Notes under the pieces: generated by a model
Told to the model about the DNA's origin: nothing
Database searches by the model: none
What the model saw: the letters and a program-made list of their open reading frames with translations, nothing else
Translations under genes and position numbers: made by a program
In this document: one piece after another, positions 1-44,478 of the stretch
Layout of the letters: every line of letters begins with the position of its first letter
Position numbering within the stretch: the stretch's first letter is position 1
Assembly (NCBI GenBank): GCA_012517065.1
Contig: JAAYVR010000164.1
Span: forward strand, 1 to 44,478
Length of the DNA stretch: 44,478 bases
Source: Verrucomicrobiota bacterium
GTDB taxonomy: Bacteria; Verrucomicrobiota; Verrucomicrobiia; Limisphaerales; J093
Direction of reading: 5' to 3'

Positions 1-113
1 AAACACCGGCGGTCGGGAGCGCGGCCGTCCTCGGCCGCATCAACCCGACAACCGATCCCACGACCTGTTTCGATCATGCAAATCCTGCGCCCGAATGTTC
101 ACCGGCTGGCGAT
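1..113 (+). repeat. Family C repeat, truncated by window start
   Basis: This stretch closely matches the last 110 bases of the window and the units at 38986-39137 and 44219-44365. It carries a perfect 7-bp stem with a 4-nt loop (GCGGCCG/CGGCCGC, about 22-39). It differs from the right-end copy at several positions, so the ends are separate copies rather than a simple circular overlap. Confidence 0.85.
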
Positions 114-528
114 GCACAAACAACGTGCCTGTCCCCTTCTCGGTTCCGAGGGGTTCCTGCATGGACTTCAGTAGCCGCCGATTTGAACAAGGGACAATTT
201 GCCGGCCGCATCGCAATCCGGGGCAAGAACCTAAACATCGAGCCTGTCACTTTATCCAAGTCACCCCCAACGATCGTGCCGTCATGACAGCCTTACTTGC
301 TGCGGGAGAATGAGATATGGATAGACTGACGGAAATCGAGGACAGGCTTGGATTGGGCGCTTGCGTTCAAGGAAGGCTTTTTGGTAGGAGTGTCGGCGAT
401 GACGAGTTGGGCTGACATCAGTTTTTAGGCATGGGATTTGAGCATGGGGAGGTCTGAAGGTGTCAAAGTCGCGTGATGCCACGAGCGGGGTGACGAGTGC
501 CAGCGCAACTGATTGCCTTCCACGGTTT
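114..528. other. Gene-free leader region with repeat scraps
   Basis: I see no supported gene here. Bases 112-150 match, in reverse orientation, the head of repeat family B (the part reading GGGGACAGGCACGTTGTTTG on the minus strand). Bases 237-258 match, in reverse, the GTGACAGGCTC motif that occurs twice at 17752-17808. The remainder up to the tRNA holds only short frames that do not look like proteins. Confidence 0.5.
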
Positions 529-614
529 GCCGGTGTGGCGGAATGGCAGACGCAAGGGACTTAAAATCCCTTGGCCAATCACTGGCCGTGTGGGTTCGAG
601 TCCCACCACCGGCA
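529..614 (+). tRNA. tRNA-Leu (anticodon UAA)
   Basis: The 86-nt cloverleaf has a perfect 7-bp acceptor stem (GCCGGTG at 529-535 with CACCGGC at 607-613) and discriminator A614. The anticodon stem AGGGA/TCCCT (555-559/567-571) holds a 7-nt loop with anticodon TAA at 562-564. A long variable arm and a GGTTCGAGTCC T-arm follow, as expected of a class II tRNA-Leu. The CCA end is not encoded. It reads UUA codons (and UUG by wobble). Confidence 0.97.
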
Positions 615-701
615 CTGCTTGGGCTGAATCCCGGCTGCTGCGGGATCGAAGGGTGATCGGCTCGAATGCGTGGTGTTCGAGCCGGTTTGGCTTGCGGGTC
701 T

Positions 702-1619
702 ATGGATATTTCTGAGTTGATTTCTGCAAACACGCGGTATTGCGCGGTATTAGGGCATCCGGTGAGGCATTCGGCGTCGCCCGCCATGCAGAATGCCGGC
801 TTTTGTGCGCTTGGTTTGCCGTGGCGGTATTTGGCTTTTGACGTTGAGCCCGGGGGACTGGCGAGTGCGATTGCGGGTGCCAAAGCAATGAAATTCATCG
901 GGTTGAATTTGACCGTTCCGCACAAGGTGGCAGCGGTCGGGATGATGGATGAGCTTGATGAAACTGCTCGGAGGTTGGGCGCTGTCAACACGGTGCGGTT
1001 CGAAGCGCGGGATGAAAGCGGAGTTTGGAGGCCCTTGGGTCAGTTTGATGAAGTGCGTGGATTGGAAGTGCGTTCGGTCGGATTCAACACGGACGCCGAT
1101 GCCGTTAGCAGGGTGATCAAGAGTGATTTAGGAGTTGAACTTCGGGGAGCTGTGGCACTCGTTTTGGGAGCTGGCGGGGCGGGGCGGACCGCCGCGTTGC
1201 AATTGGCCGCGGAAGGGGTAGGGGAGCTTTGGCTCGTGAACAGGACGGTGGCAAAGGCTGAAGCTTTGGCGGCAGAAATCCGTCAAAGATGGCTCGGGGT
1301 GAAGGTGCAAATCGGGTATCCAGCCTGTGCTGTGGACGTGATTATCAATGCGACGTCGCTGGGGTTAGGGCGGGATGATCCGTTGCCTTTCGACCCGAAG
1401 GTTTTTGACATGAAGAGAGCGAAATCGGTTTTTGACATGGTGTATCGGCCTGCTGAGACATTGTTTTTGCGTGTTGGCAGGGCTGCTGGATGCCGTTGCA
1501 CGAACGGGCTTGGGATGTTGTTGTATCAGGGCGCGTCTGCGCTTGAACTGTGGAGCGGTTTGCGGGCGCCGATCGACCAGATGAGACGGGCACTTGAAAT
1601 CGAAGTGTACGGGAAATGA
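702..1619 (+). CDS. aroE: Shikimate dehydrogenase
   Basis: AroE reduces 3-dehydroshikimate to shikimate with NADPH in the cytoplasmic shikimate pathway. The 305-residue product has the substrate-binding NLTVPHK motif (69-75) with the catalytic Lys75, GFNTDAD (127-133), the nucleotide-binding GAGGAG (156-161) and NRT (180-182), whose Arg is typical of NADP preference. The ATG at 702 is chosen because it puts the conserved YCAVLGHP segment about 13 residues from the start; an upstream in-frame ATG at 666 would add 12 residues of no recognisable character. Between the NTV segment and GFNTD there are about 25 extra residues (101-126) that most AroE proteins lack. The stop overlaps the prepilin peptidase start (ATGA), so the two are probably co-transcribed. 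The partner gene aroC lies just beyond, on the other strand. Confidence 0.95.
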   Translation: MDISELISANTRYCAVLGHPVRHSASPAMQNAGFCALGLPWRYLAFDVEPGGLASAIAGAKAMKFIGLNLTVPHKVAAVGMMDELDETARRLGAVNTVRFEARDESGVWRPLGQFDEVRGLEVRSVGFNTDADAVSRVIKSDLGVELRGAVALVLGAGGAGRTAALQLAAEGVGELWLVNRTVAKAEALAAEIRQRWLGVKVQIGYPACAVDVIINATSLGLGRDDPLPFDPKVFDMKRAKSVFDMVYRPAETLFLRVGRAAGCRCTNGLGMLLYQGASALELWSGLRAPIDQMRRALEIEVYGK

Positions 1620-2761
1620 GCGGCAGCATGGCTGAGTTTTGGTTGGCGTGGTCAAGTGTGGCAGCGGTTCCGCTCGGAAGAGCTCTTTTGGGGTTACCCT
1701 TTCATTTTTGGTCGGTGGTGATGTTCATGGTTGGGTGCGCTGTGGGGAGCTTCCTGAATGTGTGCATCCACAGGTTGCCAAGGGAAGAGAGCGTTGTTTG
1801 GCCGGGGTCGCATTGTCCGGCGTGCAATCATGAGATTCCGTGGTACTTGAATATTCCGTTGTTCAGTTGGCTTCAGTTGAAGGGGCGGTGCAGGTTTTGC
1901 GGTGCAAGGATATCGAGCAGGTATCTCATAGTAGAATTGCTGACGGGCTTGTTGTTTGCCGGATGCTGGCTGAAGTATGGGATGATTTCAGTTGCGGTGG
2001 CACTGGTGTATTGCGTGTTTGTCGGCTTGTTGGTGGCAGCGACGTTCATTGATGTCGAGCATTTCATCATCCCCGATGTGATAACATTAGGCGGGTTGGC
2101 AGCGGGTGTCATAAGCTCCTTTCTTGTGCCGGAGTTGCAGATGGCAAGCTCATCTGCGCTTGGGTTGAAAAGATGTGCGGTTGGTGCCGGGCTTGGGGCG
2201 GGGATAATCTACGCCTTCCTGCGGGTCGGGAAACTGCTGTTTGGGCGGCAGCGATTCGAGTTGCCGGCGGGGAGTCGCGTGGTGTTCTTGGAGACTGAAC
2301 TGGTCTTGCCGAACCAGCGGCTGCCATACGGAGAGATGTTTTATCGGAAACGAGACGCGATCGAGCTGCATGCTGAACTGGTTGAGATGCCGGACAGGTG
2401 TTATCGGGACGTGCCCGTGCGCCTAACTCAAGAGAAACTGGAAGTTGGCGGTGACCAATTTGCTGTCGAGTCGGTTCCGTGCCTGGAAGTTGTTACGGGG
2501 CGGGTGGCAGTTCCCCGTGAAGCCATGGGCATGGGCGATGTGAAGTTCATGGCAATGGTTGGGGCGTTTGTCGGGTGGCGCGGCGTGCTGTTTACGCTGC
2601 TGGGGAGCGCGATGCTGGGATCGTTGGTTGGGATTGTACTTATTGCGCTAAGGCGACGCGAATGGTCAAGTCGCATTCCCTACGGGCCGTACATAGCTTT
2701 GGCTGCGATTGTTTGGCTGTTCGCAGGGGACATGATTCTGCGCTGGTATGCCGGGAGATAG
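1616..2761 (+). CDS. Prepilin peptidase (type IV leader peptidase, A24 family)
   Basis: This integral membrane aspartic protease cleaves, and usually N-methylates, type IV prepilins and type II secretion pseudopilins at the cytoplasmic face; the pilin at 12687-13043 is a likely substrate. The N-terminal part has GSFLNVCIHRLP (44-55) and the two zinc-binding pairs C67/C70 and C92/C95. The catalytic aspartates sit in FIDVEH (D146) and GMGDVK (D308). Several hydrophobic segments span the membrane. At 381 residues it is longer than the usual 250-290, because about 90 mostly hydrophilic residues (211-302) separate the two aspartate regions. The start overlaps the aroE stop by 4 bp; a second ATG at 1628 is possible. 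It would be called pilD or gspO; I leave the symbol open because the secretion system is not in view. Confidence 0.93.
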   Translation: MSGSMAEFWLAWSSVAAVPLGRALLGLPFHFWSVVMFMVGCAVGSFLNVCIHRLPREESVVWPGSHCPACNHEIPWYLNIPLFSWLQLKGRCRFCGARISSRYLIVELLTGLLFAGCWLKYGMISVAVALVYCVFVGLLVAATFIDVEHFIIPDVITLGGLAAGVISSFLVPELQMASSSALGLKRCAVGAGLGAGIIYAFLRVGKLLFGRQRFELPAGSRVVFLETELVLPNQRLPYGEMFYRKRDAIELHAELVEMPDRCYRDVPVRLTQEKLEVGGDQFAVESVPCLEVVTGRVAVPREAMGMGDVKFMAMVGAFVGWRGVLFTLLGSAMLGSLVGIVLIALRRREWSSRIPYGPYIALAAIVWLFAGDMILRWYAGR

Positions 2762-2785
2762 TCGGTTGTGCGGCCGCGCTACGCG

Positions 2786-3865
2786 TCAGCCACACTGTGC
2801 CCGATGCCTCATCGCGTGATCGACCAGAACAAGAGCGGTCATCGCTTCGACGATGGGGACTGCGCGGGGCAGAACGCACGGATCGTGCCGGCCTTTGGCC
2901 TTGAGGTGGGTGGGCTGCCCGTAAACATCGACCGTTTCCTGTTCGATTTTCACCGTTGCGACGGGCTTAAAAGCGACACGGAAGACAATTGGTTCACCGT
3001 TGCTGATTCCGCCCTGAATCCCGCCTGACCAATTGGTTGTGGTACCAACGCGACCCTCTTTCACGCAAAACGGGTCATTATGCTGCGTTCCCGTCATTTC
3101 GACGCTGCTGAAGCCTGATCCCACTTCGAATCCCTTCGTTGCAGGCAGACTGAGCATGGCCTTTGCAAGGTCGGCTTCCAGCCTGTCAAATACTGGCTCG
3201 CCCCACCCGGGCGGAACCCCGCGAACTGCGGTTTCGATTATTCCACCGACAGTATCGCCTTGATCGCGGATTTGCTCGATATGCCGGACCATTTCAAGGG
3301 CCGCTGCGGTGTCGGGGCACCGGATGGGATTGGATTCTATCAGGTCAGGCGTGACAGTTTCCGGAGTTACGCTCGCTTTGATGTTATGCACGCGCACGAC
3401 GTAGGACATTATTTCGACGTGATAAAGCTCTCGAAGGACCTTCCTTGCGATTGCGCCCGCAGCAACGCGAGCGACGGTTTCCCTCGCGCTTGTTCGCCCG
3501 CCTCCCCGCCAATCTCGAATGCCGTATTTCGCCTGATAAGTGTAATCTGCATGTGACGGACGGAATTTGGTCGCCATGTCCGAGTAATCGGAGGACCGAT
3601 AGTCTTTGTTCTCGATGACCAGACAGATTGGCGTGCCCAGAGTGTGGCCTTCGAATGTGCCCGAGAGAATGCGGACACGGTCGGTTTCGGTTCTTGGACT
3701 TACAATGTCGGACTGGCCAGGGCGGCGTCGGTCGAGCTGTGCTTGGATGTCAGCTTCAGTGAGCGGAAGGCGGGGAGGACAGCCATCGACAACGGCACCT
3801 ATGGCTGCGCCGTGTGATTCACCCCATGTTGTGACGCGGAACAGAATGCCAAACGTGTTTGCCAC
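2786..3865 (-). CDS. aroC: Chorismate synthase
   Basis: AroC makes chorismate from 5-enolpyruvylshikimate 3-phosphate using reduced FMN, the last step of the common aromatic pathway. The protein shows the N-terminal NTFG, the signature GESHG, RRRPGQ, the [11 protein letters not shown] substrate/FMN-binding segment and the C-terminal RHDPC motif; the total of about 359 residues is normal. No ATG lies near the start. GTG at 3865 gives a first residue directly before ANTFG, matching the family; TTG at 3883 would add six residues and is the only other option before an in-frame stop. The gene converges on the prepilin peptidase with 24 bp between stops and no clear terminator hairpin. Confidence 0.95.
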
Positions 3866-4026
3866 ACCAGAAGGGTGGGACAAGCCCTGAAAATGTCAAC
3901 TTAAAGGCGGGACTCGAGCGGCCGTGGGCGCAGCATCGCCCGAGGTGCAGAGAAACCCATCCCATTTGGAATTCCGCGTTTACACGGAACAACGCTTCAC
4001 CTTCGGCAACCCAAGCGCGAAAAGCC

Positions 4027-4377
4027 TGGCTTGGTCAAAACCCTTTCGCGTACTTCGCGTTCTTAGTGGTTGAAACCAATCAAACCATCGGTCGATCCTT
4101 CCCAAATCCGCTCGGTTCCATGACACTATTCCGTCCGGCCCGCAAATCTCACCGCCTGACCAGACCACGGCGCCCAAAGATTCGTTCCGATGAGAGTTCA
4201 GGCCGAGTGGGCTTGGATGGAGATTGTATCAACCACGAAATACACGAAACACACGAAAACTTTGCTGTGGTAATCCGGGCTTTCAGCCCTTGGATTGTGG
4301 AAAGTGATGTCGGGATGGCCCTTGTCGTGGGGCTTCACCACACACTGGTATGCACCGCGCCGTTGGTGCGTCGATGA
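4027..4377 (+). repeat. Composite repeat E-A-D (copy 1)
   Basis: This approximately 345-bp block recurs in inverted orientation at 18577-18916 with, by eye, 85-90 percent identity. Module E (4035-4140) contains the CGCGTACTTCGCG stretch. Module A is the hairpin at 4144-4198. Module D (4234-4377) contains the ACGAAATACACGAAACACAC stretch, a GGGCTTTCAGCCC hairpin and a partly decayed GTGGGGCTTC hairpin. It lies between the divergent aroC and LysM genes. A family B head scrap (about 4412-4440) follows. No gene is visible in 3866-4579. Confidence 0.85.
4144..4198 (+). repeat. Family A hairpin element, copy A1
   Basis: The left arm (4144-4154) pairs with the right arm (4188-4198) with two mismatches, enclosing a 33-nt loop (4155-4187) that includes the conserved CCCAAAG core. 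The pair A4151:T4191 is replaced by G:C in copy A3. Confidence 0.8.
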
Positions 4378-4579
4378 GCGACCCGCATGGCGTTGGAAAA
4401 CAGAACGGTGCCGAGCGATATGCGGACAGACACGTTATTCTCGGCATGTGCGAAGCGGGCGCCCTGCCTTATGCAGGATTTCATGGAACGCGCGCACGTG
4501 GGCTCCTCCGCGGGCCGAAATCGGGACAGAAGGAATTACTTCGCTTGCAGATGAACGCTCGTGTTCATATGTTGCACAC

Positions 4580-5215
4580 ATGCAAACGCCATTGGTGTCA
4601 CGCATCGTTTTCGGCGCGGCCGTGATGGCCGCATCCACGTGGCTGATGTCGGACGCAAAGTCACAAGACGCTTCCGCCGACGCAATTCGCGAAGAATACG
4701 AGGCGCGGTTCAGGTCGATTTCGGCCAAGATCGATGATATTCTCGGCATCCAAGCCACTCTCCAAAGGCGCATCAACGATTTGTCAGCCGAGCTTGGAGC
4801 GCTGCGCGAGGAACAGTCGCGAATCGCTGGTCAGAGCGTGCGTCCCGAAGACCTACGCAAGCTCGCGGATAAAATCCGCGAAATCGATCAGAAGCGCGAA
4901 GACGACAAACGGATCATACTCGAGGAACTGCGCAAGCTCGCCCAGGCGCCGATCCCAGAACCAAAGCCGCGAAGAGAGGAAACAAGAAAGGAAGAAACAA
5001 AGAAGGAGACCGAACCGTCGCAGCCGCCGGTTCCCCAGAAGGGCTACGAATATGTCGTGAAGGAGGGGGACACACTGAGCGCAATTGTTGAGGCTTATCG
5101 TCAGAACGGGGTAAATGTGACAGTTGACATGGTTCTAAAGGCAAACCCGAATGTGAAACCGAAGTCACTGCGCGTCGGCCAAAAAATCTTCATCCCGGAT
5201 CCGGCTCTGAAATAA
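4580..5215 (+). CDS. Exported LysM-domain protein with coiled coil
   Basis: The 211-residue product starts with a signal-peptide-like hydrophobic stretch (about 8-23). A highly charged helical region (about 32-125) with heptad-like spacing follows, then a Pro/Glu/Lys linker (about 126-152) and a C-terminal LysM domain (about 155-207: YVVKEGDTLSAI ... NPNVKPKSLRVGQKIFIP). LysM binds the glycan chains of peptidoglycan, so the protein is probably periplasmic and wall-associated. ATG 4580 is chosen because it opens directly on the signal peptide; the longer open frame upstream runs through repeat DNA. It is convergent with the RDD gene. A weak TTGCCG/CGGCAA stem at 5223-5247 lies in the gap, without a T-run. 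Confidence 0.85.
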   Translation: MQTPLVSRIVFGAAVMAASTWLMSDAKSQDASADAIREEYEARFRSISAKIDDILGIQATLQRRINDLSAELGALREEQSRIAGQSVRPEDLRKLADKIREIDQKREDDKRIILEELRKLAQAPIPEPKPRREETRKEETKKETEPSQPPVPQKGYEYVVKEGDTLSAIVEAYRQNGVNVTVDMVLKANPNVKPKSLRVGQKIFIPDPALK

Positions 5216-5271
5216 TCGAACCTTGCCGTCGAGCAGTCACTCGGCAACCGAAGCAACTCACTTGGCTGCGG

Positions 5272-6843
5272 TCAAAGCATCGGCACTTCCCGTGGCACTT
5301 TCACGATAATAGTGCCCGCGATCTTGTCATGCCATGATTGGCGCTCGCGGGTCCAGCCCGCCCAGAAGAACCCAATCCCAAACGCAAGAAACGAAAACAC
5401 CGCCGCAAGAGCCCGCACAAGCGCAAGGCTGAAATCCAGATCGCGGCCGTCCTCGCGAACCACCCGTATTCTGCACACAACACCGCCTATTGTGGTTCCT
5501 TTCCAAGTCCACATTCCCACGTGATAAGCAATCCAGAGGATGACACCGAAGCCGTTCAAATGGCCAAGCAACCATCCCAACAAGACAAGGTCCAGAAGTG
5601 TTGCTGCGAACCTGAGCCAGAACCCGGCGCGAGGCAATGATGCATAATCGATTGGCGGAACACTGCGCAAGCCCACGCGAGGCTCTGTGCTTTCTTGACC
5701 TGGCGCACCAGGAGCAGTCGCAGTGCTTGTGGCCTCGCTGCCAGTTGTTGTCAGGGCAGGGGAACTGATGCCACCGGCAGGCATTCCGCTCGCCGGCCTC
5801 CCACCGTTGCGGCCGTTCACTCGAAAAGCCCGAAATACGGCCATGAGCGCCGCTCCAAGGCCAAGACAGAATAGTACGCCCCACAAAACACAACCCAGAA
5901 TCGGAACCATGTACAGCACGGTCACAAGAAGCACTCCGACGAGAAAGTGCACCATGGATTCAGGTGCCAGCGCCATGCCAAATCGCTTCGTCAATTGCGC
6001 GCCAATGAACTGGAAAGAAGCAGCCTTGCCGACCAGAACGGCAGCCAGCAATGCAAGCTTCAGAAACGGCACAGCCAACAGTCCAATGCCTGACGCGATA
6101 AGCAACAGCATCAACGGGCCAAGGAGAATCAGCGCCACCAAACCCACGCCGAAAGCGGCCAGTGAATTGTCGTCCAGCACCTTGACACACTGGGTCATCG
6201 AACGCGGCATCAGCAAGGCAATGATGAGATAGATCAGGAAAAACAATCCAACGAAGAACCACGCAAAGCCCGATGTGGGTGGAAGCGGCCGCATCAGCAA
6301 CAGCCCGCTCTTCACCCATTTCCATACGGGATTGAGTTTTGCCGACCATTTCTCGAATGCGAACTCCTTTGGAGCAGACGCGAGTCTCGCCTCCGGGTCG
6401 CGATCGAGATGTCCGAGCACAATTGTTGTTTCACCACCGATTTGTGCTTTGGGGCCGAGCTTGAGGTTTCCAAGGACTACAACGCAATCGCCTGCGATCT
6501 TGCTGTTTACTTCGGCGTCACCGTGAACGACGACCATGTCACCTCCCACATCGCCGTCCACTCTTGCGTTGCCCAGCACCACAACAAGGTCGCTCACTCT
6601 TTCTTCCGCCAATATTACTGCATCAGCACCGACCTTCACCATATCGCCCAAAGCCCGCACTTGCACGGGTGGCGCAGATGGTTCACGTGATTCAGCCGAG
6701 TCGTCTTCTGGCTTGACACCAGCATTGCTCTGGGAATCCGTGGTCGCCGCAAAAACCGTGGTTTGTGGTGCGATCCATGAACCGGCCGCCAGCAACCCAA
6801 GCGTCAGCAGAAACGCATAAAAGCGAAACTTGTTTGTTTTCAT
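5272..6843 (-). CDS. Membrane protein: bactofilin-like N-region, helical bundle, C-terminal RDD domain
   Basis: The 523-residue protein has a signal/anchor helix (about 6-28). A repetitive beta-rich region (about 85-150) alternates Val/Gly stretches such as VVVLGN, VDGDVGG, VVHGD and IAGD, resembling polymer-forming (bactofilin-like) sheets. Several hydrophobic segments follow (about 195-350), then a Gly/Ser/Thr-rich linker and an RDD domain (about 390-515) with the typical GFWLRFAATLLD and RQSWHDKIAGT elements. The start is ATG 6843 because it overlaps the stop of the upstream gene (ATGA) and is preceded by AAAGGAGT. It is the last gene of the sigma/anti-sigma operon, so it is probably under that sigma factor. 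The exact role is unknown; an envelope scaffold or stress protein is an inference. Confidence 0.8.
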   Translation of the reverse strand: MKTNKFRFYAFLLTLGLLAAGSWIAPQTTVFAATTDSQSNAGVKPEDDSAESREPSAPPVQVRALGDMVKVGADAVILAEERVSDLVVVLGNARVDGDVGGDMVVVHGDAEVNSKIAGDCVVVLGNLKLGPKAQIGGETTIVLGHLDRDPEARLASAPKEFAFEKWSAKLNPVWKWVKSGLLLMRPLPPTSGFAWFFVGLFFLIYLIIALLMPRSMTQCVKVLDDNSLAAFGVGLVALILLGPLMLLLIASGIGLLAVPFLKLALLAAVLVGKAASFQFIGAQLTKRFGMALAPESMVHFLVGVLLVTVLYMVPILGCVLWGVLFCLGLGAALMAVFRAFRVNGRNGGRPASGMPAGGISSPALTTTGSEATSTATAPGAPGQESTEPRVGLRSVPPIDYASLPRAGFWLRFAATLLDLVLLGWLLGHLNGFGVILWIAYHVGMWTWKGTTIGGVVCRIRVVREDGRDLDFSLALVRALAAVFSFLAFGIGFFWAGWTRERQSWHDKIAGTIIVKVPREVPML

Positions 6844-7337
6844 TTTGGTACTCCTTTCACTGTTGGAATTCTTGCCAACCGATAAATCAGCGTGCCACAT
6901 CCGATGCAACAGAGATACATGGCGATCATCACAGCCGCCAATCCGATCAAGAACGGACCGTACGCTCTGCTAAGGCCCGTGGCCACTGCGGTCAAAACCA
7001 CACAAACCAAATTCACAATCGCACCCACGAGATAGAAAACATCCGAAACAACCTCAGCCGCGGCTCCGAGCAGGCCAGCGTTTCTGACAAGATTCGCCCA
7101 GCTCGAGACCGACGCCGCCACTGCAAGCAGAACAACCGCCGTCGCCGCAAGGCGAACTCCGACCGGCCACGCGGGCCATGACTGCCGATACCATGGGCAG
7201 GTTGAACGCGCCGCTATTGCAGCAAGCACACGCGGAACAAGTGTGGGGGGTGCCCTGTGATCAGGCAGGCTTTTCAACTCCCGGTCAAGGGCCTCGACCC
7301 ATCGTTCGTCATCTGAACTGTTCATCATCCGGTTCAT
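6840..7337 (-). CDS. Anti-sigma-factor-like membrane protein
   Basis: The 165-residue product has a short acidic/basic cytoplasmic N-terminus (about 1-55) and then several hydrophobic segments (about 65-90, 95-115 and 125-150). It starts 4 bp after the ECF sigma stop, and AGGAGG inside the sigma gene's end lies 11 nt before ATG 7337; a TTG at 7361 would give eight more residues. The position right after an ECF sigma gene, together with the cytoplasmic tail plus membrane anchor, makes an anti-sigma role likely. No HxxxCxxC zinc motif is present, so it is not a standard ZAS-type anti-sigma. The 4-bp overlap with the downstream RDD gene implies translational coupling. Confidence 0.7.
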   Translation of the reverse strand: MNRMMNSSDDERWVEALDRELKSLPDHRAPPTLVPRVLAAIAARSTCPWYRQSWPAWPVGVRLAATAVVLLAVAASVSSWANLVRNAGLLGAAAEVVSDVFYLVGAIVNLVCVVLTAVATGLSRAYGPFLIGLAAVMIAMYLCCIGCGTLIYRLARIPTVKGVPK

Positions 7338-7341
7338 CCGA

Positions 7342-7887
7342 TCAAAATCCTCCTGCGGCAAGCCGGTGGCCGAGTTTCCGCCGAAGCGATTCCCGGGCCC
7401 GGTGAATGTCAGTTTTCACCTTGCCCAACGACACCTTGAGGTTCGATGCAATTTCCTCGTAGCTCATGTCCTCGAAGTGATACAGAACAAGAGCAGCGCG
7501 TTGTCCCGGTGGCAAAGCGCGGATTGCGTCCTCGATAATCGTTCGCTTGTCTGCGAGATCGCCAGCCCGCTCATCTGAATCCGGCGCCGAGATTGTTTCC
7601 GTAAGATCACGCTCTTCGTGGCCGTCCTGTACGGATTCGGAAAAAAACTGCCATCGCGCCCGGTAGCGTGTGAGGTAATTCAGGCTCAGATTCCGCGCGA
7701 CAGTCTTGAGCCAGCCGCCTGCTGTGGGGCTGTGTCGCAGTTCGTCAAAGTGCGCGTAAGCCCGCAAGAACGTCTCTTGGGCGATGTCTTCAGCGTCGGC
7801 CTCGTTGCCGACCAGGCGCAACGCTGTCGTATATACCATGTCCTGGTAATCTTGCATAAACGACTCGAATTGGCCTTGGTCGCTCAT
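7342..7887 (-). CDS. ECF RNA polymerase sigma factor (RpoE-like)
   Basis: The 181-residue protein has sigma region 2 at about 13-51 (DAEDIAQETFLRAY is the typical region 2.2/2.3 stretch) and sigma region 4 at about 125-175 (LPPGQRAALVLYHF ... MSYEEIASNL ... VKTDIHRARESL). The linker between them is acidic. It heads a three-gene minus-strand operon with the anti-sigma-like and RDD genes and is divergent from the unrecognised gene at 8131. ECF factors of this type normally transcribe their own operon, but I could not identify a convincing promoter in 7888-8130. Confidence 0.92.
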   Translation of the reverse strand: MSDQGQFESFMQDYQDMVYTTALRLVGNEADAEDIAQETFLRAYAHFDELRHSPTAGGWLKTVARNLSLNYLTRYRARWQFFSESVQDGHEERDLTETISAPDSDERAGDLADKRTIIEDAIRALPPGQRAALVLYHFEDMSYEEIASNLKVSLGKVKTDIHRARESLRRKLGHRLAAGGF

Positions 7888-8130
7888 CCGATTTACTATT
7901 GGGCATGGGAGCCTGTGCTAATTCGAGCTCATTTTCACCCTGAAAACACGGTTCTGGAACTCAAAGTTTCACAAAAAAGTCTTGCTGAAATTGGTTCGGC
8001 CGGTTATCGCCTTGGACGCAGCCGCTTCGCCGGGCGGGAAACGCCGCGGCACTGGCATTGGTCAATTCTGACGCCATGTCCTGTATCGCCATGGGATTGG
8101 CCTGCGCATTTTCAGCGGCTCGCATTGCAT

Positions 8131-8628
8131 ATGCTGAAATGTCACGAGTTGATGGGCTTTATTTCGCCGAGCCTAGCTCAGGAGATCATCGAGTTTGTTT
8201 TCAAAGAAGACAAACCCCTGTACCGGACGGTGCTGGCTGCTGTGGCTGATGTCCACCGCGTCCGGCCCGCTTTCCTTGAAAAGAAGCCTCGAACACAGCG
8301 GCACGCCGAGATGATTGCAACCCTCAGTCGCCCGCGACTCGAAGAGGCCGCTGCGAATCTGTTGCGCGGATGGCTTCTGAAGGCTGAAAACGCAATCGTG
8401 ACCGATTTCCTCGACAGTCTCGGCATTCCCCACGAGAAAGGGCTTGTTGAAGACTTTCCGAAGGAAATCGATGACGCAAAGCTTGATGCGGCAATCGAGC
8501 TGCTGCTGTCCAAACACCCAAAAGAGAAAGTCATCGTTTACCTCAATACCGTAAAGTCGTCCGGCGGTGCTGACTGGCAAAACCTCGGGAAAAAGCTCGC
8601 AGAAGACCCGCGCCTTCAACTCGGATAG
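8131..8628 (+). CDS. Unrecognised small soluble protein
   Basis: I do not recognise this 165-residue protein. It has no signal peptide or membrane segment, is rich in charged residues, and looks alpha-helical. Visible features are an acidic N-terminal half, a KKPRTQRH basic patch near residue 50 and a repeating A/E/L-rich middle. The ATG at 8131 is the first that excludes the low-complexity, non-protein-like upstream frame; ATG 8152 is an alternative. It is divergent from the ECF sigma operon, and codon use resembles its neighbours, so I regard it as a real gene. Confidence 0.65.
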   Translation: MLKCHELMGFISPSLAQEIIEFVFKEDKPLYRTVLAAVADVHRVRPAFLEKKPRTQRHAEMIATLSRPRLEEAAANLLRGWLLKAENAIVTDFLDSLGIPHEKGLVEDFPKEIDDAKLDAAIELLLSKHPKEKVIVYLNTVKSSGGADWQNLGKKLAEDPRLQLG

Positions 8629-9070
8629 GCACGCCTCAGTTCAGGTCCCGGCTCTGAACCCAGACTTGTCGCAGGTCCGATTTTTGCCAACTTCGGACCT
8701 CATCGCCGCGCGATCCAACTTGGAATTCAATAAGCCGGACAATCGTTGGATTGGCAGCGAGATTGACCCTGCGGCAAAACAGGTTAAGGCCCATACCGAG
8801 CGCGTGAATGCTGATGGCAGGGTCATGGTTCGTGATGATCCGGCTTCAATTATGCACCGCCTGCCCTTGGATGGAAAGGATGGCAACCGATCCGAACGCG
8901 CAATGCGAGAGTTCGCGAAATGGAGTAACGGTCCGGGATTGGAATGGAAGAAGTGGTCGTCGGCTGTTCGGGAAGGGACCTGGCGCAACCGCCAAGGTGT
9001 GGGCAAACCCTCTACTGAGTGAGGGCGATCGAGTTCAGGAAAAGGATTCTTTTGTTGGTACGCTCGAACA
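8629..9070. other. Degraded intergenic region
   Basis: The plus frame ending at 9022 reads somewhat protein-like (Asp/Arg-rich) but has no plausible start: it begins inside the preceding gene in another frame. It may be decayed coding sequence continuous with the Rhs-like remnant that follows. Nothing else is supported here. Confidence 0.35.
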
Positions 9071-9230
9071 GACGACCTGGTCTATCTGCTGGTTTATACC
9101 AATCGCATTGACGCGATCGATTTCGCCTGGAACAGCGGCACTGCCACCACACGCTGGAACTACGATCCGTACCGTGGCTGGCTCAAATCCAAGGATTATC
9201 CCGATGCAGCGTCAGGCCAACCGCGTGCAC
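9071..9230 (+). pseudogene. Rhs/YD-repeat protein remnant
   Basis: Translated from 9071, the plus strand gives a fragment containing RWNYDPYRGWLKSKDYPDA. This closely resembles the YD-repeat wording of large Rhs-type secreted or cell-surface proteins (aromatic-Y-D-x-x-R-G-W-L-x-S-K). There is no start codon and no further repeats, and the homology stops near 9230, before the 3' end of the large minus-strand gene. I take it as the relic of a deleted Rhs gene. The family match is from memory of its motif pattern. Confidence 0.5.
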
Positions 9231-9325
9231 GGGTGTGTGGGGGGATCCGGCGAAAAACCACCGGCTCTGCAGAGATCTGGGGCAAGAGCACGCTGCATTT
9301 CCGCGTAAGCGCGGAACTCTGGCCC

Positions 9326-12300
9326 TCATTTATTTCCTTGTGTTGCTGCTGCCAGCTCGGCGATAACGCGCCGCTGAGTCACCTCGAACAGCAGCGCGTC
9401 GTATCGAGTTCGCTCGTTGAAGTAGCCCATTTGCACCGCGCGATCGCAGACGTCTGCAGCTTCTTTGAGCTGGCCGAGTCTTCTGTATGAGTCGGCCATT
9501 CGCGTCACAAGCAACAACGGCGCCGATGCATCTAGCTTGAACTTGTTTGCGCCGCGGGGCAAATCGGACAGAAGGGCGAGCCGGCCATAGTTTATGCAGG
9601 ATTGATCGTCGCCCCTGTCCCATGCGAGTTCGGCAAGGTAGGCTTGATAGAGCCTTTGGTTGTCGGGATCGACATCTATGAGAGTTTGTAACACCTGCGA
9701 CAAGTGATCTGTGGGGGGCGCATAAAACACGGACCGCTGTTCCATGTATGTCCGCATAAGACTCAGGCCATAGTGCCTTAGGAGAGTGGGGTTGGTCTTG
9801 GCCCTGTCGTACATTCTTTGCCCCAGCGAAGCGTATCTGAGCGCGTCGTGTTCAGCCGAAGCTTCGAGGCGTTTGAACCTTGTTGCGATCTCGTGCGGTT
9901 CGAGTGCATCGGGTTCATCCTGCAGCCAACGCAACAGGAATGAATCCATGATATCAACAAACCTGCGTTCTTCAGCCAGATAGAACCGGGTAAAGGCGGT
10001 CCTGTCTTCCTTGGTGAGTTTGTGTCTTGCGAGGTATTGTCCCAACAACGTCTCTGCTCGCCGCGAAAAGTTTTCGTCCAACTGCTGAAACCTCCGGGCA
10101 GTGCGCCTGAGGAAAAAATCGCGTTGCGCGACGTATTCGAGTACGGGGTAAAAATCGCTGTGCTGGCGTGTCCCGACTGCCGGGATCAGAGCCCCGAACT
10201 CCGACGAAACCACTTCGCGTCCGAGGAACAGGACCGGGTTGGACAATCCGAGTCGTTCAAGGTCAGCTTTCACTTCAGGTTCAGCCAAAGCGGCCGCAAC
10301 CTTGTCAACATCATGCTTTCTCGGTTCAACCGTCCCAACAAGGACAAGGTCCGCGGTGTCGGTCCGCCACAAGCTGACCGAAGGAAACTCGCTCGTGAAC
10401 GTGGCAAGGAAAATGTCAAACGCAGCGTCGCTAAACTCGTAGAGCTGCATCCATTGAACCATGAGCCCGCCAGGCGCAAGGTGCGCCCTGCAATTCGCAT
10501 AAAACTCCCGACTGAAAACGTTTGCGACGCCTGCCATCCACGGGTTTGACGGCTCACTGATAATCACGTCGTATCGCTTGTCTGTGGAGAGAAGGAATGA
10601 TTTTGCGTCGTCGATGATCATCCGCAACCTCTTGTCATGAAACACGTCCCTGTTGTAGTTCGAGAACATCTTTGCGCCTTCAATTACCTCGGGCGAAATC
10701 TCGACAACGTCCAGACTCCTCACGCTGCTACGTGCCAGGACGGACCCGGCCGTGACGCCGCTTCCGAGGCCAACCACAAGGACATCTCGAGCATCAGGAT
10801 GCAGTGCCAACGGTACTTGGGCTGACAAAACCTGCGTCATCATGTCCGTGAAAGTGCTGGCGTCCGTCTTGCCGTTAACCTTCAAAAAAAGATTCGTTCC
10901 ATCAACTCTGTCACCGTGCACGCTCACAGTCGCCCCTGCGCCATCCCGATAAAACCTGATATTCGAAGTTCTTGCCACTTCCAGGAACTCGCTCCGGCTT
11001 GGCGGAGTGATGCCCGGCCGCCACATTCCCAATGTCAGAGCACCCTGCCAGGTCCTGTCAAACAGTGGTCCTGCCGCCCACACTATCCCTGCCACGGCAA
11101 CGAGCATCGGCACGGTTGATATCCTGATTCGCAGCCCGTTTGTGCGGGTCAACACGGCAAGCCCAATCCACGCATTCAATCCGACGCCTAATGCAAATGT
11201 TCTGGCCAGTCCCAGCTTGGGCAAAAACAGAAAACCGGTCAGACAGGTTCCCAACACCGTTCCAAGCGTGTTTACGGCAAAAACGCGGCCAACAGCACTC
11301 CCTGCCTCCGAGACCGCTGAGGCCGCAACACGGCTGACAAGCGGCAATGTCATTCCCAAACACAGAGTCGGTATGAACATCACCCCGAAACAAATCAGAG
11401 CCTGACACAATACGTAAACCGGGTACGCAGCTTCTGTCCTCGAAAGCAATCCGGCGAGCTTGACAAACCAATAAGGCAAATAGGCATAAAAGAACATCGA
11501 AACGCCAAGCGTTACCGCCAAAGCGAGCTCGGCAAACCCAAACGCCCGAAAAGGTCGTCTTGCAAACCGCGCTCTTGTTACCACCCACGCACCCACAGCA
11601 ATGCCCGCTATAAACGTGATCAGCATGATCGAGAACGCGTGTGTGCTGGATCCGAGCGCCAGCGACAAAACACGCGTCCACGCCACCTGGTAAAGCATTG
11701 CCACAAAACCCGATAACCCTATTGCAAAAACGGCCAGAAACCTGTCCCCCGGCCGATACACTTCCTCGCTTGCCCCGCCATTTTCGGGGTCCGCCGCTTG
11801 CTCGACAGCTCGAGTTTGCACGGATCCGACCTCGACACCTTCGCGCATCCACCCACTGAGGAACAGGCCAATGCAACCAACCGCGAGGTTCATGGACGCC
11901 GCTGCAAGCACTGTTGCGCTCAGCCCCATTGCCTGAATCCACCAGAAATCCGCCAGAACAACTCCCAACACTGCGCCCGCGCTGTTGACCGAATACAAAG
12001 CTGCAACCCGTCCCTGCATCTCCCCCAACGTCTTCGTCACAAGTCGGGTTATCATCGGCAGCGTCCCGCCCATCAACACCGTCGGGAAAAGAATCGCAGC
12101 CAGACTGAAACAGAACTTCAGAACAAAACCTGCTGCTGGCCCCGGCGTCCACGAACGCACCATCGACACGTACAAGCCGTAGCAAAGTTCGTAATACGTT
12201 GGGAATGCAATCGCGTATAACCCAATCGCCAATTCCAACCAGCCATAGACTGCCAACGGACGTTTCACCCGGTCCGCAAGACGGCCAATCCACCAATTCC

Positions 12301-12496
12301 CAGCCGCCAACCCCCCCATGAACGCCATCAGCACCGCCACAACGGCGTAACTGGCGTGCCCAAGGAACAACGCAAGGTATCGCGACCAAACCACCTCATA
12401 TACCAAGCCCGCCGCGCCAGAAAGAAACAGACAAAACAAAACCGCCCCCAGCACCAATTTGGTGCCGGGCCGCACCGGTAATTGAACTCCTGCCAT
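9326..12496 (-). CDS. MFS-type membrane domain / spermidine synthase-like / TPR-like fusion
   Basis: This 1056-residue protein has three parts. Residues 1-480 form about a dozen hydrophobic segments in two similar halves (each with a GxxxVYEVVW or MLYQVAWTR motif after the first helix, and MGGTLP or LGMTLP near the middle). Residues about 510-725 form a Rossmann-like methyltransferase-fold domain of the spermidine synthase family (VVGLGSGV at about 575; IISEPSNPW at about 646). Residues about 780-1056 form a helical region that looks TPR-like. Where true spermidine synthases have the catalytic D-S-T-D-P, this protein reads E-P-S-N-P, so polyamine synthesis is doubtful. ATG 12496 is preferred to TTG 12499. 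It is a single gene with no obvious operon partners. Such fusions are known in several phyla, but their substrate is unknown to me. Confidence 0.85.
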   Translation of the reverse strand: MAGVQLPVRPGTKLVLGAVLFCLFLSGAAGLVYEVVWSRYLALFLGHASYAVVAVLMAFMGGLAAGNWWIGRLADRVKRPLAVYGWLELAIGLYAIAFPTYYELCYGLYVSMVRSWTPGPAAGFVLKFCFSLAAILFPTVLMGGTLPMITRLVTKTLGEMQGRVAALYSVNSAGAVLGVVLADFWWIQAMGLSATVLAAASMNLAVGCIGLFLSGWMREGVEVGSVQTRAVEQAADPENGGASEEVYRPGDRFLAVFAIGLSGFVAMLYQVAWTRVLSLALGSSTHAFSIMLITFIAGIAVGAWVVTRARFARRPFRAFGFAELALAVTLGVSMFFYAYLPYWFVKLAGLLSRTEAAYPVYVLCQALICFGVMFIPTLCLGMTLPLVSRVAASAVSEAGSAVGRVFAVNTLGTVLGTCLTGFLFLPKLGLARTFALGVGLNAWIGLAVLTRTNGLRIRISTVPMLVAVAGIVWAAGPLFDRTWQGALTLGMWRPGITPPSRSEFLEVARTSNIRFYRDGAGATVSVHGDRVDGTNLFLKVNGKTDASTFTDMMTQVLSAQVPLALHPDARDVLVVGLGSGVTAGSVLARSSVRSLDVVEISPEVIEGAKMFSNYNRDVFHDKRLRMIIDDAKSFLLSTDKRYDVIISEPSNPWMAGVANVFSREFYANCRAHLAPGGLMVQWMQLYEFSDAAFDIFLATFTSEFPSVSLWRTDTADLVLVGTVEPRKHDVDKVAAALAEPEVKADLERLGLSNPVLFLGREVVSSEFGALIPAVGTRQHSDFYPVLEYVAQRDFFLRRTARRFQQLDENFSRRAETLLGQYLARHKLTKEDRTAFTRFYLAEERRFVDIMDSFLLRWLQDEPDALEPHEIATRFKRLEASAEHDALRYASLGQRMYDRAKTNPTLLRHYGLSLMRTYMEQRSVFYAPPTDHLSQVLQTLIDVDPDNQRLYQAYLAELAWDRGDDQSCINYGRLALLSDLPRGANKFKLDASAPLLLVTRMADSYRRLGQLKEAADVCDRAVQMGYFNERTRYDALLFEVTQRRVIAELAAATQGNK

Positions 12497-12686
12497 CAAC
12501 CTGTGATTCTGAAACGTGGTTAACTACGAAGAACAGTGTAAATTGCAACGACATTAGACCGGAAGACCCTGCCACACCGGACTTTGCCCGCTGGGCCCGC
12601 AGCACAAAAAACGTTCTGGTCCGGTATCATTGTGACTCTGCCTTGTTGGGTCCCAACTGGCTCTTGCCGCCCTTAAAGCGCGGGTG

Positions 12687-13043
12687 TCACAAGGTGTGGC
12701 CTTTGGATGCCAGACTGCAGGTGGGTGGCGATCCGACAACGCCGTAATCGTACGTGCCACCGCCGGGACATTGAGGAGCCACACCGTTCTTCAAATAGCT
12801 GTTCACAGCCGGAATGTCCACAGCTTCCCCATTGCCCTTCCTATTCTCGGCAGCCCATGCTTCTTTGGCGCTGTCAATGGCACGGAGGTTCATCTGACAT
12901 GCCTGCCGCTGTGCATTCTCGCGTGCTTTTGCAAAGTTCGGAACGGCTATGGCCGCCAACACCCCGATTATCGCCACCACGATCATGATTTCAATCAGGG
13001 TGAACCCCGACACTCGATTCCTTACGGTCTTCATAGATTGCAT
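12687..13043 (-). CDS. Type IV pilin / type II secretion pseudopilin-like protein
   Basis: The product of up to 118 residues has a short basic leader followed by GFTLIEIMIVVAIIGVLAAI, the class III prepilin signal with Glu+5, cleaved before Phe by a prepilin peptidase such as the one at 1616-2761. After the hydrophobic helix comes FAKARENAQRQACQMNLRAI, typical of Verrucomicrobiota/Planctomycetota pilin-like proteins. The short globular part carries three Cys. ATG 13034 (MKTVRNR) could replace ATG 13043. It stands alone, with a sigma-70-like promoter upstream. Confidence 0.9.
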   Translation of the reverse strand: MQSMKTVRNRVSGFTLIEIMIVVAIIGVLAAIAVPNFAKARENAQRQACQMNLRAIDSAKEAWAAENRKGNGEAVDIPAVNSYLKNGVAPQCPGGGTYDYGVVGSPPTCSLASKGHTL

Positions 13044-13127
13044 CTTTAGGATTAGCGCGTGTCCAAAAATCTCAGCTACATCCGATTCGGCCGGCGAAGC
13101 ACGAGGTTGTGTCAGCGCCGGGGAATT

Positions 13128-13155
13128 CTAATATCAACCACAGCGCCAAAGTCAA
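13128..13155 (-). promoter_or_regulatory. Candidate sigma-70-type promoter of the pilin gene
   Basis: On the minus strand TTGACT (13155-13150) and TATTAG (13133-13128) are separated by 16 bp. The predicted start would lie about 80 nt upstream of the pilin ATG. The same -10 hexamer is seen upstream of nrdJ. Confidence 0.4.
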
Positions 13156-13269
13156 TGAGACACCACAAACCAGCGCGCCGGCGCTTGTCAATCTAGCTTT
13201 CTAACACCGCAATCAGGCTTAAGTTGTTCCGCCTCACCGCCACGCTGCGGTGGCGCTCTTCGGCCAAAC

Positions 13270-13707
13270 TCACATTGCGTCCATCGCATCTGATACGCCG
13301 AGCCCTCCATCAATAAGCCGACGGCCCCGTTTCTCGCCACCGGTCTTGTCTTGTACAGCCCTCACTTGTGTCTGCAAGTATTGCGCGATTGTGGTGTGAC
13401 CGTTCTCACGCGCCACATCAACGGGCGTCTGCCCTTGCGGACCACGCACGTTGATGTCGGCACCTGCGTCCACAAGCAACCGCACCATCGGCAAGTCGCC
13501 TTTCCGAGCCGCCACATGCAGCGCTGTCCAACCGGACTTGTCTTTCGCGTTGAGATCGGAACCGGCGGCGATGTGTTGCCGAATGACTCCGTAGTTGCCT
13601 TGCTCCACGGCTGCGTGCAATGGCACGCTCGGCGCTTTCGTCCAGCAACCGGCAGAGAGCAGACCCAGAGCACAGCCGAACAGCAAATACGTAATTCGCG
13701 CCTTCAT
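13270..13707 (-). CDS. Ankyrin-repeat lipoprotein
   Basis: The 145-residue product begins with a lipoprotein signal whose lipobox LSAGC puts the acylated Cys at residue 21. Three ankyrin repeats follow (about 30-120): PLHAAVEQGN, TALHVAARKGDLPMVRLLVDAGADI and TPVDVARENGHTTIAQYL. The tail is basic. It is probably anchored in the outer or inner membrane with a periplasmic protein-binding surface; the partner is unknown. ATG 13707 is chosen because it opens on the lipoprotein signal; the frame upstream is not protein-like. It is monocistronic as far as can be seen. Confidence 0.88.
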   Translation of the reverse strand: MKARITYLLFGCALGLLSAGCWTKAPSVPLHAAVEQGNYGVIRQHIAAGSDLNAKDKSGWTALHVAARKGDLPMVRLLVDAGADINVRGPQGQTPVDVARENGHTTIAQYLQTQVRAVQDKTGGEKRGRRLIDGGLGVSDAMDAM

Positions 13708-13805
13708 AGGACAAACATACACCGATGTCTGAGGATTGCGACAATAATACACCGCAGCCCTCTGCCAGGGACATTCAGGGAATGCGGCACACACTTGTCC
13801 GCCAC

Positions 13806-13864
13806 GGAAATCTCACCGCCTGACCTGTTCGAGACATTCAAAGCGCCATTCCGGTGAGATTTCT
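13806..13864 (+). repeat. Family A hairpin element, copy A2
   Basis: A near-perfect 12-bp stem (13807-13818 with 13852-13863) encloses a 33-nt loop (13819-13851) in the same orientation as A1. It lies about 58 nt beyond the stop of the lectin-like pseudogene (13923), between it and the ankyrin gene. Confidence 0.85.
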
Positions 13865-13922
13865 GGGCTGGTGGCCAGTTATTGGTTTGGCCAATTCTGG
13901 CCCCGCCACCAGCCCCACAAGC

Positions 13923-14598
13923 TCACTGTCGTACTCGGAAGAACATTTGAGTCCCTGTGGCAGGTGTCACGTACGGCGAGCTGGCGCCGGGCACGTCCGT
14001 GTAATCTCCTGTGACTTTGGGAGCCGATTGCAGTGTACCGCCGCCGCTCCAGGAAACTTGGACGTTCCTGCCGACCAAGCCGATGGTCAAAACGGTTTCT
14101 GGCGGTTGGGTGTTAACTGCAATCTGGACTTCATCCATCCAGTGATTGTCGTTCAGTCCACCGGTGCGCGCGCCCCAGCCAAACCTTGGGTTGTCGATGG
14201 GAGTGAAGTTTGGCAGCGGCAGTTTGTAATAGACCGCCGTGTCGCCGTAGTAAACGTCCACTGTCCCATTGCGGTTAAGTCGAACGCCAACCTGCACAAA
14301 CGCGTCGCCGGTACGCAAGACCGCGATTGGGAACTTGCGTGTGGCAACCTCGCGGCCTTTGTAGAACACGTCGATCGCCGGCGCTTCGCCTCCGGCGTTG
14401 TCGTATGTGTCAAAGGAGACGATCAGGCCCGAGCCCGTGCCTTGTTCGCCGAAGCTTGAGTCGGGAAGACCGCTGGCAACAACAAAACTGAACCCATCGG
14501 CTGGCGTTGAAGTTTGCATTAAACACTCCCGCATCGACCACAGCCGATGCAGCGCATATCAGAGCTATTGTTGAAAAGAATGAACGCGAGGTTGTTTT
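13923..14598 (-). pseudogene. Broken lectin-like secreted protein
   Basis: The minus frame 14534-13923 encodes about 200 residues of an L-type-lectin/concanavalin-like sandwich (DGFSFVVASG, GLIVSFDTYDN, GWGARTGG) ending in a C-terminal module with LQSA and TPATGTQMFFRVR, common at the ends of secreted verrucomicrobial proteins. It lacks an export signal. In another frame just upstream (14598 to about 14505) the strand reads a signal-peptide-like KTTSRSFFSTIALICAASA followed by VVDAGVFNANFN. The two pieces are out of frame, the N-terminal part of the lectin fold is missing, and no initiator is visible before the signal stretch. I infer an internal deletion with a frameshift. Confidence 0.6.
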
Positions 14599-14702
14599 AG
14601 CAGGCGCGGATATCTTGCTGCTTCCACTTCGTGTGGTCGGCTTACCGCGCGCCTACACCACAAGTCAACCAAATGCGCAGTCCAGCTTCTTCAGTTTCTC
14701 GA

Positions 14703-17564
14703 TCACATCTTCCCGATCGTCTTGCCGGCTTCCGACCCAGGAATTCCCCGCCTCAGAACCTCGCGCAACACGTAAGGCAAAATGCCGCCATGACGATAGT
14801 ACTCAACCTCGATTTCGGTATCCAATCTGCACCGGACCGCCACTTTATCATCGACGCCACTGGCCCGGTGTATGACAAGCGCGATCTCCTGGCCGGGCAC
14901 AATGTCCGGCCCCAATCCCAAGACGTCATACGTCTCGGTTCCGTTGAGCCCGAGCGATTCAGCGGAATCGCCATCCCTGAATTGCAGTGGCAAAACACCC
15001 ATCCCAATGAGATTCGATCTGTGAATGCGCTCGAAGCTTCGCGCAACGACGGCTTTCACGCCCAACAACGCAGTTCCCTTCGCCGCCCAGTCACGTGAAC
15101 TGCCCGTGCCGTATTCATGGCCCGCAATCACAATCAAAGGCGTGCCGGTGCGCCTGTACTCCATCGCCGCATCGTAGATTGTCATCTTGCGGCCCGCGGG
15201 CTGAAGCAATGTGTAACCGCCTTCCTCGCCTCCGAGCATAAGGTTCTTGATCCTCACGTTCGCGAAAGTGCCGCGCGTCATGACCTTGTCATTGCCCCTG
15301 CGCGCGCCATAGCTGTTGAACTCGGTCGGTCTCACACCACAAGAAATCAGGTATTGGCCCGCCGGTGAACTCGGTTTGATCGCCCCAGCAGGAGAAATGT
15401 GGTCGGTCGTGACACTGTCACCGAAAATTGCCAGTGCACGCGCGCCCTTGATTTCGGCAATTGTTCCCGGTTGAAGCGTGAACTGATTGAAAAACGGCGG
15501 TTCTTGGACATAAGTGCTCGCCGGATCCCACACGTAACAATCGCCAGCCACAGACGGTATGTCATTCCATTTCGGGCTTTGCGATGGAATGTTTCCGTAC
15601 AGACTGCGAAACGCCTCGGGCCGGGCCGTGGCAGGCAGCAGTCCGGAAATCTCTTCTGCGGAAGGCCACAAATCCTTCAAGAACACAGGGCGCCCCGACG
15701 AATCCACACCCACCGGATCAACGCTCAAATCAATGTCCACTCTGCCCGCGATCGCAAAAACGACAACAAGCGGCGGCGACATCAGGAAGTTCGCTTTGAC
15801 GGTTGGATGAACGCGCGCCTCAAAATTCCTGTTCCCGGACAGTACAGACGCCACAACAAGGTCTTCCTGAACAATCGCGCGTTCAAGATGCGTTTCCAAC
15901 GGTCCGGAGTTCCCAATGCAGGTTGTGCAACCGTAGCCAACAACGTGAAAACCAAGTTCGTCCAGGTACTTTTGCAGTCCAGTCTCTTCGAGATAATCGG
16001 TCACAACACGCGAACCCGGCGCCAGCGAAGTCTTGACAGCAGGGTTAACCCGCAATCCGCGTTCCACCGCTTTCTTGGCCACCAACCCGGCGGCAAGCAT
16101 GAGACTCGGATTCGAAGTGTTTGTGCAGCTCGTGATTGCGGCTATCACGACGCTCCCGTGCCGTACCTCGGCCTTCAAATCTTCGCGGCTTACCACAACA
16201 TTGTCGGGCGCGGGATGCTGATCGCGCATCTCGCTCTCACTGGCTGTGAGATCGGCCCGCCGCGTGCCAACCGTCCACTCTGCCCTGTGCTCCTCGCCGA
16301 CCCGGCTTTTTACCACCACCCGTTTGTCTGTCTCACCAGCCTTTCCGTATCCGCCATCGGACACCGGTTTCGCCAACAGCTCGCGAAACCGTGACTTCAG
16401 TTCAGACAAGCCGATACGGTCTTGAGGCCGTTTCGGACCTGCAACAGACGGCTCGACCTTGGCAAGGTCAAAATCGATGTTCGCAGAGTAATCAATCTCG
16501 CCCGGTCGCGGTATCCCCCACATTCCCTGGGCCTTGTAATAGGCCTCATAGACACGCACATGAAGATCCGACCGGCCCGTTGCGCGCAGGTACTTCGCAC
16601 ATTCATCGTCGATCGGGAAAAACCCAAGTGTTGCCCCGTACTCGGGTGCCATGTTGGCTATGGTGGCTCGATCGACCACAGGCAGCGCGGCAGCGCCTTC
16701 ACCGTAAAACTCGACGAATTTCCCTACCACACCTGCTTTGCGCAAAAGTTGTGTGATCGCAAGAGCAGCGTCAGTGGCGGTCACGCCTCCCCGCAGCTTG
16801 CCGGACAAATGCACACCAACAACGTCGGGCGTCAGTATCGACACCGGCAACCCCAGCATTCCAGCCTCGGCCTCGATGCCGCCCACGCCCCACCCGACAA
16901 TCCCCAGCCCGTTGATCATCGTCGTGTGCGAATCGGTCCCCACCAAAGTGTCCGGATACCAAACCTCATCGGACTGCAGCACGCCTTTGGCGAGGAACTC
17001 GAGATTCACCTGATGCACAATCCCAATCCCCGGCGGTATGACACGAAACCCTTGAAACGCCCGCGTGCCCCATTTCAAAAACTCGTACCGTTCGCGGTTT
17101 CGCATGAATTCCATTTCAAGGTTGATCCGAAATGCATCCGGCCTGCCGGCAAAATCCACCTGCACCGAATGATCCACAACCAAATCAACAGGAACCAACG
17201 GTTCTATCAGCCTTGGATTCGACCCCAGCCGCGCAACAGCAGACCGCATCGCCGCCAGATCAACAAGCAGCGGAACCCCGGTGAAATCCTGCAGGAGAAC
17301 TCGGGCTGGCATGAACGGTATCTCCGAAGTCCTCGTCGCGTTCGGCTTCCACGCCGCAAGCTCCAAAGCATTCTGTTCCTTGACACGCACTCCATCGACA
17401 TTTCGTACCACCGACTCGAGAACAAGGCGCAGCGAAACCGGCAGCCTCGAAATGGCCCCTGCGCCGCTTTTCTCAAGGGCCGGCAATGAATAGTATCGCC
17501 GCACTTTGCCGTCGCCCGCATCAAATTCCCGCACGATCCCGAACCGGTCTTGATAGCTGTTCAT
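14703..17564 (-). CDS. acnA: Aconitate hydratase (AcnA type)
   Basis: Aconitase isomerises citrate to isocitrate through cis-aconitate in the TCA cycle, using a [4Fe-4S] cluster. The 953-residue protein has the three cluster ligands C480 ([11 protein letters not shown]) and C546/C549 ([10 protein letters not shown]), [11 protein letters not shown] near 211, and the C-terminal swivel domain with [10 protein letters not shown]. It is somewhat longer than AcnA of enterobacteria (about 890), with extra residues around 395-465 before the first cluster Cys. ATG 17564 (MNSYQDRFG) is preferred to TTG 17582. A TTGACA lies at 17631-17626 on the minus strand, but its -10 partner is poor. The gene stands alone next to the large repeat island. 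Confidence 0.96.
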
Positions 17565-17751
17565 TGGATGCCTCAGATGCAATCAAAAGATTAAAGCGAT
17601 GCAAGATGCGGGCCGCAATACATCCTGTCAAGAATCAGGATTGTGTCCGGCGTCGCTGCGCCGCCACTTCGTTCCTTGGCAATGGAATGCTGCGGCAAGC
17701 GAATTCATTATGCTCATGCCGCCTACCGCCCACGCACATCCATCAAGGACA

Positions 17752-17808
17752 CAAATAGAGTGACAGGCCGCCATCTGGGTGTGGACATGAATAGAGTGAC
17801 AGGCTCGT
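17752..17808 (+). repeat. Direct repeat pair (AATAGAGTGACAGGC)
   Basis: Two copies of a roughly 16-bp motif lie 36 bp apart, the second running into the family B head. A diverged inverted copy is at 237-258. This opens the gene-free island 17565-19268. Confidence 0.7.
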
Positions 17809-17893
17809 TGTTTGTGCATAAGAAAAAAGCGGCAGCAAGCTGCCGCACTCCAAACGCTTCGCGCCTACCAATGCCCACTGCATCCGCGGCTGC
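17809..17893 (+). repeat. Family B repeat, copy B1
   Basis: The head (CGTTGTTTG) is followed by a perfect hairpin GCGGCAG-CAAG-CTGCCGC (17829-17846) and a conserved tail beginning ACTCCAAACGCTTCGCGCC. Copies B2 and B3 have the same orientation; B4 at 38755 is inverted. Confidence 0.88.
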
Positions 17894-17895
17894 CA

Positions 17896-18317
17896 GAGTC
17901 CCGCCTTTAGGCGGCATTGAAACGAGCATTCATCGAGCAGTAATACCTCTGAACGTTGTACGTTGAGCGTTGCACGTTTAACGTTCTCAACAAGACGACC
18001 AAGCTGATCAACCTATGAGAACTTTCAACGTACAACGTTCAACGCACAACGTTCAACTGAGCCGCGGGTTTGCCAAGCGAATGGCCTTGTCCGCCCGCGC
18101 CCGTTAGAGTCCCGCCTTTAGGCGGCCTTGAAACGAGCATTCATCGAGCAGTCATACCTCTGAACGTTGCACGTTGAGCGTTGTATGTTGAACGTTCTCA
18201 AGAAGACGACCAAGCTCCTCAACCTAAGAGAACTTTCAACGTACAACGTTCAACGCACAACGTTCAACTGTGGGATATGGGGACAGACACGTTGTTTGGG
18301 CATAGAAACAAAGCGGC
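17896..18317 (+). repeat. Two tandem 211-bp units with long AACGTT-rich hairpins (family G)
   Basis: The first unit starts at 17896 and the second at 18107. Each has a small CCGCC-TTTA-GGCGG hairpin and then a large imperfect hairpin. Arms of about 40 nt (17950-17989 with 18016-18056; about 18161-18200 with 18227-18269) are built from CGTT/AACG words every 7-8 nt around a 27-nt loop. The right arms of the two copies are identical over about 40 nt, while the left arms differ at several positions. No protein-coding potential is credible here. Confidence 0.85.
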
Positions 18318-18378
18318 AGCAAGCTGCCGCACTCCAAACGCTTCGCGCCTGCCAACGCCCACTGCATCCGCGGCCGTT
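18284..18378 (+). repeat. Family B repeat, copy B2
   Basis: The head GGGGACAGACACGTTGTTTG, the GCGGCAG-CAAG-CTGCCGC hairpin and the conserved tail are all present. It directly follows the second 211-bp unit. Confidence 0.88.
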
Positions 18379-18419
18379 AGAGTCCCAACTCGAGGCGGCT
18401 CTGAATGGAGGACCTGCCA

Positions 18420-18470
18420 CCTGGGCCGTTGGCCCAGGCTGGTATGAGGCGGGGCCTTCGGCCCTCGAGT
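18420..18470 (+). repeat. Family F hairpin pair
   Basis: A perfect CCTGGGCC-GTT-GGCCCAGG hairpin (about 18420-18438) is followed by a GGGCC-TTC-GGCCC hairpin. The second half recurs at 39369-39402 directly beside a family A element. Confidence 0.75.
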
Positions 18471-18576
18471 TATTAGTCCAGTAAAACTACCGGTCTGAAA
18501 CACATTAAGGCCGTTCATGCCTGAAACAATCAACTACGCTGCAATGCACAATGGGGTTGTCTTGGTCGGTCATGGA

Positions 18577-18916
18577 AGCGCCAACGGCGCGGTCCATACC
18601 AGCGTGGGGCGAAGCCCCACGACGAGGGCCATCTCGACATCATTTTCCACAATCCAAGGGCTGAAAGCCCGGACTATCCCAGCACCGTTTTCGCGTGTTT
18701 CGTGTGTTTCGTGGTTCATGCAATGTCCATGCAGCCCATTCGCCCTGACTTCTCGTCGGAATGAATCTTTGGGTGCCGTGGTCTGGTCAGGCGGCGAGAT
18801 TTGTGGCCTGGGCGGAATAGTGTCACAAAACCGAGCGGATTTGGAAAAGAGGGGCCGATAGTTCGATTGGTTTCAACCACTAAAAACGCGAAGTACGCGA
18901 AAAGGGTTTTGCAGAT
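18577..18916 (-). repeat. Composite repeat E-A-D (copy 2, inverted)
   Basis: This is the reverse complement of 4027-4377: module D at 18577-18720, A3 at 18748-18804 and E at 18810-18916. The D hairpins are intact here (GTGGGGC-GAA-GCCCCAC; GGGCTGAAAGCCC). Confidence 0.85.
18748..18804 (-). repeat. Family A hairpin element, copy A3
   Basis: Arms 18748-18758 and 18792-18804 enclose a 33-nt loop (18759-18791) in reverse orientation. The stem pair G18755:C18795 replaces the A:T pair of A1. Confidence 0.8.
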
Positions 18917-18925
18917 GACGTGGTA

Positions 18926-19024
18926 TGGGGACAGGCACGTTGTTTGCGCATAGAAACAAAGCGGCAGCAAGCTGCCGCACTCCAAACGCTTCGCGCCTAC
19001 CAACGCCCACTGCGTCCGCCGCAG
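18926..19024 (+). repeat. Family B repeat, copy B3
   Basis: It has the same head, hairpin and tail as B1 and B2. The rest of the island to 19268 shows no gene; 19025-19268 has no repeat that I can match elsewhere in the window. Confidence 0.88.
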
Positions 19025-19268
19025 CGCGTGAAAAACCATTGCGATCAGCGCGCTCCTCCTTGCGACGGAGTCGGGGCACATATTTTGCGGCCCGGCGTGA
19101 CCGACAGCCCAAGCTGGCGCAGGAGCCGGCGGTGCTCGTCAGGTAATTTCAGTTCCGGGCACACCGGGCTGCAAAATACGGAGGTTAGCAAAGTTCTGCC
19201 TCAGACCAGCCAGCCATGCTGGACCGCGATGCGCAACCGATTTTCTGTCCTCACGCGCTGGGTTTCGC

Positions 19269-20546
19269 TCAACGTTTGCGGCGCTGGGCAAGGACGGCTG
19301 CGACTATGATCACGCCTGTGAGCATCAAACGGCTCGCTTCGGGCACGGCGTTGATGCTCAGTATCTTCTCGAGGTACCCGATCGTCAGAGTGCCCAACAG
19401 CGTCAGCCCAATGCCGCCGCGTCCGCCCGTGAGCGTGGTGCCGCCAATTACTACTATGGCTATTGCTGTGAGTTCGTAACCGGCTCCGGTCTCAGGATCG
19501 CCTTGTTGTTCCTGTGCAGCCTGGCACAAGCCCGCCACTCCCGCCAACAACCCGCTCGCAACATAGGAAAGAATCTTCGTGCTTGTCACCGGTACACCAG
19601 AGAGCCTTGCAGCTTCCTCGTTACCCCCAATGGCGTACAAGTGGGTGCCCCACCTGTGTCTCGCCAGAAGAATCCACGTGAGCACTGCGCAGACGATGAA
19701 TATTACCGTTACGACCGACAGGTTACCGTCCAATATGCGGCTGTCGATGAACCGGAACACTGCCGGAACATCGACGTATCGGAATGTTCCATCCGGGTTT
19801 TTGACGGCGGTAGAAATCTTGGTACCGCCAGAGACCGTTTTTGCCAGTCCGCGCGCAAAAACCATCATGGCCAGCGTTGCCACAAACGGTTGTATGCGGA
19901 ACCCCGCTGTTATGGTACCCGCAAGGCCGCCGCACATGGCCCCGAGCAACAAACACGCGGGCACAGAAACCCATGGTTGCCATCCCCAATGAATGCTCAT
20001 TAGTGAAAAAGTCACCGACACCAAAGCAAGCACGCTGCCCACGCCAAGGTCTATCCCGCCACCGATTATCACAAGAGTCATCCCGCACGCCAGCAGCCCA
20101 AATACCGAGGCTTGTCTGAGCGCATCGCGGTGTGTCCCGACTATGCCGAACGCGCCTTCGGCGCTGAAAACCACCCCAAGGAGAAAAACAAGCACCAGCG
20201 CGAGTATTGCTCTGCACACAGGCAGATTCAGCCAGCTCGCCACACCGCGGGTTTCACGTCCGGCCCGGGCTGCGACGGCAAGACCAATTATTGCGCCGAC
20301 GTAGAAAACAACCTTGATCGCTGTAAGCGCGTGGCAATGAAAAAGGTTCATGGCCAGACCCAGCACTGAGCTGATACCGGGCAAACCCGTTATCGCGGTC
20401 TGCATCTTCTGATCAAGCTCGCCAAACCCGGCCAAAACCTCAGCCGCAAACAGAGCAATTAGAATCAGCAATGAAACAAGGAAAATGCCCAGACCGATCG
20501 TTGCGCGGGCTGTTCCAGGCGAATACTGGTGGTTCTGATGTGCCAT
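19269..20546 (-). CDS. Ribose/sugar-type ABC transporter permease (RbsC-like)
   Basis: This inner-membrane permease of the branched-chain amino acid/ribose type would form the channel of a CUT2-type importer. The C-terminal three-quarters match the family: GGGIDLGVGSVLAL (about 165-178), AGFRIQPFVATLAMM, and GAGYELTAIAIVVIGGTTLTGG near 362-383. At 425 residues it is about 100 longer than RbsC, the excess being an N-terminal block (about 1-110) with two or three added hydrophobic segments. ATG 20546 lies 6 bp after the ATPase stop, with a GAGG about 10 nt upstream. No periplasmic binding protein gene accompanies it, so the substrate cannot be inferred. Confidence 0.9.
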   Translation of the reverse strand: MAHQNHQYSPGTARATIGLGIFLVSLLILIALFAAEVLAGFGELDQKMQTAITGLPGISSVLGLAMNLFHCHALTAIKVVFYVGAIIGLAVAARAGRETRGVASWLNLPVCRAILALVLVFLLGVVFSAEGAFGIVGTHRDALRQASVFGLLACGMTLVIIGGGIDLGVGSVLALVSVTFSLMSIHWGWQPWVSVPACLLLGAMCGGLAGTITAGFRIQPFVATLAMMVFARGLAKTVSGGTKISTAVKNPDGTFRYVDVPAVFRFIDSRILDGNLSVVTVIFIVCAVLTWILLARHRWGTHLYAIGGNEEAARLSGVPVTSTKILSYVASGLLAGVAGLCQAAQEQQGDPETGAGYELTAIAIVVIGGTTLTGGRGGIGLTLLGTLTIGYLEKILSINAVPEASRLMLTGVIIVAAVLAQRRKR

Positions 20547-20552
20547 GAATCA

Positions 20553-22118
20553 TCATCCTCTATTTGCCATCTGCCTGCCCATGGCGGCGGCCAAAACACG
20601 TTCCGGCGTCGCCGAAGACCTGTCGAATTCGGCCGTGACCATGCCACGGTGCAACACAATGATCCTGTCGCTCATTGCAAGCAGTTCAGGCAGTTCCGAC
20701 GTGATAAGCAGAATTGCGAGCCCTTGCTGTGTGAGGGCGTCCATGAGTTGGTAAACTTCACGCTTCGCACCCACGTCGATTCCGCGGGTCGGTTCGTCGA
20801 GCAGCAAAAGCCGCGGTTCGGTTTGAAGCCATTTTGCCAACGCGACCTTCTGTTGATTTCCACCCGAGAGCCATTCGACTTCCATGTCAAGCGACGCCGC
20901 CCTAAGCGAGACACGGTCGCACAAACTGGCTGTAATAGAGCGCTCGAGGGCAGGCCGCCGCCATCCCATTGGCGAAATCCTCGGCAAACCGGCGAGTGTC
21001 GCGTTGGCAATAACCGACATTGACAGCACAAGTCCGGTGGCTTTCCGGTCGTTGGTAAGAAGAGCAACGCCCTGGGAAATGGCAGTCGATGGCGATTGAA
21101 TTCGCAGAAGCTTGCCATCCAGCAATGCTTCGCCCCGTACATTCTGGCCGTAGGCACCAAAAAGGCCCATGAAAAGTTCGCTCGCGCCCGATCCTTGCAA
21201 TCCCCCGATGCCAACGATCTCGCCTGCCCTGACGACAAGATCAACGTTCTCGACCGGCGGCCGCAGTTGGCCGTGCATGGGCAACACGGTGAAACCGCGC
21301 AACCTCAACCGTTCGTGGCCCGGCGTTGCTGCATGCCGGGGAAATTGCTCTTCGATTTCGCGTCCAACCAGCCACTGAATCAAACGCGCAGGCGGCAAGT
21401 CCGAAGCTGGTGCAGTCCCAACATGCTCGCCGTCTCTGAGCACGGTGATTCTGTCGGCAATGCGCTGAATCTCCTCCATCTTGTGCGTTATATATACGAT
21501 CCCACAACCGCGCTGTTTCAGGTCCTTGACAAGATTGAACAACTTTTCGACCTCTGGCGCGTTCAGGGCCGACGTGGGTTCGTCCATGACAATAACACGT
21601 GCATTTCGCGCGAGTGCTTTTGCAATCTCCGTCAACTGTTGCTGTGCGATCGGCAGGTCTTCAACGCGTGATTCCACCGGGATTTCAATGCCGAGCTGAT
21701 CGAGAAGCTGTTGTGCGCGACGCCGCTGCTCGTCGTGGTCAACAAATCCCCTCTTCACAATCGACCGCCCGAGAAACACGTTATCTGCCACGGTCATTGT
21801 TGGAACAAGGGACAGTTCCTGGTAGATCACAGCCACGCCGAGTGCGGCGGCGTCGGAGGGCGACTTCGGCCGGACGAGCCGTCCTTGAATCCAAATCTCC
21901 CCGTCGAATTCCGTGTGCACGCCGCCGAGTATCTTGATCAGGGTGCTTTTCCCGGCGCCATTTTCGCCGGCCAAAACGAGCACTTCACCGGCGCGGATTT
22001 CGAGGTCAACATTGCGCAAGACCTGGTTGGCACCGAACTTCTTTGAAATGCCAACCATGCGAACCAAAGGTTCGTTGTCAGTGTCATGCGCATGTGTTAC
22101 TTGCGAACGGGGTGACAT
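20553..22118 (-). CDS. Sugar-type ABC transporter ATPase with two ATPase domains (RbsA-like)
   Basis: This cytoplasmic ATPase carries two nucleotide-binding domains in one chain, as in RbsA/MglA (CUT2). Domain 1 has Walker A GENGAGKST (51-59), an atypical signature region and Walker B VIVMDEPTSALN. Domain 2 has the degenerate P-loop GLQGSGASE usual for the second domain and a full LSGGNQQKVALAKWL signature with LLLLDEPTRGIDVGAK. ATG 22118 (521 residues) is chosen over the longer frame to 22361, whose extra 81 residues do not resemble the family. It is the upstream gene of a two-gene operon with the permease. Confidence 0.92.
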   Translation of the reverse strand: MSPRSQVTHAHDTDNEPLVRMVGISKKFGANQVLRNVDLEIRAGEVLVLAGENGAGKSTLIKILGGVHTEFDGEIWIQGRLVRPKSPSDAAALGVAVIYQELSLVPTMTVADNVFLGRSIVKRGFVDHDEQRRRAQQLLDQLGIEIPVESRVEDLPIAQQQLTEIAKALARNARVIVMDEPTSALNAPEVEKLFNLVKDLKQRGCGIVYITHKMEEIQRIADRITVLRDGEHVGTAPASDLPPARLIQWLVGREIEEQFPRHAATPGHERLRLRGFTVLPMHGQLRPPVENVDLVVRAGEIVGIGGLQGSGASELFMGLFGAYGQNVRGEALLDGKLLRIQSPSTAISQGVALLTNDRKATGLVLSMSVIANATLAGLPRISPMGWRRPALERSITASLCDRVSLRAASLDMEVEWLSGGNQQKVALAKWLQTEPRLLLLDEPTRGIDVGAKREVYQLMDALTQQGLAILLITSELPELLAMSDRIIVLHRGMVTAEFDRSSATPERVLAAAMGRQMANRG

Positions 22119-22268
22119 TGGCGCGAATGCTAGTGCTGGCCAGATCAAAAGACCAAGCCATTTTTCTTGCTTGTTTGCCGCGGTCCAAGTTCGCACTCTA
22201 TTGTCGTTGGGCGGACCCGGCACGCCGGAACCAGGGATTATCCAGCGCCGTGTCTGCGATCGAGTGCA

Positions 22269-22436
22269 ATGTTTGGGCGTGAAAAAAAACATGGCGACCA
22301 CAGGTATTACCTGCTGCCGGGCATGGGGCGCAGCAACAGGCGCCACCGCCGTCGCGTGCAAAGGGTGGCAATCATTTTCGGGATTCTAGTTTCAGGCCTT
22401 GTTGCGGCTCTGCTCTATTTCCTGAACAATCGTTAG
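22269..22436 (+). CDS. Small single-span membrane protein (55 aa)
   Basis: I do not know its function. The frame encodes a charged, His/Arg-rich N-terminal half (KKHGDHRYYLLPGMG, then RRHRRR) followed by one hydrophobic helix (about 33-51) and a short NNR tail. The positive-inside rule places the N-terminus in the cytoplasm. It is divergent from the ABC operon (150 bp apart). The contrast between basic head and clean helix, in a region otherwise without repeats, argues for a real gene; no strong ribosome binding site is visible. ATG 22323 would be a shorter alternative. Confidence 0.5.
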   Translation: MFGREKKHGDHRYYLLPGMGRSNRRHRRRVQRVAIIFGILVSGLVAALLYFLNNR

Positions 22437-22503
22437 CCTGCATACTTATACCCTGAGCAGTCTGCGAAACAGGTGTCTTCAAGCAACCAAGGAATATGCG
22501 GGC

Positions 22504-22568
22504 CCCGGAAATCTCACCGGAGTGAAGCTTTGGGTGTCTTGGGCTGGTCAAGCGGTAAGATTTCCGGG
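22504..22568 (-). repeat. Family A hairpin element, copy A4
   Basis: This is the longest stem: 22504-22519 pairs with 22553-22568 with one mismatch (C22515/A22557), and the loop is 33 nt (22520-22552) in reverse orientation. It lies 30 nt beyond the stop of the minus-strand gene at 22599. Confidence 0.9.
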
Positions 22569-22598
22569 TTGAGGGGGCTCCGCCTACGAAACCGTCTG

Positions 22599-23270
22599 TC
22601 ACTGCCCTGCCGCTTCCGGCCAGATGAGTGCCCGCAACAGGTCCAGCCACGAGATTTTGGTCTGTTCGGTTTCGACTTCTCGCTTGATCGTTTCAAAATC
22701 AAGCACGGGTGGCGGCGGTGACAATACGATGTCTGCATTCTCAGAAACCCGCTGAAGACCAAGCGAGCCGTCGCCGCTGACGGTAACAATCCACCGCCCC
22801 TCATCAAGACGCCGGTACACCGCCTTCCCCACAGCAGTGGTATTCGTGTCCCAGTTTATCCCGGCGAGACTTGGATCAATCACCGTTCCCGCCTCTGGTG
22901 GCGTGGTGGAATCAAACACACGCCGAATCCAAAGTCGCCCGTCCAGCACAACATAATCCACGTACACTTCCTTGTCCGGCCGACACGAAGTGGGAAACTC
23001 CCGGGTCACACCGTCGGCTGTGCGCACGGCGACCATCACATTGGTTCCCCTGACGCGCAATTCAGTGACAGCGGTGCGGCTGATCGCGCGGTTGTACTCC
23101 TTGCGCAGCCGTTCGTAATCAGCCGCCACGGTCTCGAGTCGTTTTGCGTAAATCCGTGCGCCAACCCGCGCGCGCCCGAAAGCCCAAAGCGCGATCAACG
23201 CCGAGCAGACAACAGCGATCAAGAGCGCGATTTCCAACCATGCGCGCAACTGCTTCGTAATGCTTTCCAT
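22599..23270 (-). CDS. Unrecognised membrane-anchored protein with coiled coil
   Basis: I do not recognise this 223-residue protein. It has one N-terminal membrane helix (about 12-32) and a short helical, probably coiled-coil segment (about 38-62). A beta-rich C-terminal region of about 150 residues includes VYVDYVVLDGRLWIRRVFD and GRWIVTVSGDGSLGL. The anchor plus coiled coil suggests a periplasmic or cytoplasmic domain held at the membrane. ATG 23270 is preferred to GTG 23276. It is bracketed by two family A elements in the same orientation (A4 and A5). Confidence 0.75.
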   Translation of the reverse strand: MESITKQLRAWLEIALLIAVVCSALIALWAFGRARVGARIYAKRLETVAADYERLRKEYNRAISRTAVTELRVRGTNVMVAVRTADGVTREFPTSCRPDKEVYVDYVVLDGRLWIRRVFDSTTPPEAGTVIDPSLAGINWDTNTTAVGKAVYRRLDEGRWIVTVSGDGSLGLQRVSENADIVLSPPPPVLDFETIKREVETEQTKISWLDLLRALIWPEAAGQ

Positions 23271-23427
23271 TCCCACGCTTCAAGTTCGACACGAACCCGC
23301 AGAAACTCACGGATGCCGCAAAACAGTTTCCGTCATCGTTGTTCGCGGCAAACACATTGCCCGCGCCGATGCGTAACTGTGAGCATGGCCACCGGCCGCA
23401 AAGCGTTCAAGACTTTTGCCTTGAGCC

Positions 23428-23487
23428 CGGCAACCTCACCGGATTGAAGGCATGGGTGAATCCGAGGGCTGGCCGGTGATGTTTCCG
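23428..23487 (-). repeat. Family A hairpin element, copy A5
   Basis: Arms 23428-23441 and 23474-23487 pair with two mismatches; the loop is 32 nt. It ends two bases beyond the stop of the SSS symporter gene, as if it formed that transcript's 3' end. Confidence 0.8.
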
Positions 23488-23489
23488 TG

Positions 23490-25301
23490 CTACCGATCCT
23501 GCGGCAAGTACCCGTCGCCCTTGGCGATCCGATCGAACCAGGTGAATTTGAGAATCACCGCACCGGCCACGAGCACTGCGAAAGTGGCGCCAACACGCCC
23601 CCATTGTTTCAGAATAACGTACACAGGCGCAGATACCATTGCGATTTGCCACACAATTCCAACAAGCACATTGAACCAGTCGCGTCCACAGTCGCGATTT
23701 GGCTCGAGCTGAGGCGTCTCAGCGCGGCATTTATCGAGTATTGGCTTCCAGAATCCCCATGGCCTGACAGTGCGGTAAAAGGACTTCAGCACATCCTCCG
23801 GCTCCGGGGCGGTGGCAAGGCAAACAACAACGGAAACGATTGCGCTTATAGCGAGTATTGACATGAACAGATTCACATCTTTCAAGGTTGGCCATAGTCC
23901 CGGGATGACCAGCGCACTTGCTGTACCTGCAGCCATTCCAGCCCAAAAACCATGTCCGTTAAACCGCCACCAATGCCATTTGAGGACGTTCGGAACAACA
24001 AAAGCCGGCACAAGGGCGTTTGCCACCCACTTGGTGACCGAATGCACGTTGAGCGTGGTGTATCCGAAGCCAATCCCCGCAGCGATCACAACAATTGACC
24101 ACACATAACCCCAGCGCACGTAATGCCGCGCCGGTGCGTCTGATCGCACGTATCGCCTGTAGATGTCGTTAACAATGTATGCAACGCCGGAGTTCACCGT
24201 TGACACAAAAGTGCTCATGAACGCCGCAATCAAACCCGCTAGAATGAGCCCTTTGCATCCAACCGGCAGATACTGCGCCACAACTGCGGGCAGCACCTGC
24301 TCGAAATCGACTTTTGCGCCCATCCCGCGCAGTTGGTCGCTGAAGAAAACCATGCCGAGCACGCCAATGCCAGCTATCAGCAGAAACCGCGGCGCAAGGG
24401 ACACAATACACATCACAAGGTTCTCCAACGCCGCTTCCCGCGGATTCCTGGTCGAGAGCACGTGTTGGATGGCGTAATTGGGAGTTGGCCCGGCCATGCT
24501 CACAAGCACTCCTTTGATGAAAAGCATCAAAATCAGAAACCCGAAAAGCTCGTAGCCCTGATCGTGGATCACCTTGGTGAGCGCGGGCATCTTCTCCGAC
24601 CAATCGAGGTCAAGTCGCCAGCCAAAGAACAGATTGTCCCAACCCGCAGGAACCGCCGCCATGACCTGGTCAGGGGTTGTCTTCATCATTGCAACCACGG
24701 CGATGATCACCGCAGCCAGAGTAATTAAGCCAAACTGGATCAAATCGTTCAGAACAACCGAGTACATGCCGCCCAGCACGCAGTATGCGCCGGCAACCAG
24801 CATTATGATTAGTGCGTACGTGTCCGGACTCCATCCGAACGGGAAAAATGGCGCTGCGAACTTGCCCAGTGGCTTAAACGCATAACTCAGGAAACCCACA
24901 ACGCTCACCAGCGCATAAACAACCACGCTCACATACGCCAGCTCGCCGCCAAGTCCTTTGCCGAACCGGGTTCGCATCCACTCAGCCCCGGTGAGCACAT
25001 TCGAGCGGCGCACCCATGTCCCGAGATAAACCATGCGAAAAACCACATTGAATAGCGGCCAAATCCAAAGCAGGAACAGTCCTTTCGCACCGTAAATGTA
25101 AAGCATGGTGACAAACCACATCGTGCCGCCTATGTCAACGCCGCTCGACCCATGCGCCACGCCGATGATCCACCATGGGAGGCTTTTTCCTGCGAGGAAG
25201 TAAGACTCGGAATCTTTGGCGGCCTTCTTTGTCACCCACGCGCCCACAGCCACCATCAAAATCATGTAGGCTACGATGATGGCGATATCGATAACGTGCA
25301 C
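23490..25301 (-). CDS. Sodium:solute symporter (SSS family)
   Basis: This sodium-coupled importer of the SSS family (relatives carry glucose, proline, sialic acid and other solutes) has about 603 residues and 13 or more hydrophobic segments. The first helix (about 3-22) is followed by the typical ESYFLAGKSLPWWIIG stretch and GSSGVDIGGT, a sodium-site region. GTG 25301 is chosen because AAGGA lies just upstream and the first helix begins there; GTG 25340 would add 13 hydrophilic residues. It lies downstream of the Gfo/Idh/MocA gene but behind a terminator, so it is probably transcribed separately. Context suggests a sugar or sugar acid, but the sequence does not fix it. Confidence 0.92.
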   Translation of the reverse strand: MHVIDIAIIVAYMILMVAVGAWVTKKAAKDSESYFLAGKSLPWWIIGVAHGSSGVDIGGTMWFVTMLYIYGAKGLFLLWIWPLFNVVFRMVYLGTWVRRSNVLTGAEWMRTRFGKGLGGELAYVSVVVYALVSVVGFLSYAFKPLGKFAAPFFPFGWSPDTYALIIMLVAGAYCVLGGMYSVVLNDLIQFGLITLAAVIIAVVAMMKTTPDQVMAAVPAGWDNLFFGWRLDLDWSEKMPALTKVIHDQGYELFGFLILMLFIKGVLVSMAGPTPNYAIQHVLSTRNPREAALENLVMCIVSLAPRFLLIAGIGVLGMVFFSDQLRGMGAKVDFEQVLPAVVAQYLPVGCKGLILAGLIAAFMSTFVSTVNSGVAYIVNDIYRRYVRSDAPARHYVRWGYVWSIVVIAAGIGFGYTTLNVHSVTKWVANALVPAFVVPNVLKWHWWRFNGHGFWAGMAAGTASALVIPGLWPTLKDVNLFMSILAISAIVSVVVCLATAPEPEDVLKSFYRTVRPWGFWKPILDKCRAETPQLEPNRDCGRDWFNVLVGIVWQIAMVSAPVYVILKQWGRVGATFAVLVAGAVILKFTWFDRIAKGDGYLPQDR

Positions 25302-25340
25302 AAGATCCTTATCCCGAATGCGCGTTCCGCTGGCAAACAC

Positions 25341-25376
25341 AAAACAAAACAGGCGCGAACATTTGTCCGCGCCTGT
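25341..25376 (-). terminator. Rho-independent terminator of the Gfo/Idh/MocA gene
   Basis: A 9-bp perfect stem (25349-25357 with 25368-25376; CAGGCGCG/CGCGCCTG core) with a 10-nt loop is followed on the minus strand by TTTTGTTTT. It lies 34 nt after the stop of the gene ending at 25410. Confidence 0.85.
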
Positions 25377-25409
25377 CGTGTATAAACAAATTACGGTTGG
25401 CGCTGGTGA

Positions 25410-26801
25410 TCAGTACTCCGTTTTTCTTGTAATGCCCGGCATGGGCACCGGGTAACGCCCGTTGGCATCAGCTTTGAGCGGAGCCGGTGAATCGTCAGTG
25501 AACGTGTCGAGGCCGGGCGCCATTTCATGCGGGCAGTTCAGCATGTCTTCGAATGTGATTTCCTGTCCTGTATGTGCGGCCATGCGGCCCATGGAAGTCA
25601 CAAGGCTCGCTTCGATGCCGCGCTTTGCTTCGTTGTAAGGTTTATCGTTGCGAATGGCGTCCATGAGATCGTCCCACTCGTTTTGGTACGGGTCTTCCTG
25701 GCCGGCTGGGACCTTGGATTCCCACAGCAGATCGGCCCGGCGCGGGTTCTGGCTCTTGTAAATGGCTGATGGCCCGCCGCAGTCGCCGCTGCGTGATGCA
25801 ATCGCCATGCCTTTTGTGCCGTGGATGTAGCTGGAGTAAATTTCAGCGCATCCGGTCATGCAACGCCCGTCGAAAATGAACTTGCTGCCGTCGGCGTAAG
25901 TGTATTCGACCGAGTACACATCCATGTTCTGGTCCACATACGTTTGGCCTTCCGGGCTTGTCCGATAATGCCGTGCGCCGAGGCCCTGGGCTTTGACTGG
26001 CCACGCATTCTTCATCCAACCGAGATGATCGATGATGTGGATGTAGAAATCGCTGTAATTGCCGCCGCTTGCCCAGAGAAAACTGTGGAACCGCCTGATC
26101 TGATACATCAATTCGCTGATACCCGGGGGCTTGGGCAGCGATGAAAAGTATCCAACCGGCCCGTGCATTCGATAACCGCGCTGGAGGATGATCTCGCCGA
26201 GTTCGCCGTCTTGAATGCGTTTTGCGAGCTCTTGGAGTGCGCGGCTGTGCCGTGACATCAGGCCAACGCCCACTTTGAGGTTTTTCCGAACCGACTCCTC
26301 AGCGGTTTCCAACATCCGTTTGCTGGTAGGTCCATCAACGGTGACAGGTTTCTCCATGAAAACGTTGAGGCCCTTGTTAACGGCGTAAGCAAAATGAACC
26401 CACCGAAACGCTGGCGGGGTTGCAAAAATGGCAACATCACCCGGGCGCAAGCAATCCATGGCTTTCTTGTATCCGTCCAATCCGACGAAGCGCCTGTCCT
26501 GCGGCACGTCAACCTTGTCGCCTTTGCCCTTCTGCAGGTTCTCATAACTGCTGGCCAGCCGATCTTCAAAGACGTCCGCCATTGCAACGAGTTTGATCGG
26601 CCCGCCTTTTGTGCTAAGAGCTTGCGCTGCTGCTCCTGTGCCACGCCCGCCACACCCTATGAGGGCCACTTGGATGAGGTCCGACCCGGCAGCGTGCACA
26701 TGCGGGATTGCTACTCCAGCAAGGGCAGACGCCGCGGCGATCTTGGTTGTGTTCTTAATGAATTCCCTTCGAGTTGAAAGTGCAGATTCGTTGTTGTTCA
26801 T
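25410..26801 (-). CDS. Tat-exported Gfo/Idh/MocA family oxidoreductase
   Basis: The 463-residue protein begins with a twin-arginine signal (STRREFIK at 9-16, then an Ala-rich helix, and AHA-type cleavage near 37). A Rossmann NAD(P) site follows (VALIGCGGRG, about 45-54), with the family's EKP motif at 150-152, whose Lys is catalytic. The C-terminal sheet domain has HIIDHLGWMKNAWP, with His residues typical of the active site. Such enzymes oxidise sugars or sugar derivatives; Tat export implies folding with the bound cofactor and action in the periplasm. ATG 26801 starts directly before the Tat signal; the longer frame to 26837 is less likely. Its own terminator follows the stop. Many Verrucomicrobiota and Planctomycetota carry several paralogues. 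Confidence 0.93.
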   Translation of the reverse strand: MNNNESALSTRREFIKNTTKIAAASALAGVAIPHVHAAGSDLIQVALIGCGGRGTGAAAQALSTKGGPIKLVAMADVFEDRLASSYENLQKGKGDKVDVPQDRRFVGLDGYKKAMDCLRPGDVAIFATPPAFRWVHFAYAVNKGLNVFMEKPVTVDGPTSKRMLETAEESVRKNLKVGVGLMSRHSRALQELAKRIQDGELGEIILQRGYRMHGPVGYFSSLPKPPGISELMYQIRRFHSFLWASGGNYSDFYIHIIDHLGWMKNAWPVKAQGLGARHYRTSPEGQTYVDQNMDVYSVEYTYADGSKFIFDGRCMTGCAEIYSSYIHGTKGMAIASRSGDCGGPSAIYKSQNPRRADLLWESKVPAGQEDPYQNEWDDLMDAIRNDKPYNEAKRGIEASLVTSMGRMAAHTGQEITFEDMLNCPHEMAPGLDTFTDDSPAPLKADANGRYPVPMPGITRKTEY

Positions 26802-26900
26802 GGATTCAGGATCATGTCGGGACGGCGAGATTGTCAACGCTATATTTGTACCACACGCACACGCTGATGTCCCTTCTCGCCCCTCCGTGACTGCACGCTC

Positions 26901-29078
26901 TCATAGGTCTGCCGCACAGCGAAAACCCACGTTGGCGCAGCGGTCAATCCGGGGGCCCCATAACAACACCTTTGCAGCGAAATCAGCGCGTTGCGGACCC
27001 TCATCGAAGTACCATTGCGACCCGCCGCGTTTATAAAAGCTGCCACCGCGCAGAATGGCAAATCGCGTTCTGCCGTCACTTCGCTCGCTCTCGGTCCATT
27101 CCCAAACGTTGCCGCACATGTCAAGGCAACCGAACGGCGACCGGCCGCTTGGAAAAGCATCAACAGGCGTAGTGTCGCCGCCTGCGCCGTCGTTGCAACG
27201 CCCCTTCTCCATGGCATCACCCCATGGATAACACCTACCGTCTGGCCCTTGTGCGGCCCATTGCCATTCTTCGTCGGTGGGCAGCCGTTTGCCTGCCCAC
27301 GCAGCATAAGCGCGGGCATCGTCCAAATCGACATAAACGACCGGATGCTGTTCGCGACCCGGGGGCGGCCCGCCACTAACCCAATGCCGAAGGTAGTTCG
27401 TCGGATCAGCAGGTCGATACCCGGTCGCAGAGAGAAACTGGGCGAACTGGGCGTTTGTCACGGGATAAATGTCCATGGCAAAAGGGCGCACCTCCACCGT
27501 TCGCGAAATGATGAGCGGCCCGTGGAGCGACGGGAAACTGGTCGCGAAGTGTGGATGTGTAGAGTCATAAAACCCACATTCACGCACACGAAACGTGGTC
27601 TTCAACTGAATCTGTCCGCCGGGGATTTCCACCATGGCGCGCATGCTCGATCTTCCCGCGGCAACAGCCGAGGGCTTGCGAACTATAACCCGGCGCGATG
27701 GAAACCTCGTGTTCCAGTTCGCCCTGCGCATCAAATCCCTCTGTTCGCGCAAGAACCCACCGAAACCAGCCCCCACGGCTTCCGTCCGCCCTGCGATGAA
27801 ACAGCCGATGCCTCGCGGCGGCAAATCCCCGGCGATCGTCACCTCCGCAGTGCCATGACGCGGTTGACCAACACCGCCGGTGCGCCGCGTCGCCGCCTCG
27901 CGCCCGAGAACGCCATCCCAAACCCGCTCTCCGCTGCGCAAGCTGGCTGAAAACAATTCGCCGCGAACGGCGCTCTCAGACCTGTTGACCAACGTCCACA
28001 ACCGCAAGCCCATTCCTTCCCACAGACTCGCGTACACGTCCGGTTGCAGGGTGGGAACCAGAGGCGTCCAGCCTTCGCCACTGAAAAGATGTGCGAACCT
28101 TCGTTGCAGAGGCAGCATGGAACGAAGAACGGTCTTGTCCCGGTCGCACCATCCGTTCCATGTGCCGAAGATGTTCTCCCAAACCAGAATACCAGCGCCG
28201 TTCATCCATGCGGAGTGCAGTTCTGCGGTATGATCCCGGTCCCAGCGCCTGATCAGGTGCTGCTGATGACCGCGCTCGAACCAACGATTACGTAGAACTC
28301 CGGGAACATGGCTGTCAGGGAACCATTGCGCCCAGCTAAGGTGATGATCGTGAACGCTTGCTAATGGCAAAGCAAGTTCGCTTTCGAGGACCACCCCTGG
28401 CCGAACTGTATCCAGCGCTGCCCGCCATTCGCTTGCGCCGCGGTCGAGTGTGTCGAGAAACACGCCGTCGGCGTCCAAGGCGGCAATCAATTCCGCCATG
28501 ACCACTGGGTCGGCCCGGGTTTCGCGGCGTGTGTGCGTGTCCCACGGGTTGTAATCGAGGAAAACGCGAACGCCGGCTTTGTGAAGTTGGTTCACGGCTT
28601 CGCGCAGGGCTTGCAAGCCGCCCGGCTGTTCACGGTAGAAATCGAATTGATTGCGCGCGTCCAGGCCAATGCGCGGATAAGCGTGCCAGAGCACGACGCT
28701 GTCAAAGCCGCCAAACTCCTTTCGTGCATGAGCCAGAAACCTGGCAACATGATATCGTCCCGCGCGAACGTCGCAGAACAACTCATCGTTCAGCATAACA
28801 AAACCGCACGCAAAATTGCGCGTGGCCCATGAAAACTCGGGCCGTTCATAAAGTGCAGACGAATACTGCATGTCACGCCTGACCGATTCGCGCCATGCGA
28901 ACAATCGTTGGCGGAATTCGGGCCAGAGACCGGAATCCGACGGTGCGGGAATGAGATTTTCTTCAGGGGCGAACTTCCATGCTCCGGATGCCGCACTGGC
29001 ATTGGAACGAAAGCCGAGTCCACCCGCCAAAGCAGCACCCGCAGTCAATCCAATCCATTCACGCCGAGATAACAACAT
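26901..29078 (-). CDS. Tat-exported fusion: TIM-barrel (glycosidase-like) + SUMF1/FGE-like domain
   Basis: The 725-residue product starts with a Tat signal (LSRREWIG at 3-10). Residues about 50-430 look like a glycoside-hydrolase-type barrel plus sheet domain: GVRVFLDYNPWDTH (169-182), DADGVFLDTLD (202-212), VVLESELALP (229-238) and WALVNRS-like sheet near 361. Residues about 483-725 form a SUMF1/formylglycine-generating-enzyme-like domain: PVTNAQFAQFL (539-549), RLPTDEEWQWAAQG (598-611), CGNVWEWTESE (655-665) and RGGSF (677-681). The paired catalytic cysteines of true FGE, expected soon after RGGS, are absent (FYKRGGSQWYFDEG instead), so the domain is probably a binding or structural module. 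ATG 29078 is the first ATG. It lies upstream of the Gfo/Idh gene, with 99 bp between them, so co-transcription is possible. Confidence 0.82.
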   Translation of the reverse strand: MLLSRREWIGLTAGAALAGGLGFRSNASAASGAWKFAPEENLIPAPSDSGLWPEFRQRLFAWRESVRRDMQYSSALYERPEFSWATRNFACGFVMLNDELFCDVRAGRYHVARFLAHARKEFGGFDSVVLWHAYPRIGLDARNQFDFYREQPGGLQALREAVNQLHKAGVRVFLDYNPWDTHTRRETRADPVVMAELIAALDADGVFLDTLDRGASEWRAALDTVRPGVVLESELALPLASVHDHHLSWAQWFPDSHVPGVLRNRWFERGHQQHLIRRWDRDHTAELHSAWMNGAGILVWENIFGTWNGWCDRDKTVLRSMLPLQRRFAHLFSGEGWTPLVPTLQPDVYASLWEGMGLRLWTLVNRSESAVRGELFSASLRSGERVWDGVLGREAATRRTGGVGQPRHGTAEVTIAGDLPPRGIGCFIAGRTEAVGAGFGGFLREQRDLMRRANWNTRFPSRRVIVRKPSAVAAGRSSMRAMVEIPGGQIQLKTTFRVRECGFYDSTHPHFATSFPSLHGPLIISRTVEVRPFAMDIYPVTNAQFAQFLSATGYRPADPTNYLRHWVSGGPPPGREQHPVVYVDLDDARAYAAWAGKRLPTDEEWQWAAQGPDGRCYPWGDAMEKGRCNDGAGGDTTPVDAFPSGRSPFGCLDMCGNVWEWTESERSDGRTRFAILRGGSFYKRGGSQWYFDEGPQRADFAAKVLLWGPRIDRCANVGFRCAADL

Positions 29079-29162
29079 CGGAAAGATTTCAACTCCTCCC
29101 CCGCGAATCGGCAACTTGGATTTGCCGGGAGAAAAAATGCGCGCCAGACAGGCAAGCGGACT

Positions 29163-29580
29163 CTCGTGGACGTGATGTTCAGTCTAGCCAGCACAAAGCG
29201 GTTTGTCCGGTTCCTGCTGCCGCAGGAGATTTGCGATCTCTGGTGGCTGAAACTATTGCTCCGCTGGCTGGACGTGATCCCCATCCCGCCCGGGTCGCAG
29301 CCGCGCGAATTGCTTGGGGCGCTGCACGCAGCCTGAAATGCCATCCGGCAAGCAGAGGTCGTTGCTGTGTTTGCCGAGAAGCACGTTTCGCGCATTGGCG
29401 TTTTGCTGCCATTTCGACGTGAGTTCGAGCGGATCATGGAAGGCGTGGACGCACCCATCATGCCTGCCTGTTTGGGCCGCGTTTGGGGCAGTGTTCTCAG
29501 CCTTCAGTCGGGCCGTTTCTTTTGGAAAGTACCGCAACGCCTGCCTTACCCGGTAACATTCAGCTTCCGCCACGCACACC
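29163..29580 (+). pseudogene. Fragment of Aas-type lysophospholipid acyltransferase
   Basis: Frame 29163 onward reads DVMFSLASTKRFVRFLLP, then RWLDVIPIPPG, an in-frame TGA (29334-29336), then NAIRQAEVV, FAEKHVSRIGVLLPFRR, ERIMEGVDAPIMPACL and GRFFWKVPQRLPYPVT. These are successive conserved blocks of the PlsC-type acyltransferase domain in Aas-like fused proteins. The N-terminal transporter part, the NHxxxxD catalytic motif and everything after the VTFSF block are gone. FAEG has become FAEK. The stop and both missing ends show it is dead. Bases 29581-29740 hold no gene that I can support. Confidence 0.75.
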
Positions 29581-29740
29581 CAAGATCTGATTCAGATTGC
29601 CGTGACACACGTCCGTGGCATACTCGGACCGCGATCTGTTTGTTGTGGGCCGGTCAGCACCATGGAAGTCGCGCAGCTGACGGTAAACCTTGGCAAATTG
29701 ATTCGCAGGCACGGAAACCTTCAAAAGCCAAAACTGGAAA

Positions 29741-31021
29741 GTGAAACCAACTGACCTGCGCGGCATCTTGCAGTATGTGCCGCATTTTCGCGAAAAAGCG
29801 TTTGTGATCAGCCTCGATGGCGGCATCGTCGCGGACGAGAACTTTGCCAACATCGTGCTCGACATTGCTGTCCTGCGTTCTTTGAACATTCGCGTGGTTA
29901 TCGTTCACGGCGCTTCCGCACAAATCCGCGCCATGGCAGAACAACAGGGCCTGACGCCATCCGATTTCGACGGCACCGGTGTCACCGATGCCGCCACCCT
30001 AAACCTTGCTCTCACTGCCGCAAGCCGTGTCACCCAGGAGATTCTCGAAGGTCTTGCAACCCAGGACCTCCGAGCCGCTTGCCCAAACGCCATCGTCGCC
30101 CATCCAATGGGCATAATCCACGGCGTCGATCACCTGTTCACTGGCAAGGTCGAGCGCGTCGATTCCGAGCTTATCCATGCTCTTCTTCAGCAAGGCATTA
30201 TTCCGGTGATTCCGCCTCTCGGATTTGACGGCGAAGGCCGAACTTATCGTGTCAATTCCGATGCCGTCGCCGTTGCCGTTGCCGAAGCACTCAAAGCCGT
30301 CAAGGTTATCTACATCACCACTTACGAGGGCCTGTTCAAACAAGGCCGATTGTTCCATCAAATACTTGCGAGTGACCTCGAACAATGGCTGGCCCAAAAC
30401 CGCGACGATTTCCAGCCGTCCACACTCTCAAAAGCAATTCACGCCGCCGCCGCATGCCGCGCCGGCATCCCCAGAGTCCATATCATCGATGGCAGAGTCG
30501 ATGAGGCACTCTTAACCGAGGTCTTCTCCAACGAGGGCATCGGCACACTGGTCTATGCAAATGAATACCAACAAATCCGACGCGCCCTCAAAAAGGATAT
30601 TCCCAACATCCTCAAGCTCATCCGCCCAGCAATGGAAACCGACGAGCTGATGCGCCGTACCCGCGCCAGCATCGAAAAATCACTCAGCGATTTCTACTTG
30701 TTCGAAATAGACCAAAACCCGGTCGGCTGCGTCGCCTTACACGTGTACCCGGAAACTGGCAAAGGCGAGATCGCCTGCCTCTGCGTCAAGCCCTCCCACG
30801 AAAATCAGGGCATAGGGCGAAAACTCGTTCAGTACGCCGAAAACAAGGCACGCGAACTCGGCTTGCGCGAACTCATAGCTCTCTCGACTCAATCATTCAT
30901 GTTCTTCAAATCCAAAGCCGGTTTCCAAGAAGGAACACCCGACGATCTCCCAGCCGTCCGCCGCGAACGCTACGAACATAGCGGCCGCAAATCGAAAGTC
31001 CTCATAAAGAAACTACAGTGA
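29741..31021 (+). CDS. argA: Amino-acid N-acetyltransferase (N-acetylglutamate synthase)
   Basis: ArgA acetylates glutamate with acetyl-CoA, the first step of arginine synthesis, and is normally feedback-inhibited by arginine. The 426-residue protein has an N-terminal amino-acid-kinase-like domain (about 1-285; FVISLDGGIV, VVIVHGAS, YRVNSDAVAVAVA, YITTYEG) and a C-terminal GNAT domain (about 286-426; acetyl-CoA loop around SHENQGIGRKL). The two-domain layout and length match classical ArgA rather than ArgB or short ArgA. The start is GTG 29741, which gives the family-typical MKPTDLR opening; the Shine-Dalgarno sequence is weak. The stop overlaps the next gene's GTG by 4 bp. Confidence 0.92.
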   Translation: MKPTDLRGILQYVPHFREKAFVISLDGGIVADENFANIVLDIAVLRSLNIRVVIVHGASAQIRAMAEQQGLTPSDFDGTGVTDAATLNLALTAASRVTQEILEGLATQDLRAACPNAIVAHPMGIIHGVDHLFTGKVERVDSELIHALLQQGIIPVIPPLGFDGEGRTYRVNSDAVAVAVAEALKAVKVIYITTYEGLFKQGRLFHQILASDLEQWLAQNRDDFQPSTLSKAIHAAAACRAGIPRVHIIDGRVDEALLTEVFSNEGIGTLVYANEYQQIRRALKKDIPNILKLIRPAMETDELMRRTRASIEKSLSDFYLFEIDQNPVGCVALHVYPETGKGEIACLCVKPSHENQGIGRKLVQYAENKARELGLRELIALSTQSFMFFKSKAGFQEGTPDDLPAVRRERYEHSGRKSKVLIKKLQ

Positions 31022-31605
31022 CCAGCCCAGACCATAACACCACTCACCTGCCCTGCCGACAGTTGATCCGGCGATGGTTGCTGGCGTGTCGCCAACTCCA
31101 GATTCTCCCAACAAGACACGTGTTGCTGATCAGCGTTCGTCGGCAGCGAATGTGGTGGCTCCGCAAACTAAACACCGCTTCGTCTCGCCCCACTTACCGC
31201 CTCGTGCGCGATTTCACAGTGTCAACCTCAAAATTCGGCACCGGCCAGGCCGAAGCATCAAACCGCACGCCGCTCGGGCTCCACAGAATCGCCGCGAAAA
31301 TCGGCGCAGGTTGGCCAGTCGGAACCGCTTTCGTCGAGCGCCAACCAATCGGATTCGTCTGGCAAGGCCAACCTTCAGCATCAATAGCCCACCGCATCCT
31401 CTGGCTCGAAGGGCTCGAACCCGGCTTTAACTCTGGCGCTGGCTGCGATTCCCGCCAGCGATTCATCTACATCCACGGGGTCGCCGACGAAACCAAGCTT
31501 GGCCAACCCAACTCCCATGGGTGCATACACATGCTCGCATCTGACCTCTTGCGCCTATTCGATTACATCGAAGCCGCAAGCATGGTCTGGATCGATGCCA
31601 ATTGA
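31018..31605 (+). CDS. L,D-transpeptidase (YkuD domain)
   Basis: This enzyme family makes 3-3 cross-links in peptidoglycan or attaches proteins to it, outside the cytoplasm. The 195-residue product carries the YkuD catalytic motif: H153 in IYIHG and SHGCIHM at 166-172, with C169 as nucleophile. The N-terminal part (1-50) is rich in Arg and Trp with only weak hydrophobicity, so an export signal is not clear. The start is a GTG overlapping the argA stop (GTGA), suggesting coupled translation although the functions are unrelated. Confidence 0.88.
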   Translation: MTSPDHNTTHLPCRQLIRRWLLACRQLQILPTRHVLLISVRRQRMWWLRKLNTASSRPTYRLVRDFTVSTSKFGTGQAEASNRTPLGLHRIAAKIGAGWPVGTAFVERQPIGFVWQGQPSASIAHRILWLEGLEPGFNSGAGCDSRQRFIYIHGVADETKLGQPNSHGCIHMLASDLLRLFDYIEAASMVWIDAN

Positions 31606-31662
31606 CCCCGGCAACCCGTTGAAAAACTGGCAGTTAAGCGAACCCGCAGATTTTTCGAAATT

Positions 31663-31691
31663 TTGCTTGCCACCACAACAGGTTGTATTAG
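31663..31691 (+). promoter_or_regulatory. Candidate sigma-70-type promoter of nrdJ
   Basis: TTGCTT (31663-31668) and TATTAG (31686-31691) are spaced by 17 bp, about 160 nt upstream of the nrdJ ATG, in the gap after the L,D-transpeptidase gene. Confidence 0.35.
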
Positions 31692-31803
31692 CGTGCTGTG
31701 ACTTACCCAACTAAATGGGGTGTTGCGGCCGGCCTGTCACCAACCCCCCATCCAGTGTGGGTTTGACGGATTTCTCAACGTTTGCCCATGCCGGCCCGGC
31801 AAC

Positions 31804-31835
31804 GTTACAACAATGTAACCTGACTGTAACAGTCA
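31804..31835 (+). promoter_or_regulatory. Two adjacent inverted repeats upstream of nrdJ
   Basis: GTTACA-N4-TGTAAC (31804-31819) is directly followed by TGACTG-TAA-CAGTCA (31821-31835), ending 17 nt before the start codon. Both are perfect, share TGTAAC, and look like operator sites or small hairpins over the translation start. They do not match the NrdR box that I know. Confidence 0.5.
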
Positions 31836-31852
31836 CAGACCAGTTTAATGCC

Positions 31853-34800
31853 ATGACCCAGGCCAATGCCCAATTAGTTTCCGCTCCTGCGCAGCCAAGC
31901 CGCAAACCCAAGCGCCATGACCAATCCGTTAGCCCTGACACGCCCCAAAACGCCGCCGGGCAAAAGCTGCTGCGCATCGAGAGGGTGTTCAGTTCGCCAA
32001 CTGTTAACCCCTTCGACGAAGTCGAATGGGAAAAGCGCACAGCCGAAATCACCGACGACACCGGCAAAGCAATCTTCAGACAGGACGGCGTCGAAGTGCC
32101 AAAGAGCTGGTCCCACCTCGCCACCAAGGTCGTCTGCTCGAAGTATTTCTACGGCGATCCACAGAAACCCGACGAACGCGAGTACTCGGTCAGACAGCTC
32201 GTTCACCGCGTCGCCCGAACGATAGCTGACTGGGGCGTCCAAGATGGTTATTTCAGTGCCGAAGACGGCGAAGTGTTTTACCAGGAATTGGCATGGCTTT
32301 GCTTGAACCAGTACGGCGCTTTCAATTCCCCGGTATGGTTCAACGTCGGGCTGTACCACCAGTACCGCGTAGGCACAAATTCAGCCCGCGGTAATTGGCA
32401 TTACAACCGGGAGAAGGGAACCGCTGAACGTACTCCGACACAATACGAACATCCCCAAGCAAGCGCCTGTTTCATCCAAAGTGTCGAAGACAACATGGAG
32501 AGCATCATGCAACTCGCGTTCAGCGAAGCCATGCTCTTCAAGTACGGGTCGGGCACCGGCACAGACCTTACCCCAATCAGGTCATCCAAAGAAAAGCTCA
32601 GTGGCGGCGGCAGACCCAGCGGGCCATTGAGCTTTCTCAAAGTCTATGACCAGGTCGCAAACGTCGTCAAATCGGGCGGGAAAACACGGCGCGCGGCAAA
32701 AATGAACACACTCCGCGATTGGCACGGGGACATCGAGGAGTTTATAGAAGCAAAAGAAAAAGAAGAGCGGAAAGCATGGGCGCTCATCGAGCAGGGTTAC
32801 GACGGCTCGATGAATGGTGAAGCCTACAGCTCCGTAATGTACCAAAACGAAAACCTGTCCGTCCGAGTCAGCGACGAGTTTATGCAGGCCGCGATCGAAG
32901 GGCGCGAATGGTGGACACGATCCGTCACCACCGGCCAGCCACTCGAGAAGAAGGACGCAGCAAAACTGCTCTACAAGATCGCTGAAGGCACATGGGTCTG
33001 CGGTGACCCCGGCATGCAATACGACGGCGCCATCCAGAAATGGCATACTTGCAAGGGGACTGAACCCATCCACTCGACAAACCCATGCAGCGAGTATGTG
33101 TTCATAAACAACACCGCTTGCAACCTCGCTTCTCTGAATCTCATCAAGTTCCGCAAACCCGATGGCACTTTCGACGTCGAACGATTCAAGGCTGCCGTCC
33201 GCATATTCATCACTGCCCAGGAAATCCTCGTTGACAACGCCAGCTACCCGACCCAAATCATCGCCGAAAACTCACACATCTTCCGCACGCTCGGCCTCGG
33301 CTACGCAAACCTCGGATCGCTGATCATGAGTTTCGGGCTGCCGTATGACTCCGACGAAGCCCGCGCGCTGACCGGCGCAATCACCGCTATCATGACCGGC
33401 CACGCTTACGAGCAGTCCGCTCAAATGGCGTCCATTCTCGGCCCATTCCAAGGATACCACGACGCCCGTTGCGCCCATGTCCAAAACCCGGCCGCAAAAG
33501 ACAACGTCGAATCCATGCTCGGCGTCATCAAACTCCACCGACAGGCCGTTGAAGCAATCACCCCAAGCACCGACTTCGCCTACCTCAAAGAGGAAGCCCG
33601 GAAATGCTGGGACCGCGCGCTCGAACTCGGCCAACGTTTCGGTTTCCGCAACGCACAAGTCACCGCCCTTGCACCAACGGGCACAATCGCGTTCCAAATG
33701 GATTGCGACACCACCGGAATCGAGCCCGACATCGCACTCGTGAAATACAAGGTCCTCGCCGGCGGCGGGTCGCTCGTGATCGCAAACAAAACTGTCCCCG
33801 ATGCACTCCGTCGCCTCGGATACAACTCCGATGAAATAGACCGGATCGTCGCCCACATCGAAAAGTTCAACACAATCGAAGACGTCGAGGAAAACGGCAA
33901 AGTCATCAAAAGCGGCTTGAAACCCGAACATCTGCCGGTTTTCGATTGCGCCTTCAGACCAAAACGCGGCAAGCGCTCGATCCATTACATGGCGCACCTC
34001 AAGATGATGGCCGCAGCTCAGCCGTTCATCAGCGGCGGCATCTCGAAAACAATCAACATGCCCAACGAATGTACCGTCGAGGACATCCGCAACGCTTACG
34101 TCCAAGCGTGGCAAATGGGCCTCAAGTGCGTCGCAATCTATCGGGACGGCTCGAAACGCTCACAGCCCCTCAACACTCAACGCGTCACGCCAGGTTCCTC
34201 GGCGCAGACACAGGAACTCGAAGCGCTCCGAGCGCGTGTCGCAGAGCTCGAAGCCGAAGTTACCAAGCTCCGCGCGCAGGTTGGCAAACCGATCCGCCGC
34301 CGGCTCCCCGACACACGCAGGGCCGTGAATCACAAATTCAATATCGCAGGCCATGACGGTTATCTGAATGTCGGGCTGTTCGATGACGGCCAGCCGGGTG
34401 AATTGTTCATTACCATGGCCAAAGAAGGCTCGACCATCGGCGGTTTGATGGACACTGTCGCCACACTCACCAGCATCGCCCTCCAGTATGGAGTGCCCCT
34501 CGAAGCGCTGGTCAGGAAATTCAGCCACCAACGCTTCGAACCAAGCGGTGTCACAAACAACAAGGAGATCAGGAACGCTTCATCAATCATCGATTACATC
34601 TTCAGATGGTTGGCACTCGAGTTCATACCCGGCTACCGCGAGGAACACTCTCAAAACCACCGCCAGCAAGAACTCCCAATCCCGGGCCTCCAGGAAGAAA
34701 TCAAAAAGCGCATCAACAGGCCCGTGCCCGAGCTGCCAATCGAGCCGGATGCTGAACTGCCCAAGACGCAAGACCAACAGCAAAACACCGCAGTTCCCGC

Positions 34801-34957
34801 CTCGAATACGTCCCAAAGCGGTCGCGACCAAAATCCGTCGTTCGCTTTTGTCAACCAGCTCGACGCGCCACTTTGCACGAACTGCGGACAGGTCACCGTC
34901 CGCGCAGGCAGTTGTTACACTTGCCCAAACTGCTTTACTAGTCAGGGCTGCAGTTGA
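31853..34957 (+). CDS. nrdJ: Adenosylcobalamin-dependent ribonucleotide reductase (class II)
   Basis: NrdJ reduces ribonucleotides to deoxyribonucleotides using adenosylcobalamin, independent of oxygen. The 1034-residue protein shows QASACFIQS (C206) and the active-site NPCSE (410-414) with C423 in the following TACNLASLN stretch. It also has the barrel motif PTGTIAFQMDCDTTG, a coiled-coil linker (LEALRARVAELEAEV), a TSCPD-type domain (DGYLNVGLFDDG) and C-terminal CxxC pairs (CTNCGQ, CPNC). No N-terminal ATP-cone is seen. ATG 31853 is preferred: the longer frame to 31715 contains the inverted repeats. sucC follows after 3 bp, so nrdJ-sucC-sucD probably form one operon. Confidence 0.96.
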   Translation: MTQANAQLVSAPAQPSRKPKRHDQSVSPDTPQNAAGQKLLRIERVFSSPTVNPFDEVEWEKRTAEITDDTGKAIFRQDGVEVPKSWSHLATKVVCSKYFYGDPQKPDEREYSVRQLVHRVARTIADWGVQDGYFSAEDGEVFYQELAWLCLNQYGAFNSPVWFNVGLYHQYRVGTNSARGNWHYNREKGTAERTPTQYEHPQASACFIQSVEDNMESIMQLAFSEAMLFKYGSGTGTDLTPIRSSKEKLSGGGRPSGPLSFLKVYDQVANVVKSGGKTRRAAKMNTLRDWHGDIEEFIEAKEKEERKAWALIEQGYDGSMNGEAYSSVMYQNENLSVRVSDEFMQAAIEGREWWTRSVTTGQPLEKKDAAKLLYKIAEGTWVCGDPGMQYDGAIQKWHTCKGTEPIHSTNPCSEYVFINNTACNLASLNLIKFRKPDGTFDVERFKAAVRIFITAQEILVDNASYPTQIIAENSHIFRTLGLGYANLGSLIMSFGLPYDSDEARALTGAITAIMTGHAYEQSAQMASILGPFQGYHDARCAHVQNPAAKDNVESMLGVIKLHRQAVEAITPSTDFAYLKEEARKCWDRALELGQRFGFRNAQVTALAPTGTIAFQMDCDTTGIEPDIALVKYKVLAGGGSLVIANKTVPDALRRLGYNSDEIDRIVAHIEKFNTIEDVEENGKVIKSGLKPEHLPVFDCAFRPKRGKRSIHYMAHLKMMAAAQPFISGGISKTINMPNECTVEDIRNAYVQAWQMGLKCVAIYRDGSKRSQPLNTQRVTPGSSAQTQELEALRARVAELEAEVTKLRAQVGKPIRRRLPDTRRAVNHKFNIAGHDGYLNVGLFDDGQPGELFITMAKEGSTIGGLMDTVATLTSIALQYGVPLEALVRKFSHQRFEPSGVTNNKEIRNASSIIDYIFRWLALEFIPGYREEHSQNHRQQELPIPGLQEEIKKRINRPVPELPIEPDAELPKTQDQQQNTAVPASNTSQSGRDQNPSFAFVNQLDAPLCTNCGQVTVRAGSCYTCPNCFTSQGCS

Positions 34958-34960
34958 ACC

Positions 34961-36169
34961 GTGGACTTGCACGAGTACCAAGCCAAACAGCTCCTGACCG
35001 CTCGAGGAGTCGCCGTGCCTGCAGGTGCTGTGGCCGAAAGCCCCGCCCGGGCGCGCACGATCGCAGAACGTTTGCTCGAAAGCGACGTCCGGCGCTTTGT
35101 TGTCAAAGCGCAAATCCACGCAGGTGGCCGCGCCCTTGGTTCCCTTGTCGAACATCCCAACAAAGCCGGCATCACTTTTTGCTGCACACCCGAGGAGGTC
35201 GAGCACGCCGCAAGCGAGATGCTCGGCAAGACACTTGTCACCGACCAAACAAGGCCAGAAGGCAAACGCGTCCTGAAAGTCCTCGTCGAAGCTGCCATCC
35301 CTGTCCAACGCGAGTTCTATGCCGCAGTCGCTCTGGACCGGACCAAAGACTGTCCAGTTCTTCTGGCCTCAGCCACAGGCGGTGTAAGCATCGAAAACGC
35401 TGTTTCAGCCTCCCCAAACCGTCTCATCAAAGAATGGATCGATCCGCTTCTCGGGCTTCGACAGTTCCAAGCGCGCCGGGTGGCCGCAGCTCTGGGCTTC
35501 GTCGGCGGTTCGATCCTCACCGCAGCGGACTTCTTCCACAGCATCTACCGCACGTGGTGGGAATGCGAGGCCATGATCGTCGAAATCAACCCGTTCGTTC
35601 AAAACACCGGCCCCGCAACACAACATTCAATCATCGCCTTGGATGCCCGAATCGCCATCGACGACAACGCCCTCTTCAAACACCCGGAGTTCGAGTCGCT
35701 CAGAGACGCAGCCGAAGAGGAACCAATCGAAACCGAGGCCAGAAAACACGGCCTCGATTACATCAAGCTCGACGGCAATATCGCCTGCCTCGTCAACGGA
35801 GCCGGCCTCGCAATGGCCACCATGGACGCCATCAAACAATGCGGCGGAACACCGGCGAACTTCCTCGACGTCGGTGGCGGCGCTTCCCAGGAACAAGTCG
35901 CTGCAGCGTTCAAGACAATTCTCACCGACACAAATGTCCACGCCATACTCGTCAACATATTCGGCGGCATAACAGACTGTGCCGTCGTTGCCCGCGGCGT
36001 CGCTGCAGCAATAAATCAATCCGGAGTAAGGCTGCCCGTGGTCGTTCGAATCGAGGGCAACAATGCCACCCAAGGCCGCGCCATGCTCGTAGAAGGTCTG
36101 TCAAAGGTTATCGTCGCCCATTCAATCGAAGAAGCGGCAAGAATGGCCGTTCAAGCCGCTGGCGGTTGA
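34961..36169 (+). CDS. sucC: Succinyl-CoA ligase (ADP-forming) subunit beta
   Basis: SucC forms, with SucD, the TCA-cycle enzyme that couples succinyl-CoA cleavage to ATP or GTP formation. The 402-residue protein has the ATP-grasp opening MDLHEYQAKQLL, VVKAQIHAGGR (P-loop and nucleotide contacts), the metal-binding VEINPF, CLVNGAGLAMATMD and the C-terminal INIFGG-like VNIFGGITDC with RIEGNN. The start is GTG 34961, giving the canonical N-terminus three bases after nrdJ. sucD follows after 15 bp. An expanded stretch around 235-262 (EEEPIETEARKHGLDY) is within normal variation. Confidence 0.96.
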   Translation: MDLHEYQAKQLLTARGVAVPAGAVAESPARARTIAERLLESDVRRFVVKAQIHAGGRALGSLVEHPNKAGITFCCTPEEVEHAASEMLGKTLVTDQTRPEGKRVLKVLVEAAIPVQREFYAAVALDRTKDCPVLLASATGGVSIENAVSASPNRLIKEWIDPLLGLRQFQARRVAAALGFVGGSILTAADFFHSIYRTWWECEAMIVEINPFVQNTGPATQHSIIALDARIAIDDNALFKHPEFESLRDAAEEEPIETEARKHGLDYIKLDGNIACLVNGAGLAMATMDAIKQCGGTPANFLDVGGGASQEQVAAAFKTILTDTNVHAILVNIFGGITDCAVVARGVAAAINQSGVRLPVVVRIEGNNATQGRAMLVEGLSKVIVAHSIEEAARMAVQAAGG

Positions 36170-36184
36170 TTACGGCAAAACATT

Positions 36185-37075
36185 ATGGCGATTCTCGTTG
36201 ACCCAGCAACCAAGGTTCTGATCCAGGGCATCACCGGAACATTCGGTGCGTGTCATACCCGGCTCAGCATCGAGTACGGAACGAAGATCGTCGCCGGCGT
36301 TACCCCCGGCAAAGGCGGACAGGTCTTCGACAACCGAATCCCGATTTTTGATTCCGTGGCTGAGGCGGTTCGCGAAACCGGCGCCACTGCGTCATGCATT
36401 TTTGTGCCCCGCGCAAACGCGGCTGATGCCATCATCGAAGCCGCTGAAGCAGGCTTGCAGCTTGCCGTTTGCATCACTGAGGGCATTCCCATACATGAGA
36501 TGCTCGTCGTCAAACGCGCGCTCTCGATGCATCAGATGAAGCTCGTCGGTCCCAATTGCCCGGGCATTGTAACACCTGGTCAAGAGCCGGATTCGCGCGG
36601 CGGCTGCAGAATCGGTATTGCTCCGGGTTACATTCACAGGCAAGGGCACATCGGCGTCGTTTCGCGGAGCGGTACGCTCACCTACGAGGCTGTCTGGCAA
36701 ATCACACGCCGCGGCGCAGGACAGTCAACATGCGTCGGCATCGGCGGCGACCCTGTATGCGGGTTGTCGCTCCTTGATGTTGTGCGCCTGTTCAACGAAG
36801 ACCCTGACACACACGGCATCGTCATCATCGGCGAAATTGGCGGGTCAGCGGAGCAGGAAACCGCTGAGTGGATTCAGACTAACTGCAGAAAACCCGTCGC
36901 GGCATTCGTCGCCGGCACCACTGCGCCTTCAGGACGGCGTCTCGGCCACGCAGGCGCCATCGCCAATTCCACCCACGAAACTGCAGCCGCAAAAATCGCC
37001 GTGTTCCGTGATTGCAGAATCCCGGTCGCAGACTCCCCCTCAGCAATCGCCGACACGATTCTCAAGCTCCTTTGA
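36185..37075 (+). CDS. sucD: Succinyl-CoA ligase subunit alpha
   Basis: SucD binds CoA and carries the phosphohistidine of succinyl-CoA ligase. The 296-residue protein has the CoA-binding opening VLIQGITGTFG (11-21; the usual QGFTG wording is changed), GGQVFDN, the GPNCPGI loop (122-128) and GHAGAI with the active-site H255. Length is normal. It is the last gene of the nrdJ-sucC-sucD group. No terminator hairpin with a T-run is visible in 37076-37212. Confidence 0.96.
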   Translation: MAILVDPATKVLIQGITGTFGACHTRLSIEYGTKIVAGVTPGKGGQVFDNRIPIFDSVAEAVRETGATASCIFVPRANAADAIIEAAEAGLQLAVCITEGIPIHEMLVVKRALSMHQMKLVGPNCPGIVTPGQEPDSRGGCRIGIAPGYIHRQGHIGVVSRSGTLTYEAVWQITRRGAGQSTCVGIGGDPVCGLSLLDVVRLFNEDPDTHGIVIIGEIGGSAEQETAEWIQTNCRKPVAAFVAGTTAPSGRRLGHAGAIANSTHETAAAKIAVFRDCRIPVADSPSAIADTILKLL

Positions 37076-37195
37076 CGCAACCAAAGCTTGTGCGAATTGA
37101 AATGATATAGACAATCCACCCCAACACATTTATCGAGCGCCGGCAGCATGGCCTGACAGGCTCGTCAAATCGCCAGCCCCGGCGCTTTGCGGAGA

Positions 37196-37209
37196 CTGTA
37201 ATCTTACAG
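37196..37209 (+). promoter_or_regulatory. Inverted repeat at the start of the YggT-like gene
   Basis: CTGTAA-TC-TTACAG is a perfect 6+6 palindrome ending 3 nt before the ATG, where a ribosome binding site would be. The TGTAA half-site resembles those upstream of nrdJ. Confidence 0.35.
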
Positions 37210-37212
37210 CCA

Positions 37213-38049
37213 ATGAATCTTGCCGATTACCTGCTGAATGTGGCAGCGGTCTTGCTCTGGTTGGGCTGGCGATCAGCTCGATTCATCAAACCCGCACCGG
37301 CTGCGACAATTTCATCCGTACTCAAACATGTGGGGACAAAAAGGTCGCGCCGATGGCTTCTCCTCGTTTGGTTGCTCGCCCTGCTGCTGGGCAGAGGCGT
37401 GCTCTATTGGCGGATTGGATCCCGCGTCAACTGGGTGCCGATCTTGGACATCGGTTGCCTGAGCCTCCAGTTCAACAGCGTTTCACCCACGCGCATGTTG
37501 ATCTTCTCTTTCGCCAGCTTTGGAGTGATGCTGTTTGTTTTCTACGTCTGGCTGCTCCTGTTGGACGTCGTGAATCGACGTGTGCCCGACACCGATATCT
37601 GGCAGAAAATGATCAGACTTCACCTCGGCTGGCTTCATAACCTGCCCGCCATCCTCAAACTCACGTTGCCAGCCTTCGTTCTGGCCGCAGGCTGGGTGTT
37701 TGCGACCCCATACCTCGTTGAGGCCGGAATGGCTGTGCGCCCAACCTCAGCCGTCCATATCATCCAACAGGCTGCAGTAGTCGGCCTCGGCGCCTTCCTC
37801 GCATGGAAGTATCTGATCGTTGTCATCTTGTTCCTTGGCATCGTGAACACCTACCTCTACCTCGGCAGCCATTCGTTTTGGAGCTTTGTCAACGTCACCA
37901 GCCGCAACATCCTCGGTCCTCTGCGATGCGCACCGCTGCGCACCGGCCGTGTCGATTTCTCAGGCGCCGTCGCGCTCGCCCTGGTGTGGCTTGTGTGGAC
38001 CGCCGCAGAACGTTTCTTAAGCGTTCTTTTCAGACGATTGCCACTATGA
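37213..38049 (+). CDS. YggT-like integral membrane protein
   Basis: The 278-residue protein has about six hydrophobic segments in two similar halves, each followed by an amphipathic stretch. The second half contains NVTSRNILGPLRCAPLRTGRVDFSG, which fits the YGGT repeat pattern (N-P-x-x-x-P-x-R plus a downstream D-F-S). The gene overlaps a YggU/DUF167 gene by 4 bp, the same neighbourhood as yggT-yggU in proteobacteria, which supports the call. The function of YggT is not well established; roles in osmotic tolerance and cell division have been proposed for relatives. Confidence 0.65.
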   Translation: MNLADYLLNVAAVLLWLGWRSARFIKPAPAATISSVLKHVGTKRSRRWLLLVWLLALLLGRGVLYWRIGSRVNWVPILDIGCLSLQFNSVSPTRMLIFSFASFGVMLFVFYVWLLLLDVVNRRVPDTDIWQKMIRLHLGWLHNLPAILKLTLPAFVLAAGWVFATPYLVEAGMAVRPTSAVHIIQQAAVVGLGAFLAWKYLIVVILFLGIVNTYLYLGSHSFWSFVNVTSRNILGPLRCAPLRTGRVDFSGAVALALVWLVWTAAERFLSVLFRRLPL

Positions 38050-38348
38050 ACCCCGCATGGCTAAACCCCTCGTCCAGCTCTGTTTCCATCTCCGTCAAGG
38101 TCCAGCCACGCGCCGCACAGAATGCCGTTCGGGATACGGGCGGACCCGAATTGCATGTGCGCCTCACCGCACCACCTGTTGATAATGAAGCAAACGTCGA
38201 ATTGGTCAGGTTTATCTCCAAACTTCTCGATTGCCCAAGGAATTCCATCCAAATCCGCCGGGGCCACACCTCACGTCACAAGGTCCTCGAAATCAGTGGA
38301 CTTACACCCGAACTGATCGTAAAACGCCTCCTCGCCAACAAGGAATGA
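38046..38348 (+). CDS. YggU/DUF167 family protein
   Basis: The 100-residue cytoplasmic protein matches the DUF167 fold: VSISVKVQPRAAQNAV, LHVRLTAPPVDNEANVELVRFISKLL (split by the family's PVDxxAN motif) and the C-terminal IRRGHTSRHKVLEI. Its biochemical role is unknown. The ATG overlaps the upstream stop (ATGA). The short length and full motif set indicate an intact gene. Confidence 0.9.
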   Translation: MNPAWLNPSSSSVSISVKVQPRAAQNAVRDTGGPELHVRLTAPPVDNEANVELVRFISKLLDCPRNSIQIRRGHTSRHKVLEISGLTPELIVKRLLANKE

Positions 38349-38754
38349 GTCCACCAGCCGCGTTCGGCACAATAAATGCTCCTTTCTCAAACGTGAACAT
38401 TATGAGCGATCGATGCCTCTTGGTTAAAAGACAACTGCTCTTGCAGTTCGCACGACGTCATCGCCGTCGTTTCCCGCGCACTTCAGACAGCCCATTGTGC
38501 TCTGCATCGGCAGCTTTTTCTACCTCAGCCCCAACCTGTTGCAAATCCCCATTGCCGGAATCGTGTCGAGCTGCAACCGCTGAGTTCCAAGATTGCTCCG
38601 ACTCCCCGTAGCCCGGCGTAGCCGGAACCAAAGTCGCCTGACGGGCAACGCCCCTAACCCTTGCACCACCCCGGACCTTCAGCCACGCCCGGCTGGGAAA
38701 TATGCCTTGCGACTCCGTCGCAAGGAAAGGTGCGCTAATCCCAATGCTTCTTCA
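38349..38754. other. Gene-free region before the second repeat island
   Basis: No supported gene. A short hydrophobic frame near 38495-38582 (reading IVLCIGSFFYLSPNLLQIPI) might be decayed membrane-protein sequence, but I cannot name it. The stretch around 38610-38640 contains GTAGCCCGGCGTAGCCGG, a small tandem/palindromic motif. Confidence 0.4.
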
Positions 38755-38865
38755 CGCGCTGCCGCGGATGCAGTGGGCGGTGCCAGGCGCGAAGCGTTTG
38801 GAGTGCGGCAGCTTGCTGCCGCTTTGTTCTTCGGCCCAAACAACGTGCCTGTCCCCATATCCCAT
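38755..38865 (-). repeat. Family B repeat, copy B4 (inverted)
   Basis: The reverse complement of B1-B3, with the GCGGCAG-CAAG-CTGCCGC hairpin intact and the head ending in the CCTGTCCCCATATCCCA stretch on the plus strand. Confidence 0.88.
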
Positions 38866-38892
38866 GGTCCACATCAGCCCGATGACCGGTCA

Positions 38893-39137
38893 TGCGACCC
38901 GTTTCCATCCCACAAATCGGGCCACCGAACATACATTGGTTGGGTGCGGCGAAGAATCGCCTCGCTCCTGCCGACGCGTTAGAATAAACACCGGCGGTCG
39001 GGAGCGCGGCCATCCTCGGCCGCATCAACCCGACAACCGATCCTACGACCCGTTTCGATCATGCAAATCGGGCCACCGAACATACACCGGTTGGGTGCGG
39101 CGAAGAATCGCCGCGCTCCTGCCGACGCGTTGAAAGA
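38893..39137 (+). repeat. Family C tandem: one truncated and one full unit
   Basis: The truncated unit (38893-38985) lacks the GCGGCCG hairpin part. The full unit (38986-39137) has GCGGCCA-TCCT-CGGCCGC near its start and GCGGCGA-AGAA-TCGCCGC (39097-39114). Confidence 0.85.
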
Positions 39138-39285
39138 AACAAGCGCCAACGGCGCGGTCTCATACCAGCGTGGGGCGCAGCCCCACGAAGGGCGCCCATA
39201 TGATCTTCCACCATCCAAGGGCTGAGAGCCCGACCCATTACATTCCCTTTCGCGTCTTTCGCGTTATTTCGCGGTTGAAACCTGC
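39131..39285 (+). repeat. Module D, copy D1
   Basis: It matches 18577-18720: GCGCC-AAC-GGCGC, GTGGGGC-GCA-GCCCCAC and GGGCTGAGAGCCC hairpins, then the CGCGTCTTTCGCG stretch. Here it is followed by a family A element in the opposite relative orientation to copy 2. Confidence 0.82.
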
Positions 39286-39302
39286 CTGGGGCGGTGCCCA
39301 AG

Positions 39303-39367
39303 CCCGGGAATCGCACCGCCTAACTAGACCAAGACACCCAAAGCTTCATTCCGGTGCGATTACCGGG
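39303..39367 (+). repeat. Family A hairpin element, copy A6
   Basis: A 16-bp stem (39303-39318 with 39352-39367) with one mismatch and a 33-nt loop (39319-39351). G39313:C39357 replaces the T:A pair at the same place in A2. Confidence 0.9.
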
Positions 39368-39368
39368 C

Positions 39369-39402
39369 CAGGCTGGTATAGGGCGGGCCTTCGGCCCTCA
39401 TC
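39369..39402 (+). repeat. Family F hairpin, second copy
   Basis: The AGGCTGGTAT stretch and GGGCC-TTC-GGCCC hairpin match 18435-18470. The region 39403-39574 beyond holds only GTCTTTG-type short repeats and no gene. Confidence 0.7.
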
Positions 39403-39574
39403 AACTCGTGCGGACCAGCAGTGGTGATTACATCGAGACACTTGTCGGTGTCCCCTGTCCCGGGTCTTTGGTCTTTGGTCTTTTCTGCCCGCGCTTCCGC
39501 AGGCGCGTTGCAACACCCAACGGCGTCGGGACCGTTCCTCTCTTCCCACAACAAGCCTCAGCCCAAGGCGAATC

Positions 39575-40291
39575 TCATTGCGGACGAGCGATCGCAACAA
39601 GGCTCTGTCCGATAGGCGGGCGCGCGATCCGCGTCTCCGCCGCGTTCACTACAGGAAGAACCAGTCGATCATACCACCGCACCGCCCAAACGCCAAAGCG
39701 GCGGCGACGCAACACACAGAAGTTCAGCCACCAAAGCAGATAACCAATCCCATTGAAATAATGCAGCAAATCAATCGCGAATCCTGCACGCGCGAGTTTC
39801 GCAAGCAACTCCCGGCGCCCATAACGCCTGTAATGCCCGAAATCCCTGTCTATCGGCGCATAAATCTCCTGACGCGCAGGCACGAACAAACAGAGCCTGC
39901 CCCGCCCAGCGCAGAGAATGGACGCATAAGTTTTCAACTCGGCCTCGTCGTCGGCTATGTGCTCAAGAACATTTATGCTTACTATGGCATCCCATGGTGG
40001 TCCGGGCGGGAGCGTCTGCACTGTGCCAACATGCACAGTCACCCTCGGGCACGTTTCGCGCAGAACTCTGCAGAAATCCGGATTTGGCTCGACTGCAACC
40101 AGCTCGTCTATTCCCGGACGGGTCAGCAACATGGAAGTGAACTGCCCAATGCCGGCGCCCACTTCAAGAACGCGTCCGCGCAAACAGGAATCAAACTCCT
40201 TCAACACCGCCGCACGATACCGATGCGCATTGCGCAGGCTGTCGAACTCGAAGCTGCCAAGTTGAGGCGATTTGTCAGGTAACCCGTTCAT
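39575..40291 (-). CDS. Class I SAM-dependent methyltransferase
   Basis: The 238-residue cytoplasmic protein has the SAM-binding motif [13 protein letters not shown] (about 42-53), the acidic VAVEPN after strand 2, the motif IV region [20 protein letters not shown] and a C-terminal half with [12 protein letters not shown] typical of glycan- or lipid-linked methyltransferases. ATG 40291 overlaps the upstream glycosyltransferase by 17 bp; the longer frame to 40333 is less likely. Pairing with a dolichol-phosphate-mannose-like GT2 suggests a role in cell-surface glycan or polyprenyl-glycan modification (inference). Confidence 0.85.
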
Positions 40292-41120
40292 CTTTGGCGA
40301 CAGCCGGCCTGCCCAGGCCAATCGCACGATCAAAAAAGTTATACTTCACGATGCACCGCAGCGCACTCAAACCGTCACGCCAATTGGCCTTCTTGCCTTC
40401 ACGATATGTTCGTCCATGGTACGAAATGGGAACCTCGTATATTCTAGCTCCCATGCGGCTGAGTTTTGCCGTGATTTCGATCTCGAATCCAAAGCGCATT
40501 TCTTTCAACCGAACGTTCTGTATCAACTCCCGCCGGAACGCTTTGAAACACGTTTCTACGTCCGTCAGGTTCAGATCGGTCGCCATGTTTGAAAACAGCG
40601 TAAGCACCTTGTTCCCCAGTGAATGCCAGAAATACAAAACCCGATGTGCGCCCGCCCCAAGAAACCGCGAGCCATAAACCGCGTCCGCCTTCCCGCTCAC
40701 CAGCGGCCCTAGCAACAGATAGTACTCAGCAGGATCGTACTCCAAATCGGCGTCTTGTATGATCACAAACTGCGATGTGGCCCTGGCAAGGCCTGTCCGC
40801 ACCGCCATCCCCTTTCCAAAATTGCGAGGGTGTCTCACCACACAAAGCCGCGAATCGACCGCTGCGCATTTCTCGAGCACCGGCCAAGTGCCGTCAGACG
40901 ACCCGTCGTCAACCACAACCACCTGCTGCACCGGTCTCTGGCGGAGGACATTGGCAATCACGTGGCTCACCGTGGCAGCCTCGTTGTACACAGGCATGAC
41001 GACTGTAAGGCACGGTGCAACGTCAGCGTTGCCATGCAGCACGCCGCTCGCATCTTCAGTATCGCTGTGCCACGCCAAGTTCACTGTTTTCCGCAACTTG
41101 GCAATAACACGCCGCACCAC
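40275..41120 (-). CDS. Glycosyltransferase family 2 (dolichyl-phosphate-mannose synthase-like)
   Basis: The 281-residue protein has the GT-A opening [26 protein letters not shown], the metal-binding QDADLEYDP and the FRRELI-containing acceptor loop (YGSRFLG, CFKAF) characteristic of DPM1/polyprenyl-phosphate glycosyltransferases. About 35 residues precede the domain. No C-terminal membrane helices are present, so it would act at the membrane surface. No ATG exists before the catalytic domain; GTG 41120 (or the adjacent GTG 41117) is the start. It is divergent from the sigma-54 response regulator with 66 bp between them. Confidence 0.9.
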
Positions 41121-41186
41121 TCAAGAAAAAACCTCGAACTTCACTTTTCCGTGGTCTGCGGCACCGTCACGTGTTAGTAATCTGGC

Positions 41187-42596
41187 ATGGGCGAATCGGG
41201 ATTCAAAGGCCTCAGTATATTGATAATCGAGGACGAGATTCTGCTGCGCAAACAACTCGCGGCATACCTCGAATCGCTGGAAATGGATGTCGTCGCGGTC
41301 GGAACTCTGGCTTCCGCCCGGGCCGCACTCGAAGGCGCCGACTACGATTACGCGCTGGTCGATGTGAATTTGCCTGACGGCCAGGGGACAGAACTGTTGC
41401 GTGACCGTCGTTTGACACAAAGCACCGGCGTTATCGTAATGACGGCCGATGGCGGCGTGGCAGGGGCCGTGGAAGCCATGCGCCTTGGCGCACTGGATTA
41501 CCTCGTTAAACCTTTCGAACCAGCCGAGCTGCCCCTGGTCATCACAAGAGCCAGACGCGCAAGACAGGAAGCCCGCCTCGCAGAACACCGGCGGACAGGT
41601 GAATCCGGCGAAAACCTCGTCTTCGGTCCGTCACTGGCCACAGTTCGCGCGCAACTGGAGCGAATTGTCGCCGCTGACGAGCGCCTGCGATCGCATTTGC
41701 CGCCGGTGCTTATCGTCGGTGAGACCGGGACGGGCAAAACCGCCACGGCACGCTGGCTTCACCATCACGGCCCCCGCGCGGCAAATCCAATGGTCGAAGT
41801 CAACTGCCCCGCCCTGCCCGAGACACTGGCCGAGTCCGAACTTTTCGGCCACGAACGCGGAGCATTCACCGACGCGCGGACCACCCGAATAGGGCTCTTC
41901 GAAGCAGCAAACGGCGGCACGTTGTTTCTTGACGAACTATCCAGCCTGAGCCCGGGTATCCAAGCCAAGGTGCTCACCGCAATTGAAGACCATGTGATCC
42001 GCAGAGTCGGCGGGAACCAGTCGATCGCCGTCGATGTCCGAGTGATCGCTGCCACCAATCAGGACCTCAAGAAACTGGTCGAAACAGGCAGATTCAGAGA
42101 AGACCTCTACCACCGGCTTGATCTGTTTCACATCCGGTTGCCGCCTTTGCGAGAACGACGAGAAGATCTCCCCGCACTTGCTGAAGCGCTTTTGACCCGC
42201 CTCTGCAAACGTCACAGGGTCGCACCCAAGAAAATCTCAACTGCGGGCCTCGAACGTCTTCTCTCCTACGCTTGGCCCGGAAACGTGCGCGAATTGGCCC
42301 ATGAACTCGAACGCGCCATCGTTTTTTCCGACAGCGACACAATCGATTTCGATCATCTCGCGGGCATCGGCCAACAGTCCGTGCAAACTGCCTGCAATCC
42401 ATCAACCCCGAATGATTGGTTCAATCGAGGTTATGTTTTCCCACAGCAAGGTTTTTCTTTGGAAGAAGCAATTGACCGCATCGTTCTGCACGCCCTCAAG
42501 CAAACAAACGGCAATGTCTCCGCCGCCGCAAGACTGCTGGGCGTGTCACGAGACGTCGTCCGCCACAGAATCGAGACAAGACGCCTCGCAGTTTGA
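41187..42596 (+). CDS. Sigma-54-dependent response regulator (NtrC family)
   Basis: The 469-residue protein has a receiver domain (about 8-120; acidic pair E16/D17, phosphorylation site D59, K108). An AAA+ domain follows (about 147-385): Walker A GETGTGKT (178-185), Walker B GGTLFLDE (243-250) and the sigma-54 contact loop reading GAFTDA (225-230) instead of the classic GAFTGA. The C-terminal Fis-like helix-turn-helix (about 440-465) has NVSAAARLLGVSRDVVRHRI. When phosphorylated it should activate sigma-54 promoters. No histidine kinase is adjacent, so it is an orphan here. Its short divergent spacer with the GT2 gene makes that operon one possible target. Confidence 0.92.
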   Translation: MGESGFKGLSILIIEDEILLRKQLAAYLESLEMDVVAVGTLASARAALEGADYDYALVDVNLPDGQGTELLRDRRLTQSTGVIVMTADGGVAGAVEAMRLGALDYLVKPFEPAELPLVITRARRARQEARLAEHRRTGESGENLVFGPSLATVRAQLERIVAADERLRSHLPPVLIVGETGTGKTATARWLHHHGPRAANPMVEVNCPALPETLAESELFGHERGAFTDARTTRIGLFEAANGGTLFLDELSSLSPGIQAKVLTAIEDHVIRRVGGNQSIAVDVRVIAATNQDLKKLVETGRFREDLYHRLDLFHIRLPPLRERREDLPALAEALLTRLCKRHRVAPKKISTAGLERLLSYAWPGNVRELAHELERAIVFSDSDTIDFDHLAGIGQQSVQTACNPSTPNDWFNRGYVFPQQGFSLEEAIDRIVLHALKQTNGNVSAAARLLGVSRDVVRHRIETRRLAV

Positions 42597-42904
42597 CATT
42601 ACGCCCAAGAATCGCTGCGCAGCAACGGGGACAACTCTCTCCCACCCTCACCCGGAAATCTCTCCGTCCGACTGGCCAGATGCAGAGAAACTCTGACTAA
42701 GCTGAGGTTCCCAGGCCAAGCTATTGCAGCAGCTTTCGAAAAACCCAAGTCCTACGGTGCTGCGCGTATGCGCAGGTACGCAACCTTGGGCGCCGCAGAT
42801 GCACAAGAATCGCCCCGCTTCAGTCCAGATGGTTTCATTGGCCTGCCGGGGTCACACACTCAAGAATGGCGTTCTTGACTTGCAGCGGGTGCCCTGCCCG
42901 CAAC
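42597..42904. other. Intergenic gap with a possible decayed family A element
   Basis: No gene is visible in these 308 bases, which lie at the 3' ends of two convergent genes. Bases 42651-42700 begin like a family A left arm (CCCGGAAATCTCTCCG) but lack a good right arm. A 7-bp TCAAGAA/TTCTTGA hairpin with a 5-nt loop sits at 42860-42878, without a T-run. Confidence 0.4.
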
Positions 42905-44101
42905 TCAAACCGCGAGGTTCTTTAACATTTCTTTTCTGCTGAAAGGTTTGATCTTGGCGGCTATCCACTCGCGCATTGCTTTTCCTTGCGGCGTCTGTTG
43001 TGGATAAGAGACAAACCTCAGCTCCAACTTGAGCCGGTCGGCGATGCGTTTTGCCATGACAGGCCAAACGAGCCCAATGTCGCCTGTGATCGCGATGCTG
43101 GTCTCGAGACGCGCAAAACCCGACATCTCCATCCGAAATGGCACGTTGAACAGTTTTGTTTTTGGCAGGCCTTTGTCGATTGCTTCCTGCACAGAGTTGT
43201 TCTGTCGTTCGGCTTGCCAGACTCTTTCAAGAGCGGGGTCCAAATCGATTCTGATCAATGTTTTCCCTTCGAGTGAATAAGTCGGATGCCCCTGCCATGC
43301 ACTCCAGAGTCCATGGCCGGTATGAGTCTCGAACGGGCCATCGTGAACTTCCTGCGTTAAGGCGACGGCTGATTCAACTATCACGTCCGCATCGGCCAGC
43401 ATGCGGGCAAGACGCGATGCTCTTTCCGTGATTGAGATGCTATCGCCAATTGCAAGGCCAACAGCCCCGCCACCGATCAACTGCGGTATGGTCACCAACA
43501 CAGGCAAACCGCGGCGACTTCCAATGCCGATCATGGTCCGTTCATCTGCGCCATAGCCGGCAAGAGCTTCGAACGTGGTGCTGCGTTGCCGCGCAAGCTG
43601 GAGAATCTCGGTCGAGACCCGCTCGATATAAAGCCCCATCGGATAACCGAGATTGCCAGCGGCTTTTATAATCACGTTTCCCTCGGCTTGCTCCAACCGC
43701 GCCAAAAGATCACTGTCCAGCGGCATGTACTCGGCGATTTCATTCAAAACAGCATCATCGAGCACGGACAACTCGAACGTGCCGCCCCGCGGCAGAACCG
43801 TTTCGCTGATCCCAAGAACTCGCCCATCCACGCGCTTTACCTTGTCAAGAACTCCGCCCATTTCGTGCGCAACAACCGCCGAACTCGTCGTCACTCCGTC
43901 CACAACCCCGAGTCGCATCAATTCGGCCACGAGCGTTGTCACACCCTCGTGCAGATTTGGGCCGCTGCCGGTGACAACGACAACACGGCCGCCACGTTCT
44001 TTCGCACTCACGATGCGATCCACCGCAGCCCAAACACGCTCAAGCTGCATGCGATCAAGCTGATTCTCCAGCGCTGCCACTGCTTCGATGTCTGTTTGCA
44101 T
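42905..44101 (-). CDS. Unrecognised 398-aa cytoplasmic protein (weakly deoxyhypusine-synthase-like)
   Basis: I cannot assign a function. The N-terminal half reads VVVVTGSGPNLHEGV, AELMRLGVVDGVTTSSAVVAHEM and later IKAAGNLGYPMGLYIERV. The gain of a Gly-rich strand-loop followed by a serine/threonine loop and H-E is reminiscent of the NAD-binding fold of deoxyhypusine synthase relatives. The C-terminal half has GADERTMIGIGSRRGLPVLV, IGGGAVGLAIGDS and ETHTGHGLWSAWQG. No signal or membrane helix is present. ATG 44101 is supported by an upstream AAGGA at good spacing. It is convergent with the response regulator and flanked upstream by repeats. Length and composition indicate a real gene; the family idea is a guess. 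Confidence 0.7.
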   Translation of the reverse strand: MQTDIEAVAALENQLDRMQLERVWAAVDRIVSAKERGGRVVVVTGSGPNLHEGVTTLVAELMRLGVVDGVTTSSAVVAHEMGGVLDKVKRVDGRVLGISETVLPRGGTFELSVLDDAVLNEIAEYMPLDSDLLARLEQAEGNVIIKAAGNLGYPMGLYIERVSTEILQLARQRSTTFEALAGYGADERTMIGIGSRRGLPVLVTIPQLIGGGAVGLAIGDSISITERASRLARMLADADVIVESAVALTQEVHDGPFETHTGHGLWSAWQGHPTYSLEGKTLIRIDLDPALERVWQAERQNNSVQEAIDKGLPKTKLFNVPFRMEMSGFARLETSIAITGDIGLVWPVMAKRIADRLKLELRFVSYPQQTPQGKAMREWIAAKIKPFSRKEMLKNLAV

Positions 44102-44218
44102 GTTCTTCCTTGTTTACATCAACTGGCCATGTCTGGAAACTTCGAATATGACACAAGGCGGCAGCGTGAATCCCACCCGATCCGGGTCTGCAGGAACCAA
44201 CGCGCCCTGCCCTACACG

Positions 44219-44478
44219 AAACACCGGCGTCGGGAGCGCGGCCGTCCCCGGCCGCATCAACCCAACGACCAATCCTACGACCGGTTTCGATCATGCAAAT
44301 CCTGCGCCCAAACTTTCACCGGCTGGGTGCGGGCAAGAATGCCCGCGCTCCCGCCGGCGCGTTAGAAGAAACACCGGCGCTCGGGAGCGCGGCCGTCCTC
44401 GGCCGCATCAACCCGACAACCGATCCTACGACCCGTTTCGATCATGCAAATCCTGCGCCCGAACTTTCACCGGTTGGG
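44219..44478 (+). repeat. Family C tandem at window end (one full unit and one truncated)
   Basis: Two units repeat with a period of 147 bp (44219-44365 and 44366-44478, the latter cut by the window end). The full unit's second hairpin reads GCGGGCA-AGAA-TGCCCGC (44329-44346), a double compensatory change relative to 39097-39114. Bases 44102-44218 hold no gene. Confidence 0.88.

Follow-up and report, generated by a model that had tools for sequence, protein, structure and literature searches.

A minus-strand gene encodes a 725-residue protein that is probably an exported retaining glycosidase, from a family that has yet to be described and is akin to DUF6259, joined to a C-terminal SUMF1-fold domain that would serve as a non-catalytic module. 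The gene lies in the window, which here means the whole 44,478-nucleotide stretch of Verrucomicrobiota DNA that was analysed. Fusions of the same barrel to the same domain recur in several phyla, and in all of those collected the C-terminal domain lacks the cysteine pair of the formylglycine-generating enzyme (FGE).

Architecture and export

The features of the gene and its product are as follows.

26901..29078, minus strand: coding sequence, 725 amino acids plus stop, comprising export signal, barrel, beta-sandwich and SUMF1/FGE-fold domain (open reading frame; full-length relatives)
28989..29078, minus strand: twin-arginine type signal, residues 1-30, SRREWIG and then a hydrophobic stretch (sequence; RR motif by eye in other members)
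28059..28853, minus strand: (beta/alpha)8 barrel, residues about 76-340 (AlphaFold2 model; PDB matches)
28452..28454, minus strand: Asp209, putative nucleophile of catalysis, immediately following strand 4, aligned to DUF6259 Asp399
28377..28379, minus strand: Glu234, putative general acid/base, immediately following strand 5, aligned to DUF6259 Glu447
28176..28178, minus strand: Glu301 of the WEN motif, which follows strand 8; specific to this family, a possible substrate contact, not conserved in DUF6259
27774..28046, minus strand: beta-sandwich after the barrel, residues about 345-435 (model; GH13 matches extend over it up to about residue 435)
26904..27644, minus strand: SUMF1/FGE-fold domain, residues 479-725 (Pfam PF03781; AlphaFold2 model; structural matches)
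27015..27032, minus strand: loop that in FGE carries the active-site cysteine pair, here with K683 and Q688 (6muj reference loop)

The gene starts with an ATG at 29078 and its stop codon ends at 26901. From N- to C-terminus the product consists of a twin-arginine type signal, a (beta/alpha)8 barrel with a beta-sandwich, and the SUMF1/FGE-fold domain; FGE-sulfatase (PF03781) is its sole Pfam match above cut-off. Family-wide counts refer to 38 distinct intact fusion proteins, left after duplicate removal from 54 open reading frames with a barrel score above 150 bits, a barrel span above 350 of 414 positions and a SUMF1 score above 130 bits.

The N-terminus, MLLSRREWIGLTAGAALAGGLGF, reads by eye as a signal of the twin-arginine type. 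SRREWIG is followed by a stretch with a hydropathy of 1.55, just under the threshold of 1.6 set in our own script. Inspection by eye finds RR-x-[F/L/W/C] in 17 of the 38 proteins, the script scores 11 as Sec-like, and Pfam TAT_signal yields weak matches in 4 of 19 members. Tat export, proposed in the earlier note, is likely for this protein on the strength of the motif, and the motif is common among its relatives; as a universal trait of the family it does not hold.

A SUMF1/FGE-fold domain without the FGE cysteines

PF03781 covers residues 525-722 with 143.4 bits against a cut-off of 23.3, and all 19 members scanned match it within an E limit of 1, the best of them at 1.1e-45. The domain was of low confidence in a first AlphaFold2 model, which used an alignment of 14 rows (A2; six further relatives left out). 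Residues 479-725 modelled alone, from an alignment of 50 rows (A6; 14 family members and 36 other SUMF1 segments), reach a mean pLDDT of 82, with one poor stretch at model residues 205-222, equivalent to protein residues 683-700, the former cysteine loop and beyond. The structures closest to this model are CalU17 (Z 24.7), SUMF2 (1y4j, Z 24.4) and EgtB (Z 23.7), and FGEs score 22.9-23.5 (S. coelicolor FGE, 2q17, 23.2). By sequence the closest solved protein is SUMF2, or pFGE (E 2.4e-37), another FGE-fold protein whose loop has no cysteine pair; SUMF2 stands alone, however, whereas the window domain forms part of an exported bacterial protein that also has a barrel. NCBIfam equivalogs remain far under their cut-offs: EgtB at 66.4 against 360 bits, SenA at 71.1 against 420 and the OvoA N-terminal model at 34.5 against 400, with GldK and PvdO also far below.

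FGE relies on active-site cysteines at positions 336/341 in the human enzyme and 272/277 in that of S. coelicolor and uses copper (PMC4505483). A motif search found no true FGE among the relatives, so an alignment with a PDB entry supplied the loop for reference: the Streptomyces protein 6muj reads RGGSYLCHDSYC. The window protein has RGGSFYKRGGSQ in its place, with K683 and Q688 where the two cysteines would be. Neither position holds Cys in any of the 38 relatives (0/38); the residues seen include R, Q and K at the first, while the second has, among others, H, G, A and I. Since no member retains the pair, its loss is, judged from the aligned sequences, ancestral and predates the spread of the family, and a single degenerate copy is excluded. 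The SUMF1 scaffold without FGE cysteines described in the earlier note is thus borne out by profile score, modelled fold and loop residues, and homologues that keep the cysteines, which would have left this copy a lone exception, did not turn up.

The fold, the scaffold motifs, a Z of about 23 and a score over the Pfam cut-off are shared with FGE, but besides the cysteine pair the family differs in having AAQG where FGE has AARG; 33 of the 36 members aligned there carry the Gln. Relative to 140 other SUMF1 domains, the residues specific to the fusion include E500-C501-G502, R589, Q610, D668, W689 and K703; the rows compared were picked by similarity and only 5-17 of them extend past residue 685, so W689 and K703 are weak. 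Q610 of the fusion family is Arg in 129 of 138 other SUMF1 domains. The cysteines C501, C628, C651, C655 and C714 are all present in 15 of the 38 proteins and all absent from 6. A disulfide reading, by which exported members keep these cysteines and cytosolic ones lose them, fits the relatives L095-L098 and was rejected, since L099 and L123 look Sec-like yet do not have them.

Both parts of the protein are under purifying selection, and it is stronger on the SUMF1 part than on the barrel. Against a metagenome-assembled genome (MAG) of the same genus, dN/dS is 0.138 for codons 1-433 (433 codons, signal and barrel) and 0.056 for codons 569-725 (157 codons, SUMF1 part), as calculated with our own Nei-Gojobori script from one relative on two contigs that leave residues 434-568 uncovered. 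With a ratio lower than that of the barrel, the SUMF1 part is functional and not in decay.

The barrel, its acidic pair and the link to DUF6259

The 14-row model has pLDDT values mostly of 70-96 over residues 44-450, lower in loops. DSSP assigns strands to residues 90-95, 127-131, 171-176, 205-208, 230-233, 247-251, 272-276 and 296-300, after which comes the beta-sandwich. The best structural matches in the PDB are GH13 entries, the top three rows having Z about 21 over 331-335 residues; among these matches are 1jf5 (Z 21.0, 333 residues, 3.8 A) and 1j0j (Z 20.9, 335 residues, 3.7 A). GH129 (5opq and 8rzk, Z 18.3; 5wzp, Z 18.2) and GH27 (1uas, Z 18.1) also match. The glycosidase-like barrel suggested in the earlier note is therefore predicted with good confidence, its best structural matches are glycosidases, and the outcome of no barrel did not occur. 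CD98hc, a GH13 fold without activity, also matches (7df1, Z 18.7; 8g0m), so the fold alone is no proof of catalysis.

At the level of sequence the barrel stands far from these families, with 7-14% identity in the listed structural matches. Its profile retrieves nothing usable from the sequences of solved structures (best the designed protein 2l82, E 1.3e-4; maltogenic amylase, E 0.16), and Pfam holds no barrel family for the window protein or 19 members. No Pfam glycosidase exceeds its cut-off on the window protein (GHL6 appears only at E 0.24) in a scan that may miss remote members.

The candidate catalytic residues are almost invariant. Position 209 is Asp in 37 of 38 fusion proteins and Glu in the remaining one, E234 occurs in 38 and E301 in 37; D140, Q144, W179, D204, W249, R278 and W300 are invariant in all 38. 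Asp on strand 4 with Glu on strand 5 is the layout of GH13, GH101 and GH129, and the same layout appears here, with strand positions read from the DSSP of the model. By analogy with GH13-like enzymes, the barrel would therefore be expected to act by a retaining mechanism. In GH13 an arginine stands before the nucleophile; before D209 it is missing and the sequence is FLD. The (beta/alpha)8 barrel followed by a beta-sandwich is common to the window protein and GH13 (Z 18-21), GH101, GH129 and GH27 (about 18 for GH129 and GH27), but the low identity, the lack of a Pfam match above cut-off and the missing GH13 arginine set it apart from these families. In PMC8106489, the catalytic domains of GH101 and GH129 are described as alike and GH101 as resembling GH13.

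Two findings go beyond the earlier note. One is the strong purifying selection on the SUMF1 part; the other is that the barrel is, on profile evidence, a distant relative of DUF6259. Searches with the barrel profile return a weaker second population, at about 17-90 bits and mostly over barrel positions 246-389, and all eight of its members that were scanned match DUF6259 (PF19773). Profile-profile comparison of the barrel alignment A3 (17 of 19 rows) with 16 DUF6259 open reading frames gives 99.9% and E 3.2e-34 over 322 columns (2.2e-34 on repetition), and the match continues into the beta-sandwich. The paired columns include D204-D394, D209-D399, E234-E447 and W179-W340; in the DUF6259 alignment D399 occurs in 16 of 16 and E447 in 15 of 16, with one gap. 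An acidic pair conserved across homologues, raised in the earlier note, is therefore present, and it reaches into DUF6259. The two families also differ. PF19773 matches neither the window protein nor any of 19 members within an E limit of 1, DUF6259 proteins carry no SUMF1 domain in the stretches examined, and D140, Q144, W249, R278, W300 and E301 of the fusion family are not common to DUF6259. No NCBIfam match was found in 16 of 16 DUF6259 members, and a literature search for DUF6259 found no paper.

The genome of the window itself encodes four PF19773 matches, three of them over cut-off, on contigs C184, C281, C203 and C182 (L233-L236), none with a SUMF1 domain beside it in the stretches examined. 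L234, the best aligned of the four, has the motifs YIDQ and TTE.

Distribution of the fusion

A search of genome contigs returned 79 loci. Full-length or nearly full-length relatives (L015-L022, L024, L025, L033 and L036), at 35-55% over the protein, come from records of Acidobacteria, Planctomycetota/Planctomycetes, Bryobacteraceae, Nitrospira, Phycisphaerales/Phycisphaerae, Verrucomicrobia and a Spirochaetia bin. Two contigs of one Verrucomicrobiota MAG (L014 and L023) stand at 89% and 96% to the window protein, and a scan of the phylum to which the window belongs (387 genomes) yielded six more full-length relatives (L094-L099). Barrel profile A3 detects this family, or proteins distantly akin to it, in 18 of the 146 nearest relatives; in the phylum of L016's genome it does so in 14 of 343 genomes, and in that of the window in 22 of 387. 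Strong hits (>150 bits) occur in 16, 9 and 7 genomes, respectively. The family is present in 10 of 14 genomes of the window's own taxonomic family, own genome included. Viral contigs contributed two relatives, L123 (full length) and L124 (partial), and on this evidence the fusion gene is no typical phage gene.

Barrel and SUMF1 domain occur together in every complete strong hit, a rule judged from a scan of all open reading frames of the loci from L125 on and not from the 38, which were chosen as fused. Strong barrel hits without SUMF1 in the same frame are cut by a contig end (L133, L154) or by the end of the locus (L157). In L135 the gene is split by a stop and its second part carries SUMF1; L165 holds only the barrel, and a different contig (L172) carries the remainder, including SUMF1. 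In L140/L143 the gene is divided over two frames, whereas a short open reading frame in L141 combines a piece of the barrel with SUMF1. The fusion, for which the earlier note suggested a search elsewhere, thus occurs outside this genome, and 38 distinct intact examples are more than chance would give. A literature search that covered few subscription journals found no publication on the architecture.

In a tree of the 38 proteins, the window protein groups with L129, which comes from the same taxonomic family (100/99). A separate set (100/100), likewise without the extra cysteines, unites L095-L098 with L099, L123 and L153. Neither the Planctomycetota nor the Acidobacteriota rows form one side of a branch, and horizontal spread of the fusion gene is possible from a tree in which few rows carry names.

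Just upstream of the fusion gene in an Acidobacteria locus (L015:5749-6567) lies an incomplete further copy whose sequence corresponds to residues 95-173 of the barrel, and further pieces occur on other contigs of the same genome (G531). Nitrospira loci have more stand-alone SUMF1-fold open reading frames a few kilobases from the fusion gene (L025, 11423-12403 and the region 1-816; L018; L019; numbered on the reverse strand).

Genomic context

Two genes lie directly downstream of the fusion gene.

25410..26837, minus strand: Gfo/Idh/MocA-like oxidoreductase with its own twin-arginine signal, a possible operon partner (clusters with a GFO_IDH_MocA protein of L020; no Pfam hit at 1e-6)
23490..25340, minus strand: sodium:solute symporter (SSF) (Pfam)

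Farther downstream on the same strand are an ABC ATPase and a BPD_transp_2 permease. A sigma-70 scan of 22500-29800, uninformative for this bacterial group, gave no promoter-like site. Elsewhere in the window are a B12-dependent (Class II) ribonucleotide reductase that includes a TSCPD domain (31715-34957), an amino-acid kinase plus GNAT protein that is presumably ArgA-like (29741-31021) and an L,D-transpeptidase (31018-31605).

Across 33 regions (12 named loci, 20 more and the window) there is no conserved operon, and no neighbour recurs in more than six. The recurrent ones are a sulfatase cluster (6), a GH127-type gene (5), PfkB kinase (4), Gfo/Idh/MocA (4), GH116 (2) and GH29 (2). These neighbours fit glycan use and single out no substrate. 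The GH116 genes beside the fusion gene, L033:323-4072 (1249 aa) and L036:8223-11951 (1242 aa), encode a cysteine-rich Tat-type N-terminus; the former is accompanied by DUF2961 and the latter by genes for a fucose-isomerase-like protein and an FGGY kinase. L036 also has an MFS transporter. These two are possibly loci for L-sugars.

In the window's genome there are 13 matches to PF03781 and 16 to sulfatases. None of the 13 PF03781 loci shows the FGE cysteine pair by motif, in a search that detected a control FGE string, and at the DNA level the FGE loop pattern has one match in this genome, which runs into a stop.

Possible functions

The reading that we consider probable is that the protein is exported and that its barrel would cleave a glycosidic bond with retention, Asp209 at the end of strand 4 acting as nucleophile and Glu234 at the end of strand 5 as acid/base. 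The C-terminal domain would have given up the generation of formylglycine ahead of the family's spread, and would have been kept as a non-catalytic module that may hold the glycan, dimerise or brace the barrel; carbohydrate binding or dimer formation is a guess. Model and sequence suggest hydrolytic catalysis by the barrel, for which alpha-specificity, like the substrate itself, would be a matter of inference.

It is rather unlikely that both domains are pseudoenzymes, making the protein a non-catalytic glycan-binding or scaffold protein. CD98hc scores as well as active enzymes do and the GH13 arginine is absent, but D209 and E234 are kept in 37 and 38 of the 38 proteins and in DUF6259, in the pattern usual for an active site, and W179, W249, R278 and E301 are conserved within the family. 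Nor is the SUMF1-fold domain itself expected to catalyse a reaction at some other active site, with the sugar product or a partner protein as its target. EgtB, PvdO and CalU17 do reuse the fold, this part evolves more slowly than the barrel, and some of the fusion-specific residues E500, R589, Q610, D668, W689 and K703 lie near the former FGE loop. The EgtB equivalog score is nonetheless far short, the erratic occurrence of the five cysteines leaves no invariant Cys-based metal site, and the comparison set is thin at the C-terminus, so that such an activity is improbable.

SUMF2 pairs with SUMF1, and the domain could by the same token be a sulfatase helper that docks the glycosidase to sulfatases on the same glycan. 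Its closest PDB sequence match is SUMF2, likewise devoid of the pair, and sulfatases are found both in six of the neighbourhoods and in the window's genome. They are common in such genomes anyway, however, and 27 of the 33 regions, the window included, have no sulfatase cluster nearby, which leaves this role very improbable. Hardly credible is a decaying leftover of an FGE: the cysteines are lost, but the domain is kept in all intact members, has many invariant residues and shows the lower dN/dS of the two parts.

Implications for PF03781 and DUF6259

In sulfatase-rich PVC bacteria, PF03781 genes are counted as sulfatase activators. One paper reports strict anaerobes with 20 and 11 such genes and speculates that the genes are inactive or have an alternate function (PMC6388578). 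The fusion family offers a specific example in which an alternate role can be tested, namely a conserved module on a probable glycosidase, and the uncharacterised DUF6259 gains a predicted catalytic pair. A bolder proposal, which we hold to be possible though unlikely, is that the protein represents a new family of glycoside hydrolases whose SUMF1-fold domain has turned into a module dedicated to glycan recognition or to a composite active site, with W689, K703, D712 and R713 at the centre of a rebuilt former copper site. Were this general, some of the surplus FGE-like genes of PVC bacteria that degrade polysaccharides would encode modules of carbohydrate enzymes and not sulfatase activators.
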